NCBI GenBank assembly: GCA_011389655.1
Contig: JAABTX010000001.1
Location: 21,958-85,957 of the forward strand
From: Thioalkalivibrio sp.
GTDB lineage: Bacteria > Pseudomonadota > Gammaproteobacteria > Ectothiorhodospirales > Ectothiorhodospiraceae
Direction: 5' to 3'
DNA length: 64,000 nucleotides
Positions 1 through 64,000 of the stretch are shown here, in pieces. Position 1 is the first letter of the stretch. Every line of letters starts with the position of its first letter. Position numbers and translations under genes: made by a program. Under the pieces are notes generated by a model. That model was given only the letters and a program-made list of their open reading frames with translations. It was not told the origin of the DNA and made no database searches.

Positions 1-1
1 G

Positions 2-3000
2 GTCGAGGCGGGCGTACGGGGTGGCTTTCGACCCGTGATTGGCGTGGCACGCGACGATCAGGGCGAGGATCTGCTTCAGGAGCAGGCTGACCTCGTCGTG
101 GCCGACCTGGCCGAGCTTCGCTACAGCCAGGCAGAGGGACTGGTCCTGCGCACCCTCGACAGCCTCCCCGATGCCCTCGAGCACGAAAGGGACCTCGTTG
201 TCCGGCTCGAGGGCGGGCGCGCCACCGCGTTCCTCGACTATGACGGCACCCTGGCCCCGATCGTCGAGGATCACACCAAGGCCTTCCTTCCTGCAGACCT
301 GCGCGCGGCAGTGGCGGCACTCGCGCGCCATTGCCCCGTGGTGATCGTAAGTGGCCGCGACCTTGCGAAACTGCGGGAGCTGGTTGCGCTCGATTCCGTC
401 TGGCTGGCGGGCAGTCACGGGTTCGAGATTGCCGGCCCGAGGGGTAACGAACACCGGCTTGAGAAGGGCAGCGAGTTTCTGCCGGAACTCGATGCGGTGG
501 AACAGGAGCTGAGGGAGCGGCTGACCGGCATCGAAGGGCATTCGCTGGAACGCAAGCGCTTCTCGATCGCCGTCCACTACCGGCGCGTCGACGCCGCCGA
601 GGTGGACCGGCTGATCGCGGTCGTCCGGGAGATCCTGGAGGCGCACCCCAAGCTCCGGTCGGGTCGCGGCAAGAAGGTGATGGAGATCCGCCCCGACATC
701 CACTGGAACAAGGGCGAGGCGGTGCAGTGGATCATCCGCGAGCTGAGCGCCGAGCGCCCGGACAGCGTACCGGTCTACGTCGGGGATGACATCACCGACG
801 AGGATGCCTTCCGCGCGCTTGCCGGGCAGGGAATCTGTGTCGCGGTCCAGTATGATGAAACGCGTCCGACCGCGGCCGACTACACCGTCGACGATGTGCG
901 CGGTGTGAAGCGTCTCCTGCAGTCGCTGGCGGGGATCCTGGTCGCGCAGGCGCCCGGGGCGCCAAGGATGCGCGATACGAGGCGAGGTGAGTGGTCACTG
1001 CGCTATTCGGGTTACCGGCCCCAGCAGGAGCGGCTCCGGGAGGCGCTCTGCACGCTGGGTAACGGGTATTGCGCCACGCGCGGCGCCGCGCCGGACGCGC
1101 GCGCAGACGACGCCCACTATCCGGGGAGCTATCTGGCCGGTGGTTACAACCGCCTGGTCAGCGATGTCGCCGGGCGCAGGGTCGAGAACGAGGACCTGGT
1201 CAACCTGCCGAACTGGCTGCCCCTGACCTTCCGTATCGGCGAGGGCGAGTGGTTTCGGCTGGATGACACGGAGATCCTCTCCGTCGACCAGGAACTCGAC
1301 GTCGTGCGCGGTCTGTTGCGGCGCAGCCTTCGTTTCCGTGATCCCGAGGGCCGCACGACGCTGTGGCGTGAGTCCCGACTGGTCAGCATGGCCTCGCCCC
1401 ACCTCTCGGCCCTCCGCGTCGAGTTGACCGCCGAGGACTGGTCGGGACCGATCACCGTGCGTTCCTCCCTCGACGGCAGCGTGGTCAACGACGGGGTGAA
1501 ACGCTACCGGGGTCTCGAGAACCGGCATCTCGAGGTCCTCGAGGCGGATCATCGGGGCGAGGGCACCCTGTTTATCCGCACGCGCACCAATCAGTCCCGG
1601 CTCGGACTTGCCCAGGCCGCGCAGACCCGCGTGTACCGGGACGGTGCCGAGGTCGATGCCGATCGGCGAACGATCATTGAGGACCGGAGTGTGGCGCAGG
1701 AGATCGCGCTCGATCTGTCCGAAGGGGATGCGATCGAGGTGGAAAAGCTGGTTGCGCTGTATTCGTCCCGCGACGGGGCAATCTCCGAACCCGGGATCGA
1801 GGCATTGCGGGCGGTCGGTCGTGCCGGCCGTTTCGACGCGATTCGTTCCCGGCACGAGATGGCCTGGAGACACCTCTGGGAGGAATGCGACATCACCCTC
1901 GAGGATGACGCGGCCCCGGCGACGGAACTCAAGCTGCGCATCCACATCTTTCACCTGCTGCAGACCGCCTCGAAACACTCGGTGGATCTCGACACCGGCG
2001 TTCCCGCGCGCGGCTGGCACGGAGAGGCCTACCGCGGGCACATCTTCTGGGACGAACTGTTCATCTTCCCCTTCCTGAGCCTGCGCATTCCGATGCTGAC
2101 ACGAGCGCTGCTGCGCTATCGCCACCGCCGCCTCGGTGAGGCCCGGCGGGCGGCGCTGGAGGCCGGTTTCCGGGGTGCAATGTATCCCTGGCAAAGCGGC
2201 AGCGACGGCCGCGAAGAGACCCAGCGGCTGCATCTGAACCCGGCTTCGGGGCGCTGGCTGCCGGACACCTCGCACCGGCAGCGCCACATCAACTCGGCGA
2301 TCGCCTACAACATCTGGAAGTACTTCCAGACCTCGGATGACGCGGAATTCATGAATTTCTACGGGGCGGAGATGCTGCTGGAGATCGCCCGCTTCTGGGC
2401 CAGCGCGTCGGTCTACAACGCTGCGCTGGATCGCTACGAGATCAAGGGGGTGATGGGGCCGGACGAGTATCACACTGCCTATCCGGGAGTGGATCCCGAA
2501 GACGAGGGCGGGGTCGACAACAATGCCTACACCAACGTGATGGCCGCCTGGGTGCTGACCCGGGCGCGTGACGTGATCGCCCTGCTGCCACAGATCCACT
2601 GGCACGAGATCCGCGAACGCATGGCCCTGTCGGACGAGGAACTGGATCTGTGGTACGAGGTCAGCCGCAAACTGCGCGTGCCGATGCACGAAGACGGGAT
2701 CATCAGCCAGTTCGAGGGTTACGAGGACCTGCAGGAGTTCGACTGGGACGGCTACCGGGAGCGATACGGCGACATCCGGCGCCTGGACCGCATTCTGGAG
2801 GCGGAGGGCGATTCGCCGAACCGCTACAAGGTCTCCAAGCAGGCCGACGTGCTGATGCTGTTCTATCTCTTCTCGGCCGAGGAACTGACGATGCTCTTCG
2901 AGCAGCTCGGCTATCCCTTCGACCCGGAGGCCATCCCGCGCAACGTCGAGTATTACGCGCATCGGACCTCGCATGGTTCGACCCTGAGTCAGGTCGTGCA

Positions 3001-3499
3001 CTCCTGGGTGATGGCGCGTTCCGACCGGTCGCATTCCTGGGACCTCTTCCAGCGGGTCCTGGACAGCGACATCAGGGATATCCAGGGTGGCACGACCCCG
3101 GAAGGCATCCACGTCGGTGCGATGGCGGGGAGCGTGGACCTGGTCCAGCGCTGCTACCTGGGTATTGGCACCCGGGGCAACGTGCTGCACTTCGATCCGG
3201 CATTCCCCCCGGAACTGCACCGCGTGCAGGTACGGCTCCATTACCGGAATCAGACGCTGGAGGTCAAGGCCGACCACGACCAGCTGGAGATCCGAAGCGG
3301 CGCGTACACCACCCGATCGATCACGGTTGCATATCGCGGTCACTACCGTGAGCTGGCCCCCGGTGACCGCTGCTGCTTCCGGCTGCTGAAACCCGAGGAA
3401 CGCGTGCGTGACGAGAATCGGAGGGGAGCCGCCGACACCGATCGCCCGGAACAGCATCAGGGGGCGCTCGCGGAGCTGAGCGGGGAGGGAGCTCGATGA
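2..3499 (+). CDS. Tri-domain fusion: HAD (beta-phosphoglucomutase-like) C-terminus, trehalose-6-phosphate phosphatase (OtsB), GH65 glycoside phosphorylase; 5'-truncated by window edge
   Basis: Frame is open to base 2 and reads VEAGVRGGFRPVIGVARDDQGEDLLQEQADLVVADLAEL, like the end of a beta-PGM HAD. OtsB motifs follow (FLDYDGTLAPI, VIVSGRD, GDDITDEDAF), then GH65 signatures (HGEAYRGHIFWDELFIFPF, GVMGPDEYHTAYPGVDNNAYTN, HRTSHGSTLSQVVHSWV). Confidence 0.92.
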   Translation, partial: VEAGVRGGFRPVIGVARDDQGEDLLQEQADLVVADLAELRYSQAEGLVLRTLDSLPDALEHERDLVVRLEGGRATAFLDYDGTLAPIVEDHTKAFLPADLRAAVAALARHCPVVIVSGRDLAKLRELVALDSVWLAGSHGFEIAGPRGNEHRLEKGSEFLPELDAVEQELRERLTGIEGHSLERKRFSIAVHYRRVDAAEVDRLIAVVREILEAHPKLRSGRGKKVMEIRPDIHWNKGEAVQWIIRELSAERPDSVPVYVGDDITDEDAFRALAGQGICVAVQYDETRPTAADYTVDDVRGVKRLLQSLAGILVAQAPGAPRMRDTRRGEWSLRYSGYRPQQERLREALCTLGNGYCATRGAAPDARADDAHYPGSYLAGGYNRLVSDVAGRRVENEDLVNLPNWLPLTFRIGEGEWFRLDDTEILSVDQELDVVRGLLRRSLRFRDPEGRTTLWRESRLVSMASPHLSALRVELTAEDWSGPITVRSSLDGSVVNDGVKRYRGLENRHLEVLEADHRGEGTLFIRTRTNQSRLGLAQAAQTRVYRDGAEVDADRRTIIEDRSVAQEIALDLSEGDAIEVEKLVALYSSRDGAISEPGIEALRAVGRAGRFDAIRSRHEMAWRHLWEECDITLEDDAAPATELKLRIHIFHLLQTASKHSVDLDTGVPARGWHGEAYRGHIFWDELFIFPFLSLRIPMLTRALLRYRHRRLGEARRAALEAGFRGAMYPWQSGSDGREETQRLHLNPASGRWLPDTSHRQRHINSAIAYNIWKYFQTSDDAEFMNFYGAEMLLEIARFWASASVYNAALDRYEIKGVMGPDEYHTAYPGVDPEDEGGVDNNAYTNVMAAWVLTRARDVIALLPQIHWHEIRERMALSDEELDLWYEVSRKLRVPMHEDGIISQFEGYEDLQEFDWDGYRERYGDIRRLDRILEAEGDSPNRYKVSKQADVLMLFYLFSAEELTMLFEQLGYPFDPEAIPRNVEYYAHRTSHGSTLSQVVHSWVMARSDRSHSWDLFQRVLDSDIRDIQGGTTPEGIHVGAMAGSVDLVQRCYLGIGTRGNVLHFDPAFPPELHRVQVRLHYRNQTLEVKADHDQLEIRSGAYTTRSITVAYRGHYRELAPGDRCCFRLLKPEERVRDENRRGAADTDRPEQHQGALAELSGEGAR

Positions 3500-5424
3500 C
3501 CAACGCCATTCCACCGGTCCGCTACGGGGTGCCCATGCTGAGCGACCACGACATCTACCTGTTCAGGCAGGGACGACATACCCGCCTCTACGAAGGGCTT
3601 GGCGCTCATCTCCGCGAGGTCGACGGGACGGGCGGAGTCAGCTTCGGGGTGTGGGCGCCGAATGCACGTGAGATCTCGGTCATCGGCGACTTCAATCACT
3701 GGCGTCCCGGCACTCATCCGCTGCAGCTCCGCGGCGACGGATCCGGCATCTGGGAGGCGTTCATCCCGGGCCTCGGGGCGGGAGAACGGTACAAGTTCCA
3801 TGTGATGTCGCGGTATGGCGACTATGCCGCCGACAAGGGGGATCCCTTCGCGTTCGCCTGGGAGGAACCTCCCGGCACCGCCTCCCGGACCCAGGGGCTG
3901 GACTATTCCTGGAATGACGCCGCATGGATGGAGCGCCGCCATCGGGCCAACGCGCTGGACGCACCCTGGTCCATCTACGAGATGCACCTCGGATCCTGGC
4001 GGAACGCAACCGGGGAAGAGGACCGTCTGCCCCGATACCGGGAGCTCGCGGACTGGCTGCCGGCCTATCTCGACGAGCTCGGCTACACCCACGTGGAATT
4101 CATGCCGGTCACCGAGCATCCGTTCTTCGGTTCCTGGGGCTACCAGACCACCGGCTATTTCGCCCCGACCGCGCGCTACGGAACACCCCAGGACTTCATG
4201 TTCCTGGTGGATCGCCTGCATCAGCACGGCATCGGCGTGATCGCGGACTGGGTGCCTTCGCATTTTCCGGACGACGAACACGGACTGCGCTACTTCGACG
4301 GCACCTATCTCTTCGAGCATGCCGATCCCAAGAGCGGTTTCCATCCCGAGTGGCAGAGCTACATCTTCAACTACGGACGGCACGAGGTGCGGTCCTTTCT
4401 GCTCAGCAGCGCGCTGTTCTGGCTGCAGAAATACCATCTGGACGGACTGCGCGTGGATGCCGTGGCCTCCATGCTCTATCTCGACTACGGCCGCAAGGAG
4501 GGGGAGTGGATTCCCAATGAGCATGGCGGCCGCGAAAACCTGGCCGCAGTCACCTTTCTGCGCGATCTGAACGAGGCGGTCTACCGGGATCTGCCTGACA
4601 CCCAGACCATCGCCGAGGAGTCCACCGCGTGGCCGATGGTCACGCGGCCGACCTATGTGGGCGGCCTGGGCTTCGGCATGAAGTGGAACATGGGCTGGAT
4701 GCACGACACGCTGGCCTATTTCGCGAACGATCCCCTCTACCGCAAGTATCACCATGAACGGCTGACCTTCAGTCTGTCCTATGCATTCGACGAAAACTTC
4801 GCCCTCTCCCTGTCCCATGACGAGGTGGTGCACGGCAAGGGTTCGCTGATCAACAAGATGCCGGGCGACGACTGGCAGAAGTTCGCGAACCTGCGGGCGC
4901 TGTTCGGATACATGTACGGACACCCCGGCAAGAAGCTGCTGTTCATGGGGTGCGAGTTCGGCCAGTGGCGCGAATGGGACCACGACCGCGGGCTGGACTG
5001 GGAGCTGCTGGAGCAGCCCGCACACCGCGGCCTCCGGCACTGGCTGGGCGATCTGAATCACTTCTACCGGAGCCAGCCCGCCCTGTTCGAGCAGGATTTC
5101 GTTGCGGCCGGTTTCGAGTGGGTCGACCATCAGGATGTCGAGGAGAGCACGGTGAGCTTCCTGCGCAAGGCGCGGGATCCCGACGATATCGTCCTGGTGG
5201 TCTGCAACCTGACGCCCGTGCCCCGGGAGAATTACCGACTCGGGGTTCCCCGTGGCGGGTGGTGGCGGGAGATGCTGAACAGCGACGCCCGCACCTACGG
5301 CGGCAGCGGGCGGGGCAACCGGGGCGGCGTGGAGGCCGCGCCGGTGGGCGCGCACGGCCACTACCATTCGCTGATCCTCGACCTGCCCCCGCTGGCGGTC
5401 CTGTTTCTGAAACCGGGAGACTGA
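3496..5424 (+). CDS. glgB: 1,4-alpha-glucan branching enzyme
   Basis: FGVWAPNAREISVIGDFNHW; GH13 motifs DGLRVDAVASMLYLDYGRKEGEWIPN, AEESTAWPMVTRP, LSLSHDEVVHGKGS. ATGA overlap with upstream stop. Confidence 0.97.
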   Translation: MTNAIPPVRYGVPMLSDHDIYLFRQGRHTRLYEGLGAHLREVDGTGGVSFGVWAPNAREISVIGDFNHWRPGTHPLQLRGDGSGIWEAFIPGLGAGERYKFHVMSRYGDYAADKGDPFAFAWEEPPGTASRTQGLDYSWNDAAWMERRHRANALDAPWSIYEMHLGSWRNATGEEDRLPRYRELADWLPAYLDELGYTHVEFMPVTEHPFFGSWGYQTTGYFAPTARYGTPQDFMFLVDRLHQHGIGVIADWVPSHFPDDEHGLRYFDGTYLFEHADPKSGFHPEWQSYIFNYGRHEVRSFLLSSALFWLQKYHLDGLRVDAVASMLYLDYGRKEGEWIPNEHGGRENLAAVTFLRDLNEAVYRDLPDTQTIAEESTAWPMVTRPTYVGGLGFGMKWNMGWMHDTLAYFANDPLYRKYHHERLTFSLSYAFDENFALSLSHDEVVHGKGSLINKMPGDDWQKFANLRALFGYMYGHPGKKLLFMGCEFGQWREWDHDRGLDWELLEQPAHRGLRHWLGDLNHFYRSQPALFEQDFVAAGFEWVDHQDVEESTVSFLRKARDPDDIVLVVCNLTPVPRENYRLGVPRGGWWREMLNSDARTYGGSGRGNRGGVEAAPVGAHGHYHSLILDLPPLAVLFLKPGD

Positions 5425-5430
5425 CGGCCG

Positions 5431-7428
5431 ATGACACGCGTGTTTCCCGAGGAAGGTCGGCGCCGCGTGGCGATCGAAACCGTTCGGCCGCGGGTGGACG
5501 GGGGACGCTTTCCGATCAGGCGCAGCGTGGGCGAATCCGTGTGCGTCGAGGCCCGGGCCTTCACTGACGGCCATGACCGGATCCGGTGCGTGCTGCGCCA
5601 TCGGCGCGAGGATGGCGTGCAGTGGCACGAAACGCCGATGGTGCCGGGGCGCAACGACTGGTGGCGCGCTGAGTTCACGGTCCCGGATCTCGGGCGCTAT
5701 GTCTACACCGTCACGGCCTGGGTGGACCATTTCCTGTCCTGGCGCCATGACCTGGAGCGCCGCACCGAGCCGGAAGACATTCATGTGGCGCTGTTGATGG
5801 GCGCGGAACTGGTGGCGCGGACTGCGGAGCGGGCCATGGGCGCCGATGCGGAGGTCCTGGCGGAGACGGCGGCAACGCTGGCCAACGGCACCGATCCGGA
5901 TGCACGCATGGCGCTGGCGACGGGCACCACCCTCGGTGAGTTGATGGAACGCCATGCCGATCGCAGCCTGGCCACCGTGTCCTCGCCGGAGCTGGGGGTG
6001 ACCGTGGAGCGGGAGCGGGCACGGTTCGGCGCCTGGTACGAGGTGTTTCCGCGCTCCTGCGGGGCGACCGACGATAGCCACGGTACCTTCCGCGACTGCG
6101 AGAACTGGCTTCCGTACATCGCCGGGATGGGCTTCGATGTTCTTTACCTCCCGCCGATCCATCCCATCGGCCGCATCCGGCGCAAGGGACCCAACAACAC
6201 GCTGGCGGCGGGTCCCGATGATCCGGGCAGTCCCTGGGCCATCGGCGCCCCGGAGGGCGGGCATCTGAGTGTGCACCCGGCGCTGGGGACACTGGAGGAC
6301 TTTCGCCGGCTCGTCGCAAGTGCCCGGGACCACGGGCTGGAGATCGCGCTGGACATCGCCTTCCAGTGCGCCCCGGACCATCCCTATGTGCAGGAGCACC
6401 CGGCGTGGTTCCGCCACCGGCCGGACGGCAGCGTGCAGTATGCGGAGAATCCGCCGAAGAAGTACCAGGATATCTACCCCTTCGATTTCGAGACCGCCGA
6501 CTGGCAGGGCCTGTGGCTCGAACTCGAGGGCATCTTCCGTTTCTGGATCGAGCAGGGGGTAAGGATCTTTCGGGTGGACAATCCCCACACCAAGAGCTTC
6601 GCGTTCTGGGAGTGGGCGATCGCCTCGATACAGCGCGACTTTCCCGAAACCCTGTTCCTGGCCGAGGCGTTCGCAAGGCCGGCCGTGCTGCACGGACTGG
6701 CCAAGAGAGGCTTCAGCCAGTCCTACAACTATTTTCCATGGCGCAACACCAAACACGAGCTGACCGCGTATTTCACCGAGCTCACGCGCGGCGAGGGACG
6801 GGAATATCTGCGCCCCAGCCTGTGGCCCAATACGCCGGACATACTGCCCGAGTACCTGCAGTTCGGCGGTCGCCCGGCGTTCATGATCCGTGCGACGCTT
6901 GCGGCGACCCTGGGCGCCAGCTACGGCATCTACGGTCCGGCCTTCGAACTGGTCGAAACCCGGGCCCGGGAGCCGGGCTCCGAGGAGTATCTCGATTCCG
7001 AGAAGTACCAGATCAGGCAGTGGGATCTGCAACGACCCGACAGCCTCAGGGATTACCTGACCCGCCTGAATCGCATCCGTCGTCAGAATCCGGCATTGCA
7101 GCATGACTGGAATCTGTGCTTCCACGCCATCGACAACGAGGAAATGCTTTGTTTCAGCAAGACCGCGGAGGAGGAGGGCGATGTGGTGTTCGTCGTGGTC
7201 AACCTCGATCCCGTGCACACACAGTCGGGATACGTGGAAGTCCCGCTGGAGGAATGGGGTCTGGATCCGGCGCAGCCCTACCAGGTGCATGACCTGCTCG
7301 GCAATTCGCGGCATCTGTGGCACGGGCCGCGCAACTTCGTGAAGCTCGATCCGCGGGCCGGTGCGGCCCATATATTCCGCCTCAGGAGACGGCTGCGGAC
7401 CGAGCAGGATTTCGACTATTACCTATGA
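5431..7428 (+). CDS. glgE: Alpha-1,4-glucan:maltose-1-phosphate maltosyltransferase (GlgE)
   Basis: YVLPPIHPIGR-like motif (VLYLPPIHPIGRIRRKGPNNTL), IALDIAFQCAPDHPYVQEHPAWFRHRPDGSVQYAENPPKKYQDIYPFDF, GVRIFRVDNPHTK. Confidence 0.96.
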   Translation: MTRVFPEEGRRRVAIETVRPRVDGGRFPIRRSVGESVCVEARAFTDGHDRIRCVLRHRREDGVQWHETPMVPGRNDWWRAEFTVPDLGRYVYTVTAWVDHFLSWRHDLERRTEPEDIHVALLMGAELVARTAERAMGADAEVLAETAATLANGTDPDARMALATGTTLGELMERHADRSLATVSSPELGVTVERERARFGAWYEVFPRSCGATDDSHGTFRDCENWLPYIAGMGFDVLYLPPIHPIGRIRRKGPNNTLAAGPDDPGSPWAIGAPEGGHLSVHPALGTLEDFRRLVASARDHGLEIALDIAFQCAPDHPYVQEHPAWFRHRPDGSVQYAENPPKKYQDIYPFDFETADWQGLWLELEGIFRFWIEQGVRIFRVDNPHTKSFAFWEWAIASIQRDFPETLFLAEAFARPAVLHGLAKRGFSQSYNYFPWRNTKHELTAYFTELTRGEGREYLRPSLWPNTPDILPEYLQFGGRPAFMIRATLAATLGASYGIYGPAFELVETRAREPGSEEYLDSEKYQIRQWDLQRPDSLRDYLTRLNRIRRQNPALQHDWNLCFHAIDNEEMLCFSKTAEEEGDVVFVVVNLDPVHTQSGYVEVPLEEWGLDPAQPYQVHDLLGNSRHLWHGPRNFVKLDPRAGAAHIFRLRRRLRTEQDFDYYL

Positions 7429-10400
7429 CGAGGTGGAACTCGATGACCGCGCAGGAGCCCGGCATGCAGGACGATCCGCTCTGGTACAAGGACGCGATTA
7501 TCTACCAGATGCATGTCAAGGCGTTCCTGGACAGCAACGACGATGGCATCGGCGATTTTCCGGGCCTGACCAGCAAGCTCGACTACATCCAGGATCTCGG
7601 CGTCAACACCCTGTGGCTGTTGCCCTTCTATCCCTCGCCCATGCGCGATGACGGGTACGACATTGCCGACTACCGCAACATCCACCCCGATTACGGCACC
7701 CGCAGGGACTTCCGCGCCTTCATGCGCGAGGCCCACCGCCGCGGCCTGCGCGTGATCACCGAACTGGTGATCAACCACACCTCCGATCAGCACCCCTGGT
7801 TCCAGGCAGCCCGCAAGGCCCCGCCGGGCAGTCGCAAGCATGCCTTTTATGTGTGGAGTGACAGCAGGGAGAGGTTTCCCGAGACCCGGGTGATCTTCAC
7901 CGACAGCGAGGTCTCGAACTGGACCTGGGACGACGCCGCCGGCGCCTATTACTGGCATCGGTTCTTCCACCACCAGCCCGATCTGAATCACAACAATCCG
8001 GAGGTGGTGAAGGCCGTGATCCGGCTCATGCGGTTCTGGCTGGACATGGGCGTCGACGGGCTGCGCCTGGACGCCATTCCCTACCTTTGCGTGCGCGACG
8101 GGACCAACAACGAGAACCTGCCGGAGACCCACGCCGTTCTCAAGCGCATGCGCGCGGAGGTGGACGAACACTACGGCGCGCGCATGTTTCTGGCGGAGGC
8201 GAACCAGTGGCCCGAGGATGCCCGGGAATACTGTGGCGATGGCGACGAATGCCACATGGTCTATCACTTCCCGCTGATGCCGCGCATGTACATGGCCGTG
8301 GCGCAGGAGGACCGCTATCCCATCCTGGAGATCATGGGCCAGACCCCGGAGATCCCCGATACCTGCCAGTGGGCCATCTTCCTGCGCAACCACGACGAAC
8401 TGACCCTGGAGATGGTCACCGACCGCGAGCGCGACTACATGTACGAGCGTTACGCGGCGGATCCGCGCATGCGGGTCAACGTCGGGATCCGCCGCCGACT
8501 TGCGCCGCTGATGGAGAACGATCCCGAGAAGATCAAGCTGATGAACAGCCTGCTGATGTCGATGCCCGGCTCGCCGATCATCTACTACGGCGACGAGATC
8601 GGCATGGGGGACAATTTCTTTCTCGGGGATCGCAACGGCGTGCGCACGCCGATGCAATGGAGCCCGGACCGCAACGGCGGCTTCTCCCGCGCCGATCCCC
8701 AGTTTCTGTATCTGCCGCCGATGATGGATCCCGTCTACGGGTATGCGGCGGTGAATGTGGAGGCGCAGAGCCGGGAGCCCTCGTCGCTGCTGAACTGGAT
8801 GAAGCGGCTGATCGCGGTGCGCAAGGTCCATCCCGCCTTCGGTCGCGGCACCCTGAGCTTTCTGCAACCGGGCAACCGCAAGATCCTGGCCTACGTGCGC
8901 GAATACGGCGAAGAGTCGGTGCTGTGCGTGGCCAATCTCGCGCGTTCGGCACAGCCGGTGGAACTCGATCTGGCCCGCTTCAAGGGCAGGGTGCCGATGG
9001 AGCTGATGGGACGCACGGCGTTCCCCCCGATCGGGGATCTGCCCTATCTCCTCACCCTGCCGGGACACGCCTTCTACTGGTTCGAGCTGGCCAGCGACGC
9101 GGCGGCGCCGGTCTGGCATCAGGAGATGCTGCCGTCGATCGAACTGCCGGTGCTGGTATTGTCCGGCGGCTGGCAAAGCTTCCTGCCGGAACCGCGGCCC
9201 CCGGGCCCCGGGGCGGCCTCCGGTGTTGCGGTCAAGCTGAAGAAGCGTCTGGAAGACGAGGTCCTGCCCGCCTTTCTGCGCGAGCAGCGGTGGTTTGCGG
9301 CCAAGGGACAGGCGCTGGTGGCCGTGGAGGTCGCACAGGTATCGCAGTGGGCCGCCGCAGACGGGGAATGGCTGCTGATGTGGGTGCGGTGCCGCTTCGA
9401 AGGCGGCGTGACGCAGACCTACCTTCTTCCGCTCGGTCTGGTCTGGGGCGACATCGACGAGGATCCGGTGCGGGTGATGCTGCCCGCCGCGGTCGCGCGC
9501 GTGCGCGAGAAGGCCCGGGTGGGTGTGCTGCACGACGCAGCGGTGGCCGAAGATTTCGTCCACGCGCTGGTCGCGGCGATGGCGAGGCCATCGGATGAGC
9601 CGCTGGGGTCGGGCATGCTGCGCTTCCGTCCGAGCGCGGCCTATGCGGAGCTGGCGGGCGCGACCCCGCACCGCAACCTGCGCCGCCCGGGGGCCGAGGG
9701 AACCAACAGCACGGTGGTGATCGGTGACGGACTGTTCCTCAAGCTCTACCGGCGCATCCAGCCGGGGCTGAGCCCGGAACTGGAAATGGGACGCTACCTC
9801 ACCGAGGTCTCCCCGTTCCCCAACATCTCGCCCCTCGCGGGGTCGGTGGAATATCAGGGCCCCGACGAAGAGCCCTCCACCCTGGCCCTGCTCCAGGGCT
9901 ATGTCGCGAACCAGGGCGACGGCTGGAATTACAGTGTCGACTACCTGGTCCGCCACTTCGAGGATTGCCTGGCCCGTCCCGACGAGATCACGGCCGATGT
10001 GCATGTCGACTACCAGCGCCTGATGCATACCCTGGGGCAGCGTACCGGCGAACTCCATGTCGCTCTGGCGAGGCCCGGCAGCGACCCGGCCTTCGCTCCC
10101 GAACCGATGCAGTCCGGCGATCTGGAGTCCTGGGGCAACCGCGTGCGCGAAGAGGTGCACGCCAGTCTCGACCTGCTCGCGGGGCGCCGGGGCGCGTTGC
10201 CGGGAGAGGTCAGCCCGGCGGTGGAACGCCTGCTGCAGGCCCGGCATGCATTCCTTCGGCGGATCCCGGAATGGACCGGCCGCGAGGTGGATGCGGTGAA
10301 GATCCGCCATCACGGCGACTATCACCTGGGTCAGGTGCTGTTGACCGAGAACGACTTCGTGATCATCGATTTCGAGGGCGAGCCGATTCGCCCGATCGCG

Positions 10401-10781
10401 GAACGCAGGCTCAAGCATTCGCCCCTGCGCGACGTCGCGGGAATGCTCCGTTCCTTCAGCTACGCAGGCGCCGCGGCGCTGGCGGACTGCACCGCCGAGC
10501 GACCGCTCGACCGTGAACGCCTGCTGCCGCACCTTCGGCATTGGGAAGGGGTCAGCACTGATGCCTTTCTCGCTGGTTATCGCGAGGCTGTGGCGGATTG
10601 TCGGGCATCTCCCGCGGATGTCGGGGACTTCAGCCGACTGACCCGTCTGTTCGTGATGGAAAAGGCCCTCTATGAATTGCGTTACGAACTGGATCACCGC
10701 CTGGACTGGGTCGGCATCCCGGTCGATGGCCTACTGAACCTGCTGGAGGAGACCGGCAGCGGAGAGAATGATGGGGCGTGA
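7425..10781 (+). CDS. treS: Trehalose synthase (TreS) fused to maltokinase (Mak/Pep2)
   Basis: N-terminal GH13_16 TreS (DPLWYKDAIIYQMHVKAFLDSNDDGIGDFPGLTSKLDYIQDLGV); C-terminal aminoglycoside-phosphotransferase-like maltokinase (VKIRHHGDYHLGQVLLTENDFVIIDFEGEP). Likely start is ATG 7425 (ATGA overlap with glgE stop) rather than the tracked 7317. Confidence 0.95.
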   Translation: MTRWNSMTAQEPGMQDDPLWYKDAIIYQMHVKAFLDSNDDGIGDFPGLTSKLDYIQDLGVNTLWLLPFYPSPMRDDGYDIADYRNIHPDYGTRRDFRAFMREAHRRGLRVITELVINHTSDQHPWFQAARKAPPGSRKHAFYVWSDSRERFPETRVIFTDSEVSNWTWDDAAGAYYWHRFFHHQPDLNHNNPEVVKAVIRLMRFWLDMGVDGLRLDAIPYLCVRDGTNNENLPETHAVLKRMRAEVDEHYGARMFLAEANQWPEDAREYCGDGDECHMVYHFPLMPRMYMAVAQEDRYPILEIMGQTPEIPDTCQWAIFLRNHDELTLEMVTDRERDYMYERYAADPRMRVNVGIRRRLAPLMENDPEKIKLMNSLLMSMPGSPIIYYGDEIGMGDNFFLGDRNGVRTPMQWSPDRNGGFSRADPQFLYLPPMMDPVYGYAAVNVEAQSREPSSLLNWMKRLIAVRKVHPAFGRGTLSFLQPGNRKILAYVREYGEESVLCVANLARSAQPVELDLARFKGRVPMELMGRTAFPPIGDLPYLLTLPGHAFYWFELASDAAAPVWHQEMLPSIELPVLVLSGGWQSFLPEPRPPGPGAASGVAVKLKKRLEDEVLPAFLREQRWFAAKGQALVAVEVAQVSQWAAADGEWLLMWVRCRFEGGVTQTYLLPLGLVWGDIDEDPVRVMLPAAVARVREKARVGVLHDAAVAEDFVHALVAAMARPSDEPLGSGMLRFRPSAAYAELAGATPHRNLRRPGAEGTNSTVVIGDGLFLKLYRRIQPGLSPELEMGRYLTEVSPFPNISPLAGSVEYQGPDEEPSTLALLQGYVANQGDGWNYSVDYLVRHFEDCLARPDEITADVHVDYQRLMHTLGQRTGELHVALARPGSDPAFAPEPMQSGDLESWGNRVREEVHASLDLLAGRRGALPGEVSPAVERLLQARHAFLRRIPEWTGREVDAVKIRHHGDYHLGQVLLTENDFVIIDFEGEPIRPIAERRLKHSPLRDVAGMLRSFSYAGAAALADCTAERPLDRERLLPHLRHWEGVSTDAFLAGYREAVADCRASPADVGDFSRLTRLFVMEKALYELRYELDHRLDWVGIPVDGLLNLLEETGSGENDGA

Positions 10782-10877
10782 GGCGCTGCGGCCCCGCGTC
10801 GGCTGCGCGGTCGCAGCCGGCGCGTTGCTTCCGGCCCCGACGTCGGATCCGTCCGGGCGACCGATCGGGAGGCTTCG

Positions 10878-12845
10878 ATGCCGGAGGTCGTGAGCCGCCA
10901 GGGATGCGCCGCGGTTCCATTGCCGGACCCCGCGATCACCGAGGCATTGCGCGTGCTCGGCAAGCGACGTCTTGCGCTTGCCATCCACGACAGCTGTCTT
11001 CCGGGTCTGCCCGGCGAGGACATCGGGCGGGGCGCGCTCTACAGCCGGGGGGCACTGGAATTCCTGGCCTTCCTGCGCGGCCTGGGTTTCGACAGCATCC
11101 AGTTGGGCCCCTTGGGACAGACGCCGCGCAACGACCCCTCGCCCTACAACGGCACCGTGTTCTCCCGGAACATCCTGAACCTGGATCCGGGCAGCCTGGC
11201 TGCCCGCGGTGAAGGGGCCGGCCTGCTCGATCCCGGCGCCCTCGAAGGCCGGGTCCGGGAGTGCCCCTGCGATGATGGATCCCGCAGCGTTCACGGCTAT
11301 GCCTTCGATGCCGGGCACGCAATGCTGGAGGAGATCCACCGAAACTTCGCGGCGGCGCGGCAACGGGGCGATCCGGGGGCCTTCAAGCTCGATGCGGAAC
11401 TACGTGTCTTTACCGCCCAGAATCGCGACTGGCTCCAACCCGACGCGCTCTATCACGTGCTCTGGCGGCACCATGGACAGAGGCGCCATCGGCACTGGCC
11501 GGTGATCGACCCCGCCTGTCCGGATGCGGACCTGTACCGGCATGTCGGCCAGGGATCGGACCCGTGCAGATCCCGCCGGGAGGCCCTGTTCGAGGCGCAT
11601 CGTGATGCGCTTGAACGCTATCGCCTGGGGCAGTTCCTGGTGCAGCGGCAGCACGCACGGTTCCACTCCGAGGCGAAGAGGCTCGGGCTAAGACTCTACG
11701 GCGATCTCCAGGTCGGTCTCTCGGACTGTGACGAGTGGATCCGTGGCGGATTGCTGCTGGCGGATTACCGCATGGGGGCGCCACCGAGCCGCACCAATCG
11801 CGACGGACAGCCCTGGGGCTACGGGGTGTACGACCCGGATCAGTATCGCGATGCCGACGGTGCCGCCGGTCCCGTGCTCCGCTTCATGCATGCCCGGATC
11901 GAAAAGATGCTCGGGGAGCTCGATGGCCTGCGCATCGATCACCCGCACGGTCTGGTGTGCCCCTGGGTGTACCGCGCCGATGATCCCGATCCGTATCACG
12001 CGGTGCAGCATGGCGCGCGCCTGTTCTCATCGCCACAGCTGCCCGATCACCCGACCCTTGCCCGTTATGCGCTCGTCGGGGTGGCGCAGTTGAACCAGTC
12101 TGTTCCCCGCCACGCGGACGACTGGGTGCGGTGGCTGCGGCCGGATCAGGTCGAGCGCTACGCGCCGTTGCTGGAGACGGTGGTGAAGGTGGTTCGGGAA
12201 CATGGCGGCTCGAGCGCGGACATCCCCTGCGAGGTGCTGAGCACATTGCCTCATCCGGTGGCGGCTGTCATCGGTCGCCTGGGGTTGGGTCGGTTTCGGG
12301 TGACGCAGAAGGCGGACCCCCGCAACCGTGACGACGTCTATCGCAGCGAGAACGCCGAGGCCCGGGACTGGATCATGGTCGGGACTCACGACACGCCGTC
12401 ACTCTGGCATCTGGCCCGCCGGTGGATGGAGGACGGTGAGCGGGCCCGGCAGGAGGCGGAGGATCTTGCCGCGCGACTCGTCACGCCGCCGGAACGGGAG
12501 CGCTTCGCGCGCGAATTGGCAGGGGATCGCAACAAGCTGGTGCATGCCAAGTGGGCGGATGCGTTCGCCAGCCCGGCAGAACAGGTCATGGTGTTCTTCG
12601 CCGATCTGCTCGGCCAGGAGCAGACCTACAACCGGGCCGGTTTCGTCGATGCCGAAAACTGGACCCTGCGGGTGCCGCGCGACTACGCGACGGCCTTCCC
12701 GCGTAAGGTGGCCCGGGGTGAGGCCCTGGACCTGCACTGCGTACTGGCCCTGGCGCTGCAGGCGCGAGGCCACGATTTCGCGGATATGCACCGCGAACTG
12801 ATCCAGCGTCTGCGCCAACGGGCTGATCGCTGGTGGACCGGGTGA
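10878..12845 (+). CDS. malQ: 4-alpha-glucanotransferase, GH77 (MalQ family, divergent)
   Basis: LALAIHDSCLPGLPGEDIGRG, FDSIQLGPLGQTPRNDPSPYNGTVFSRN, ELDGLRIDHPHGLVCPW (nucleophile region), MVGTHDTPSLW. Confidence 0.85.
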   Translation: MPEVVSRQGCAAVPLPDPAITEALRVLGKRRLALAIHDSCLPGLPGEDIGRGALYSRGALEFLAFLRGLGFDSIQLGPLGQTPRNDPSPYNGTVFSRNILNLDPGSLAARGEGAGLLDPGALEGRVRECPCDDGSRSVHGYAFDAGHAMLEEIHRNFAAARQRGDPGAFKLDAELRVFTAQNRDWLQPDALYHVLWRHHGQRRHRHWPVIDPACPDADLYRHVGQGSDPCRSRREALFEAHRDALERYRLGQFLVQRQHARFHSEAKRLGLRLYGDLQVGLSDCDEWIRGGLLLADYRMGAPPSRTNRDGQPWGYGVYDPDQYRDADGAAGPVLRFMHARIEKMLGELDGLRIDHPHGLVCPWVYRADDPDPYHAVQHGARLFSSPQLPDHPTLARYALVGVAQLNQSVPRHADDWVRWLRPDQVERYAPLLETVVKVVREHGGSSADIPCEVLSTLPHPVAAVIGRLGLGRFRVTQKADPRNRDDVYRSENAEARDWIMVGTHDTPSLWHLARRWMEDGERARQEAEDLAARLVTPPERERFARELAGDRNKLVHAKWADAFASPAEQVMVFFADLLGQEQTYNRAGFVDAENWTLRVPRDYATAFPRKVARGEALDLHCVLALALQARGHDFADMHRELIQRLRQRADRWWTG

Positions 12846-12966
12846 TGACATCGTTGGCGATGCGCGTGCGCCCGCGATCTTATGAACCGGCCCGCTCCTG
12901 GGTTCGGGGGCAGGTAGCGCAGGGAAGATCCCTGCTCGGGGTCACCCTTTCCGGAGGCGCCATGAC

Positions 12967-15627
12967 ATGAGTGCCCAGACCATCGACCAGCTCCTCTCTT
13001 CCCGTTCCGTATCCGAGGACCAGACGGCGATCGTCGTGATGAGCCGCGAGAGTTCCGACGCCACCTCGCGGGCGGCCCTTTTCGAACGGGCGGGCCGGCT
13101 GGCGGCCGGTCTGGAGAAAGCGGGGCTGGAGCGCGGCGACCGGATCGTGATCCTCGCTCCGAACAGTGCCGACTGGGTGGTCTCCGCGCTCGGGGTGATG
13201 AATGCCGGGGGCGCGTTGGTGCCGCTGGACACGCAGATGCCGCGCGAGGACCTGGAACATGCCCTCTCCGATTCCCAGCCGCGCTTCGTCTTCACCACGT
13301 CCAGGCTCGAGGACCGTCTGCCGGACGGTCTGGGCGATGTACCGGTCTACCTCCTGGATGCCGAGCCGGATGCCGCGGAGGCCTGGGAAGGTCTCCTGAA
13401 GGAGGAACCGGCGTCATCCGTCGCGGAATCGGACGATATCGCGGCCATCTTCTACACCTCCGGGACCACGGGGCCGCCGAAGGGCGTGCCACTGACGCAC
13501 CGGAACCTGAGCAGCAACGTGGAGGCGCTGTGCGAGCAGGAACTCGCGGACGACCGCGACCGGGTGCTCGTGCCGCTGCCGTTCCATCACGTGTATCCCT
13601 TCACGGTCGGCATCCTGATCCCCATGACCATCGGCGCGCCGATCATCGTGCCCTTCTCCCTGGTGGGACCGCAGATCGTGCGTGCGCTGCAGGAAGGCGA
13701 GGCGACCGTGATGCTGGGGGTGCCCCGGCTTTACGAGGCCATATGGCAGGCCCTGCAGGACAGGGTCTCGAGTCGCGGCCGAATCCCCGCGCTGGTGTTC
13801 CGGCAGACGCTGGGCGTGTCGCGGCTCGCGCGCCGCAGGCTCGGGCTGCGTCTGGGACGGAAGCTGTTCAAGGGCCTGCACAAGCGCCTGGCCCCGCGCC
13901 TGCGGCTGGTGGTCGCGGGCGGAGCCGCGCTGGACCCCGACCTCGGGCGCAACCTGCTGGCGCTGGGTTGGGAAGTCGGCACCGGCTACGGTCTCAGCGA
14001 GACCTCTCCGATCCTCACCTACAATCCGCCGGACCGCCTGAAGCTCGAGGCCGCCGGTCTCCCCCTGCCCGGAGTGGAACTCGCAATCGACGATTCCGAT
14101 TCCGGGGACGGGCGGGGCGAGCTGATGGTACGGGGGCCGAACGTGTTCGCGGGCTACCTGAATCTTCCCGGGAAGAACGAGGAGGACTTCGAGGAGGGCG
14201 GCTGGTTCCGCACCGGCGACACCGGCGAGATCGACGAGGACGGCTACCTGCACCTGCACGGTCGTGAATCCTCGATGATCCTGCTCTCCGGCGGGGAGAA
14301 CGTGGATCCGGAACGGGTGGAGGATACCCTGCAGGCGATCGAAGAGGTGCGGGAGATCGGCGTCCTTGAGCACGAAGATCGCCTGGCGGCGGTCGTGGTG
14401 CCGGAGTCGGACCTGCTGCGCGAGGTGACCGGCGAGGACCTCGAGCAGCGGGTCAGGGAAGTGGTGAAGAAGGCGGCGAAGGATCTGCCGAGCCATCACC
14501 GTCCGGGCGAACTGCGCATTGCCCTCGATCCGCTGCCCCGCACCCGCCTCGGCAAGCTGCGGCGGCACAAGCTGGAGGAGCTCTTCGAGGAGCTGGGGAA
14601 GGAAGACGCGGTATCCGAGGCACGACCCGAGCCGGTCTCCCCGGAGTCGATGGCGCCCGAGGACCAGCAGTTGCTGTCGGATCCGGGGGCGGAGAAGACC
14701 TGGAATTACCTCGCCGAGCGCTTCCACGATCTTCGCCTGACCCCGGACACCAGCCTCGCCGACGAACTGGGGATCGATTCGCTCAGCTGGGTGGACCTCA
14801 CGCTTGCGCTTCAGGATCGCGCCGGTATCGACCTCGACGACTCCGCGATCGAACGGGTCGAGACGGTCCGGGACCTCCTGCAGGAGGCGGCCGGGGCCTC
14901 CGAGGCCCGGGAGGGCCGGGGCGAACTGAAGAAGCAGCTCGAGGACCCGGAATCAATGCTCGACGAGGACCAGCGAAGGGCCCTGGAACCCCCGGGGCCG
15001 ACTCGCCGCGTCGTCGGTTGGCTGCTGCTGGGCCCTGCGCGGGTGCTCTCGCGCCTGTTGATGCGCGTAGAGGTGCGCGGCAGTCTTCCGGACGACGGCC
15101 CCTGCATCATCGCGCCGCGTCACCTGAGCTTCGTGGACCCCCTGGCGCTGCTGCCCGCTCTCGGCAGGCGGGACCTCGAGTCGCTCTACTGGGCGGGCCT
15201 GCAGGAGTACCTGTTTTCCAACCGGGTGTCACGGGCCTTCAGCCGGATCGCGCGGGTCCTGCCGATTGACCCCGGATCCGCACCGCGCAGGAGTCTCGCT
15301 CTGGCGGCGGCCTGCGTGGCGCGTGGCCACGGGCTGATCTGGTTTCCGGAAGGGCAGCGTTCTCCGGACGGCACGCTGCAGCGCCTGCGGCCCGGGATCG
15401 GGCTGGTTCTCGCCGCGCAGCCGGTGCCGGTGGTGCCGGTCTGGATCGACGGCACCCGGGAGGTGATGGCACCCGGGCAGCACTTCCCGCGTCCGGGCAG
15501 ACGGGTACGCGTGACCGTCGGCGATCCGGTCGCACCCGAGACCTACGGCAGCGACGAGCGCGAGATCGTGAAGGCCCTGCAGTCGGCGCTGGAGGATCTG
15601 GGCGAGTCATCGGAGGCGCGGGGATAA
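12967..15627 (+). CDS. AMP-dependent acyl ligase - acyl carrier protein - PlsC acyltransferase fusion
   Basis: Ligase P-loop IFYTSGTTGPPKGVPLTHRN and GWFRTGDTGEIDEDGYL; ACP segment LADELGIDSLSWVDLTLAL with DSL Ser; PlsC HX4D (APRHLSFVDPLAL) and FPEGQRSPDG. Confidence 0.9.
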   Translation: MSAQTIDQLLSSRSVSEDQTAIVVMSRESSDATSRAALFERAGRLAAGLEKAGLERGDRIVILAPNSADWVVSALGVMNAGGALVPLDTQMPREDLEHALSDSQPRFVFTTSRLEDRLPDGLGDVPVYLLDAEPDAAEAWEGLLKEEPASSVAESDDIAAIFYTSGTTGPPKGVPLTHRNLSSNVEALCEQELADDRDRVLVPLPFHHVYPFTVGILIPMTIGAPIIVPFSLVGPQIVRALQEGEATVMLGVPRLYEAIWQALQDRVSSRGRIPALVFRQTLGVSRLARRRLGLRLGRKLFKGLHKRLAPRLRLVVAGGAALDPDLGRNLLALGWEVGTGYGLSETSPILTYNPPDRLKLEAAGLPLPGVELAIDDSDSGDGRGELMVRGPNVFAGYLNLPGKNEEDFEEGGWFRTGDTGEIDEDGYLHLHGRESSMILLSGGENVDPERVEDTLQAIEEVREIGVLEHEDRLAAVVVPESDLLREVTGEDLEQRVREVVKKAAKDLPSHHRPGELRIALDPLPRTRLGKLRRHKLEELFEELGKEDAVSEARPEPVSPESMAPEDQQLLSDPGAEKTWNYLAERFHDLRLTPDTSLADELGIDSLSWVDLTLALQDRAGIDLDDSAIERVETVRDLLQEAAGASEAREGRGELKKQLEDPESMLDEDQRRALEPPGPTRRVVGWLLLGPARVLSRLLMRVEVRGSLPDDGPCIIAPRHLSFVDPLALLPALGRRDLESLYWAGLQEYLFSNRVSRAFSRIARVLPIDPGSAPRRSLALAAACVARGHGLIWFPEGQRSPDGTLQRLRPGIGLVLAAQPVPVVPVWIDGTREVMAPGQHFPRPGRRVRVTVGDPVAPETYGSDEREIVKALQSALEDLGESSEARG

Positions 15628-15631
15628 CCGA

Positions 15632-15650
15632 GGGGACGGGGAGGGACGGG
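15632..15650 (+). promoter_or_regulatory. Potential G-quadruplex motif GGGGACGGGGAGGGACGGG
   Basis: Four G-runs of at least 3 with loops of 1-2 nt on the sense strand, 5 nt after the stop of the acyl-ligase fusion and ~90 nt upstream of ppsA. Confidence 0.45.
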
Positions 15651-15666
15651 AACGCCGGAGGGGACG

Positions 15667-15692
15667 GGGGACAGATTGATAAATCTGTCCCC
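15667..15692 (+). repeat. Perfect inverted repeat GGGGACAGATT-GATA-AATCTGTCCCC (dispersed-repeat-like hairpin)
   Basis: 11-bp perfect arms, 4-nt loop, in the 114-bp gap before ppsA. Confidence 0.75.
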
Positions 15693-15741
15693 GGGGGGCC
15701 GGAGCCGGGGGGCCGCCAAACACGACAGGAGGACGTGAAAA

Positions 15742-18159
15742 ATGAGCGACAAAGCGCTGATTTTAAGCCTATCGGAACTGACCCAGAACGACTCGGATGA
15801 GGTGGGCGGCAAGAACGCGAGCCTCGGCGAGATGATCGCGACCCTCGAGGCACAGGGCATTCGCGTACCGGGAGGCTTTGCGACCACGGCCGCGGCCTAC
15901 TGGCGCTTCATCGACGACAACGGGCTTCGCGACCCGATCGCAGAGGCCATGGGCAAGCTGAAATCCGACCAGTCCAACCTGAAGTCCGTCGGCGCGGAAG
16001 TGCGCGGCATGATCGAGAAGGGGCACTGGCCGGAGGACCTCGAACACGCGATCGTCGAGGCCTACGATGAAATGCGGCGCGAGACCGGCAGTAAGGAGCT
16101 GGATGTTGCGGTGCGTTCCTCGGCCACGGCGGAGGATCTCCCCAGCGCCAGCTTCGCAGGCCAGCTCGAGACCTACCTGAACATACGGGGGCACGAGGCC
16201 CTGCTCGCTGCCTGCCGGAACTGCTACGCCTCCCTGTTCACGAATCGCGCCATCGCCTATCGGGAGCGGCAGGGCTTTGATCACCTGCAGATCGCGCTGT
16301 CCGTTGGGGTCCAGCGGATGGTGCGTTCCGACAAGGCCGGATCGGGGGTGATGTTCTCGCTGGACACGGAGACCGGGTATCCCGGGGTGGTCCTGATCAA
16401 TGCCGCCTGGGGCCTGGGCGAGACGGTGGTGCAAGGCAGCGTCGATCCGGACGAATACCACGTGTTCAAGCCACTCCTTGCGCAGGCGAAGCCGGAGGGC
16501 CCGCTGCTGCCGATCATCGAAAGGCGTCTCGGGGGCAAGGAGATCAAGCTGGTCTATGCCCGCAAGAAGGGGGACGAGAGTCCCGCGCGGACCGTGGAGA
16601 CCACGAAGAAGGAGCGCGCCGCCTTCGTGCTGTCGGACCCGGAGATCCTGACGCTCGGCCGCTGGGGCGCGCTGATCGAGGCCCATTACGGCAAGCCGAT
16701 GGATATCGAATGGGCCAAGGACGGGGAGAGCGGCGACCTGTTCATCGTGCAGGCGCGCCCGGAGACCGTGCATTCGCAGAGGGCCAACGAACCGTTCCGC
16801 TCCTGGAGGCTGGTGTCCCGGGGCAAGAAACTGGTTGAGGGTGTGGCCATCGGCGACTCGGTGGCGACCGGCGCGGTCCGGGTGCTGAAGAGCCCGGAGG
16901 AGAGCGGCAAGCTGCGCCAGGGGGACGTGCTGGTCACCGGCATGACCGATCCGGACTGGGTGCCCGTGATGAAGAAGGCGGCGGCGCTGGTCACCGATCA
17001 GGGTGGACGCACCAGCCACGCGGCGATCGTCTCCCGGGAGCTGGGTCTGACGGCGGTGGTCGGTGCCGGAGATGCCAGCTCGAGCCTGAAGGACGGGCAG
17101 GAGGTGACGGTCTCCTGCGCCGAGGGGCAGCGGGGGTTCGTCTACGAGGGCGAATCGGAGGTGGAGGTCAGCGAAACCGATCCCGACGAGGTCGAGGACA
17201 CGCGGACCGACATCATGATCAACCTCGCGAACCCTGGTGCGGCCTACCGCTGGTGGCGGCTGCCTGCGAAGGGAATCGGGCTGGCCCGAATCGAGTTCAT
17301 CATCGGCAACGACATCAAGGTGCACCCGCTGGCCCTGATGCACCCGGATCGCGTCGAGGACAAGGCCGCGAGGAAGACGATGGCCGAACTGATCCGCGGT
17401 TACGAGGATGGTGCGACATTCTTCGTCGACCGCATGGCACGGGGAATCGCCCGGCTGGCGGCTGCACAGTGGCCAAATCCCGCAATCGTCCGGCTCTCGG
17501 ACTTCAAGACCAACGAATACGCCGGCCTGATCGGGGGGCGTGGCTTCGAGCCGGAAGAGGCCAATCCGATGCTGGGCTGGCGGGGTGCGAGCCGTTATGT
17601 GGACGGCCCCTATGCCGAGGCCTTCGCGCTCGAATGTGCCGCGGTGCGTCGTGCCCGGGAGGAGATCGGCCTGGAGAATATCCGGGTGATGATCCCCTTC
17701 TGCCGAACGGTCGACGAGGCCGACCGCGTGCTGGCCACGATGGCGGAGCACGGGCTGGTGCGCGGCAAGGCAGGACTGGAGATCTACATGATGGTCGAGA
17801 TCCCGTCGAACGTGATCCTGGCGCGCGACTTCGGGGCCCGGGTCGACGGCTTCTCCATCGGGACCAACGACCTGACCCAGCTGGTGCTGGGTGTCGACCG
17901 CGACAACGATCTCCTCGCGTCGCTGTTCGATGCCCGCGATCCTGCGGTGAAGGCCGCGATCGCCGAGCTGCTGGAAAAGGCGCGGGATGTCGGCGTAAAG
18001 ACCGGCCTGTGCGGTCAGGCCCCGAGCGATCACCCCGAGTTCGCCGCGTTTCTGGTGGAGCAGGGAATCGACAGCATCTCGGTGAGCCCGGACAGCTTCA
18101 TGGCCGTGAAACGGATCGTGGCCCGGGCCGAAGCGAAAAAGGGCTCGCGGGATGAGTGA
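15742..18159 (+). CDS. ppsA: Phosphoenolpyruvate synthase
   Basis: GGKNASLGEM, DQGGRTSHAAIVSRELG (phospho-His), GFSIGTNDLTQLVLGVDRD, GLCGQAPSDHPEF. Confidence 0.97.
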   Translation: MSDKALILSLSELTQNDSDEVGGKNASLGEMIATLEAQGIRVPGGFATTAAAYWRFIDDNGLRDPIAEAMGKLKSDQSNLKSVGAEVRGMIEKGHWPEDLEHAIVEAYDEMRRETGSKELDVAVRSSATAEDLPSASFAGQLETYLNIRGHEALLAACRNCYASLFTNRAIAYRERQGFDHLQIALSVGVQRMVRSDKAGSGVMFSLDTETGYPGVVLINAAWGLGETVVQGSVDPDEYHVFKPLLAQAKPEGPLLPIIERRLGGKEIKLVYARKKGDESPARTVETTKKERAAFVLSDPEILTLGRWGALIEAHYGKPMDIEWAKDGESGDLFIVQARPETVHSQRANEPFRSWRLVSRGKKLVEGVAIGDSVATGAVRVLKSPEESGKLRQGDVLVTGMTDPDWVPVMKKAAALVTDQGGRTSHAAIVSRELGLTAVVGAGDASSSLKDGQEVTVSCAEGQRGFVYEGESEVEVSETDPDEVEDTRTDIMINLANPGAAYRWWRLPAKGIGLARIEFIIGNDIKVHPLALMHPDRVEDKAARKTMAELIRGYEDGATFFVDRMARGIARLAAAQWPNPAIVRLSDFKTNEYAGLIGGRGFEPEEANPMLGWRGASRYVDGPYAEAFALECAAVRRAREEIGLENIRVMIPFCRTVDEADRVLATMAEHGLVRGKAGLEIYMMVEIPSNVILARDFGARVDGFSIGTNDLTQLVLGVDRDNDLLASLFDARDPAVKAAIAELLEKARDVGVKTGLCGQAPSDHPEFAAFLVEQGIDSISVSPDSFMAVKRIVARAEAKKGSRDE

Positions 18160-18225
18160 GGCGCAAAGTCCTAGCCCGGCTGCGGTGTCCGTGAACACCC
18201 CCACGCAGAAATCCGAGGAAATGCC

Positions 18226-19155
18226 ATGCAACCCGTGATCACGCTCACGATGAATCCCGCACTGGACGTCAGCACCTCGGTCGACGAGGTGGTCAGTACA
18301 CACAAGCTTCGCTGTTCGGGTGCCCGCTTTGATCCCGGCGGCGGTGGCGTCAATGTCGCCCGCGTGATCGCGCGCCTGGGAGGCAGGGCCACCGCCCTCT
18401 TTGCCGTGGGCGGCGCCATCGGCGACGTGTACTGGGGGTTGCTGGAGGCCGAGCTGGACCGGGCGCGGCCGATCGAAATCGAGGGCAACACCCGCCAGAG
18501 CTTCAACGTGAACGAGGAATCCACCGGCAAAGAGTACCGCTTCGTGCTGGAAGGCCCGAAATGGCAGGATAGGGAGTGGCGCGGGGCTCTGGATCGCGTT
18601 GAGGAGGCGCTGTCGGAAGGAGAGTACCTGGTGGTGAGCGGCAGTCTGCCGGACGGGGTTCCCGACGACTTCACGGCCCGGGTGGCCCGACTCGCGAAGC
18701 GGGCAGGAGCCCGGTGCGTCGTCGATGCCTCCGGTGCCGCGCTGGAGGCGGCACTGGACGAAGGGGTCTTCCTGGTCAAGCCCAACAAGCGGGAGCTGCG
18801 CGATCTCACCGGGGCACGCCTGGATTCCCGGGAGGAGCAGGAAGACGTGTTGCGGCGGATCCTGGAAGATGACGGCTCCGAGATCGTCGTGCTGAGCCTT
18901 GGCGGTGACGGCGCGCTGTTTGCGTCGAGTGACGGCATCTTTCACCTCGCCGCCCCGGAGGTGGAGGCCCGCAGCGCGGTGGGTGCCGGCGACAGTTTCC
19001 TGGCTGCGCTGGTCCTGCGCCTCGCCGCGGGCGACTCACTCGAGGATGCCGGCCGCCACGCGGTGGCGGCAGGCGCGGCTGCGCTGCTGAGCGAGGGTAC
19101 CGAATTATGCCGGGCCGAGGATGTCGAGCGGGTTTACCGGGAGCTTTCATCCTGA
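18226..19155 (+). CDS. PfkB-family sugar-phosphate kinase (1-phosphofructokinase/6-phosphofructokinase II type)
   Basis: ITLTMNPALDVS, GGGGVNVARVIARLGG, VKPNKRELRDLTG, SAVGAGDSFLAALVL. Confidence 0.92.
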   Translation: MQPVITLTMNPALDVSTSVDEVVSTHKLRCSGARFDPGGGGVNVARVIARLGGRATALFAVGGAIGDVYWGLLEAELDRARPIEIEGNTRQSFNVNEESTGKEYRFVLEGPKWQDREWRGALDRVEEALSEGEYLVVSGSLPDGVPDDFTARVARLAKRAGARCVVDASGAALEAALDEGVFLVKPNKRELRDLTGARLDSREEQEDVLRRILEDDGSEIVVLSLGGDGALFASSDGIFHLAAPEVEARSAVGAGDSFLAALVLRLAAGDSLEDAGRHAVAAGAAALLSEGTELCRAEDVERVYRELSS

Positions 19156-19209
19156 GGTCACCCGGCACCCTCACCCAGCGAAGTTCCAGACTGTGCATGG
19201 AGACGTGGA

Positions 19210-19839
19210 ATGGACCAGACGAATACGATATTCATGCTGGACGACGACAAGGCGACGCGCCGCTCGCTGGCATTGGCCCTCGAGCTCGCCGGTTACCGGA
19301 TAAGGACCTACGCGTCGGCGGAAGACATGCTGGCGGACCTGGATCCGGAACAGCCCGGCTGTCTCCTGCTGGACCTGCGGATGCCGGGCATCAGCGGCCT
19401 CGAGGTCCAGGAGATGCTGAACGCTCGGGGCTGCACGATGCCCGTGATCTTCATGTCGGCCTTCGCGGCCGTTCCCGCGACCGTGCGGGCAATCAGGGGT
19501 GGCGCCATCGATTTCCTTGAGAAGCCGTGCCCGATGGAGGTGCTCACCGAGCGCATCGAACACGCCCTCGAGATCGATCGGAGCCAGCGGGGAGAGCGGA
19601 ATTGGCAGGGGCACATTCGGAGTCGGGCCGCCGAGCTGACCCGGCGTGAGGCGGAGGTCCTGCACTTCGTCACCGAAGGGCTCAGCAACAAGGAGGCCGC
19701 CAGGCAACTCCACATCAGTCCGAGGACCGTCGAGAAATACCGGGCACGCGTGATGGAGAAGATGGAGGCGGAGAGCATCCCCGAGCTCTGCCGGATGGCT
19801 TCGGTCCTCTCTGATGCGGATCCGGCCCCCCGCCCCTGA
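19210..19839 (+). CDS. FixJ-type response regulator, LuxR-family HTH (orphan)
   Basis: Receiver FMLDDDKATRRSL...LLLDLRMPGISGLEV...FLEKPC; HTH LTRREAEVLHFVTEGLSNKEAARQLHISPRTVEKYRARVMEKM. No kinase nearby. Confidence 0.92.
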   Translation: MDQTNTIFMLDDDKATRRSLALALELAGYRIRTYASAEDMLADLDPEQPGCLLLDLRMPGISGLEVQEMLNARGCTMPVIFMSAFAAVPATVRAIRGGAIDFLEKPCPMEVLTERIEHALEIDRSQRGERNWQGHIRSRAAELTRREAEVLHFVTEGLSNKEAARQLHISPRTVEKYRARVMEKMEAESIPELCRMASVLSDADPAPRP

Positions 19840-19872
19840 CGAGCACCCGCGGCAGGGGCCCGCACAGGTGCG

Positions 19873-20199
19873 TCAAACGTGGGGGTGGGCACTTTCCATG
19901 AGGGGCGGGCCGGCGCGCATCAGTATCTCGGCCGATGACAGGGAATTGTCACGGAAACTGATCCAGATCCCGTCGGGCCAGCGTCGGGTAACGGTTCCCA
20001 GGAGATGGTGGCCGTCGCCGTCGGCGTAGGGTTCGGGAAAGACGATCGCAACCGTGCTGCCGGCAATGGGACCCGTGTACTCGAGGAAGACGCCATTGCG
20101 GCAGAGCTTTCGGGTCTCCACGCGGGCCACGGGCTCGTTGTCGCTTTCCAGGAGAACATTCGTGCGTACCCAGATGCAATCGTCAGCCTCTTGCCTCAT
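19873..20199 (-). CDS. PilZ-like domain protein (tentative)
   Basis: Internal start MRQEADDCIWVRTNVLLES...VETRKLCRNGVFLEYTGPIAGSTVAIVFPEP...ITF-like end; short beta-rich protein resembling PilZ. Confidence 0.45.
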   Translation of the reverse strand: MRQEADDCIWVRTNVLLESDNEPVARVETRKLCRNGVFLEYTGPIAGSTVAIVFPEPYADGDGHHLLGTVTRRWPDGIWISFRDNSLSSAEILMRAGPPLMESAHPHV

Positions 20200-20302
20200 C
20201 TTCGTTCTCCTACACAGCCTTGTCAGAAAGGAGTCCGTACGCCGGAATCGGCGACACGACGCTTCGTTCAAACAAGAGCCTAATGTGGAGCCGATGCCGC
20301 GT

Positions 20303-20336
20303 GTAAGGCAGGCAAGCACCTAGGTATAACTACCCA
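20303..20336. promoter_or_regulatory. 34-bp motif copy A (GTAAGGCAGGCAAGCACCTAGGTATAACTACCCA), CCTAGG palindromic core
   Basis: 27/34 identical to the motif at 21007-21040; each lies ~100-165 bp upstream of a minus-strand gene. Confidence 0.6.
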
Positions 20337-20369
20337 CGGTGATCGTCATCAGCAATGCCCCGGCGGGGT

Positions 20370-20640
20370 CGCAGGAGCGGCCTCGTGGGAGCGGCCTCGT
20401 GGGAGCGGCTTCCAGCCGCGATGCAGGTCGTGGGAGCAGCTTCCAGCCGCGATCCCGGTCGTGGGAGCGGCTTCCAGCCGCGATGCAGCGTTGGACCGAG
20501 TGCCCGGGGCCATCGCGGCCAGAGGCCGCTCCCACCGGGATTGTGGCCATCGCGGCCAGAGGCCGCTCCCACCGGGATTGTGGCCATCGCGGCCAGAGGC
20601 CGCTCCCACCGGGGTCGTGGGAGCGGCTTCCAGCCGCGAT
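20370..20640. repeat. Palindromic repeat array: four direct copies of GTGGGAGCGGCTTCCAGCCGCGAT and three inverted copies (ATCGCGGCCAGAGGCCGCTCCCAC)
   Basis: Copies at 20399-20422, 20430-20453, 20461-20484 and 20617-20640 (+); inverted at 20512-20535, 20549-20572, 20586-20609 with an exact 37-bp period. The array ends at the base adjoining the cspA stop. Confidence 0.9.
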
Positions 20641-20844
20641 CTACTGCGGAACCACATGTGCGGCGGTCGGACCCTTTGGACTCTGCTGGATCTCGAATGA
20701 CACCGTCTGCCCCTCGGTCAACGACTTGAAGCCCGAGGACTGAATCGCGCTGTAATGGACGAATACGTCCTTGGAATCACCTTCGGGAGTGATGAATCCG
20801 AAGCCCTTTTGGTCGTTGAACCACTTCACCTTGCCAGTTGTCAT
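20641..20844 (-). CDS. Cold shock protein (CspA family)
   Basis: [38 protein letters not shown]1/RNP2 cold-shock domain. Confidence 0.97.
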
Positions 20845-21006
20845 CGAACAAATCTCCTATCGCTCTTGTGCTTCGAGATACAGCCTTCAGCCGGTGGTTC
20901 GCCGTGCGCCTCCCAGCCATCCTTGCCGGGAGAAGAGCCCAGATGCCTTTATCGGCAACGCTGCGATCCACACGGCCAAGAGGTTAGTCGGCAGACCGCG
21001 CACCGC

Positions 21007-21040
21007 GTAAGGGAGGCAATTCCCTAGGGATATTTACCCA
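21007..21040. promoter_or_regulatory. 34-bp motif copy B (GTAAGGGAGGCAATTCCCTAGGGATATTTACCCA)
   Basis: Homologous to 20303-20336; 163 bp upstream of the cspA start (minus) and also upstream of the DUF1028 gene (plus). Confidence 0.6.
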
Positions 21041-21299
21041 TGTTCCCGTTTCGGCCGGTTGCGTGCTGGCTCGAGTCCCTGTGTGGACAGCGCAGTCGTA
21101 AATGACGATCGCTGGAAACATTGCAATCGGTCAGGCGGCGACATCGGCAGATTGCGGTGGCGGCAGGCACCGCAGTTCGTCGGGAAGCGCGCGGAGATGT
21201 TCCGTGCGAAGATGTTGGGATGGTGCCGAAGAGATCGCCATTGCTACCGCCGCTCCTCCGTTGGGGCGGGCGGCGACCGACGGCCAAGGGGCAGCAGGC

Positions 21300-22277
21300 A
21301 TGACAGGCGGCCGGGGAGCAGTCGAATCCCCTGGGCGTAGTGCAGTGCCGCGCCCCGGAGGTCTGCCCGTCGCCACCTATTCGATTGTGGCGCGGGATCC
21401 GGAGACCGGTCAGATGGGCGTAGCCGTCCAGTCGTACTACTTCGCCGTTGGCAGCGTCAGTCCCCACGCTGAGGCCGCTGTCGGCGCGGTGACCATCCAG
21501 TCCTTCGCCAAACCGAGCTACGGAACCCAGGGATTGCGCCTGATCAGGGAAGGGGCCTCGGCCCGGGAGGCGCTGGATGCGCTGCGACACGGTGACGCCC
21601 ACGCGGAATATCGCCAGTCCGCGATGGTCGACACGCGCGGTCGGGTCGCGGCCTGCACCGGGGACCGCTGCGTTCCGGAAGCGGGGCATCACGTCGGGGA
21701 GGGGTATGCCTGTCTCGGAAACATGCTGATGGAGCCCGGCATCTGGGAGGAGATGGGGATGGCCTTCGAGGCGTCGAAGGGGGATTTCGTCGATCGCCTG
21801 CTGGAGAGCCTTGGCTCCGCTCAGGCGGCCGGAGGGGATCTCCGCGGTCGGCGCTCCGCTGCCGTCATCGTCGTCGATGCGGTTGCTTCCGGTGATCCCG
21901 GTCTGGACGTGCTCTTCGATCTCCGCGTCGAGGATCACGATGAGCCGCTCCGTGAACTGGAGCGGCTCATCACCCTGAAGAAGGCCTTTCACCGCAACAG
22001 CCGGGGCAATCACTATCTCCGCGAGGGCGATCTGCGGGCCGCGTTGCGCGATTTCTCCATGGCCGTTTCCATGGCACCCGCACACGAGGAACTGGTGTTC
22101 TGGCAGGCCCTGGCCATGGCGGTGGCCGGGTACCGGAATGAGGCCGAGCCGCTGTTTCGGGAGTTGTTCGACGGCGCCGAAAACTGGCGGTTGCTGGCTA
22201 GGCGGGTGGCGCAATCGCGATACCTGCCAGCGCAGTCACAGCAGGCACTGATCGAGATTCTCCGGGCCCTGGACTAA
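21300..22277 (+). CDS. DUF1028 family protein with C-terminal TPR-like region (start uncertain; ORF open from 21102)
   Basis: VATYSIVARDPETGQMGVAVQSYYFAVGSVSPHAEAAVGAVTIQSFAKPSYGTQGL is typical of DUF1028; TPR-like YLREGDLRAALRDFSMAVSMAPAHEEL. Confidence 0.85.
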   Translation: MTGGRGAVESPGRSAVPRPGGLPVATYSIVARDPETGQMGVAVQSYYFAVGSVSPHAEAAVGAVTIQSFAKPSYGTQGLRLIREGASAREALDALRHGDAHAEYRQSAMVDTRGRVAACTGDRCVPEAGHHVGEGYACLGNMLMEPGIWEEMGMAFEASKGDFVDRLLESLGSAQAAGGDLRGRRSAAVIVVDAVASGDPGLDVLFDLRVEDHDEPLRELERLITLKKAFHRNSRGNHYLREGDLRAALRDFSMAVSMAPAHEELVFWQALAMAVAGYRNEAEPLFRELFDGAENWRLLARRVAQSRYLPAQSQQALIEILRALD

Positions 22278-22474
22278 CGGTCGTTGGGATCCGCGCCACA
22301 CCAGGCGATGAAAAAGCGCGCCCCGGAAAACACGGAAGTGCACGGGAAGGGGCCAGGATCTTCCCTCGTTTCGGTTCTTTCCGTGTTCCTCCCTGGCTTC
22401 ATTTTCACGCTGACTGCAAACCATCAGCTGCGGCCACGGGTCGGCCGTCAGTACTGAGGGATTCCCGCTGCACC

Positions 22475-24292
22475 TCACACCAGCCACAGCCACCAGATGC
22501 TGAGGCTGGTCACCACCATCAGCAACAGATTGAGGGGGATGCCGACCTTCGCGAAGTCGGTAAACCGGTAGAGTCCCGTACCGAAGATCATGGTGTTGGT
22601 CTGGTAACCGATGGGTGTGAGGAAGCTGGTCGAGGCGGCGAACATCACCGCCAGCGCGAGCGCGAAGATGTCGATCTGCAGGATGTGTCCCAGGGAGATC
22701 GCCACCGGGACGAGGATCACCACCGAGGCGTTGTTGCTCAGCATCTCGGTCAACAGGGTGGTTGCCAGGTACAGGGCCATCAGCACCAGAACCGGGTGCC
22801 AGCCAAGTGCCTGGATCGCGAGCAGTCCGGCGAGCAGGTCGGCGGCGCCGGACTTGGTCATCGCGATCCCCAGCGGGATCACCCCGGCGATCAGGAAGAT
22901 CACCGGCCACGATACCTCGGTGTACATGTGTTTCCCGTCAATGCAGTTCGTGGCGACCATTGCCACCACGCCGAGCAGCGCCGTGACCACGATGGGCAGT
23001 GGCGTCAGCGCGGCGCCGAGCACCACGGCGGCCATGATGCCACCTGCCATCCACATGCGCCGCCGGTCGAATTCGTCCTGGCTCTCCTCCAGTATGACCA
23101 GGTCCTTGGTGTCGCGAAGCCGGGCCAGCGCCGTGCGGGAGATCTCCAGCAGGGCGATCTCCCCGGTCGCGAGCGGCTCGTCCGCGATGCGGCGTTCCTC
23201 CAGCGCCTCTTTCTCGAGCCCGATCAGGCGCGCCTGGTACCGATCCCAGAATCCCGCCGAGCGGACCTCGCGGCCCTCGAAGAAACGCGCGTTCCGGAGC
23301 AGCACGCGGACGAGCTTGCCGTCCCCGCGGACACGGCTGGACTCGCCGGAGACCGACAGGACCTGCACGTCGTCCGCCTTGATCAGATCCATCACCCGTC
23401 GGAGGTCGGCGTGGACCTGGATGATGTCACCCGGACGGATCCGGATCTCCTCGGCACGCTTGATGTGCACCGTCTCGCCCCGGACGAGCTTCAGCACCTC
23501 GACCGAGGCCCTGAGCGCGAATTCGTGTTCCGCGAGGGTCTGGTCCAGCAATGGGCTGTCCGGCGGCACGCCGAGTTCGATCACGAAGCGGTCCTCGGCC
23601 CCGCCCAGCCGGATCCGGTCCTTTTCCGGCATCAGCCACCGGCCGACGGTCACGAAATAGATCAATCCCACGCCCAATACGATCAGGCCCAGGTGCGTGA
23701 ATTCGAACATGCCGATCGGGCGTCCGAAGTCCTCGCTGTCCGCGAGGATCGCGGAGGCCAGGATGTTGGTGGAGGTGCCGATCAGGGTCAGCGTTCCGCC
23801 GAGCATGCCGAAGAAGCTGACCGGCATCAGCAGCCGGGAGGCCTGCATCTTCAGGCGCCGTGCCATGTCCAGCATCAGAGGAATGGCCACCGCGACCGCC
23901 GCGGTGTTGTTGATGAAACCCGAGATCAGGCCCACCAGCCCCGCGATGACCAGGATCATGCGCAACTCCGATGTCCCGACCATTGGAAACAGACGCTGGC
24001 CGAGCACATGCATCAGCCCTGAGCGCTGGATGCCCGCCGACAGGATGAACATCGCCAGTACCGTGACCGTCGCCGGGCTGGACAGCCCCGAAAGGCCTTC
24101 GCGGACGGTGGGGAAGGCGGCCTGAAGGTCGATGCCTCGATCCAGCAGCCACTGGGAATGGAACAGCTGCGGGATGGCGATCAGGGTGATCATGATCAGG
24201 ATCGCGGTGATGTCCAGCGGAAGCCGCTCGCTGGCGAAGAGGTAGAGCGCCACGGCGATGATGGTGAAGACCAATGCGATTTCGACGGTCAC
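22475..24292 (-). CDS. SLC13-family permease with TrkA-C (RCK_C) domains
   Basis: Multiple TM helices, GFINNTAAVAVAIPLMLDMAR, LLTEMLSNNASVVILVPVAISL, central TrkA-C (IRPGDIIQVHADLRRVMDLIKADDV). GTG start (VTVEIALVFTII) judged more likely than 24460. Confidence 0.88.
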   Translation of the reverse strand: MTVEIALVFTIIAVALYLFASERLPLDITAILIMITLIAIPQLFHSQWLLDRGIDLQAAFPTVREGLSGLSSPATVTVLAMFILSAGIQRSGLMHVLGQRLFPMVGTSELRMILVIAGLVGLISGFINNTAAVAVAIPLMLDMARRLKMQASRLLMPVSFFGMLGGTLTLIGTSTNILASAILADSEDFGRPIGMFEFTHLGLIVLGVGLIYFVTVGRWLMPEKDRIRLGGAEDRFVIELGVPPDSPLLDQTLAEHEFALRASVEVLKLVRGETVHIKRAEEIRIRPGDIIQVHADLRRVMDLIKADDVQVLSVSGESSRVRGDGKLVRVLLRNARFFEGREVRSAGFWDRYQARLIGLEKEALEERRIADEPLATGEIALLEISRTALARLRDTKDLVILEESQDEFDRRRMWMAGGIMAAVVLGAALTPLPIVVTALLGVVAMVATNCIDGKHMYTEVSWPVIFLIAGVIPLGIAMTKSGAADLLAGLLAIQALGWHPVLVLMALYLATTLLTEMLSNNASVVILVPVAISLGHILQIDIFALALAVMFAASTSFLTPIGYQTNTMIFGTGLYRFTDFAKVGIPLNLLLMVVTSLSIWWLWLV

Positions 24293-24691
24293 CTGTTGTC
24301 TCCCTGCCGGTCCCTTGGAAGATGCCGGGTCCCGGGTCGGGCCGGCGCGTCGAGGATCCATTGCCACTGGCCCACCAGTGTCGCGCAAACGCGGCCCGCC
24401 CAGCAGCGGCGGTGAGGGACGATCGCGGCCAGCCACTCTGACAGGCCTCCGGGCCCGCATGAAGCGCTTGCCAATTCCGGTGGTGGGCGCCGCGCGCTGG
24501 GCGTGCTACGTTTGCAGGTGGTACGAGTCTCGGGCGTCGATTCCGGCGCCATCACTGGATCGCGGTGGCGCGCAACTCACGTGAGGCACTCGGGCCCGGG
24601 GTCCCGACACAGCCTCGGGGCAGCCGCGGGGCAGTGCCGGATACAAACCGGCCCGCAAGTTCTGGGCTCCCTTTCAACGAAGTGGAGGCAC

Positions 24692-25015
24692 ATGCTGATG
24701 GAAAATGGAACATTCTTAGCGGCCTTTCTCGTCTGGATCGCCTTCTTCATCCTGGCCATCCCGCTGGTGCTGCGCATTCGGCATCCCGATCAGAGGCCGT
24801 TTGCGGCCTACCTGATCTTCGTCTCGCTCTTCACGCTGATTGCCGGGATCCTGTTTGCGCTGTTCTCCTGGCTTGCCGTGGTCATGGACCTGTCGGAGGC
24901 GTTGAACCGTCTCTTCCCGGCGATCGTGTTCCTGCTGCTGGTCTTTGCGCCGGCCTTCCTGGTGGCGATCTGGCAGGCCCGAAAGCCCCGTTTGCGGAGG
25001 CCGCCGCCCGGCTGA
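24692..25015 (+). CDS. Small integral membrane protein, unknown function
   Basis: MLMENGTFLAAFLVWIAFFILAIPLVLRIRHP... three predicted hydrophobic stretches. Confidence 0.65.
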   Translation: MLMENGTFLAAFLVWIAFFILAIPLVLRIRHPDQRPFAAYLIFVSLFTLIAGILFALFSWLAVVMDLSEALNRLFPAIVFLLLVFAPAFLVAIWQARKPRLRRPPPG

Positions 25016-25103
25016 GGGCTCGGTCCACCGGCTGCCGCGCAGCGGTGCAGTGAGTCCCGGGAGCACCGGGGTCCGGGGACGGAATCCCGGGCGCCGGTTC
25101 GGT

Positions 25104-28100
25104 TCAGCGTGATTTCGTTCCGAGTGCGGAGAAATACAGCGTCGGGATCAGCAGCAGGGTGAGCATTGTTCCGACCACGACCCCGCTGATCAGCGTCAGG
25201 CCGAGCGGCTGCAGGGCGGGCTCGAAGATCAGCGCGCCGCTTCCAAATGCCACCGTGCCGGCGGTGAGGAGGATCGGTCGGGTGCGCAGCGCGCCGGCGC
25301 TGATCAGTGCTTCAGGGAGGTCCATGCCGCCGTCCAGGCGTTTCTGGGTGAAGTCCACGAGCAGCACCGCATTGCGGACCACGATGCCGGCGAGTGCAAT
25401 CACGCCAAGCACGCCGAGGCCGGCGATGTCGAGGCCCATCAGCCAGTGCGCCGGAATCACGCCAATGAAGACCAGCGGGATTGGCGCCATGATCACCAGC
25501 GGGATCACATAGGAGCTGAACCAGGCCGAGAGAAGGGTGTAGATCACCAGGATCACCGCCAGGCCCGCCCAGGCGAGGTCACGGTACACCTGTTGGGTCA
25601 TCTCCCACTCGCCGCCCCAGAACAACCCGATTTCGGAGTCGTCGTTGGGCGGGCGCAGCCAGTGGATCTCCGGCGTGGCCGTATCCGCGGTCTCCAGCGC
25701 CTCCACCAGGTCACGCTGTACCGACACGGGCTGGCTGCGGTTACGATCGATCGCCGCGGCGACGTAAGACACCGGCAGCTGATTCTTGCGATGGCGATGG
25801 GGCGTTGATCGGACCTCCCGTGCATCCAGCACATCACGCAGCGCGACCGCGCGGCCCTCCTCGGTGCGGAGGTGCAGGCCCGCAAGATCTTCGACCCATA
25901 GGCGGTCGCTCTCCTCGAGCCGCACCACCACCGGTACCGGCTGCCGCTCTCCCGGCAGATCGAGGTCGGTGGCGGTCCGCCCGCTCAGGGCCATCTGCAC
26001 TGCCGCCGCGGCCCGCGCAGCGGGCACACCCTGGGCCCCGGCCCGGGTCTGGTCCACGGTCAGGTGCAGGTCGGTCCCCCGCGGCTTCGGAAACCGCTCC
26101 AGCGCAACGGCCGCGTGATGACCTTCGACCAGGGTCCCGAGCGCGTCTGCGAGCTGCTCCCGTTCGTGCGCGTCGGAGCCGAAGATCTCGGCCTGTATGG
26201 CGTTGTCGCTGGATGGACCGGAGGGAATCTGCCGGATCCATGCCCGGCCATCGAAGGGTGCCAGGAGCCCGGGCAGACGATGAAACAGTTCCCGGCCGAG
26301 TTCGTAGCTCAGGCGTGTGCGCTCGTCCTCGTGCGTGAGCTGCACGTAGAGGCTGGCCCGATGCGATCCGTCATCGATGATGTCGGGTGGTCCCGGTGGC
26401 GGCAGCAGCGGGGGTCCTTCGTGTCCCGCGAACACCGTGTAGGCCTGCACCTCCGGCTCCCCGTGCAGCGCGCGCCCCACGGTCGCCGCGGCCTCCAGCG
26501 TACGCTCCAGGGGACTCCCGGGCGGGAGCTCGATCTCGACGACGAAGACCTCGCGGTCGAGGAACGGAACCAGGGTCAGCTGCACTGCCCGGAAGGCGAC
26601 CATCGCCACGCTGGCGATCAGCAGCAGCGCCATCCCGAGGTACAGGGCCCAGCGCAACCATGCATGCCGGAAGAAGGGGGTGAGTATGACGCGGTAGATC
26701 TCCGCCAGTCGGCCCGACCGACTGCCATTGACGGCATCGGTCTCATCGCCCCCGGCATTCTTGCGCTCCCGTCCGCCGGATTTCGAGGTCGCACGCAGGA
26801 GTCGGTAGGCCACGAAGGGGGTGACGGTCAGTGCGATGGTCAGGGAAAACAGGATGGCCAGCGAGGCCCCGACCGGTATCGCCCGGGTGTACTGGCCCAT
26901 CTCTCCGCTGATGAAGGCGGTCGGGAGCAGTGTCGCCACGATCAGGAAGACCGCGAGTATGGTCGGATTTCCGACTTCGTCAACCGCCCGCACCACGATC
27001 TCGCGGGTGCGCTCCCCGGCCTCGCGGAAGTGACGGCCGATGTTCTCGAGAATGATCACGGTGTCGTCCGCGACCAGCCCGATCGCGAGGATCATCGCGG
27101 CGATCGAGACCGGATTGAGGCTGAAACCGATCCACAGATAAGCGAACGGGACAATGGAGAGGATGGCGGGGATCAGGAACGAAACCGCGACGGCTGCCCG
27201 CCAGCCGAGACCGATCAGGATGATCACCACCACCACCACGGTGGCCATGAAGAAGTTCTCCAGCACGCTCTGCACCGTCTCGGTGGCCGCGCGGCCGCCG
27301 TCGTAGGCGATGTCCACCGCCACGTCTTCGGGGATCAGTTCGGGCCGGAGGGACTCCAGGCGCTCGAGCGTCCGTTCCGTGACCGCGCTGATGTTCCGAT
27401 GCGGGATACTGGTGACCGCGAGGCTGACCGCGGCGACCTCCGTGGCCTGTCCCCTCCGCCAGTGCACGGTCCGGTGATCATCGGGGGCGGGACCGTCCGT
27501 CACCTCCGCGACTTCGCCCAGGCGGATCACGCCGGTGGGCCCGGCACCCACCGGTATCTGCTCGATCTCGTCGACCGACGCCGGCCAGGCGCCAACGCGG
27601 ACCTGCTGTGCCTGGTCCCCCCGGAGCGGCTCCGCCGGCAGGCGCAGGCTGGCGGCGCCGATCGCCTCGTGGATCTGCACGATATCCAGGCCCCGGGCGG
27701 CCAGCTCGGTCGGGTGCGGCATCACCCGGATCTCGCGGGGTCGTCCGCCGTGCACCGTGATCGCCCGCACCCCCTCCGCCGCCTCCAGTCGGGCGGCCAG
27801 CTCGGACCCGAGCCGATGCAGCTCGTACCCGCCCAGCCGGGGACTGGACAGGGTGACCATCAGCCCGGTGAAGACCTCGTCGCCCACGGTGCGGATGGAC
27901 TCGACCTCGGCGCCCGGCGGCAGGCGGTCACCGTTGGTCTCCATCAGGTCCCTGAGTTCCGCATAGGCCCGGGCATCGCTGACGCCTGCCGCGAATTCGA
28001 CCTCCACGAGGGCGGCGTCGGCGGCGGCAACCGTCTTCACCTCCACCACGCGCTCCAGCTGACTGGCCCAGGCGCCGGCCGGCCGGGCCACCAGTTCATC

Positions 28101-28295
28101 CACCCGCTCGACCCCGGCTCCGGGGAAGGTGATCGCGAGCAGGGCGGTGGGGACCTCGATGTCCGGCCGGTCCTCGCGTGGCGTCATGGTCAGCCCGTAG
28201 GCGCCCATCAGCAGCGCGGCCACCAGAATCGCCGGCACGAGGGGGGAGTCGATCAGCCGGTCGGCGAGTTGGCCGGCGAAGCCCAGCCGTTCCAT
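25104..28295 (-). CDS. RND-family efflux permease
   Basis: PREDRPDIEVPTALLAITFPGAGVERVDELVARP, GLVADDTVIILENIGRHF, GIVVRNAVLLVDFTQKRLDGG. Confidence 0.95.
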   Translation of the reverse strand: MERLGFAGQLADRLIDSPLVPAILVAALLMGAYGLTMTPREDRPDIEVPTALLAITFPGAGVERVDELVARPAGAWASQLERVVEVKTVAAADAALVEVEFAAGVSDARAYAELRDLMETNGDRLPPGAEVESIRTVGDEVFTGLMVTLSSPRLGGYELHRLGSELAARLEAAEGVRAITVHGGRPREIRVMPHPTELAARGLDIVQIHEAIGAASLRLPAEPLRGDQAQQVRVGAWPASVDEIEQIPVGAGPTGVIRLGEVAEVTDGPAPDDHRTVHWRRGQATEVAAVSLAVTSIPHRNISAVTERTLERLESLRPELIPEDVAVDIAYDGGRAATETVQSVLENFFMATVVVVVIILIGLGWRAAVAVSFLIPAILSIVPFAYLWIGFSLNPVSIAAMILAIGLVADDTVIILENIGRHFREAGERTREIVVRAVDEVGNPTILAVFLIVATLLPTAFISGEMGQYTRAIPVGASLAILFSLTIALTVTPFVAYRLLRATSKSGGRERKNAGGDETDAVNGSRSGRLAEIYRVILTPFFRHAWLRWALYLGMALLLIASVAMVAFRAVQLTLVPFLDREVFVVEIELPPGSPLERTLEAAATVGRALHGEPEVQAYTVFAGHEGPPLLPPPGPPDIIDDGSHRASLYVQLTHEDERTRLSYELGRELFHRLPGLLAPFDGRAWIRQIPSGPSSDNAIQAEIFGSDAHEREQLADALGTLVEGHHAAVALERFPKPRGTDLHLTVDQTRAGAQGVPAARAAAAVQMALSGRTATDLDLPGERQPVPVVVRLEESDRLWVEDLAGLHLRTEEGRAVALRDVLDAREVRSTPHRHRKNQLPVSYVAAAIDRNRSQPVSVQRDLVEALETADTATPEIHWLRPPNDDSEIGLFWGGEWEMTQQVYRDLAWAGLAVILVIYTLLSAWFSSYVIPLVIMAPIPLVFIGVIPAHWLMGLDIAGLGVLGVIALAGIVVRNAVLLVDFTQKRLDGGMDLPEALISAGALRTRPILLTAGTVAFGSGALIFEPALQPLGLTLISGVVVGTMLTLLLIPTLYFSALGTKSR

Positions 28296-29407
28296 CAGTC
28301 CGGCGCCCCGGAGACGACGCTCACCCGCTGGTTGTCGCTCAGCGCGGTCACCGCATCTCCGAACACCACGCGTTCGCCTCCGGACAGCCCTCGCAAGACC
28401 GCGAGCCGGCCGGTGGCCGGATCCGCATCCCCGAGACGCACCCAGCGCAGCCGCGCGCGCAGTTCGCCCTGGTCATCCGTCTCCACCACGAACACACCCT
28501 CGAGCTGCCCCCGACGCAGCAGCGCGGATTCCGGGATCGCGGTGAGCGTGTGCGCCGGCAATCCGGAAGGGACGTCGAGCTCGGCAACCATTCCGGGCTC
28601 CAGTGTCTCCGGCGGGTCGTCGATCACCAGGCGCATGCGCAGGCCGACCCCGCTATCCTCCAGCCCGGGCAACACCGCCTGGACCCGGCCCGTCAGCGTG
28701 GCGTCGATGCCGGAGATCGACATTGGAAGCTCCAGTCCGGGCCGTAGCTGCCCCGCGCTGGTCTGGTCGATGCCCGCCTCCACATTCAGCCGCCCGCGGT
28801 CTTCGAACACCACCAGTGGCGGACCGGGCGCCACGAAGGTCCCGGTCTCGGCGATCACCTCGCTGACGATCCCGTCAAACGGCGCACGGAGGGTGGCATA
28901 GTCCAGGTTGACCTCGATGGCCGCGAGTTCCGCCTCGGCCTGGGCCAGCAGCCCGCGCGCGCTGTCGGCCTCGATCTCCGCCTCCTCCTTGCGGATTCGT
29001 GCCACGAGCTCCTGTTCGTAGAGACGCTCGAACCGGCGCCGGTTCTGCTCCGCCTGTTCCCAGGCGGTACGTGCGGCCTGTACCTGCAGGCGGGCGGCGC
29101 TGCGCGCGGCCTCGAGGTCGCGGGCATCGACCTGCAGGATCGGCTGTTCCGCCTCCACGCGGTCGCCCGCCTCCACGAACACGTCCTCCACGGTCCCGGC
29201 CTGCCGCGTCCCGAGGCCGGCGCGCTGGTCGGGCTGAATGATTCCGGCCACCTTGACCACCGCGTCGCGCTCGATTCGCTCGGTCTCGAAGACGGTCACG
29301 GAAACAGCCGGAAGCTCCTCCACGGTGTCGGGCCCCGGTTCGCAACCGGCCATCAGGCCCACCACCAGCAGCGCGGTCGCCAGCCGGCGTTGCAGGCATG
29401 TCTTCAT
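28295..29407 (-). CDS. RND efflux periplasmic adaptor (membrane-fusion lipoprotein)
   Basis: Lipobox LMAGC; barrel-sandwich LGTRQAGTVEDVFVEAGDRVEAEQPILQVDARD; overlaps the permease start. Confidence 0.93.
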   Translation of the reverse strand: MKTCLQRRLATALLVVGLMAGCEPGPDTVEELPAVSVTVFETERIERDAVVKVAGIIQPDQRAGLGTRQAGTVEDVFVEAGDRVEAEQPILQVDARDLEAARSAARLQVQAARTAWEQAEQNRRRFERLYEQELVARIRKEEAEIEADSARGLLAQAEAELAAIEVNLDYATLRAPFDGIVSEVIAETGTFVAPGPPLVVFEDRGRLNVEAGIDQTSAGQLRPGLELPMSISGIDATLTGRVQAVLPGLEDSGVGLRMRLVIDDPPETLEPGMVAELDVPSGLPAHTLTAIPESALLRRGQLEGVFVVETDDQGELRARLRWVRLGDADPATGRLAVLRGLSGGERVVFGDAVTALSDNQRVSVVSGAPD

Positions 29408-30792
29408 CGGACGATCTCTCCCGGGTCACCGGCCTCGACGGCCAGCCGATAGCGCTGTGCGGCAAGGACCGCGCCATAGCGTGCATTCAGCTCGCGCGTG
29501 AGTGCCGCGAGTTCCTCGCTCTGCGCCTGCAGCAGCGCGGTGATGTCGTCCAGACCCTCGGCGTAGCGGCCCTCGGTCAGCTCCAGCGCGGCCTCCGCCT
29601 CCTCGATGCCGGCGGACGCCTGCTCCCAGGCGAAGAGCTCGGCCTGCCAGTCCGCAAACGCCGTCTGGGCCTCGGTGCGCGCCTCCAGGCGCAGCGCATC
29701 GAGTTCCGCGCGGGTCTCGGCCTGGCTCGCGCGGGCCTCGTCCACGGCGCCTGCCTGGCTGAAACCCGCAAACGGGGTCCATTGCAGGGTGACCGCCGCA
29801 AGCCAGCCGGACTCCGTGAAACCCAGCGGACGATCGGCGTCGACGTGCTGGTAGCGCAGCAGCAGGTTGATGTCCGGCACGTAGGCGGCACCGGCCCGCC
29901 GGACGCCGTACCGCTCGGCCTCGAGCGCCTCCTGCAGGGCGCGAATGTCCCTGCGTTCCTCGAGCCGCGCGATCTCGCCCGGGGGGTCGGCGTCGGGCCG
30001 TGGGGGCACGGGTACCGGATCGGTGAGGACGAGATCACGGAGGTCCTCGAGCGCCAGGATCTGCCGGAGCAGCGCCTGGGCTGCGATCACCTGTCCCTCG
30101 GCCGCCGCCACCCGTGCCTCCATTTCCCGCACCCGGGTACGGGCGCGGAGCACGTCCACCGGTGCGACCAGGCCCTCGTCGAAGGCACCCTGCGCCTGTC
30201 GCAGCGCCCGTTCCGCCGTCCGGAGCCCGCGGCGTTCGGCGGTGACCCGGCGCTCGGCCGTGCCGGCACCGAAATAGGCCTCGACGACTGCCAGGGCGAC
30301 CTCGTCGGAGGCGCGGCTCAGGCCGAGCCGGGCGGCTTCCACCTGGCGGTCGGCCTGACGCCGGGCCTCCCAGGCGCCGAGGTTGAACAGCGGCTGGACG
30401 AGCTGGACGCCGGCGATCCGGCCCTCGACCGGACCGAGATCCCGACGGGTCGGCACGGGTGGCAGGCCGGGCTCGAGAAACGGGACGTCCTCCAGCAGCG
30501 AGGTGTCCCAGCGCAACTGGGTTGCATCGACGCTGACAGTGGGTGTCAGCCCCTGCAGGGTCTGGCGTTTCACGGCCTCCGCGCGGGCCGAGCGCGCCCT
30601 CTGGATCAGCAGCGACGGGTTCTCGGCTCGCGCGCGCTGCAGCGATTCATCCAGCGAGAGCGCGCGTGCGGACGCGACCTCCGCGACTGCCGGTGGCAGC
30701 AGTGACAGTGTCAGCCCGGTCAGCAGGATCGCCAGCTTCCAGCAACGGCATGTTCTCATGAAGAACCTCGAACGATCCGATGGGCCCGTCAT
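29404..30792 (-). CDS. TolC-family outer membrane efflux protein
   Basis: Signal peptide plus LSLDESLQRARAENPSLLIQRAR, LVQPLFNLGAWEARRQADRQVEAARLGLSRASDEVALAVVEAYF. Likely start is MRTCRCWKLAILLTG (~30759). Confidence 0.92.
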   Translation of the reverse strand: MTGPSDRSRFFMRTCRCWKLAILLTGLTLSLLPPAVAEVASARALSLDESLQRARAENPSLLIQRARSARAEAVKRQTLQGLTPTVSVDATQLRWDTSLLEDVPFLEPGLPPVPTRRDLGPVEGRIAGVQLVQPLFNLGAWEARRQADRQVEAARLGLSRASDEVALAVVEAYFGAGTAERRVTAERRGLRTAERALRQAQGAFDEGLVAPVDVLRARTRVREMEARVAAAEGQVIAAQALLRQILALEDLRDLVLTDPVPVPPRPDADPPGEIARLEERRDIRALQEALEAERYGVRRAGAAYVPDINLLLRYQHVDADRPLGFTESGWLAAVTLQWTPFAGFSQAGAVDEARASQAETRAELDALRLEARTEAQTAFADWQAELFAWEQASAGIEEAEAALELTEGRYAEGLDDITALLQAQSEELAALTRELNARYGAVLAAQRYRLAVEAGDPGEIVR

Positions 30793-30965
30793 CGCGGGGA
30801 GCGAAGCCTTTAGACGCGAGTGCAGCGTGGCGGGACCTGGCGACCCATGAGACGTTGATTGCGATGATGCGGGCTGGACTATTCGCTGCGCTCACCCGGC
30901 GGGCCAGCCTGCGGCTGTTCAATGCGCTACGCGCTTCAGTGCCGCGCTGTCCTCGCAATGAAGGA
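30788..30965. repeat. Putative MITE/dispersed repeat with imperfect terminal inverted repeats (GTCATCGCGGGGAGCGAAGC ... GCGCTGTCCTCGCAATGAA)
   Basis: Left end TCAT[C]GCG[G]GGA[G] matches the reverse complement of the right end TCATTGCGAGGAC; sits in the divergent tolC/chaB promoter region. Confidence 0.5.
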
Positions 30966-31088
30966 GGAGTCGATCAGCGCTTTCTCGCGATGATACCGGG
31001 TAACGGGGCCGCATGTTACCGTGGACTGCCGATCGCGGGCACCCGAACCCCGTTCACCCCCGTCGATTGCAGGACCCGAGGAGCGGTG

Positions 31089-31316
31089 ATGCCGTACGAG
31101 CGCAATGCCGATCTGCCCGATCAGGTACGGGGAAGCCTGCCGGAGAAGGCCCAGACGATGTACCGGAAGGCCTTCAACAATGCCTGGGACCGGTACGCGG
31201 ATCCCGAGCTTCGTCAGGGTGATGCCTCCCGTGAAGAGACCGCGCACCGCGTGGCCTGGTCGGCGGTGAAGGAGTCCTACGAGAAGCGCGGGGAACGCTG
31301 GGTCAGGAAGGAGTGA
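31089..31316 (+). CDS. chaB: ChaB family protein
   Basis: MPYERNADLPDQVRGSLPEKAQTMYRKAFNNAWDRYADPELRQGDASREETAHRVAWSAVKESYEK. Confidence 0.93.
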   Translation: MPYERNADLPDQVRGSLPEKAQTMYRKAFNNAWDRYADPELRQGDASREETAHRVAWSAVKESYEKRGERWVRKE

Positions 31317-31567
31317 CCCCGAGGACGCACCCCGGGATTCGGGGTCGCCTCATTCGATTCCCGCCGCTCGCTGTTCCCTGCGGACCCAGGCGATGATGTG
31401 AGCCGCGTCCTCCCCCTGCCATCAGCCCCGGTCTGCCACCGCAGCCTGCCGGAACTGTCCCGCAGCAGTCAGGTTCCGGTATGGTTGGGCCGTGGATCCT
31501 GTCGCGACATACTGGATGGCCCTTGCGCGGCCTTTTTCCGGGCGACGGCCCGGCCCGGTTCGGGAGC

Positions 31568-32455
31568 ATGGGTGACCTGGACGCCTGGACGCTGTCCCTG
31601 ACCCTCGCCTCTGCGGCCTTTTATGGCAGTGCGCTGGTGGCCGCGGGCAGCGTGCCGTTGAAGCTGGCGTTGCGGGAGATGCCGGCAACCGCGCAATCGG
31701 CACTGGCGCGCCAATTGGCCGTTGCGGCCTGGCTGGCCATCGCGCTGGTGCTGCTGCAGTGGCCGCTTCAGGCTGCCTTTCTCGGTGGTGGAACGCTGGC
31801 CTCGGCCTTCGATCCGTTTCTGCTGGAGCTGGTCTTCGACAGTCCCCAGGGTAACCGGATCCTGTTGGCCTTGGCCGGACTGTTGCTGTTGCAGGCGATC
31901 CTGCTGGAACGGTGGCGTGGCGGGGCGGTAGTTGCGCTGGCGGGAGTCCTGGGGGCGTTCCTGGTGCTGCTGGCCTTCGTGCAGACCGGACATACACGCG
32001 ACGAGCCACGCTGGCTGCTGGGCGGCCTGCTGCTGGTGCACCTGGCTGCGGTTGCCTTCTGGATCGCCGCGCTGCACCCCCTGTTGCAGCTGGCGGCACG
32101 TGCGGACGATCAGCGCAACAGCGCAAGGGTGCTCGAACGGTTCGGGCGCATCTCGGCCGTGAGCGTCGGGCTGCTGGTGGTGGCGGGGGTCGTTCTGGCC
32201 TGGATGTTCCTCGGTGGTCTGGTGCCGCTGGTTACCACCGGCTATGGGCAACTGCTGCTCACGAAGCTGGCGCTGGTGGCCACCCTGCTGGGCTTCGCGG
32301 CATGGAACAAGTGGCGCCTGGTGCCGGCCTTCGAACAGGGGGACGCGCAGGCCCGGATGCGGCTGCGCAGGAGCATCCGCATCGAGATGCTGCTGTTCCT
32401 CTCGATCCTGCTGGTCACGGCCTTCCTGACCACCACGGCATCGCCGGGCGGATGA
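31568..32455 (+). CDS. CopD-family copper resistance-like membrane protein
   Basis: TM-rich; FVQTGHTRDEPRWLLGGLLLVHLAAVAFWIAALHPLLQLA, YGQLLLTKLALVATLLGFAAWNKWRLVP. Confidence 0.88.
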   Translation: MGDLDAWTLSLTLASAAFYGSALVAAGSVPLKLALREMPATAQSALARQLAVAAWLAIALVLLQWPLQAAFLGGGTLASAFDPFLLELVFDSPQGNRILLALAGLLLLQAILLERWRGGAVVALAGVLGAFLVLLAFVQTGHTRDEPRWLLGGLLLVHLAAVAFWIAALHPLLQLAARADDQRNSARVLERFGRISAVSVGLLVVAGVVLAWMFLGGLVPLVTTGYGQLLLTKLALVATLLGFAAWNKWRLVPAFEQGDAQARMRLRRSIRIEMLLFLSILLVTAFLTTTASPGG

Positions 32456-32552
32456 ACCGCGGTGCGATGACCAGGCGGAGCAATCGGTGTGGAGCCGCTG
32501 TCCGAGGGTGAGCCGCTCGCCCCGTCGGCACCGGTGCGCCTCGACCTGATCT

Positions 32553-33902
32553 TCAGCTCAGGGTGCGTGCGGCGGTCAGCACCGGGTCCCACACCGGGGA
32601 GAACGGGGGTGCATAGGCGAGGTCCAGATAGGCGAGCTGCTCGGCCGTCATCCCGGCGGTGATCGCGGCGGCGATGGTATCGATGCGCTTCGCGGCGCCG
32701 GCGCGGCCCACGATCTGTCCCCCGAGAAGGCGGCCGGTGCGGTCCTCCACGACGAGCTTGACCCGGACCTTTCCGGCGCCCGGGAAGTAGTGGGAGCGGG
32801 TCAGCGTCTCGATGGCCTTGGCGCGCCAGGCAATGCCCATGTCCCCGGCCTCCTTTTCCGACAGACCGGTGCGCGCGATCTCGAGGTCCTGGAAACGCGT
32901 GATCGCGGTGCCCAGCACCCCCGGGAATTGCATATCGCCGCCGCTGAGGTTGATGCCCGCGATCAGTCCGTGCTTGTTCGCGACGGTACCCAGCGCAATG
33001 AATACCGGTTCCTCCTTCACGATGTGAAAGGACTCTGCGCAGTCGCCGGCCGCCCACACCTGCGGTATGGAGGTCTGCATCCGACTGTCGACCTGAATCG
33101 CATCCGCGGCCCCCAGCCGGATACCGGCCGCCTCGGCCAGTTCCGAGCGGGGCCGGATGCCGATGCCGAGGATCACCAGATCCGCGTCGATGCGGCGCTG
33201 ATCGGTCGTGACCTGGCGCACCCGACCGTCGGGGTTGGTCTCGATGCCGCTCAGGGCCTCCCCGAGAAGGACGTCGACGCCTGCCTCGCGCATGGTCTGC
33301 GCAATGGAGCCGGTCATGTCCGGGTCCATGGTGTTCATTACCTGGGGCGCCATGTCGATCAGCGTGACCTCGAGCCCGCGGTCGAGCAGTGCCTCGGCCA
33401 TCTCGATGCCGATATAGCCCCCGCCCACGATCACCGCCCGACGGGGCGTGTTCCGCTCCATGTCCTCGAAGACATCGATGCCGCTCTGCAGGGTGGACAG
33501 GCTGAAGACGCCCGCGGCGCCCACGTTGGGCAGGTCGGGGACAATCGGTGCCGCTCCCGTCGCGATCAGCAGCTCGTCCCAGCCCTCGTCGAACTCCCGT
33601 TCCGAGTCCAGGTCCCGGACCCGGACGCGCCGACCGGCGGCATCGATCGCCACGACCTCGTGGCGCGTGCGCACGTCAATGCGCTGCTTCTCCCGGAAGA
33701 CCTCCGGAGCGCGGGCCACCAGCTCTTGCGCGGATTCGATCTGGCCGGCGATGTAGTAGGGCATCCCGCAGGCGGCGTAGGAGGTGTGCCGGCCGCGTTC
33801 GAAGACCACGATCTCGCGGTCCGGGTGTTCCCGGCGCACCTTCGACGCCGCGCTCATGCCCGCGGCGTCGCCGCCGATGACGACGAGTTTGCGATCGTTC
33901 AT
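32553..33902 (-). CDS. Pyridine nucleotide-disulfide oxidoreductase (CoA-disulfide reductase/NADH oxidase type)
   Basis: VVIGGDAAGMSAASKVRREHP, active-site Cys SYAACGMPYYIAG, VIVGGGYIGIEMAEAL, VWAAGDCAE. Confidence 0.92.
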   Translation of the reverse strand: MNDRKLVVIGGDAAGMSAASKVRREHPDREIVVFERGRHTSYAACGMPYYIAGQIESAQELVARAPEVFREKQRIDVRTRHEVVAIDAAGRRVRVRDLDSEREFDEGWDELLIATGAAPIVPDLPNVGAAGVFSLSTLQSGIDVFEDMERNTPRRAVIVGGGYIGIEMAEALLDRGLEVTLIDMAPQVMNTMDPDMTGSIAQTMREAGVDVLLGEALSGIETNPDGRVRQVTTDQRRIDADLVILGIGIRPRSELAEAAGIRLGAADAIQVDSRMQTSIPQVWAAGDCAESFHIVKEEPVFIALGTVANKHGLIAGINLSGGDMQFPGVLGTAITRFQDLEIARTGLSEKEAGDMGIAWRAKAIETLTRSHYFPGAGKVRVKLVVEDRTGRLLGGQIVGRAGAAKRIDTIAAAITAGMTAEQLAYLDLAYAPPFSPVWDPVLTAARTLS

Positions 33903-34105
33903 GGCGTCTTCCTGATCCGTTCGGTTGGGTGTTGCCGAGGCATCGGGCGGCGCCCCCGCGCAGTGGTGCGTCGGAGGGCACCGCTGGCCAGGGCCGAGCC
34001 CGGAGGAGTCCTGAGTGGAACATTTTCCGGTAGACTCGGCAACCACGGGCGGACCTGTCTGCAGGCCCTGCCCGGGATACCCGCCCACACCGTCTTCCCG
34101 CCCCC

Positions 34106-35137
34106 ATGGACCGACTGACGATCACCCGACCCGACGACTGGCACCTGCACCTGCGCGACGGCGATGTGCTGGAGACGGTGCTGCCGGACAGCGCGCGCCG
34201 GTTCGCGCGCGCCATCGTGATGCCGAACCTGAAGCCGCCGGTCGTGACCACTGCGGATGCCCTGGCCTACCGGGAACGCATCCTCGCGGCACTGCCCGCG
34301 GGCGTCGCCTTCGAGCCGTTGATGACGCTGTACCTGACCGAGGCCACCGCGCCGGAGGAGATCGTGCGGGCCTGCGACAGCGGACACGTGCACGCGGTGA
34401 AGTATTACCCGGCCGGTGCCACCACCAATGCCGCCAGCGGGGTCGTGGATCCGCGGCGCTGCTATCCGGTATTCGAACAGATGCAGCGGCAGGGGGTGCC
34501 CCTGCTGGTGCACGGCGAGTCGATCGACCCGGCGGTGGACGTGTTCGACCGGGAGGCCGTGTTCATCGAGCAGACACTGGCCTCCCTGGTGCGCGACTTT
34601 CCGGGATTGAGGGTGGTCCTCGAACACATCACCACGCAGGCGGCCATCGACTTCGTCACGGAGGCGTCATCGAATGTTGCGGCGACGATCACCGTGCACC
34701 ACCTGCTGATGAACCGCAATGCAATGTTCCAGGGCGGCATGCGCCCGCACCACTACTGCCTGCCGGTGCTGAAACGCGAGCGGCACCGCAAGGCCCTGGT
34801 GCAGGCAGCGACCGGCGGCAATCCCAAGTTCTTTCTCGGGACCGACAGTGCGCCGCATCCCCGGGATGCCAAGGAGTCGGCGTGCGGCTGTGCCGGCGTG
34901 TACACCGCCCATGCGGCCATCGAGCTGTATGCGGAGGTCTTCGAGGCCGCCGGGGCACTGGACCGGCTGGAGGCCTTCGCGAGCTTCCACGGCCCGGATT
35001 TCTATCGCCTGCCGCGCAATCGCGACCGCCTGGTGCTGGAAAAGGCGGACTGGACGGTGCCGGAGGAGGTCCGGTTCGGGTACCTCCCGGGCGTCCCCCT
35101 GCGCGCCGGAGAGGCGATCCACTGGCGCCTGGCCTGA
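34106..35137 (+). CDS. pyrC: Dihydroorotase
   Basis: [19 protein letters not shown] (metal-binding HxH), [39 protein letters not shown]. Confidence 0.98.
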
Positions 35138-35159
35138 GGCGGGCGTCCGTCGGCCAGGA

Positions 35160-35558
35160 TCAGTCGCGCGGCCCTTCCGTCTCGAAGATGGCGTAATGGA
35201 AGACCGTCTTCGCGTCACTGTCTTCCTCGCGCCTGCCGAGGCGCGAGGGGAGGGCGTGACCCTCGATCCGCTGCTTGAAATCGTCGCCGGTTCGGATCAC
35301 CAGGACCGCGCGCTCGATCTCGGGAATCGGCGCATTGGAGATCAGCACCATGCCATCTTCCGTAACCGGCCGCTCCGATGCGATCACCTTGAGAGGTTCG
35401 CCGTCCCCGGCGAGGTCGGAGAGCAGACCGGGATAGCGGTTGAGCTTCATGCCGCGCTTGTCGATCACGATCCCTTCGGGCGCACCGGCAAGTGCGTCCT
35501 CGATCACCTTCAGCTGTTCCTCGCTGAGGAGCTCGTTGATGTTTCCTTTCCAGGGCAT
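35160..35558 (-). CDS. Hypothetical protein
   Basis: MPWKGNINELLSEEQLKVIEDALAGAPEGIVIDKRG...; good coding character; no family recognised. Confidence 0.6.
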   Translation of the reverse strand: MPWKGNINELLSEEQLKVIEDALAGAPEGIVIDKRGMKLNRYPGLLSDLAGDGEPLKVIASERPVTEDGMVLISNAPIPEIERAVLVIRTGDDFKQRIEGHALPSRLGRREEDSDAKTVFHYAIFETEGPRD

Positions 35559-35717
35559 ATGGGACCCCCTTGACTCGAGTGGACAGTGGCCGGCGCAGCG
35601 CCACGCGCGTGACCGGTATCTGCCGGTGCCAATCGCCTTCCGGTTGGCACGAACCGCCTCTGCGCCTCGGGGCCCGGCAATGCCCATTGTAGACCGGCGC
35701 GGGGCTCGGCGGGGTAT

Positions 35718-37196
35718 TCAGCGCCGTCGGCTCAGTGATCCCAGCAGGCCGCGCATCACCTCGCGTCCGATCTGGGCGCCGATCGATCGCGCGGTGCTCT
35801 TCACGGTGGCGGTGATCACACTGTCGCTGCGGGCGCCGCGCTGCTTCGCGGGTGCGCGTGCGGGACGCTCCTGCTGGGGCCGCACCGTCGCCGTCTGCTG
35901 TGCATCCAGCGCGGCCTCCGCCTGCTGCTTCAGGATTTCGTAGGCCGAGTCGCGGTCCACGGGCTCGTCGTAGACTCCCGCCAGCACTGAACCGCGCATC
36001 CGTTCCTGACGCTCTTCCGCCTGCAGCGGACCCATGCGGCTCGACGGCGGACGAATGAGGGTGCGTTCCACCGGCGTCGGGCTGCCCCGGTCGTCCAGCA
36101 CCGACACCAGGGCCTCCCCGACGCCGAGCTCGGTGATCACCTGCTCGGTGTCGAGGGCCGGATTCGGCCGGAAGGTCTGCGCCGCGACCCGCACCGCGCG
36201 CTGGTCCCGCGGCGTGTAGGCCCGCAGCGCGTGCTGAATACGGTTGCCCAGCTGGCCCAGCACCGCGTCGGGGACATCGGAAGGGCTTTGCGTGATGAAG
36301 TAGATGCCCACGCCCTTTGAACGGATCAGCCGCACCACCTGTTCGATCCGCTCGCTCAGCTGCCGCGACCTGCCGTTGAAGAGCAGGTGGGCCTCGTCCA
36401 GGAAGAGTGCGAAGCGGGGCCTGTCCGGGTCGCCGACCTCGGGCATCTGCTCGAACAACTCCGACATCAGCCAGAGCAGCAGCGTGGAATACACCAGCGG
36501 ACTGTTCCGGTACAGGTGCTCGGCGTGCAGGATGTTCACCACGCCACGGCCGTCCGCATCCGTCTGCAGAAAGTCGTCCAGCGTCACCGCCGGCTCTCCG
36601 AAGAAGCCGTCGCCGCCCTGGGCCTCCAGCGTCAGCAGAGCGCGCTGGATCGCCCCGATGCTTGCGGGGGAGACATTGCCGTACTGCGGGCCGAGCGTCC
36701 TGCGGTTCTCGTGGACCCAGGCCAGCATCGCGCGCAGGTCCTTGAGGTCCAGCAGGAGCCAGCCCCGGTCGTCCGCCACCCGGAAGACCAGCTGGATGAC
36801 GCCGGTCTGGGTGTCGTTGAGGTTGAGCAGACGGCTCAGCAGCACCGGGCCGAAGCCGGCGATGGTCAGGCGCAACGGATGACCCTGTTCGCCAAGGGGA
36901 TCCCAGAACACGCTCGGGGCACCCCGCAGCTCCAGCGGATCGAGGCCGACGCGACGGGCGCGCTCGCTGAGGCGTTCACTTGCGTCCCCGGCCGCCGAAA
37001 TTCCCGATAAGTCGCCCTTGATATCGGGCACGAAAACGGGAACGCCGAGGTCGGAGAGGGCCTGGGCGAGCACCTGCAGCGTGACTGTCTTGCCGGTGCC
37101 GGTAGCGCCGGCGATCAGGCCATGACGATTGGCCATCTGCGGAAGAATGGTGACGGGCCGGTCGGCCTTGCCGAGGAACAATGCCTGATCGTTCAC
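35718..37196 (-). CDS. DUF853/HerA-like ATPase (YjgR family)
   Basis: ANRHGLIAGATGTGKTVTLQVLAQALSDLGVPVFVPDIKGDLSG, FALFLDEAHLLF, GIYFITQSPSDVPDAVLGQLGNRIQHALRAYTPRDQ. Confidence 0.93.
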   Translation of the reverse strand: MNDQALFLGKADRPVTILPQMANRHGLIAGATGTGKTVTLQVLAQALSDLGVPVFVPDIKGDLSGISAAGDASERLSERARRVGLDPLELRGAPSVFWDPLGEQGHPLRLTIAGFGPVLLSRLLNLNDTQTGVIQLVFRVADDRGWLLLDLKDLRAMLAWVHENRRTLGPQYGNVSPASIGAIQRALLTLEAQGGDGFFGEPAVTLDDFLQTDADGRGVVNILHAEHLYRNSPLVYSTLLLWLMSELFEQMPEVGDPDRPRFALFLDEAHLLFNGRSRQLSERIEQVVRLIRSKGVGIYFITQSPSDVPDAVLGQLGNRIQHALRAYTPRDQRAVRVAAQTFRPNPALDTEQVITELGVGEALVSVLDDRGSPTPVERTLIRPPSSRMGPLQAEERQERMRGSVLAGVYDEPVDRDSAYEILKQQAEAALDAQQTATVRPQQERPARAPAKQRGARSDSVITATVKSTARSIGAQIGREVMRGLLGSLSRRR

Positions 37197-37363
37197 GAGG
37201 TCTCCACGGAGGAGGTGGTCAGGTGCAGGATTCTACCCGAGCCCGGCGGGGGCGAGGAGATCCGGCCTCGCGCGGTCCGGATGGGCGCTGCGGAAAATTC
37301 GGGGGAGAATGCGGCGGTCACGGTGAGTCCATACAATAGCGAAAACGGTCGCAACCACGGATA

Positions 37364-38497
37364 TTGCCAATGACCCGCATCACAGTGATCGGCGCCGGCT
37401 TCGGTGCCCTGACCGCCATTCGCAAACTGCGCGCCGCCGATCCGGCCCTCGGGATCGACGTGATCGCCCCCCGTCCCGAGCTGGTGTACTACCCGAGCAC
37501 CATCTGGATTCCGACCGGTCTGCGCACGCCGGAGGATGTGGTCGTGAACCTGGAGGGCTTCTTGCGCCGCATGGGCGTGAACTATCACCAGGCATCGGCC
37601 ACCGGCCTGAAGGACGGCGGGCGGACGGTACTGACCGACGCGGGCGAGGTCACGAACGATGGACTGATCATCGCCTCGGGCGGGCGCTTCATCAAGAAGC
37701 TGCCGGGGATCGAGCATGCGATCACGCCCTGCGAGGGCGTCGAGGCGGCAGTGAGGATCCGCGACCGGGTGGAGGAGATGCAGGGCGGGACCATTGCCTT
37801 CGGCTTCGCGGGCAACCCGAAGGAGCCGACCGCGATGCGGGGCGGACCCGTGTTCGAGTTCATGTTCGGGATCGAGCAGCACCTCCGCAGCCGCGGCGAC
37901 CGCGACCGCTTCCGGCTGATCTTCTTCACGCCCGCCCCGAAGCCGGGCAACCGCCTGGGGCCGAAGGCGGTCGACGGACTGCTGCGCGAGATGAAGCGGC
38001 GCGGCATCGAGACCCACCTGGGCCACAAGCTGAAGGGGTTCGATGCCGACAGGGTGACCACCGAGGGCGGCGAGTTCGGCGCGGACCTGATCGTCTTCAT
38101 GCCCGGCATGACCGGTAACGCCTGGTTCGACAACACCGACCTGCCACGCTCGGACGGCGGGCTTCTGAAGGCCAACGCCCACTGCCAGGTCGAGGGCCGG
38201 GACAAGGTGTACGTGGCTGGCGATTCGGGCAGTTTTCCGGGTCCGGACTGGCTGCCGAAGCAGGCGCACATGGCCGACCTGCAGGCCGAGGCCGCGGTCA
38301 GGAATCTGCTCGGGGAACTCGGGGGTCAGGCCCCCGAGGCCACCTTCAAGCCCGAACTGATCTGCATCGTGGACACCAAGACCAGCGGGATCCTGGTCAA
38401 GCGCACCGAGAAGACCAACCTGGTGCTGCCCTCGACGCCCGTGTTCCACTGGGCCAAGCGGGCCTTTGAGTGGTGGTATCTTCGGCAGTACCGCTGA
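37364..38497 (+). CDS. Sulfide:quinone oxidoreductase-like FAD-dependent protein
   Basis: ITVIGAGFGALTAIRKL, ELVYYPSTIWIPTGLR, VYVAGDSGSFPGPDWLPKQAHMADLQAEAAVRNLL, C-terminal HWAKRAFEWWYLRQYR. Confidence 0.85.
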   Translation: MPMTRITVIGAGFGALTAIRKLRAADPALGIDVIAPRPELVYYPSTIWIPTGLRTPEDVVVNLEGFLRRMGVNYHQASATGLKDGGRTVLTDAGEVTNDGLIIASGGRFIKKLPGIEHAITPCEGVEAAVRIRDRVEEMQGGTIAFGFAGNPKEPTAMRGGPVFEFMFGIEQHLRSRGDRDRFRLIFFTPAPKPGNRLGPKAVDGLLREMKRRGIETHLGHKLKGFDADRVTTEGGEFGADLIVFMPGMTGNAWFDNTDLPRSDGGLLKANAHCQVEGRDKVYVAGDSGSFPGPDWLPKQAHMADLQAEAAVRNLLGELGGQAPEATFKPELICIVDTKTSGILVKRTEKTNLVLPSTPVFHWAKRAFEWWYLRQYR

Positions 38498-38526
38498 TCC
38501 GCGCCACTACGTGTACACATGGCCCG

Positions 38527-39540
38527 ATGGCGTATGCGGGGTGCGTGCCGTCGCGGGTGACCTGGGAGATCCCGGTGATTGCTGATAGCAGGGACAGGCC
38601 CTTCCACCCCGCGTGGTGGCTGCCGGGAGCGCACCTGCAGACCATCGTGCCCAACGTCTGCCGGCTGCGTCGGGCGCCCATGCTAAGGCGCCAGTCGATG
38701 ACCCTGCCCGACGGCGATTTCCTGTTTCTCGACTGGGGCCCCGATCCCGGAGGGCCCATCGTCGTGCTGCTGCACGGTCTCGGCGGGAGCAGCCGCTCCG
38801 CCTACGCGCGGGTGCTGATGCGCGCCCTTCACGAATCCGGCTTCTGGGCCTGCACCATGCACTTTCGGGGCGCGACCGGCGAGCCGAACCGCAAGCTGCG
38901 CAGCTACCACATGGGGGAGGGCGAGGACCCCGCGTTCGTGCTGTCGGAGTTGCGGCGCCGTTACAACCCGCGCAGGCTGGCCGCGGTGGGGGTGTCCCTG
39001 GGCGGCAGTGCCCTGCTGCACAGCCTGGCGGCGGCTGACGAGGGCGCCGCCGTCGACTGTGCGGTCGCGATCTCGGTACCGTTCCGGCCGCACCAGGCCG
39101 AGGAACGGCTGAACCGGGGCTGGTCGCGGCTGTATCAGCGGCATATCCTGCGTCAGTTGCGGCGGATGTGGCAGGACAAGTGCCGGGCCCTCGCGCGCCC
39201 CGACCTCGCGGCCGATCTGCACCGCATCCGCAGGTTCCGCGATTTCGACGCACGCATCACCGCGCCGGTGCACGGCTATGCCGACGCTGACGACTATTAT
39301 GACCGCGCCAGCAGTGTGCAGGTATTGCGGAACATCCGGGTCCCCACCCTCCTGATTCATGCCCTCAACGATCCCTTCATGATGCCGGACAGCGTCCCGC
39401 GGCCCGACGAGCTGTCCCCCTGCGTGACGCTGGAGACGCATCGCGCAGGCGGCCACGCGGGATTCATGGAGAATTCGGGGCGCAGCTATCTGGAACGACG
39501 GGTTCCCGCTTACCTGCTGGAACAGTTGCAAAACGATTGA
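38527..39540 (+). CDS. YheT-like alpha/beta hydrolase
   Basis: FHPAWWLPGAHLQTIVPNVCR, VVLLHGLGGSSRSAYARVLMRAL, AVGVSLGGSALLHSL, RAGGHAGFME. Confidence 0.9.
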   Translation: MAYAGCVPSRVTWEIPVIADSRDRPFHPAWWLPGAHLQTIVPNVCRLRRAPMLRRQSMTLPDGDFLFLDWGPDPGGPIVVLLHGLGGSSRSAYARVLMRALHESGFWACTMHFRGATGEPNRKLRSYHMGEGEDPAFVLSELRRRYNPRRLAAVGVSLGGSALLHSLAAADEGAAVDCAVAISVPFRPHQAEERLNRGWSRLYQRHILRQLRRMWQDKCRALARPDLAADLHRIRRFRDFDARITAPVHGYADADDYYDRASSVQVLRNIRVPTLLIHALNDPFMMPDSVPRPDELSPCVTLETHRAGGHAGFMENSGRSYLERRVPAYLLEQLQND

Positions 39541-39602
39541 CCCGTGTCGGGTTGCCAGGGGGCCGCGCCGGCTCCCGCTGGCGTCCGCCCCCGGAGGTAT
39601 GC

Positions 39603-39824
39603 ATGCTTTGGAAGATTCTCACCCTGGCCGTGCTGATCGGGTTCGCCTGGTGGCGGCTGCGCCAGTGGCTGCGCGAGCGGCGCCTGCGCGCCGCGGGGGA
39701 ACCGGTGCCCGAGCCGCGCCGGGTGCGGCCGATCAGTATCCTGGCGGGTGCAATGCTGCTCGGCTACGGGGGGTACCTGGTCTGGGTGCTGATCGCGCAG
39801 GCGATCGGCACCTTCGGGGAGTGA
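39603..39824 (+). CDS. Small membrane protein, unknown
   Basis: MLWKILTLAVLIGFAWWRLRQWLRERRLRAAG... two TM segments. Confidence 0.6.
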   Translation: MLWKILTLAVLIGFAWWRLRQWLRERRLRAAGEPVPEPRRVRPISILAGAMLLGYGGYLVWVLIAQAIGTFGE

Positions 39825-39894
39825 GGGCCGGCAGGTCCGGTTGAACGAAGCACCTGCCTGCGGGTCGCAGAGGCAAAGGGAACGGGAGAAGGTG

Positions 39895-40764
39895 ATGACG
39901 CGCCTGTCGAAGACCGCCGTCTGGTGTGCCGCGCTGCTGCTGTCACTCTTGTCTGCGCAGACCGTCGCGCGCGCACCCGCGGTGCCGGTGGAGGAGATGC
40001 TGCCGGTGGAACTGGCGACAGTGGGGTTCGAGAGTGGGAGTGGTTCGCCGGTCGTGGTCCTGCGCGAGCCGGCCTCCGGGGACGTGGTGCTGATCAGCAT
40101 CGGCTCCGGTGAAGCCCTCGCGATCCTGCTGGCGCTGCGGGATGTTCCGACACCGCGTCCAATGACCCACGACCTGCTCGCCTCGGTGATCGGGAGCCTG
40201 GATGCCGAGGTCGAACGCGTGCTGGTCGACGCCCTTGTCGGCGCCACCTACACCGGCGTGATCGAGCTTGGTGTGCCAGGGCGCGAAGGCCCCGTGCGCG
40301 TCGATAGCCGGCCGAGCGATGCGCTGGCGCTGGCGGTTCGCACCGGCGCCGAGATCCTGGTGTCGCCCGATGTCCTGATGGCCACGCGCGGGCTGGAGTT
40401 CGAAGGGCTCCCCGAGTCGCAGCAGGTGGTGAGCGCTCTGGGCATCACCGTCGGCGAAGTGACCCCGGATCTGCGCGAGGCCCTGGGTCTGCCGGACGAC
40501 CCGGGTCTGGTGGTGAGCCGGACCGTGGGCGAGGCCGAGGAACTGGGGCTCGAACCCGGCGCGCTGATCCTTGAGGTGAACGGGAGGGTGCCCCGGTCCC
40601 CGATGCAGTTCCTGGATCTGGTGCGCGGGACCGAACCCGGGAAGCGGGCGCGGGTGCGGATCTGGCAGGATGGCGAGACCCGGGAGCTGCAGCTGTCCAC
40701 CGATGTTCCGGAGCGCCCGACCCCTGAGCGCAACCCAGCCGACGGCGACGCACTGGAAGTCTGA
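39895..40764 (+). CDS. Secreted bifunctional nuclease (BFN/DUF151)-PDZ protein
   Basis: Signal peptide MTRLSKTAVWCAALLLSLLSAQTVARA; BFN core LISIGSGEALAILLAL...VDSRPSDALALAVRTGAEILVS; PDZ ALILEVNGRVPRSPMQFLDLVRGTEPGKRARVRIWQDGE. Confidence 0.83.
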   Translation: MTRLSKTAVWCAALLLSLLSAQTVARAPAVPVEEMLPVELATVGFESGSGSPVVVLREPASGDVVLISIGSGEALAILLALRDVPTPRPMTHDLLASVIGSLDAEVERVLVDALVGATYTGVIELGVPGREGPVRVDSRPSDALALAVRTGAEILVSPDVLMATRGLEFEGLPESQQVVSALGITVGEVTPDLREALGLPDDPGLVVSRTVGEAEELGLEPGALILEVNGRVPRSPMQFLDLVRGTEPGKRARVRIWQDGETRELQLSTDVPERPTPERNPADGDALEV

Positions 40765-40836
40765 ACCGGCCGCGCCTTTTCCCTGCCAGGGGTGAAGCGG
40801 GGCCGTGACGGTGGGTTGCGCTCCTGCCGCGCGCAG

Positions 40837-41532
40837 CTACCAGGGAATGGTGCTGCCGTCGACGTCGATGAAGCGCCCGTTGTCCGCCGGGGAGGCGTTG
40901 TCCAGCGTCCTTAGCATTGCGGTCACGGACTCCGTCACGGTGATCTCGGCGTTGGGTCCGCCCATCTCGGTCCGGACCCAGCCCGGGTGCAGGATCAGGG
41001 TCCGGATGCCCTCACTGTCGAGATCGCGCGCAAGGCTGACGCCGACCGCGTTCAGCGCGGCCTTCGACGAACGGTAGATGTAGACGCCGCCGGACCCGTT
41101 GTCCCCGATCGAGCCCATCTTCGAGCTCAGCAGTGCGATGCACGGCTGGCGGGCCATCCGCAGTTGCGGCAACAGGGTCTCGACGACCTGGCGCGGGGCA
41201 ATCGTGTTGACCCGGAAGGTCTCCAACCAGGCCTTCTCGTCGGTGTCGCCAAGGCGGTCGGGCACCGGGCCGTAGACTCCCGCATTGCTGATCAGCAGGT
41301 CGAGCGCGCGATCGCCGATGGTGGCGGCGAGATTCACGCGGTGGGCGGGACTGGTCACATCCAGCGGCAATACGGTGAGCTGGTCCCCGTGGGCCTGAGC
41401 CAGCTCCATCAGTTCCGGCGACCCCTCCGGGTGACGGGCGCCGGCGAAGATCCGATCCCCGCGGGCGACGAGTTGGCGCACGAACTCCAGTCCGATTCCC
41501 CGGCTGCATCCGGTGATGACCACAGTCTTCAT
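40837..41532 (-). CDS. Short-chain dehydrogenase/reductase
   Basis: VVITGCSRGIGLEFVRQLVARGDRIFAGARHPE, ISNAGVYGP, YRSSKAALNAVGVSLARDL. Confidence 0.93.
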   Translation of the reverse strand: MKTVVITGCSRGIGLEFVRQLVARGDRIFAGARHPEGSPELMELAQAHGDQLTVLPLDVTSPAHRVNLAATIGDRALDLLISNAGVYGPVPDRLGDTDEKAWLETFRVNTIAPRQVVETLLPQLRMARQPCIALLSSKMGSIGDNGSGGVYIYRSSKAALNAVGVSLARDLDSEGIRTLILHPGWVRTEMGGPNAEITVTESVTAMLRTLDNASPADNGRFIDVDGSTIPW

Positions 41533-41558
41533 GGATTCCTCCTCTGGTGTGTGGGTCT

Positions 41559-44168
41559 TCAGGTCTGCTGATAGCAGAACAGGCGTTGTTGGACCACATC
41601 GGCGGTTACCCGAAGGCCCATCCCGTGCACATCGTACAGGCGCAGGGCATCGGCGACCGCGGGGTCCGCCGCCTCCTCCGCGTCGGGCGTCAGCCTGCGC
41701 TCCTGCGGCAGGGAGTCCAGCCAGCCGGGCTGAAATTCGGTACCCGGTTCCTGCGGGAACAGTGCGACATAGCCGATCCGGGACTCAACCAGATCCTGGA
41801 AGAAGTGCGATCCGAAGGAGAGGTCGGGGATCATCCCGGCGCCCAGTTCCGCCACCTCGGCCAGCACTGCCACCCGGTTGATGTCCGCAAAACGCACCGG
41901 AATTCCCAGCTCCGGACTGCTGGTGCCCCAGCGCCCCGGTCCGATCAACACGGTGGGGCAGTCGTCGCGCTCCCGTATCAGCCGGTTCAGGTGCCCCACG
42001 AGACGGGCCACAGCGAAGCGCTGGGAGGTGCTCAGGGCGCTGTAGCGCGGTCCGTCGACGTGAATCACGCGGTCGATCGGCTGGTCGATGTTGCCGCCCA
42101 TGAACCGGCCCCGGCTGGCGAAGAGGAGTCGTGCCGCGCTGACCCTCTCCGGAAGTGCGACCTGCCGCCCCTGGCCCAGCGTCTGCAGGGGCCGGCACTG
42201 GACCAGGTTCACCGATGGCGTGCCGTCGTCGTCGAGGTGCAGGGTGAACTCGATGTCGACCGGATATTCGTAGGCCCTCTCCAGCTCCTTCATCATCCGC
42301 CGCATCATCGAAACCAGGCGGGTCTCGCGCAGCAGGGGGTTGAAGGTCAGGCGCCATACGGCTCCGCCGCCAGGCCGTGCGCGCGAACGTCGGGTCGCCT
42401 CGCGATCGAGCTCGGCGGTCCAGCGCAGGGGCAGGTCGGGGGCATCCGCGGCCAGCTGGCGGAGCGGCATCGAACGCAACCGGTTGTCGAGAATGTCGAG
42501 CACATCCACCGTGTGCTGGGAGTACCGGTAGGCATCCTCGGTATCCCGGTAGGGGCGCCGCTGTGGCTGATCCAGCGCGACCACGCAGGCGTGGTCGCCC
42601 TCGATGCGTTCCACCGCCCGCGTTCCGAGGCCGAGCACCAGCCGGAGCATGCCGGCATCCGGGTCCATATCCGGGCTCCAGGCGAAGACGTTTCGTGAGA
42701 CGCCGACCCCGGCCGCGTCCGGAAGGTAGAACGGACCGTGATAACGCCCGTTCACGCGCTGCAGCAGCAGCGCCATCGGCTCCTCCCGTTGCGCCAGACC
42801 CCGCTGCTGCCGATAGACCAGCGCGTCCTCGCTCATGCTGGAGGCGAAGACCGTCCGGATCGCATCCTCCAGCTCCGCGAGGCGGGCCTCCGGCGTCCCC
42901 TGGTTCACCCGGAAGGTGCTCTGGTATTTGCCGGCGAAGGCGTTGCCGAAGCCATCCTCCAGCAGGCTGCTCGAGCGGACCAGGATCGGATACTGCCCGA
43001 AGTAGTCGAGTACCCGTTCCAGTTCGAGCCTGACTTCACCGGGGATCTCGCCGCGGAGCATGTCATGGTGCAGCGAACGGGCCTCCTCGAAGTAGCCGGC
43101 CTCGGTGCGCTGGCGCATGATCCGTGGCCACCAGCCGTTGTGCACGAGGTAGGCGTAGTAGACGTCCGAGCCCAGGTGAAAGGAGTCGTGGGGTTCGAGG
43201 TGCTGCGACCAGTGCTCCGGGTCCTCGGTGAGCAGTATCCGGCGGGCGAGCAGCATGCCGACCGCCTTCCCGCCGATGTAGCCGGTTCCGATCATGCGGC
43301 TGCGGACGGCCAGCAGGTCCTCCAGCGTCAGGTATCGGCGGGCCAGATCGAGCATGCGCGCATCGCGCCCGATCAGGATCTGCAGCAGGTGTTCGTGCAC
43401 CTCGCGGCACCGCATCCGGTCGGCCCCGGACGGCTCCAGCTCGCCGGCCTCGAGGAAGATCCGGTCCCAGCAGTCCAGCTGGCGTCGGCTGGCGCCCTCG
43501 CTCCGGTGCGCGAGGGCGGCCTGCAACCGGGTGGCGTCGCTGCTGTCGATCACCGGGAGGAAGCGTTCGCCGCGCTGGCGGTGCGGAAGGAACATGGTCG
43601 CCGACTGCCGGCGCCACACCTTCACGGGCTGGATCTGGCGTTCTCCGTTGGCGTGGTGCACGTCGACCAGGACCTGCGTGGTCTCGCGGATCCTGGACAG
43701 CGTGACGTGGGAATGCTGCTGCGGGTGGAGGGCGAAGTAGGCGACCGTGTCCAGTTCGAAGAGATGGGGGCAGACCACGCGGAAGAAGTTGCCGACCATG
43801 TAGTCGGTGGCCCAGGCGGAGAGCAGTTCCGACAGACAGTCGCAGACGTAGAAGGCGCCGCGGCCGTGCTGCGTGATCAGATCGTATACGCGGCCGGTAA
43901 ACGACGCGAAGCCAACGCTGGCATCGATCTCCACGATATCCACCCCTGGTCCGGGAGTGACCAGCGGAGCGTGGCTCGCGAAGCGCAGGTAGATGATCAG
44001 CCGGTCATTGGCGGCTGCGGCGGCGACGAAGGGGCCCACGAACCGGCGGTAGTCGGCGATGTCATCCACCCGCCAGACGACGTTGTCGCCAATCCGCAGG
44101 CCGTCCAGCACCTCGTCCAGCCCCTGGATACCGGTGGAGACGAAATCCGCGGGCGCTGCGCCGTCCAT
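41559..44168 (-). CDS. PEP/pyruvate-binding (PPDK_N-like) protein with N-terminal degenerate KaiC/RecA-like domain
   Basis: N-term STGIQGLDEVLDGLRIGDNVVWRVDD (KaiC-like without Walker A); RSRMIGTGYIGGKAVGMLLARRILL, YPILVRSSSLLEDGFGNAFAGKYQSTF (PPDK_N). Confidence 0.8.
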   Translation of the reverse strand: MDGAAPADFVSTGIQGLDEVLDGLRIGDNVVWRVDDIADYRRFVGPFVAAAAANDRLIIYLRFASHAPLVTPGPGVDIVEIDASVGFASFTGRVYDLITQHGRGAFYVCDCLSELLSAWATDYMVGNFFRVVCPHLFELDTVAYFALHPQQHSHVTLSRIRETTQVLVDVHHANGERQIQPVKVWRRQSATMFLPHRQRGERFLPVIDSSDATRLQAALAHRSEGASRRQLDCWDRIFLEAGELEPSGADRMRCREVHEHLLQILIGRDARMLDLARRYLTLEDLLAVRSRMIGTGYIGGKAVGMLLARRILLTEDPEHWSQHLEPHDSFHLGSDVYYAYLVHNGWWPRIMRQRTEAGYFEEARSLHHDMLRGEIPGEVRLELERVLDYFGQYPILVRSSSLLEDGFGNAFAGKYQSTFRVNQGTPEARLAELEDAIRTVFASSMSEDALVYRQQRGLAQREEPMALLLQRVNGRYHGPFYLPDAAGVGVSRNVFAWSPDMDPDAGMLRLVLGLGTRAVERIEGDHACVVALDQPQRRPYRDTEDAYRYSQHTVDVLDILDNRLRSMPLRQLAADAPDLPLRWTAELDREATRRSRARPGGGAVWRLTFNPLLRETRLVSMMRRMMKELERAYEYPVDIEFTLHLDDDGTPSVNLVQCRPLQTLGQGRQVALPERVSAARLLFASRGRFMGGNIDQPIDRVIHVDGPRYSALSTSQRFAVARLVGHLNRLIRERDDCPTVLIGPGRWGTSSPELGIPVRFADINRVAVLAEVAELGAGMIPDLSFGSHFFQDLVESRIGYVALFPQEPGTEFQPGWLDSLPQERRLTPDAEEAADPAVADALRLYDVHGMGLRVTADVVQQRLFCYQQT

Positions 44169-44300
44169 CAGGTGGTCGCGTTCCGGTTCATCGGCGACCC
44201 GAAGGGGATCCGGCTGCCCCCTTCAGCTGATTTCCGGTACCATCGCGGGCGCACCGCGGATGCACACCGACGAGATGTTTCAGTTGCACAGGCCGATACC

Positions 44301-44387
44301 GGGGGCGTGGCGGAACTGGTAGACGCAGCGGACTTAAAATCCGCTGGGAGCGATCCCGTGCCGGTTCGATTCCGGCCGTCCCCACCA
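44301..44387 (+). tRNA. tRNA-Leu (anticodon TAA), CCA encoded
   Basis: gggggcgtggcggaactggtagacgcagcggacttaaaatccgctgggagcgatcccgtgccggttcgattccggccgtccccacca; acceptor pairing, TAA anticodon in loop cttaaaa, class II variable arm, GGTTCGATTCC T-arm. Confidence 0.96.
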
Positions 44388-44662
44388 TTTGGAGGCAATG
44401 GTCTGTCGAGACCTCGGATTCCGAGTGCCCTGGCAGGCTGCTGTCTCATGTCTCCGGCGCGTCACCCAGGTACGGTATGGGCGGGCGCATCTCGGATCCT
44501 CTCCTGGTGGGCCATGCGGAATATCCAGTACGGGATCGGCGGGCCGTGCGTATCGTGATTCAGCATAGCACCACCGCCCGTGCTGTGTGTCGCTCCTGGA
44601 TTCAGGGTTCGTTCCAACGGCAGCATGTCGGCTGTTTCGGCCGCGTTTGTCAGGCTTCAGGC

Positions 44663-45331
44663 TCAGAAGCTGACGCTCCAGCCCACCACGAACAGATCCT
44701 GACTGCCGCTCTCATCGGTGGACCCATAGGCCAGAGAGATCTCACCGAGATCGCTCGATTTGGTGATCCCCAGCATCCAGAAGGCGTAGCCGTCCTCATC
44801 GCTGTCGTCCGGATCGGAGTAACCGAGCTCGCCATTGAGGCCGATGCTCGGGACGATCTCGTGTCCCGCGCCGGCGCGCCAGATGATGTCGCCTTGGGCG
44901 GCGCTGTCGTCGGCGTTGACGGTGTAATCGAATCCTGCGAAGACCGGACCGAAGCCGGCATACGCCTGAACTTCGCCGAAGTCTTCCTCATCCAGTTCCG
45001 GGAAGTAATAGAACACGTAGGCGACGTCGAAATCCAAGGTGCCGGCGGAGAAACCGTAACCGCCGTACAGATCGACTTCCTGGCCCTCGCCACTGCCCAG
45101 TGTCGATGTCCATGTGCCGAGAAAGATGCCGGAGTCATTTTCGTAATGGACACCGCCCTGCACGACGGCATTGTTGTCGGATCCGGATTCACCGTCGTCG
45201 AGGTAGTCGCTGAACACGCCGACGTTGAATTCGAGTGTGGCCTGCGCCACGTTGCCGATCATCAGGGCGCCGGTCATCAGGAGGACGCTGGTGCCGAGCC
45301 GGATGGAGTGAACCCGCGAGAAAGTGTTCAA
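44663..45331 (-). CDS. TorF-family putative outer membrane porin
   Basis: Signal peptide LLMTGALMIGNVAQA; LEFNVGVFSDYLDDGESGSDNNAVVQGGVHYENDSGIFLGTWTSTL; C-terminal aromatic (WSVSF). Confidence 0.82.
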   Translation of the reverse strand: MNTFSRVHSIRLGTSVLLMTGALMIGNVAQATLEFNVGVFSDYLDDGESGSDNNAVVQGGVHYENDSGIFLGTWTSTLGSGEGQEVDLYGGYGFSAGTLDFDVAYVFYYFPELDEEDFGEVQAYAGFGPVFAGFDYTVNADDSAAQGDIIWRAGAGHEIVPSIGLNGELGYSDPDDSDEDGYAFWMLGITKSSDLGEISLAYGSTDESGSQDLFVVGWSVSF

Positions 45332-45541
45332 GGTATGCGCTCCTTATTCTGGGTTTTCGAGTCGCGAACGATGAAGATGTGGTTTGTTGAAGGATGCCGA
45401 ATCGGAGGCGGGGCCCTGCCTCGGATCCGTGGGAATGAAGAGAAGGAAGAGAGGGATCATCTTGTTTTTCTGGCTGGTTTGGGCCGTTCTGCTCCGGCAG
45501 CTGGATCTGTGACTGGCGCCGCCCGGCGTTGAGGCTGGCGA

Positions 45542-46948
45542 CTACCCCGGGACCTCCAGCATTGCGACCGACGGGATGGTTCCGGGTGGTCTCCGCTCCC
45601 GCTCCCCTTGCTTGCCGGAGTTCGTGTCCGCGACCTGCTCCAGCGCACGGGCAAACGTAGAGACGCCGGAAGAGCGCAGCAGCACGCAGGGTTTTGCGTA
45701 GCGCTTGCAGAAGCGTTTGGAGCGGTTGTAGGCGTCGTGACTCACGCAGTCGATGGTGCAGATGACCACATCGGCCGATGACAGCAGGGAATTCAACCGC
45801 TGAGGCTTGTCCTCGATTCCGCCGTCGTGGTGCTCGAACTCGCCGTTGCACCGCGCGACCAGCTCCCGATAGTGTTCGATGACCTGGCTGCGTCCGCCAA
45901 CGCACAGGATTCGGCGACCACACAGATTGGGGCAGCCAGGCGGCCCTGAAGCCGAGCACCCGTCGCAGGCGTTGGCGCCTGGGTTCAGCAGGCGTTCGAG
46001 GGCCTGGCGCTGTGCCGATTGCTCATGGGCTTCCCGCGCCAGGGCATTCGCACGCCTGTTGGCGAGGTCGCAAGCATCCCTCCAATCCTTGACCTCGGCC
46101 CGGAGTCTTTCAGCGCGTTGATCGGCGGCGCGTGCGCGCCTCGCGTGGGCCGTCACACGCTCCTGGAGGCGGGTGCCCCCGAGGCTCTTGAGACGCTGGA
46201 TTGCGCCGGCTTCCCGGGCCTTCGCCAATCGACCTTCCTCCTGTGCGGTTGCAACCTGCGCCTGCAGCTGGCGGAGCCGCCGGTCGCGGTTGTCGATGGC
46301 TTGTCGATGGCGGTGTTGCTGCGCGTCCAATTCCTGGCGGAGCCGCTGGATCTCCGAGCGTGCGTCCTGGAGTTTCCTCAGATCGGCGCGTTGGCCCGCG
46401 CCGATCTGGTGAGAAAGCATGTGTATCTCTTCGTACGCGCTGTGGGTCAGGCGGGTGTCGCACAAGGGATGGGTGACCAACGCCCAGAAGCCTCCCGGAA
46501 CGTCGCCCTCATGAAGGGTTTGCTGCCACAGCGACTCGAGTTGATCACGCGACCGGGCACGCGTGAACCGCCGCACAAGACCGCCGTGGGTGCGTTCCAA
46601 GGCCTTCTGAGCCGCACGCGACAGCGCGTTGCGATGTTCGGACGAGGCAACCAGGTGCAGGTGGACCGCGTAGTCGGTCATGGCCTCCACAGCGACGCCC
46701 TGTGTTCTGGCGATGCGGCGCCAGGCGTCGATGTCGAGACAGGTGCCGATGACAGGGCAATGGAGTTGCCGACGCAGCTCCCAGAGCTTGCGTCGTTTGC
46801 GGGAAGGGGCCCCGGTTTCTCCGGGATGCCCGGCGCTGGCCGGCGGAGCCGACTGGGTCGGCTGCGCCGGGTGCGCCTCGCCCTGAGGGTCCCGCAGGAG
46901 CAGTACGGAGACCGGATTCGGCCTGCCATGGTTGATGCCGCCGCACAT
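45542..46948 (-). CDS. DUF2325 domain protein with long central coiled coil
   Basis: C-term RRILCVGGRSQVIEHYRELVARCNGEFEHHDGGIEDKPQRLNSLLSSADVVICTIDCVSHDAYNRSKRFCKRYAKPCVLLRSSG; coiled coil DARSEIQRLRQELDAQQHRHRQAID. Confidence 0.85.
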   Translation of the reverse strand: MCGGINHGRPNPVSVLLLRDPQGEAHPAQPTQSAPPASAGHPGETGAPSRKRRKLWELRRQLHCPVIGTCLDIDAWRRIARTQGVAVEAMTDYAVHLHLVASSEHRNALSRAAQKALERTHGGLVRRFTRARSRDQLESLWQQTLHEGDVPGGFWALVTHPLCDTRLTHSAYEEIHMLSHQIGAGQRADLRKLQDARSEIQRLRQELDAQQHRHRQAIDNRDRRLRQLQAQVATAQEEGRLAKAREAGAIQRLKSLGGTRLQERVTAHARRARAADQRAERLRAEVKDWRDACDLANRRANALAREAHEQSAQRQALERLLNPGANACDGCSASGPPGCPNLCGRRILCVGGRSQVIEHYRELVARCNGEFEHHDGGIEDKPQRLNSLLSSADVVICTIDCVSHDAYNRSKRFCKRYAKPCVLLRSSGVSTFARALEQVADTNSGKQGERERRPPGTIPSVAMLEVPG

Positions 46949-46964
46949 CGCTCTTACGGTTCCC

Positions 46965-47159
46965 TTACTTGGTCAGAATGAGCTTGCCGTTTCGGGTCTT
47001 GCGCAGGGTGTAGGTGTGGCCCTGGTGGTCGATTTGCAGGACCTGCGCGTTGCCGAACAGGACCTGGCTGTCGATCACCGCGGTGCCGACGTTTCCGCCG
47101 GCTGGTGCAGGACGCGCCTGTTCCCCGGGATGAGCCCTTTTTTCAGTCGATATCTGCAT
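46965..47159 (-). CDS. hemP: Hemin uptake protein HemP family
   Basis: VIDSQVLFGNAQVLQIDHQGHTYTLRKTRNGKLILTK: classic HemP. Confidence 0.92.
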   Translation of the reverse strand: MQISTEKRAHPGEQARPAPAGGNVGTAVIDSQVLFGNAQVLQIDHQGHTYTLRKTRNGKLILTK

Positions 47160-47172
47160 GATTGAGATCGCT

Positions 47173-47553
47173 TCAGAACCGGGTCCGCAGCAGCGTGGAT
47201 AGGGAATAGCTCACGCCCTTGTTCACCAGCATGTTCAGCGCGACCTTCCCGATTTCGGCGGCGATGGGACGCTGTGCAGCGGCAAATGTGCTCGGCGCGC
47301 GACCTCCCGGGGCCAGAGGGAGGGTTGCCTGAGGGCACTCTTGTTGCAGCCTCTGCAGGAGTTCGGCCCCCGAGGTCTCGCTGGTGTCGTAGAACACGGT
47401 GACGCTGCCGGCCTTCTCGTTCAGGCGCAGGCTGCGGACGGCGGGAAGGGCTCGCAGTCGGCGCAGGGCTTGCGAGCGCTCGCGGGATTCGCTTCGGAAC
47501 AGGCGCGCGCGAATACGCACGCGCCCGGGAACGTGATGCAGAAATTCGTTCAT
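47173..47553 (-). CDS. Small HMA_2-like protein with N-terminal GRVRIRAR motif (fez-like accessory, proposed)
   Basis: MNEFLHHVPGRVRIRARLFRSESRERSQALRRLRALPAVRSLRLNEKAGSVTVFYD: HMA-like fold lacking CxxC. Confidence 0.75.
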   Translation of the reverse strand: MNEFLHHVPGRVRIRARLFRSESRERSQALRRLRALPAVRSLRLNEKAGSVTVFYDTSETSGAELLQRLQQECPQATLPLAPGGRAPSTFAAAQRPIAAEIGKVALNMLVNKGVSYSLSTLLRTRF

Positions 47554-47636
47554 CGGAGGTCTCCAGTCAGGTCCTGTTGATCCCGGAAGGGCGAGACACC
47601 GTTCCGGTAGCTACGATACGACGATTGACATCGTAA

Positions 47637-47657
47637 TGCGAATCGTTCAGATTCGCA
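47637..47657. promoter_or_regulatory. Fur-box-like palindrome TGCGAATC-GTTCA-GATTCGCA
   Basis: Perfect 8-bp inverted repeat; flanking AATGCGAATCGTT resembles the Fur consensus AATGATAATCATT; lies between divergent genes 47553(-) and 47692(+). Confidence 0.65.
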
Positions 47658-47691
47658 ACCACAGTCACTATGATTTTCCGGGGAGAGGGCG

Positions 47692-48114
47692 GTGACGATC
47701 GTCAGCACACTGAAGGGTCGGGCCCGGGTTCGAGCGCGGGTGCTCCGGTCGCCGCGGGGAGCCACCCGCATTGCCGAGCAGATCGCGACGATCCCCGGCG
47801 TTCTCGACGTGCGCCCGAACCCGGCCGCGCGTTGCCTCGTGGTCACCTTCGCCCCGGATGTGCTGGAGATCGAGACGCTGGAGGAGCGAGCGGAGTCGCT
47901 TTGTCAGGCCGCCGAGCGGGTACCGCGTGGCAACGGCCGGGGCCTTTCGCGGCAGCTCAACCGCGCCACGAAGTACGGGATGCTCGCGACCCTGGCGAGC
48001 TCACTCGCCTATGGGTACCTGGGCCGGAAAAAGGCACACATCGGCTTCGGTGCCGCCTTTCTGGTCTTTGCCGGAGCCCATGTCTTCCGGTATCAGGGCA
48101 GCCTGATGCGCTGA
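47692..48114 (+). CDS. Small HMA_2-like protein with N-terminal GRARVRAR motif and C-terminal hydrophobic region
   Basis: MTIVSTLKGRARVRARVLRSPRGATRIAEQIATIPGVLDVRPNPAARCLVVTFAP...; TM-like GAAFLVFAGAHVF. Confidence 0.72.
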   Translation: MTIVSTLKGRARVRARVLRSPRGATRIAEQIATIPGVLDVRPNPAARCLVVTFAPDVLEIETLEERAESLCQAAERVPRGNGRGLSRQLNRATKYGMLATLASSLAYGYLGRKKAHIGFGAAFLVFAGAHVFRYQGSLMR

Positions 48115-48163
48115 TCCGCAACGCCCCAATCGCCCGTGCTGCCGCGAGCTGTGGCTCCTTCCC

Positions 48164-48544
48164 TCAGGTGTCCTCGGGTTCTTCCGACCTGCCTGCCTCG
48201 GCAGTCTTCTGCACACGCTTGCGCGCCGTGGCGCGCGTGGGGCTCTTGCGGGTGGTCGTCCCGCGCGTCGGGGTCCGTGGCTTGGGTCGCGGGGTTTCCG
48301 CGACCGTTGCGGCGCCAACGGTGGTCGGATCGGCATCCTGGCCGCGCTCGGGCAGGGACTCGCGACCCCTCCTCAGCCCCCGGGCGACCTTGGCGGAGAC
48401 CTCATCCGCGGTGTCCCGTGCCCTCCGGGACAGGCTGCCCGTCTTCCGGCGCAGGTCATCGCGAAGCTGTTCGTCGCGGAACAGGTAGACCGCCAGGCCA
48501 CCGACGACGGCACCGGCTACAAAGGGAATCAGGTGATAGGCCAT
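48164..48544 (-). CDS. Small YtxH-like membrane-anchored protein with basic disordered tail
   Basis: MAYHLIPFVAGAVVGGLAVYLFRDEQLRDDLRRKTGSLSRRARDTADE...; Thr/Arg/Pro-rich C-terminus. Confidence 0.7.
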   Translation of the reverse strand: MAYHLIPFVAGAVVGGLAVYLFRDEQLRDDLRRKTGSLSRRARDTADEVSAKVARGLRRGRESLPERGQDADPTTVGAATVAETPRPKPRTPTRGTTTRKSPTRATARKRVQKTAEAGRSEEPEDT

Positions 48545-48571
48545 GAGCAGGTTCCTCGATTCAAGAGCGTG

Positions 48572-50704
48572 TCAAAAGCGTGATGGGTAGTCGTCACGCG
48601 GAATCGTCACCCGGGACAGCGATGGCTCCGCGGAGTCCAGTCCGCGCAATGCCCTGACCAGCAATCCCACGGTGGTGCCGTTGTGCATCAGGGCGGTGGC
48701 CACTGGGGAGAGCCAGCCGAGCGCCGCACCGACCATCACGCCGGTATTGACCCCGATCGCCGCGCGGTAGTTGCTGGCGACGATGGCCATGGTGAGCTGG
48801 GCAACCTCGATCGCCTCGGGCAGCAGATCGAGCCGGTCCTCGAGCAGGACGACATCCGCGGTGGCGCGGGCCAGTTCCGTGCCGCGTGACATTGCGATGC
48901 CGACGTCGGCAGCCACCAATGCGGGGCCGTCGTTGACGCCGTCCCCGACAAACGCGACCCGGCGGCCCTCGGCCCGAAGCTGTTCCAGCACCCGGGCCTT
49001 GTCCTCCGGCACCTGTTCTGCAAAGACCTCGTCAATCCCGAGTTCCCGTGCGAGGGCATCGGCCCGGCGCCGCTGATCGCCGGTGAGCATTACCAGGTGC
49101 CGGATGCCCATGCGTCGAAGGCCGGCGAGCACCGCAGGGGTGTCATCGCGCAGCGTGTCGCGCAGGGCGATCAACCCGACCGCCTCACCCGCCGTGCCCA
49201 CGTACAGCAGGGTCTTGCCCTGTTCCTGGAGGACGGCGATGGCCGCCTCGAAGCCATCGAAGCGCACGCCGTGGTGCTCCTCGAGAAAATGCCGGCTGCC
49301 GATCAGGAGCCGGTCCCCGTTCACCGGACAGGTCATGCCATGGGCGACGAGGTAGTCGACCTCGCCATGGTCGATGTGATTGAGCTTCTCCTCGCGGGCC
49401 TTGCGCACGATCGCCTCCGCGATCGGGTGGCTGGCATGCTCCTCGATGGAGGCCGTTACCGCGAGCAGACGGGCTCGGGACCAGCGGGCCGTGTCCAGTA
49501 CGATCACGTCGCTGACTTCGAGATCGCTGTGTGTCAGCGTGCCCGTCTTGTCGAACACGACGGTATCGATCTCGGCCAGATGTTCGATGGCCTCACCCCC
49601 CTTGAGCAGGATGCCCTTCGAGGCGGCGCGGTAGATGCCGGAACGGAATGCGAGCGGGGTCCCGAGCTTGAGGGCGCAGGAATAATCGACCAGAAAGACC
49701 GATGCCAGGCGCCGCTGGTCGCCGGTCAGCGCGTAGATGAAACCGCCCGTGCCGAGGGTGAGATAAACGCGCTGATCGGCCAGCCGCTCCGCCATGCGCT
49801 GGGTGTCCGAACCCTTTTCCAGCGAGTTTCCGATGAAGCGGGCGATGCGCGCGGTGGTTGTCTCATCGCCCACGTGGCGGGCCTCGATCCGCAGCCGGCC
49901 GTCTTCGATCACGGTGCCGGCGATCACGTGATCCATCAATTCCTTCCGCACGGGGACGGGCTCACCGGTAATGCTGGACTGGTTGATCAGGGCCGTGCCG
50001 TCCAGCACGAGTCCATCCACCGGGATCCGCTCGCCAGGACCGACCTCGACGCGTTCTTCCATCCGGACCTGGTCGTCGGGAACCCGGACCAGCGTACCGC
50101 CCCGCTCGACCCACGCGAGGCCGGGTTCCGGCCGTAGCAGCCGACGCAGCATCCGGTCCGACTGTCGCTCCGTGCGGTGCTCGAGGTAACCGCCGAGCTG
50201 CATCAGGAAGTGGGTGACATTCGCGGTAAAATGCTCGCCCCGTCCGGCCGATAGACCGATCGCGATCGCATCAAGCACCTCCATCTTGATGCCCCGCCGA
50301 ATCAGCGTATCGAGACCCTGCACCAGCGTTCCACCGATGTTTACAAAGGTGAGCAGGCGTCGGACCGGCCAGGGCAGGAACGGCAGCGCGAGCAGTAGAG
50401 CGATGCTCCCGATCAACGGAGCGGCTTCGGCCTCCCGCGTGGGTTCAGCCGCGCCGCTCGGAATCCGTCGGCGGCGGAGCCCCCGAAGGCCGGCAAGGAT
50501 GGCCTCGCGGGTGGCCTCCCGGCCGTCGTAGGCGAAGATCACCGATGCAGCATGGCGATTGATTCTGACCGCCTCGACCCCTCGGATCGATTCCAGCCAC
50601 GTCTCGAGCCAGGAGAAATCGATCAGGGGGTCGGTCAGCAGCGGAAGCCTGAAGCGCAACCGGACGGGCGTTTCATGAATCAGCCGCAGACCGTTTTGCT
50701 GCAA
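48572..50704 (-). CDS. P1B-type heavy-metal ATPase with noncanonical SCA membrane motif (proposed FezB-like)
   Basis: DKTGTLTHS, MLTGDQRRRADAL, VAFVGDGVNDGPALVAADVG, HASHPIAEAI; membrane motif VDYSCALKLGTPLAF in place of CPx; N-term HETPVRLRFRLP and no CxxC. Confidence 0.93.
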   Translation of the reverse strand: MQQNGLRLIHETPVRLRFRLPLLTDPLIDFSWLETWLESIRGVEAVRINRHAASVIFAYDGREATREAILAGLRGLRRRRIPSGAAEPTREAEAAPLIGSIALLLALPFLPWPVRRLLTFVNIGGTLVQGLDTLIRRGIKMEVLDAIAIGLSAGRGEHFTANVTHFLMQLGGYLEHRTERQSDRMLRRLLRPEPGLAWVERGGTLVRVPDDQVRMEERVEVGPGERIPVDGLVLDGTALINQSSITGEPVPVRKELMDHVIAGTVIEDGRLRIEARHVGDETTTARIARFIGNSLEKGSDTQRMAERLADQRVYLTLGTGGFIYALTGDQRRLASVFLVDYSCALKLGTPLAFRSGIYRAASKGILLKGGEAIEHLAEIDTVVFDKTGTLTHSDLEVSDVIVLDTARWSRARLLAVTASIEEHASHPIAEAIVRKAREEKLNHIDHGEVDYLVAHGMTCPVNGDRLLIGSRHFLEEHHGVRFDGFEAAIAVLQEQGKTLLYVGTAGEAVGLIALRDTLRDDTPAVLAGLRRMGIRHLVMLTGDQRRRADALARELGIDEVFAEQVPEDKARVLEQLRAEGRRVAFVGDGVNDGPALVAADVGIAMSRGTELARATADVVLLEDRLDLLPEAIEVAQLTMAIVASNYRAAIGVNTGVMVGAALGWLSPVATALMHNGTTVGLLVRALRGLDSAEPSLSRVTIPRDDYPSRF

Positions 50705-50707
50705 CGT

Positions 50708-51046
50708 CTAATCCTCGTCATCCGGTGCCTGCGCGGTATGCAGTTCCGCCTCCGCGTCACGGAAGCGCTCCTTCATCTCTTCGACCCCGCCCTGAACCAT
50801 GGACCAGGCCCGAACCGCCGCCTTGATCGCATTGTGCTGAACGGTCTCATTGGTCAGCAGGTAGGCCGCCAGTGCCCCGACGAGTGCACCCTTCAGGAAG
50901 CGGGGATTGGTCAGGTGGCCACCGCCAGTGGGCGCCGCCGGCTGTGCAGGCGGAGGGGGATACCCGGGCCCCCAGGGGAATTGGCCGTGCGGGTAGCCCG
51001 GCGCATGACCGGTGGGCGGGTAGCCGTGTCCATAGGGGTTAGGCAT
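50708..51046 (-). CDS. Small Gly/Pro/Tyr-rich membrane-anchored protein (paralogous anchor with 51404-52051)
   Basis: MPNPYGHGYPPTGHAPGYPHGQFPWGPGYPPPP... FLKGALVGALAAYLLTNETVQHNAIKAAV. Confidence 0.75.
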   Translation of the reverse strand: MPNPYGHGYPPTGHAPGYPHGQFPWGPGYPPPPAQPAAPTGGGHLTNPRFLKGALVGALAAYLLTNETVQHNAIKAAVRAWSMVQGGVEEMKERFRDAEAELHTAQAPDDED

Positions 51047-51407
51047 CTGCGGGCTCCTTGCTTGGACGGGTCAGGGTGTACATCACGGCGGTGCCTGTGG
51101 CGAGGGTCGCCGCGAGCGCCAGGATACGGTTCGGGCCGGCCATGCGACCGGCCGCTGTCGCAGCGGCGGTGGCAATGCCGGCGTGGAGGCCGGCCTGGGC
51201 GGTATTGCGCAGGGCCGTCTGCCAGGAGCTCTCCTCCCGTTGCATCCGGTGCAGATTCACCGCGGCGGCGCCGGCGGTACCCACGATCGCCCCCGTCTTT
51301 CCCGCCGCGAGCAGCGTGTGCCATTCGGATGGGTGTGCCCGGGTGTACGGATCCAATGGCGTGTGCCGTCCGCCGTAGGACGGGTTCGGTGCCAGATGAT
51401 GGTTCAT
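51039..51407 (-). CDS. Small Ala-rich membrane protein
   Basis: MNHHLAPNPSYGGRHTPLDPY... AGKTGAIVGTAGAAAVNLHRMQ...AGPNRILALAATLATGTAVMYTLTRP; ATGA coupling to the upstream gene. Confidence 0.7.
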   Translation of the reverse strand: MNHHLAPNPSYGGRHTPLDPYTRAHPSEWHTLLAAGKTGAIVGTAGAAAVNLHRMQREESSWQTALRNTAQAGLHAGIATAAATAAGRMAGPNRILALAATLATGTAVMYTLTRPSKEPADA

Positions 51408-52051
51408 CGGGGGAAGTCCTCCGGTTGTGCCTGTGAACTGACTTCGGTGTTCGACGACTCGCCCGCGGTATCGGCATCGGTTTCCTGCCCGGTCCCGGCC
51501 AGGTTGTCCATCCCGGATTTCACGGCCTCGGCCGTCTTCGTGGCGCCGCCGACCAGCGCGTCGCGCAGGTTTTCGTTGGTGAGCAGCATCACTACGGCAG
51601 CGCCAACCATCGCCCCCTTCCAGAACTCTCCGTCGTCGAATCCGAAAAGGTCCTTGAGCATGCCGAGTCCGGCCTGATCGGCAAGACCGCCCATTGCGGC
51701 ACCAAGGCCCGACGATTCGGCACCCGGCGGGGCGGTGCCGGGTGCGGGTCCGGGCGCACCGTGTCCGAAAGGTGCGCCTCCGTATCCGGGTGGACCGTAT
51801 GGGCCGTATCCGTAGGGGGGTGAGCCGGGGCCGTAACCGGGTGGGGGGTACGCTGGCCAGGCAGCGCCTCCGGCCCAGCCCATCGCGGGGTGATGCGGCC
51901 AGGGCCCGATCGCGGCGGGCCCGTCGCCCGGCATTGGGCCCGCGCCCTGGGCTGGACCGGGATGTCCGTTCGGTGGAGTCGTGGCGCCGGCACTGGGGTC
52001 GGCGCCAGGGGCCGCACCGGCGTTTTGCCACGCGTGCTCGGGAGTATTCAT
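51404..52051 (-). CDS. Gly/Pro/Tyr-rich low-complexity protein with single membrane anchor
   Basis: PAYPPPGYGPGSPPYGYGPYGPPGYGGAPFGHGAPGP... then FWKGAMVGAAVVMLLTNENLRDALVGGATK. Confidence 0.75.
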   Translation of the reverse strand: MNTPEHAWQNAGAAPGADPSAGATTPPNGHPGPAQGAGPMPGDGPAAIGPWPHHPAMGWAGGAAWPAYPPPGYGPGSPPYGYGPYGPPGYGGAPFGHGAPGPAPGTAPPGAESSGLGAAMGGLADQAGLGMLKDLFGFDDGEFWKGAMVGAAVVMLLTNENLRDALVGGATKTAEAVKSGMDNLAGTGQETDADTAGESSNTEVSSQAQPEDFPR

Positions 52052-52428
52052 GTGGGCTCCTTGTTGGATGGGGTATCGAGCTCCCTAAACGGGGCATCGC
52101 GGGATCGGGCGGGCAGGGCCTGCTCGAGGAGTGCCTGCAGACCCCTTTGAGCATCATCGCGATCGCCTTTCAGCATGAGTTCCCAGGTGCCGGGGGTGAT
52201 GTGCCCGGCCGCGTATTCGATGATGATCGACCCCGCAGCGGGATTGATCCGCATACCGCGGATGCCACGAAGGGAGCGCAGTTCCTCGGTTACGCGGTTT
52301 CGGGCCACGCGATCGAGGTGCGACAGGAATGAGGGGGCGATCCGCAGACGGATCCGGCCGGGGACATGGTGGACGATCTGCACGTGGCCGCGCAGTTCCA
52401 GCAGGGTGTTGAGGTCGGGAGACGTCAC
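52048..52428 (-). CDS. Small HMA_2-like protein with HHVPGRIRLRI motif (start uncertain; ORF open to 52581)
   Basis: LRGHVQIVHHVPGRIRLRIAPSFLSHLDRVARNRVTEELRSLRGIRGMRINPAAGSIIIEY. Confidence 0.75.
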   Translation of the reverse strand: MTSPDLNTLLELRGHVQIVHHVPGRIRLRIAPSFLSHLDRVARNRVTEELRSLRGIRGMRINPAAGSIIIEYAAGHITPGTWELMLKGDRDDAQRGLQALLEQALPARSRDAPFRELDTPSNKEPT

Positions 52429-52640
52429 CGAAGCCACCGCCGAGTGATCGCGCCGCCGAGATCGGAGTCTCGACCCGATCGGGTTCGGGCATCGCGTTCT
52501 CTGATCGGGCGTCGGCGCCCTTTCAGACCGGGGTGGGGCGAGTAGTTCTGCATGTCCAGCTGCCTTGCATAGCCGCATCAAGGGGTAGATGGCTGGCTCG
52601 CGAACCTGAGGCGAAGGCCCCCGGGCAGGCTGGCTGGCTG

Positions 52641-52663
52641 TCGGCTCCGGATTCCGGAGCCGA
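52641..52663. repeat. Perfect hairpin TCGGCTCCGG-ATT-CCGGAGCCGA
   Basis: 10-bp perfect stem, 3-nt loop, upstream of the minus-strand ATPase operon. Confidence 0.7.
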
Positions 52664-53072
52664 GATCCTGAGGATAGGAGAAATGGCGAGGTGTGGGCAA
52701 GATGGAGATGCCTCGCAGGCGCGTTCGCAAGTGGACATCCGAACGGCGTATCCCCCCCCGTGCGATTTTCGGATGCCCCCGGGGCAGGGCAAGTGAACGA
52801 CCGTGCCTCGCGTCAGCCTCCGCGTTCGTTTCAGACCCTTCAGAAATCCCGGTTCCTGCCGAATCCCAAGAGCAAGAGAGCCTTGCCCTGGGGTTGCCCT
52901 GGCGCGCAAGCGGGCCTGGCAGGCATCTCTCCGTGGCTTGGTCGAGATCCGCCGGCGCTGATGCGGGTACCCTGCTAGGTTCTTCGAGGATACAATAGAA
53001 ATACCAGGTAACCTGCTGGTTTAACAGCGCAGTCACATTCGTGGAGGCTGCCGGAATGTCGCGGATCAGGGT

Positions 53073-54626
53073 GTGAAGAGGACGCTGTATCTGCTCGTGT
53101 TTTACCTCGGCCTGGCGGCCGCACCCCTGCCTGGGGCGGCGCCGGTGCCGGGCGTTCCCGACGTTCCCGACGTTGGTTCTCCTGCGAACTCCGGATTGCC
53201 GGAACCCCGCACGGAGGGGCTGCCGCCCCCGGGGCAAGTCGCGTTGCCGAAGGCGGCCGCCGCATCGGACGAGGCCCCCAGGCATGCCCGCCTGGGTGTG
53301 CAGAAACTCGCCTACCAGAGCCTGATCCACCGGGACCGGGATCGCCCCGGGGCGGTCGCGGAGTGGCGGCCCGCGCAAGGGACGGATGTGCGCGGGTTTG
53401 TCTTTCACCCGAAGATGCATGAGATCTCGGGGAACGCAGTGCAGGAGTCCGACCTGGAGCACCAGCTGCTCGGCGTCGTGGCCGCGCACGCGGTCCCTGT
53501 TGGAGGCAGCGGCAAGTTGAAACTGACCGGTGGCTGGGTCGCCGGTAACGAGGTGGCGGAGCGGTCGGATACCGGTGCGGAGGCGTTGAGCAGGAGCGCC
53601 TGGTCACTCGGTGCGGATGCCAGCCTGCTGGATACCCGGCTTCGGGTCTCGATCGAGCGGGCGGGTTCGGAACGGATCGAGGGCAGGGCGGGGTCCATGG
53701 TGGACCGGCGGGCGGCCGCCCGCCGGTTCGGGGCCGAGTGGAGGCCGAGTGCGTCCGGGGGGACGCAGTGGCATGCCGGCGCCGAATACAGCTGGGTGGG
53801 ACCGGAGTTCGACAGCGCTGCGAATACTGACGTCAAGACCGACCGGGAACGCCTGCTGGCCGAGGGGGGGCTCGAGATCGACGAGTGGCAGATTCACCTT
53901 TCAGCGAGCCGCGAACGTGATGATGTAATCGGTGATCGATCCGGGGCCGCGGAGCAGAAGGAGCGCTACCGGCTCAGGACCACATGGACGCCGCCGGAGA
54001 TCGGCTCCGGCTGGTGGCGGGGCCGCCCCCGCGTCCGCATGCACGCCGAGTCCGGCCGGAATGAACGGCTGCGGGTGGCAGAGAGCGGGTTGGCCGCGGC
54101 GGCCTACCGGCGCCTGCAACTGGAGTCCGATTTCAGTACGGACGCCGGCCGCTGGGGCGTGAGGGCCAGCCGGGGCCAGACACCGGGAGCGATCGACGCC
54201 GGGCGAGAGGCGGGGCTCGATACCGCACAGCTCGAGCTGTATCGGGACCAGCGTGGCCTCCGGGCCTTCCCGGTGAGGGCGCAGCTCGAGTGGCGTCAGC
54301 GCACGGACCGGTGGACAGGCACGACACAGGAGCGCTGGGAGGCGAGACTCGGTTCACGCACGCTGGTGCTGCACGATCGCGTTGATGCGGACTTCGACCT
54401 GCGGTATCGGCACCAGGGTCGTTCCGGTGCCGGGGTCGGGGAGACCGACCTGCAGCTCGGAGGCCGCATCGCCTGGATCCTGGACCACCCGACCGCGAAC
54501 CGCGGTGGGCTCGCCCTTACCCTCGATGCGGAGTTCGCTGACCGAAGCGCAGTCTCGGGAAGCGAAGACGACGACTACCGCGTGTTGCTCACGCTCTCCG
54601 GGAATAATCCGCTCGCCGACTGGTGA
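53073..54626 (+). CDS. Secreted, probable outer-membrane beta-barrel-like protein of unknown function
   Basis: Signal peptide MKRTLYLLVFYLGLAAAPLPGAAP; alternating amphipathic strands (LRVSIERAGSERIEG, RFGAEWRPSASGGTQWHAGAEYSW, LTLDAEFADRS). Confidence 0.6.
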   Translation: MKRTLYLLVFYLGLAAAPLPGAAPVPGVPDVPDVGSPANSGLPEPRTEGLPPPGQVALPKAAAASDEAPRHARLGVQKLAYQSLIHRDRDRPGAVAEWRPAQGTDVRGFVFHPKMHEISGNAVQESDLEHQLLGVVAAHAVPVGGSGKLKLTGGWVAGNEVAERSDTGAEALSRSAWSLGADASLLDTRLRVSIERAGSERIEGRAGSMVDRRAAARRFGAEWRPSASGGTQWHAGAEYSWVGPEFDSAANTDVKTDRERLLAEGGLEIDEWQIHLSASRERDDVIGDRSGAAEQKERYRLRTTWTPPEIGSGWWRGRPRVRMHAESGRNERLRVAESGLAAAAYRRLQLESDFSTDAGRWGVRASRGQTPGAIDAGREAGLDTAQLELYRDQRGLRAFPVRAQLEWRQRTDRWTGTTQERWEARLGSRTLVLHDRVDADFDLRYRHQGRSGAGVGETDLQLGGRIAWILDHPTANRGGLALTLDAEFADRSAVSGSEDDDYRVLLTLSGNNPLADW

Positions 54627-54731
54627 CCGGGCGCTGGGTCGCTGTTGCTGGAGGAGGGCAGATCTCTGGGGATCTTGCCCGGCGCTGGAATCGCCGAGCG
54701 GGCGCGTTTCCTGCACGGGGCAGGGTGGGCG

Positions 54732-54824
54732 TGCAGGAGCGTGCCTTGCACGCGAATCGGCGTCGGGTTTAACCCCGGGTCCTTGCCGCGCTTGCGGCGC
54801 ATTCGCGAGCAGGCTCGCTCCTAC
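54732..54824. repeat. REP doublet (REPIN-like): TGCAGGAGCGTGCCTTGCACGCGAAT and inverted ATTCGCGAGCAGGCTCGCTCCTAC
   Basis: Two oppositely oriented palindromic units (54732-54757 and 54801-54824), each GTAGGAGCGnGC..GCnCGCGAA type. Confidence 0.75.
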
Positions 54825-54835
54825 AGGGGGCGGGA

Positions 54836-55315
54836 TTATTCTCCGTCGCGAACCAGTCGAACCTCGAAGCGCTGGCGCTTGTGGCGCCAGTTGCTGAAGC
54901 CGTTGGCGAAGTGGACCGTCCAGGCGTAGAAGGCGTCGTAGGCGGCCTCCGAGCTCGACCAGAAGTTGGACGGAGGGGTATTGGGGAAGGCCTCCGGATC
55001 GATCGCGGGATTGAAGACCCGGAACTCGACCAGCGTCTGCAGCTCCTCCACGGTGGGCAGGCGCCATTCGCCATTCTCCGGAAGGTCAGCGTCCAGCGCA
55101 TTGGCCTGGTCCCAGGTAAAGCGGTTCGCCCGTCCGGCGCAGTGGCCATCCACCAGCGTCTGGCCGACGCTGCAGCGCTCCCAGTACAGACCCGTCTGCG
55201 AATCGAACACCACGGCGCCATCTTCCTCGATCTGGTAGCGCGAATCCGCCGGTTCCGCGGACACGGTCGTGTGGCCCGCCAGCATCAGTACGACACCCGC
55301 GATCAGAACCTTCAT
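54836..55315 (-). CDS. DUF1566 (Lcl C-terminal) domain secreted protein
   Basis: Signal peptide MKVLIAGVVLMLAGHTTVSA; DSQTGLYWERCSVGQ...TWDQANALDADLPENGEWRLPTVEELQTLVEF...NFWSSSEAAYDAFYAWTVHF. Confidence 0.85.
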   Translation of the reverse strand: MKVLIAGVVLMLAGHTTVSAEPADSRYQIEEDGAVVFDSQTGLYWERCSVGQTLVDGHCAGRANRFTWDQANALDADLPENGEWRLPTVEELQTLVEFRVFNPAIDPEAFPNTPPSNFWSSSEAAYDAFYAWTVHFANGFSNWRHKRQRFEVRLVRDGE

Positions 55316-55507
55316 TACTGCCTCCTCTCCTGTTGTGATGAATGCCGACTGATCAGATCCGAACGGCAGACGGTCCTGCCCGCACCCAGGGAACCGTGCG
55401 GCGCAGAACAGATGATGAGCATAGCAAAAGCGGCTCTCGGTCGTGGCCAGCCAGTGCGCGATGCGGAAGGCCGGGTGGCTCCGGCGCGTCCCTCCTGGCA
55501 CGACAGC

Positions 55508-55574
55508 GTAGGACCGGCTTCCAGCCGCGATGCCCTTGGGGTGCGCGGGGATCGCGGCTGGAAGCCGCTCCTAC
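55508..55574. repeat. Inverted REP pair: GTAGGACCGGCTTCCAGCCGCGAT ... ATCGCGGCTGGAAGCCGCTCCTAC
   Basis: 55508-55531 and 55551-55574 are near-perfect reverse complements; same family as the 20.4-kb array. Confidence 0.85.
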
Positions 55575-55624
55575 GGTGTTGTGATTGCGCGGGTGTTCGC
55601 CAATGGTGGCGCAGCAGTGGGCCG

Positions 55625-56638
55625 CTAGTTCGTCAGGGAATGCTGGAAATCCTGCAGCATCTGATCGATCTGTGTGCGAATGCGTGCCTCATCCTTGATG
55701 GCGAAGTCGAGGAAGGTCTGGGCCACCGTGGACAGGACCTTGCGTCGTGGATGCACGATGTTCCACTGACGCACGATGGGAAACTGCGCGACGTCGAGAA
55801 GGCCAATGGGACCGCAGGTCCCTTCGGAACTGAGGGTGTGCAGTGACAGGACCGCGATGCCGAGGCCCCCGATCACCGCCTGCTTGATGGCCTCGTTGCT
55901 GCCGAGCTCCATGCGGATCTTCGGCTCGATGCCGTGGCGGTCGAAGAGCTTCCGTGTCGCCTCCCGGATACCGGATCCGGGTTCGCGCATCAGGAAATAC
56001 TCGCGGGCCAGCCGCTGAAGCGGTATGTTGCGGCGTCCGATCAGCGGGTGATCGCGCCGGGCCATGACTACGAGCGGATTCGGCGCGAAGGGATAGACGG
56101 CAACGTCGGTTAATTGATCAGGAACGTGACCGATTATGTAGAGATCGTCGTCGTTATTCGCAAGTCGCGCCAGCACTCGGTCATAATTGCTCACCTCCAG
56201 CGAAAGCTCGACCTCGGGATACCGGCGGGCGAACTGCCCCAGGATGCTCGGTGCCAGGTACTGCGCGGTGGTGATGGCGGCCAGGCGCAGGCGGCCGCGC
56301 TTCAGGCCGTGCAACTCGGCAAGCTTCATCTCGAGATTGCTGAGGGACCCCAGGATCTCCCGGCAGGCCTCGTACAGCACGTGACCGACCTCGGTGGGAT
56401 AGACCTTGCGGCCGACATGCTCGAACAGCGGCATGCCAAGTGCATCGGAGAGCTTCTTGATCTGGATCGAGACCGTGGGCTGGGTCAGGAACAGCTCCTC
56501 GGCGGCCTGCGTGAAACTGCCCAGTCTCACGATCGCCTCGAATACCTGCAGCTGGCGCAGCGTTGCGTGGCGGATCAGGTGGCCCGGCAGTTCCGACTTC
56601 AGCATCACCTGGCGCCCGGTCGCCTCGCGGGCACTCAT
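55625..56638 (-). CDS. cbbR: LysR-family regulator, CbbR-like
   Basis: RHATLRQLQVFEAIVRLGSFTQAAEELFLTQPTVSIQIKKLSDALGMPLFEHVGRKVYPTEVG; carboxysome locus context. Confidence 0.88.
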   Translation of the reverse strand: MSAREATGRQVMLKSELPGHLIRHATLRQLQVFEAIVRLGSFTQAAEELFLTQPTVSIQIKKLSDALGMPLFEHVGRKVYPTEVGHVLYEACREILGSLSNLEMKLAELHGLKRGRLRLAAITTAQYLAPSILGQFARRYPEVELSLEVSNYDRVLARLANNDDDLYIIGHVPDQLTDVAVYPFAPNPLVVMARRDHPLIGRRNIPLQRLAREYFLMREPGSGIREATRKLFDRHGIEPKIRMELGSNEAIKQAVIGGLGIAVLSLHTLSSEGTCGPIGLLDVAQFPIVRQWNIVHPRRKVLSTVAQTFLDFAIKDEARIRTQIDQMLQDFQHSLTN

Positions 56639-56699
56639 GCGGTCTCCGGTGCCGGGGGCAGGCGCGGATCCGGGCTGGCCGGAGCCGGCCGATTCGCGC

Positions 56700-56990
56700 T
56701 CAATTCTGCAGCTCGATCGAGGTGGTGTACATCAGCAGGCCATAGTTGTGCTCGTAGACCTCCTTCAGACGTGCGACGATGCGTTCGCACAACTGGGCGC
56801 TTCCTACCACCTCGATGCGGATGTTGCCGCCCTGAGTCCAGCGTCCGGCGCGGGTACCGTGCGTTCCACGGCCGCGACCGTCGATGATTGTATAGCCGTG
56901 CGCCCCCAGTCCGGTGATCTCGTCGATCAGGATGTCTTCCAGGACTGCCTCGGTGACGATCACCAGGAGAGTCATTGGCTTCGCGGTCAT
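56700..56990 (-). CDS. sbtB: PII-like protein, SbtB-like
   Basis: MTLLVIVTEAVLEDILIDEITGLGAHGYTIIDGRGRGTHGTRAGRWTQGGNIRIEVVGS; next to SbtA. Confidence 0.85.
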   Translation of the reverse strand: MTAKPMTLLVIVTEAVLEDILIDEITGLGAHGYTIIDGRGRGTHGTRAGRWTQGGNIRIEVVGSAQLCERIVARLKEVYEHNYGLLMYTTSIELQN

Positions 56991-56995
56991 GATTG

Positions 56996-57940
56996 TCAGG
57001 CTCCCATTGAATGGATGAACTTCGACATCCAGAAATAGATCGGGATGCCCACGAAGATGTTGAACGGGAACGTTACGCCCAGTGACGCGCCGATGGAAAG
57101 GGCCGGGTTGGCCTGTGGCACTGCAATGCGCATCGCCGCGGGAGCCGCGATGTAGGAGGCGCTTGCGTAGAGGGTCGCCAGCAGCATCGTGCCCCCCACG
57201 GACAGACCCAGCGCCCAGCCGAGGATCGTGCCCGCCACCGCCGAAAGCAGCGGCACGATGATGGCGAAGCTGGTCAGAAACAGGCCATAGTCGCGCAGCC
57301 CGGCAATCCGCGACGCAGCCACCAGGCCCATCTCGAGCAGGAACAGGGCGAGGATGCCCTTGAAGAGGTCGAAGAACAGGATGTCCAGCGGCTTGATGCC
57401 CTCCGCGCCGGCAACGAAGCCGATCACCAGGCCACCGGCGAGCAACAGGATGCTCTTGCCGAAGAAGACCTCGTGAAACAGCTTGCCCCAGCGGACCGTA
57501 CCGGCCCCGTAGCGCGCCAGCATCACCCCGATGACCAGCGCGGGCATCTCGAGCAGGACCAGGAAGACGATCATGAAGCCCTCGAAGTCGACCTCTTCCT
57601 GCGCGAGAAGGGACACACCCACCGAGAAGGTGACAACGCTCACCGATCCGTAATGTGCGGCAATGGACGCGGAGTCGGCGCGGGTCATCCGCCCGAGGTA
57701 ACGCAGCACCGGGAAGGACACCAGCGGGATCAGGGAGCCCAGAAGGAGGATCGCGAGCGATGGCACGATCAGTTCGACGAGCGGGAACTCCGCCAGCTTC
57801 ACGCCCCCCTGCAGCCCGATCGCGAGCAGCAGGAAGATCGACAGCGCGTCGTAGATGGACCCCGGAATCTTCAGGTCCGAGCGTACGAGGCCCGCAAAGA
57901 TCCCAAGCAGGAAAAACAGTACCACGGGTTCGAACTGCAT
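56996..57940 (-). CDS. sbtA: Sodium-dependent bicarbonate transporter SbtA (DUF897)
   Basis: LLGIFAGLVRSDLKIPGSIYDALSIFLLLAIGLQGGVKLAE, AAHYGSVSVVTFSVG, ASASYIAAPAAMRIAVPQANPALSIGASLGVTFPFNIFVGIPIY. Confidence 0.95.
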   Translation of the reverse strand: MQFEPVVLFFLLGIFAGLVRSDLKIPGSIYDALSIFLLLAIGLQGGVKLAEFPLVELIVPSLAILLLGSLIPLVSFPVLRYLGRMTRADSASIAAHYGSVSVVTFSVGVSLLAQEEVDFEGFMIVFLVLLEMPALVIGVMLARYGAGTVRWGKLFHEVFFGKSILLLAGGLVIGFVAGAEGIKPLDILFFDLFKGILALFLLEMGLVAASRIAGLRDYGLFLTSFAIIVPLLSAVAGTILGWALGLSVGGTMLLATLYASASYIAAPAAMRIAVPQANPALSIGASLGVTFPFNIFVGIPIYFWMSKFIHSMGA

Positions 57941-58033
57941 GGCGGATTTCCTCTACAGGTGGATCGTTACCAAGGATCCTTCAAATGACATCCGCGCCGG
58001 AGTGTGTCGCGGCTCGCGATCCTGGCGACGGCA

Positions 58034-58870
58034 TCATTCGGCCCAGCGGCGCAGGTAGGCCTCGATGGCGTCGATCACGGCCTGCGCCTTGATCACCAGT
58101 CCGAGGTCGATCATCTCCGAGCCGATGAAGGTGCCGCCGTGATTGGCAGGAACCGGAGCGGGTACGAGCTGATTCTCCTCCTCGCGGAAGAAGACCGCCG
58201 CGATCACGCCAGCGAAGATGAACTTGCGTCCGACGCTCTGGATACGCCGGGTCAGGTCCGGCTGATAGACGAATACCGGGCTGCCGCTGGATCCGGGATA
58301 GACCGCGGCGTCGATCAGGAACTCGGGCCGGCCCTCGAAGTCCAGTGCCATCGGGGTGGCCGTGGTGCCGCGGCGCATGATGGGCATCAGGTTCACCTGG
58401 TCCCAGACGCCGCTGGGATAACCGACGAACAGGATCTCCTCCAGGGCATCGAGGGCGTGCAGCGCGTTGGCGTCAGGGGCCAGCCGACTGTCGATCCCGT
58501 GGTAGTAGAGTTCGACGCCCTGGTCGCGTGCCGCCTGCTCCAGCGGGCGTATCGGGATGATTGCCAGATCGACGTCGGGGTCCGGGTGCGGGAACCACGC
58601 ATGCGGAAAGTCCTCGATGTTGATCTGGAAGCGCTGGCCCAGCGCGGGCCTGCCCTGACGCTTCTGGGTAAACACGAGGCCACCGCTGCGCACGTTCTCG
58701 ATCAGGTGCCGGTTGGTCACGATGAAGTTGTGGGTCCCGCGCTTGTGCGCGTGGCTGACCACGAAGGCGGTCCCGGAACCCTCGCTTTCGTCCTCGAGCA
58801 CCGTGTCGACCCGGATGGTGTTGAACAGCAGCTTCTTGCTGATGGAGTTGGTATCCATGGCGCTAGACAA
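58034..58870 (-). CDS. Trypsin-like serine peptidase in carboxysome accessory locus
   Basis: GSGTAFVVSHAHKRGTHNFIVTNRHLIEN, DVDLAIIPI, VYPGSSGSPVF. Confidence 0.85.
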   Translation of the reverse strand: MSSAMDTNSISKKLLFNTIRVDTVLEDESEGSGTAFVVSHAHKRGTHNFIVTNRHLIENVRSGGLVFTQKRQGRPALGQRFQINIEDFPHAWFPHPDPDVDLAIIPIRPLEQAARDQGVELYYHGIDSRLAPDANALHALDALEEILFVGYPSGVWDQVNLMPIMRRGTTATPMALDFEGRPEFLIDAAVYPGSSGSPVFVYQPDLTRRIQSVGRKFIFAGVIAAVFFREEENQLVPAPVPANHGGTFIGSEMIDLGLVIKAQAVIDAIEAYLRRWAE

Positions 58871-58879
58871 GGGAGGCCG

Positions 58880-61234
58880 TCAACGGGTCAGTCCGATGTA
58901 GAGCATCGGCAGCTTCTCGGGAAGCCGCTCGACGTGATCGAGCACGGTGAAGTGGCTCATCCCGAAGATCCGGGAGACGTACTGGTCCGCGAGCGGGTCC
59001 AGTGACAGGGCATAGGTGGTGATGCCGTTGCGTGACAGTTCCTCCACCGCGCGCTTGGTGTCCTGGCGCAGGTACTGCGGATCCCGGACGTCGTTGTCCG
59101 CCGGCTCGCCATCGGTGATGACGAAGATCATCTTCTTGTTCTTCGGCTGCTGGTGCAGGTACATGCCCGCGTGACGAAGCGCCGCTCCCATGCGTGTCGA
59201 GTACGCACCCTGCATTCCGGACAGCCGTGCCTTCACCGCATCGTTGTAGGGTTCGTCGAAGTCCTTGAAGCGGTAGTAGTGGACGTCGTGTCGCCCGTCC
59301 GAGCAGAATCCATGCAGGGCGAAGGGGTCGCCGATCCGGTCCAGCGCATCCGACAGCAGGACGGTGGCTGCACGGGTCAGATCGAGCACCGTGTAGTCCT
59401 GGCCGCGGACCTTGTCGTTTGCCGACTCGGACATGTCCAGCAGTACCAGTACCGCGAGGTCCCGCACGTTGCGCTTGTAGCGCATCATGATACGCGTGTC
59501 GGGCTGCTGTCCGGTGCGGATGTCCACCATCGCGCGGACTGCCGCGTTGATGTCGAGCTCGTCGCCGTCCTCCTGGCGTCGCAGCCGCTGCATGCCCTGG
59601 GGGATCATGGATTCGATGAGGAACTTGATCCGCGAGATCACCGGCTTGTGTTCCTCGGTGATCTCCTCGATGCGCTCGAGATCGCCGGGCTGGGGCCGGC
59701 GTTCGAGCACGGTCACCCAGCTCGGCCGCTCGAGCTGAATCTGGTAGTCCCATTCGTGGTAGTGGAACGGATCCGAGACCGGGGGCTTGCCCTCGAGTTC
59801 GTTGATGGTCACGCCTTCCTGATCGAGGTAGAACTCGGTCGGCAGGACCCAGACCTCCTGGGCATCGTCGCCGGCAAACTCGTAGTCGAGCGTGTTCACC
59901 ATCTCCATGACGCTGACCGTCTTGCGCACCTGCTTGGGCGCCCAAGTCGCATCCAGGGCGGTCTCGACGTCGTACTCCTCGGATTCCCAGACGGTCCGGT
60001 TGTCGTCCCGATAGATCGCGCGGAGCCCGTCGGTGCGGAAATTGAACTCCGGCAGTGGCAGCTTCGCAAGGCTGTGGGACAACTCCACCCCGATGTTCCA
60101 GCTGATCCGGTTGCTGGAGAGATCCTCTTCCGCCCGAAACAGGGCCACGCCCTGCTGTACCCATGGGTGCGGGTCGTCGGACTCGGGATCGAGCAGGGCC
60201 AGGGCCAGCCGGTTCAGCAGGTCCCCCACCGTCTGGGGATCGCCCCGTTCAAGGGGCGGGTGCAGCTTCAACCACGCCCCGCGCATTCCCGGAAACTGGC
60301 GGCAGGCCAGTTCCTCCACCCGCGCATCCTCGACCGCCTCGATGATCGCCATCTGCGTGTTGTCGAGCTGCTCCATTGACAGGGGGTTGCGAGTGAAGAC
60401 CAGGTGTGCGGCACAGTGGTTGGCGGCGGCACGGTAGATCTCGACGCCAGAGACCACTGCCTCGTCAGGCGTGTCGTCGCCGTAGGGGCGGTAGTCGTCG
60501 TAGGCATCGGCGATGTGGATCACGTAGTGCTCGATGTAGGGCTTCAGGCCCTCGCGGCTCTCGAAGTCGCCCGCGGTGGGCCGGAGAAAGAAATCCCGCC
60601 CCCACATCGCGCGCAGGTAGATGTTCAGCCGCCGCTGGATATCGACGAAGAGCGTGCCCTTGCGCTCGGTCTGCAATACCGAGTGGGAGTCCGGGCTCTC
60701 CAGCGAGAAGTAGCGGACCTGGCCCTCGAAGTCCGTCTTGTACGCCTGCGCTCCCCAGTTTACCCAGCGCCGCAGCCCGCCCAGCGTGAGCTGCGTCAGC
60801 AGCTGGTCGAGATTCTCCAGCATCGGCCGCAGGCCGCGCGGCGCCTGGCCCAGCATGACCTCCAGTACCTTCAGGTAGTTGCGGAAGAGCCCCGGATCCC
60901 CGAGGCGTTCGGCGGCGAGCGGTGAGGTCCCCACCACCAGCGTGAGGACCTGCCCGGAGGTCTTCGAGGCCATGCTGAGGAGGAAACTGACCAGGTCGGG
61001 GAGGTTGTCTTCGCCGATCGCCCGCGCCATTTCCGGCATCTCCTGGAGATAGGTGACCACGAGCTCCTTGCCGCGTCCCAGCTGATGCAGGGCGACGGCC
61101 CCCTTCAGGTAGTTGTCCAGCCCCCGCGAAGAAAAGACGCGCGCCGCCTCGTTCCAGGAGGCCCGCAGCACGTCCTGGGCATCGTGCGGAAGATCCTCCA
61201 GGATCTCCGCGTAGTCTTCGAGATGGATGGCCAT
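58880..61234 (-). CDS. cbbO: Rubisco activase subunit CbbO (vWA domain)
   Basis: MIDAS motif VLVLLDMSESANDKVRGQDYTVLDLTRAATVLLSDAL...IFVITDGEPADNDVRDPQYL; adjacent to cbbQ. Confidence 0.94.
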   Translation of the reverse strand: MAIHLEDYAEILEDLPHDAQDVLRASWNEAARVFSSRGLDNYLKGAVALHQLGRGKELVVTYLQEMPEMARAIGEDNLPDLVSFLLSMASKTSGQVLTLVVGTSPLAAERLGDPGLFRNYLKVLEVMLGQAPRGLRPMLENLDQLLTQLTLGGLRRWVNWGAQAYKTDFEGQVRYFSLESPDSHSVLQTERKGTLFVDIQRRLNIYLRAMWGRDFFLRPTAGDFESREGLKPYIEHYVIHIADAYDDYRPYGDDTPDEAVVSGVEIYRAAANHCAAHLVFTRNPLSMEQLDNTQMAIIEAVEDARVEELACRQFPGMRGAWLKLHPPLERGDPQTVGDLLNRLALALLDPESDDPHPWVQQGVALFRAEEDLSSNRISWNIGVELSHSLAKLPLPEFNFRTDGLRAIYRDDNRTVWESEEYDVETALDATWAPKQVRKTVSVMEMVNTLDYEFAGDDAQEVWVLPTEFYLDQEGVTINELEGKPPVSDPFHYHEWDYQIQLERPSWVTVLERRPQPGDLERIEEITEEHKPVISRIKFLIESMIPQGMQRLRRQEDGDELDINAAVRAMVDIRTGQQPDTRIMMRYKRNVRDLAVLVLLDMSESANDKVRGQDYTVLDLTRAATVLLSDALDRIGDPFALHGFCSDGRHDVHYYRFKDFDEPYNDAVKARLSGMQGAYSTRMGAALRHAGMYLHQQPKNKKMIFVITDGEPADNDVRDPQYLRQDTKRAVEELSRNGITTYALSLDPLADQYVSRIFGMSHFTVLDHVERLPEKLPMLYIGLTR

Positions 61235-61273
61235 GTCAGGGGGGACGCGGACCGCGGGCGGCCGATCGCGTCG

Positions 61274-62206
61274 TCAGAAGTAGGTGGTCACGGCCGAATC
61301 CAGCGCGTCGCGCATGTCCGGATCGTCCGTGATCGGCCGTACCAATGCGACCCGGCAGGCGGCCAGCGGCGATACGCCCTTCGCGATCAGGGAACCGGCA
61401 TAGATCAGCATGCGCGTGGACAGGCCCTCGTCCAGGCCGTGTCCCTTGAGATTGCGCGCGCGCTCGCCGATGTGCACCAGGTTCTTCGCCGTCTCGATGT
61501 CCACCCCGGTTTCGTGCGCCACGATCTCCGCCTCGACGTCGTGTTCCGGATAATTGAAGTCAAGGGCGCCGAAGCGCTGCTTGGTGGACTGCTTGAGGTC
61601 CTTCATCAGCGACTGGTAACCGGGGTTGTAGGAGATCACGATCTGGAAATCCGGATGGGCCTCGATCACCTCTCCCTTCTTCTCCAGCGGGAGCGCCCTG
61701 CGTGCATCGGTCAGCGGATGGATCACCACCGTGGTGTCCTGGCGCGCCTCGACGACCTCGTCGAGGTAGCAGATCGCGCCGTGGCGCGCGGCTACCGCGA
61801 GGGGCCCGTCCTGCCAGCGGGTGCCGCTGGCGTCGAGCAGGAATCGCCCGACCAGGTCGGAGGCGGTCATGTCCTCGTTGCAGGCCACCGTGATCAGGGG
61901 TTTGCCCAGCCGCCAGGCCATGTACTCGACGAAACGGGTCTTGCCGCAGCCGGTCGGTCCCTTGAGCATCATTGGCATGCGCACGGAATAGGCGGCCTCG
62001 TAGAGGTCCACCTCGTCCGTCACCTGACGGTAGTAGGGCTCCTCCCGCACCATGTAGGGGACGAGCAGATCGGCCGGTGGTGGCGTGTCGGCCGCCGGGC
62101 GGGCGGTGGCTGGGCGGGAGACCGCCGGCCGCGCGGCGCCCGGTGAGTAGGACTTGCGGCGGGGTGCGTAGGTTCGCGTGAAGGGGTCGCGGGACATGTT
62201 GGTCAC
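61274..62206 (-). CDS. cbbQ: AAA+ ATPase CbbQ
   Basis: [22 protein letters not shown] (Walker A), [11 protein letters not shown] (Walker B), [10 protein letters not shown]. Confidence 0.96.
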
Positions 62207-62223
62207 CTGCTCCTCGGTTGCAT

Positions 62224-62529
62224 TCAGTCCGGCCAGACGCGGTCGGGGAAGAGCGCGGTTCCGCTCTCCGGGACCTCGTTCGCGGACGCGGGCTTGCCGC
62301 GCTTGGCGGTCGTGGCTCCCGGCTTCCGGGGGGTTGCGGGGGCCTTGCGCGCGCCGGACCGCGGCCTCGCGGCTGGCTTGCCGGTGCTGCGCGCCGGCTT
62401 CTTCGGTTCCGCGCCGGCCTGGCCTCCCGACTTCGCGGACCCGGTTTCGGGCTTGCCTTCGGCCTTGGGATCCTGCTCCGCCTTGGCCTGGCGGACGCTT
62501 GCGGACAGCTTTTCCTTCGTGGTCGTCAT
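62224..62529 (-). CDS. mcdB: Carboxysome positioning protein McdB (alpha-type)
   Basis: 101-aa basic, Pro/Ala/Lys-rich disordered protein directly after the ParA/McdA gene; ends [11 protein letters not shown] with a near-C-terminal Trp as described for alpha-McdB. Confidence 0.8.
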
Positions 62530-63161
62530 AATCCGATCACCTCGTCGATCACGGCTTCGATTTCGGCCGTCGCCGGTGTTCCGCGACGACCCAGCTGGTA
62601 GACGGAAACCCCGTCCAGTGCGGCACTCCTGTAGATCGCCCGACGGCGGATCGCGGCCTGCAGCACCGGCACGTCGAACTCCTCCAGGGCGTCGCGCATG
62701 GATGCCGACAGTGCGCTGCGCGGCTCCATCTGGTTGAGCACCAGGAAGGCCTTGAGCCTGCGGTTGACCTTGCGTGCCTCCGCGATCTCGACCGGCAGGC
62801 GCAGACTGGCCCACAGGTCCACCGGAGACGGCAGAATCGGAATCAATGCCACGTCGCAGGCGCGGAGCGCCTGCAGGGAGGCATGGCTCTCGAGCGACGG
62901 CGGACAGTCCAGCACGGTGTAGCGGTAGGCGCGAAAACCCTTCTGCAGCGTCCCCGCGTCCCAGTCCCCGAACATCTGCTTCACGGTGGCGGGGAAGGGT
63001 GCGTTGCCGAGGCTTGCCCACTGGCGTGCCGAGCCCTGCGGATCGAGGTCGATGACCACGGTGTCGCCCCGTCGGGCCAGGCCGGCGGCCAGATTCATCG
63101 CCAGCGTGGTCTTGCCGGCGCCGCCCTTCTGGTTGACCACCGCGGTGACGTGCGTCGCCAT
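62526..63161 (-). CDS. mcdA: ParA-family ATPase McdA
   Basis: [48 protein letters not shown]; deviant Walker A; carboxysome context. Confidence 0.93.
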
Positions 63162-63162
63162 T

Positions 63163-63432
63163 TCAGCTTGCCGCCGGTCCCGAGAGCGCATTGATGCGCG
63201 CCGCGAGTGCGTATTCTTCCTGTCCGGGCTCACCGCCGTCGGGCGCCTCCAGCGTGATGTTCGCATAGGTGGTGCCGAAACTGATGTTCTGCGGGTGCAT
63301 GCCGGTCTCCTCGGACAGATCGGCCAGTCCGTCGAGAAACAGCCGCGTCTCCCGGTAGCTGCCGAATTCGAAGCGGCGGAACAGCGCCGGCGGACGGCCG
63401 CGAAGTTCCCAGCCCTCTGGCGGTTCCATCAT
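63163..63432 (-). CDS. acRAF, pterin-4a-carbinolamine dehydratase-like Rubisco assembly factor
   Basis: [60 protein letters not shown]. Confidence 0.9.
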
Positions 63433-63863
63433 GTCTTGCCCGGCGCCTTCAGCATGTCATCGATCTCCCGTACGTGGGCCAGTTCCTCCTCGAGGATGTC
63501 GCGCAGCAGTTCGGCTCCTTCCGCGTCGCGCATGCGCTCGGCATGGGCGAGGGCGTCGCGGTACAGCCGCACCGCATCAACCTCGAGAACGCGACCCGCC
63601 GCGAGGAGGTCCTCGACGCTTCGACCCAGGCGGGCCGGCTTCAGGTTGCCGGCCGACGGTGCCACGCCGAGCAGGATCAGCCGCTCCATCAGGCGTTCGG
63701 CATGTGCCAGTTCCTCCACCGCCTCGCCGCGCAGGTGCTCGGCCAGCGGCTCGTCACCCCACAGTCGGGCGAGGACGCTCTGGGCGAGGTACTGCTGGAC
63801 CGCGCCCATTTCGTGCGTGAGTGCACGGGCCAACCAGCCGATGGCCCGGGGATCCACACTCAT
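63429..63863 (-). CDS. Bacterioferritin-like (ferritin-superfamily) protein of alpha-carboxysome locus
   Basis: ALTHEMGAVQQYLAQSVLARLWG...EAVEELAHAERLMERLILLG...EEELAHVREIDDML. Confidence 0.88.
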   Translation of the reverse strand: MSVDPRAIGWLARALTHEMGAVQQYLAQSVLARLWGDEPLAEHLRGEAVEELAHAERLMERLILLGVAPSAGNLKPARLGRSVEDLLAAGRVLEVDAVRLYRDALAHAERMRDAEGAELLRDILEEELAHVREIDDMLKAPGKT

Positions 63864-63874
63864 CGACTGGCGCT

Positions 63875-64000
63875 CTAGCTGCGCGTCGAGGTCAGTTCGC
63901 CGTCACGGCCACCGCCCTCGCCATCCGGGGCGGTCGGCAGGATGCCTTCCACCTCGCTGTGCACGCGGGCGATGATGTGCGCGGCCACCAGGCCGTCACC
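63875..64000 (-). CDS. csoS1: CsoS1-type carboxysome shell protein, C-terminal part (runs off right edge)
   Basis: Minus-strand translation GDGLVAAHIIARVHSEVEGILPTAPDGEGGGRDGELTSTRS* matches the BMC-domain C-terminus of CsoS1A/B/C. Confidence 0.88.
   Translation of the reverse strand, partial: GDGLVAAHIIARVHSEVEGILPTAPDGEGGGRDGELTSTRS

Follow-up and report, generated by a model that had tools for sequence, protein, structure and literature searches.

Does a P1B-type ATPase gene that lies amid a series of small conserved genes mark an iron-storing organelle, or does it encode a metal exporter of a more ordinary kind? This question is raised by a locus (Table 1) in a window of 64,000 nucleotides from Thioalkalivibrio sp., the window being the whole stretch of DNA analysed here. 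In the first-pass annotation the locus had been taken for a ferrosome-like cluster. We consider it likely, and well supported, that it is a ferrosome-type (fez) cluster, one that would form small membrane sacs as iron stores.

Table 1. Features of the cluster, with positions in the window
Feature	Position	Strand	Characteristics
DUF2325 protein, N-terminal extension	45542..46948	-	PF10087 95.7 bits, 2e-27
HemP (hemin uptake protein)	46965..47159	-	downstream of HMAa; PF10636 64.6 bits, 7e-18
HMAa, HMA_2-like	47173..47553	-	motif HHVPGRVRIRAR; PF19991 30.3 bits, E 4.7e-7
HMAb, HMA_2-like	47692..48114	+	longer C-terminal region; PF19991 23.0 bits, E 8.2e-5
YtxH-like protein	48164..48544	-	strong hydrophobic segment, then long basic low-complexity tail; PF12732 23 bits, below cut-off
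FezB-like P1B-type ATPase	48572..50704	-	TM4 SCALKLGTP; N-terminal HMA_2-like domain without CxxC
P112	50708..51046	-	small Gly-zipper-like protein directly upstream of ATPase; conserved tail EEMKERFRDAEAEL
MamC-like protein	51039..51407	-	remote homologue of magnetosome protein MamC; NCBIfam MamC E 4.6e-9
P215	51404..52051	-	Pro/Gly/Tyr-rich N-terminal half, then Gly-zipper-like segment EFWKGAMVGAAVVMLLTNEN
HMAc, HMA_2-like	52048..52428	-	motif HHVPGRIRLRI; first operon gene; PF19991 35.6 bits, E 1.1e-8

An ATPase apart from the known exporter groups

The ATPase (710 residues; 506 bits against TIGR01525 in a family profile search) resembles the P1B-1 and P1B-2 exporters CopA and ZntA in its P-type ATPase core, its DKTGT motif and an HMA-fold N-terminal domain, which matches HMA_2 (PF19991, E 2.6e-4). 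It differs from both in the features by which such exporters are recognized: TM4 reads VDYSCALKL and contains no CPx, and the N-terminal part carries no CxxC metal-binding motif, as had been read correctly from the sequence before. In a tree whose reference pumps were CopA and ZntA of E. coli, a P1B-5-type pump with the TPC motif from S. meliloti pSymA, a P1B-4-type pump with the SPC motif and the genome's own Cu-type pumps, the ATPase falls into a 13-member SCA clade (support 100/99) separate from the Cu, Zn/Cd, SPC and TPC pumps, i.e., from every other pump type in the tree. It is thus placed outside the P1B-1, P1B-2, P1B-4 and P1B-5 groups, as expected for FezB, and the clustering with Cu or Zn/Cd exporters that would have spoken against the original proposal was not seen. 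H10, R15 and R17 are invariant in all 13 ATPases of the clade. Fe(II) is listed as a substrate of P1B-6 pumps in a review (PMC7558416).

The small genes around the ATPase

HMA_2/GRxR accessory proteins around FezB are a feature of ferrosome clusters. PF19991 recovers all three HMA_2-like proteins previously described as flanking the ATPase (Table 1). Beyond these and the N-terminus of the ATPase, the 3.46 Mb genome has no further HMA_2 match, all four being located at the locus. Of the four proteins that had been said to share a basic N-terminal motif, the three HMA_2-like ones have GRxR in common; these residues, along with a distal N, are invariant in 18/18 cluster HMA_2 proteins. For HMAa, structure prediction yields an HMA/ferredoxin-like domain (core pLDDT >90).

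The claim that the ATPase is translationally coupled to three tiny, membrane-anchored proteins holds in part. Successive genes of the operon overlap by 4, 4 and 8 bp, and a gap of 3 bp precedes the ATPase gene, so that translational coupling is plausible. The MamC-like protein is related to a membrane protein. Anchoring of P112 and P215 is presumed from a weakly hydrophobic Gly/Ala segment: throughout 50708-51046 and 51404-52051, Kyte-Doolittle values over 19 residues stay below 1.5. Two details of the earlier gene map had to be revised. Comparison with relatives makes a GTG at 52428, rather than position 52581, the most likely start of the first gene; and the HemP and DUF2325 genes, whose presence is confirmed by PF10636 and PF10087 matches, lie on the strand of the ATPase downstream of HMAa and not in a divergent unit, HMAb being the only plus-strand gene of the cluster.

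P112 (family n=13) directly precedes the ATPase in all intact relatives and weakly matches a DUF6110 gene adjoining a Deinococcus ATPase; by its position it is a candidate for FezA. P112 and P215 (family n=11) have in common an EFWKGA(M/L) segment (hhalign prob 98.0) that is nearly invariant in the P215 family, and both share Pro/Tyr-rich starts and a glycine-rich helix with the MamC-like family.

Homology of 51039-51407 to the magnetosome protein MamC

MamC is a magnetosome protein by which magnetic bacteria shape their magnetite crystals. How firmly can a gene of the operon be tied to it? The NCBIfam MamC profile (NF038051) matches 11/13 members of the fez-type MamC-like family, and a profile of this family, built from syntenic genes, aligns with MamC over 82 gap-free columns that span the whole helical-hairpin region (hhalign prob 98.6%, E 1e-15), the proteins being of equal size. 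The window protein itself scores 36.5 bits, below the curated MamC cut-off of 100 bits, as does the best match among the cluster-bearing genomes checked (44.7 bits). Conceivably, then, two unrelated Gly/Ala-rich helical hairpins might resemble each other by composition, both proteins being short, Gly/Ala-rich membrane proteins. We regard this as most improbable in view of the controls: P112 and P215 against MamC, the fez-type family against P112, and either the fez-type family or MamC against ATP synthase c all remain at or below 20.5% prob, and the highest score from 100 column-shuffled MamC alignments is 17.4, compared with 91.6 for the real alignment. Moreover, in 398 genomes of Pseudomonadota, MamC matches below the cut-off occur nowhere but next to a FezB-like ATPase gene, and none of these genomes combines a true mamC with this ATPase. 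Both genes code for a membrane protein of an iron organelle, a putative one in the fez-type case; 51039-51407 adjoins a FezB-like ATPase gene rather than lying in a magnetosome cluster. A model of the protein consists of helices only (pLDDT 70), and no significant PDB match to it was found.

Glu66 and Asp70 of MamC are magnetite-interacting residues (PMC6584501). The Glu66 column is acidic in 10/10 magnetosome MamC proteins vs 5/13 fez-type proteins, and the Asp70 column holds Asp in 10/10 vs 1/13; the window protein carries Thr and Asn, respectively. The fez-type family thus appears to have kept the membrane scaffold and largely lost the magnetite-templating residues. Because the Glu66/Asp70 pair is mostly not conserved, the protein probably retains the membrane-scaffold role of MamC and does not act as a magnetite template.

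In genetic terms, ferrosomes are regarded as distinct from magnetosomes, and one cell can contain both organelles. A MamC relative in a fez-type cluster suggests a building part common to both, and its regular occurrence in gammaproteobacterial and campylobacterotal ferrosome-type clusters provides a link between the organelles at the sequence level. Whether both inherited an ancient membrane component, with the MamC-type hairpin as a general scaffold of iron-organelle membranes, is in our view evenly balanced; its acidic, magnetite-templating face would then be present in magnetosomes and missing in the ferrosome version, the latter being consistent with a non-magnetite iron store. The fez-type and magnetosome proteins offer a natural comparison for the residues that set mineral type. 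A search of the literature that left out both primary ferrosome papers found no link between MamC and ferrosomes. The relationship had also been overlooked in the first-pass annotation.

Iron compartment, plain pump or heme-related system

How closely does the locus correspond to known fez clusters? With those of D. magneticus, R. palustris, S. putrefaciens and C. difficile, compared by gene content, it has in common a non-Cu/Zn P1B ATPase and a set of small proteins in one operon and, in some relatives, iron-linked neighbours (TonB receptors, FeoA, FecR and the ferritin-like DUF2202). It differs from them by a MamC-like gene, by the further presence of genes for a YtxH-like protein, HMAb, HemP and DUF2325, and by the lack of FezC, a DUF4405-like cytochrome of the D. 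magneticus type (PMC10979944); no FezC/DUF4405 gene was found in the cluster, and two marginal DUF4405 matches lie elsewhere in the genome. Missing FezC does not by itself exclude fez membership. That the accessory set is expanded relative to fezABC, as had been suggested, holds only in part: as many as six fez genes are present in R. palustris (PMC12016538), six of the cluster's families have counterparts in a six-gene operon from an alphaproteobacterium (L081), and a fezC-type gene is lacking. In C. difficile, Fur governs iron-responsive ferrosome expression (PMC12574912). The best Fur-like site upstream of the window operon scores 9/19, which 96% of shuffles reach; neither a convincing site upstream of the operon nor a consistent one in relatives was found.

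In favour of a ferrosome we count the SCA clade with its strong support, the VDYSCALKL segment together with the missing CxxC, accessory families that recur in the clusters of 16 relatives, the confinement of HMA_2 matches to the locus, the HMAa fold model, the iron-linked neighbours (HemP among them in some relatives), the listing of Fe(II) for P1B-6 pumps, the MamC homology with its controls and the comparison of magnetite-interacting residues. Against it we count missing FezC/DUF4405, the lack of a convincing Fur site, a genome without narG, the weak hydrophobicity of P112 and P215, and ferritin-family genes, which are also present in the genome, one of them within the window. As to substrate, organelle, topology and regulation, which we infer for the window cluster, the FezB-like ATPase would pump iron, most likely Fe(II), from the cytosol into small membrane compartments. 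The Gly-zipper-like P112 and P215 would, with the MamC-like protein, form or scaffold the compartment membrane. The HMA-fold GRxR proteins would lie on the cytosolic face and bind either the N-terminal domain of the ATPase or the load of iron and phosphate.

Alternatively, the ATPase may be a plain efflux pump for Fe(II) or another divalent metal, residing in the cytoplasmic membrane with regulatory accessory proteins that organise or stabilise it, and forming no organelle. P1B ATPases are usually exporters, some mycobacterial P-ATPases are organised or stabilised by small proteins, certain related ATPases (Deinococcus L036 and L037) adjoin one small gene only, and sequence cannot reveal organelle formation. 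We nevertheless hold such a pump to be unlikely, because five to eight conserved small genes (Gly-zipper, MamC-like, HMA_2) exceed what known exporters carry, and because the gene set resembles six-gene fez operons, which are reportedly sufficient for ferrosomes. The neighbouring genes might instead point to a heme- or oxidative-stress-related metal system, with the ATPase moving heme or another metal: HemP, encoded next to HMAa, also adjoins clusters L007 and L010, DUF2325 adjoins three others (L082 and Arcobacter L033/L035), and expression of a C. jejuni DUF2325 protein encoded beside katA rises strongly under stress from light and ROS (PMC9426514). Most related clusters, however, retain genes for the ATPase, P112 and HMA_2 proteins but lack HemP and DUF2325, which leaves this reading with very little likelihood.

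A ferrosome-type cluster at this locus would mean that a lineage of carbon-fixing sulfur bacteria, in a family shared with Thiorhodospira, likely has an organelle for iron storage. A link to nitrate respiration within the genus was considered and rejected: narG occurs in 2/30 genomes, the ATPase being present in only one of these two, and since the genome studied here has no narG, a simple link is not seen. SCA-clade clusters are conserved in Gammaproteobacteria, Alphaproteobacteria and Campylobacterota; several are located on plasmids, one of them conjugative, and the clusters may thus spread. HMAc homologues stand first in L007, L010, L031, L067, L068, L080 and L081, and HMAb homologues are found in L007-L010. 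The YtxH-like gene, which had not been singled out before, is conserved in L007, L008, L009, L010 and L042.

Composition of the cluster

The genes named by the first-pass annotation are present where it had placed them, with two amendments: 52428 is the probable start of the first gene, and HemP and DUF2325, which had been assigned to a divergent unit, share the strand of the ATPase and are found downstream of HMAa. By its TIGR01525 match (506 bits), the ATPase is of the heavy-metal P-type; as had been claimed, it lacks CxxC in its N-terminal region, reads SCALKLGTP in TM4 and is flanked by three HMA_2-like proteins. HMA_2 also matches the ATPase N-terminus, and these four are the sole HMA_2 matches of the genome. 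The proposed common N-terminal basic motif likewise exceeds chance, G-R-x-R being invariant in 18/18 HMA_2 proteins from related clusters, and H10, R15 and R17 of the ATPase are invariant across 13 ATPases. In a structural model, HMAa folds as an HMA/ferredoxin-like domain with pLDDT over 90 in its core and GRxR on or beside the first strands. Its closest PDB entries are metal-binding domains, those of RAN1 and CopA (Foldseek prob 1.0, E 1.6e-3 to 8.6e-3).

Neighbouring genes in the main operon share 4, 4 and 8 bp, after which 3 bp separate the last of them from the ATPase. P112 and P215 are weakly hydrophobic and have a Gly-zipper-like segment in common (profile comparison prob 98.0). The YtxH-like tail is histone-H1-like and rich in Lys/Arg/Thr/Ala, as in the related locus L009, and might bind phosphate-rich material.

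Features of the window
Feature	Position	Strand	Remark
DUF2325	45542-46948	-	
HemP	46965-47159	-	
HMAa	47173-47553	-	HMA_2-like
HMAb	47692-48114	+	HMA_2-like
YtxH-like protein	48164-48544	-	long basic tail
FezB-like ATPase	48572-50704	-	
P112	50708-51046	-	small, Gly-zipper-like
MamC-like protein	51039-51407	-	
P215	51404-52051	-	long Pro/Gly/Tyr-rich start
HMAc	52048-52428	-	HMA_2-like
Carbon-uptake unit	55625-57940		
VWA protein	58880-61234		near bacterioferritin-like gene
CbbQ-like AAA protein	61274-62206		near bacterioferritin-like gene
ParA-type ATPase	62526-63266		near bacterioferritin-like gene
Bacterioferritin-like gene	63429-63863		TIGR00754 72.7 bits, Pfam Ferritin

Relatives of the cluster and placement of its ATPase

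The same families occur in clusters of Chromatiales, Chromatiaceae and Hahella MAGs, Thioalkalivibrio sp. XN8, Thiorhodospira sibirica, one congener (G010), the Gammaproteobacteria G391 and G299 and four genomes from other classes of the phylum, and also on a Vibrio megaplasmid, a conjugative Cereibacter plasmid and Azospirillum and Arcobacter plasmids. Ferrosome-type clusters on plasmids are loci L031, L032, L033, L034 and L035; on the conjugative plasmid of Cereibacter azotoformans, the cluster sits between FeoA, TonB receptors and FecR. Typically the genes run HMAc - P215 - MamC-like - P112 - ATPase; HMAa, at times joined by HMAb and the YtxH-like gene, lies near this common core. Locus L081 is a six-gene operon (HMAc-P215-P112-ATPase-HMAa-HMAb), alike in gene number to the six fez genes of R. 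palustris, RPA2333-2338 (PMC12016538). Neighbours include DUF2202 and DUF2325 in Arcobacter, HemP in L007 and L010, and DUF2325 in L082. DUF2325 adjoins clusters in three distant genomes (the window, L082:2211-3515 and L033:4494-4826); a C. jejuni homologue is strongly induced by light and oxidative stress (PMC9426514). Within the window's genus, the ATPase was found in 2/30 genomes; the cluster is therefore patchily distributed, and is probably mobile or frequently lost. Locus L084 (6234-8375, genome G350) probably represents a decayed cluster: its ATPase is broken by an in-frame TAG, and accessory genes were not found alongside.

In a maximum-likelihood tree that included E. coli CopA, ZntA and KdpB, a TPC-motif ATPase of S. 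meliloti pSymA, an SPC-motif ATPase (Streptococcus azizii), the genome's own CPC/CPH pumps and Bacteroidota CPC pumps, the window ATPase and 12 others formed one group (support 100/99), all but one of whose members carry SCA in TM4. Because this group is separate, the ATPase does not cluster with Cu+ or Zn2+/Cd2+ exporters, the chief of the outcomes that the first-pass annotation had named against its reading. The nearest outsiders are two Deinococcus ATPases, one adjoining a DUF6110 gene. The SCA clade is a putative P1B-6 group in the published sense, judged by its motif and by descriptions of fez systems. The substrate of P1B-6 ATPases is Fe(II) according to a review (PMC7558416).

Relationship to MamC

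The MamC-like protein matches the NCBIfam MamC model at 4.6e-9 and 36.5 bits, against a curated cut-off of 100 bits, and 11/13 cluster relatives match it independently. Exactly one match, at the cluster, was found in 8/8 cluster-bearing genome entries checked (seven distinct, as G032 and G062 point to one location), and none in 14 control genomes. Among 398 Pseudomonadota genomes, 16 matched: 13 with true MamC (118-141 bits) and three below threshold, namely the window, G391 and G299, each beside a FezB-like ATPase. That ATPase occurs in 8/398, with no overlap with the 13 true-MamC genomes; the chance of all three falling within the eight is about 6e-6, calculated by hand as (8x7x6)/(385x384x383), where 385 is the number of genomes without true MamC.

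When the profile of the cluster family was aligned to that of true MamC, the probability was 98.6 (E 1e-15, 82 gap-free columns). On the same scale, comparison with MamC gave 0.2 for P112 and 0.3 for P215, and P112 reached 20.5 with the cluster family. For ATP synthase c, a comparably sized hairpin rich in Gly and Ala, the values were 1.3 with MamC and 0.1 with the cluster family. In alignment score, column-shuffled MamC alignments (n=100) reached at most 17.4 and the reversed alignment 18.9, versus 91.6 for the real one. The protein is almost certainly a MamC homologue. In a tree, a moderately supported branch (89/86) sets true MamC proteins on one side. Loci L081, L082 and L083, from other classes of the phylum, have no MamC-like gene and no space for one between P215 and P112; the gene is therefore not essential to the cluster type.

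In MamC, Glu66 and Asp70 interact with iron and magnetite (PMC6584501). Judged by their spacing of four and an invariant Asp, these residues would correspond to columns 46 and 50 of L052. The Glu66 column is acidic in 10/10 MamC versus 5/13 of the cluster family, the Asp70 column is Asp in 10/10 versus 1/13; in the window protein, Thr and Asn stand at these positions. This loss of the acidic pair suggests that the MamC-like protein is not a magnetite template. The commonest matches of its helical model were of Tim17/22/23 type (complex I subunit, TIM22/TIM23) and non-significant (E 1.7 and above). A literature search set outside the primary ferrosome papers found no paper naming both MamC and ferrosomes.

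Ferrosome reading and neighbouring genes

This analysis establishes the gene content and its conserved order, the clade of the ATPase, an HMA fold (as a model) and homology to MamC. We consider it likely that the cluster is a ferrosome-type system, an assignment made at the sequence level. We envision that the ATPase would load iron into a membrane compartment, whose membrane P112, P215 and the MamC-like protein may shape or scaffold, and that the GRxR proteins might work at the cytosolic face. A FezC gene was not found in the window cluster, and no convincing Fur site was found upstream of the operon. Ferritin-family genes are also present in the genome.

The bacterioferritin-like gene, together with the ParA-type, CbbQ-like and VWA genes, has the setting expected for a carboxysome operon edge. 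Adjoining the iron cluster is a carbon-uptake unit, comprising a LysR regulator nearest CbbR, a P-II-like protein and an Sbt_1-family bicarbonate transporter.
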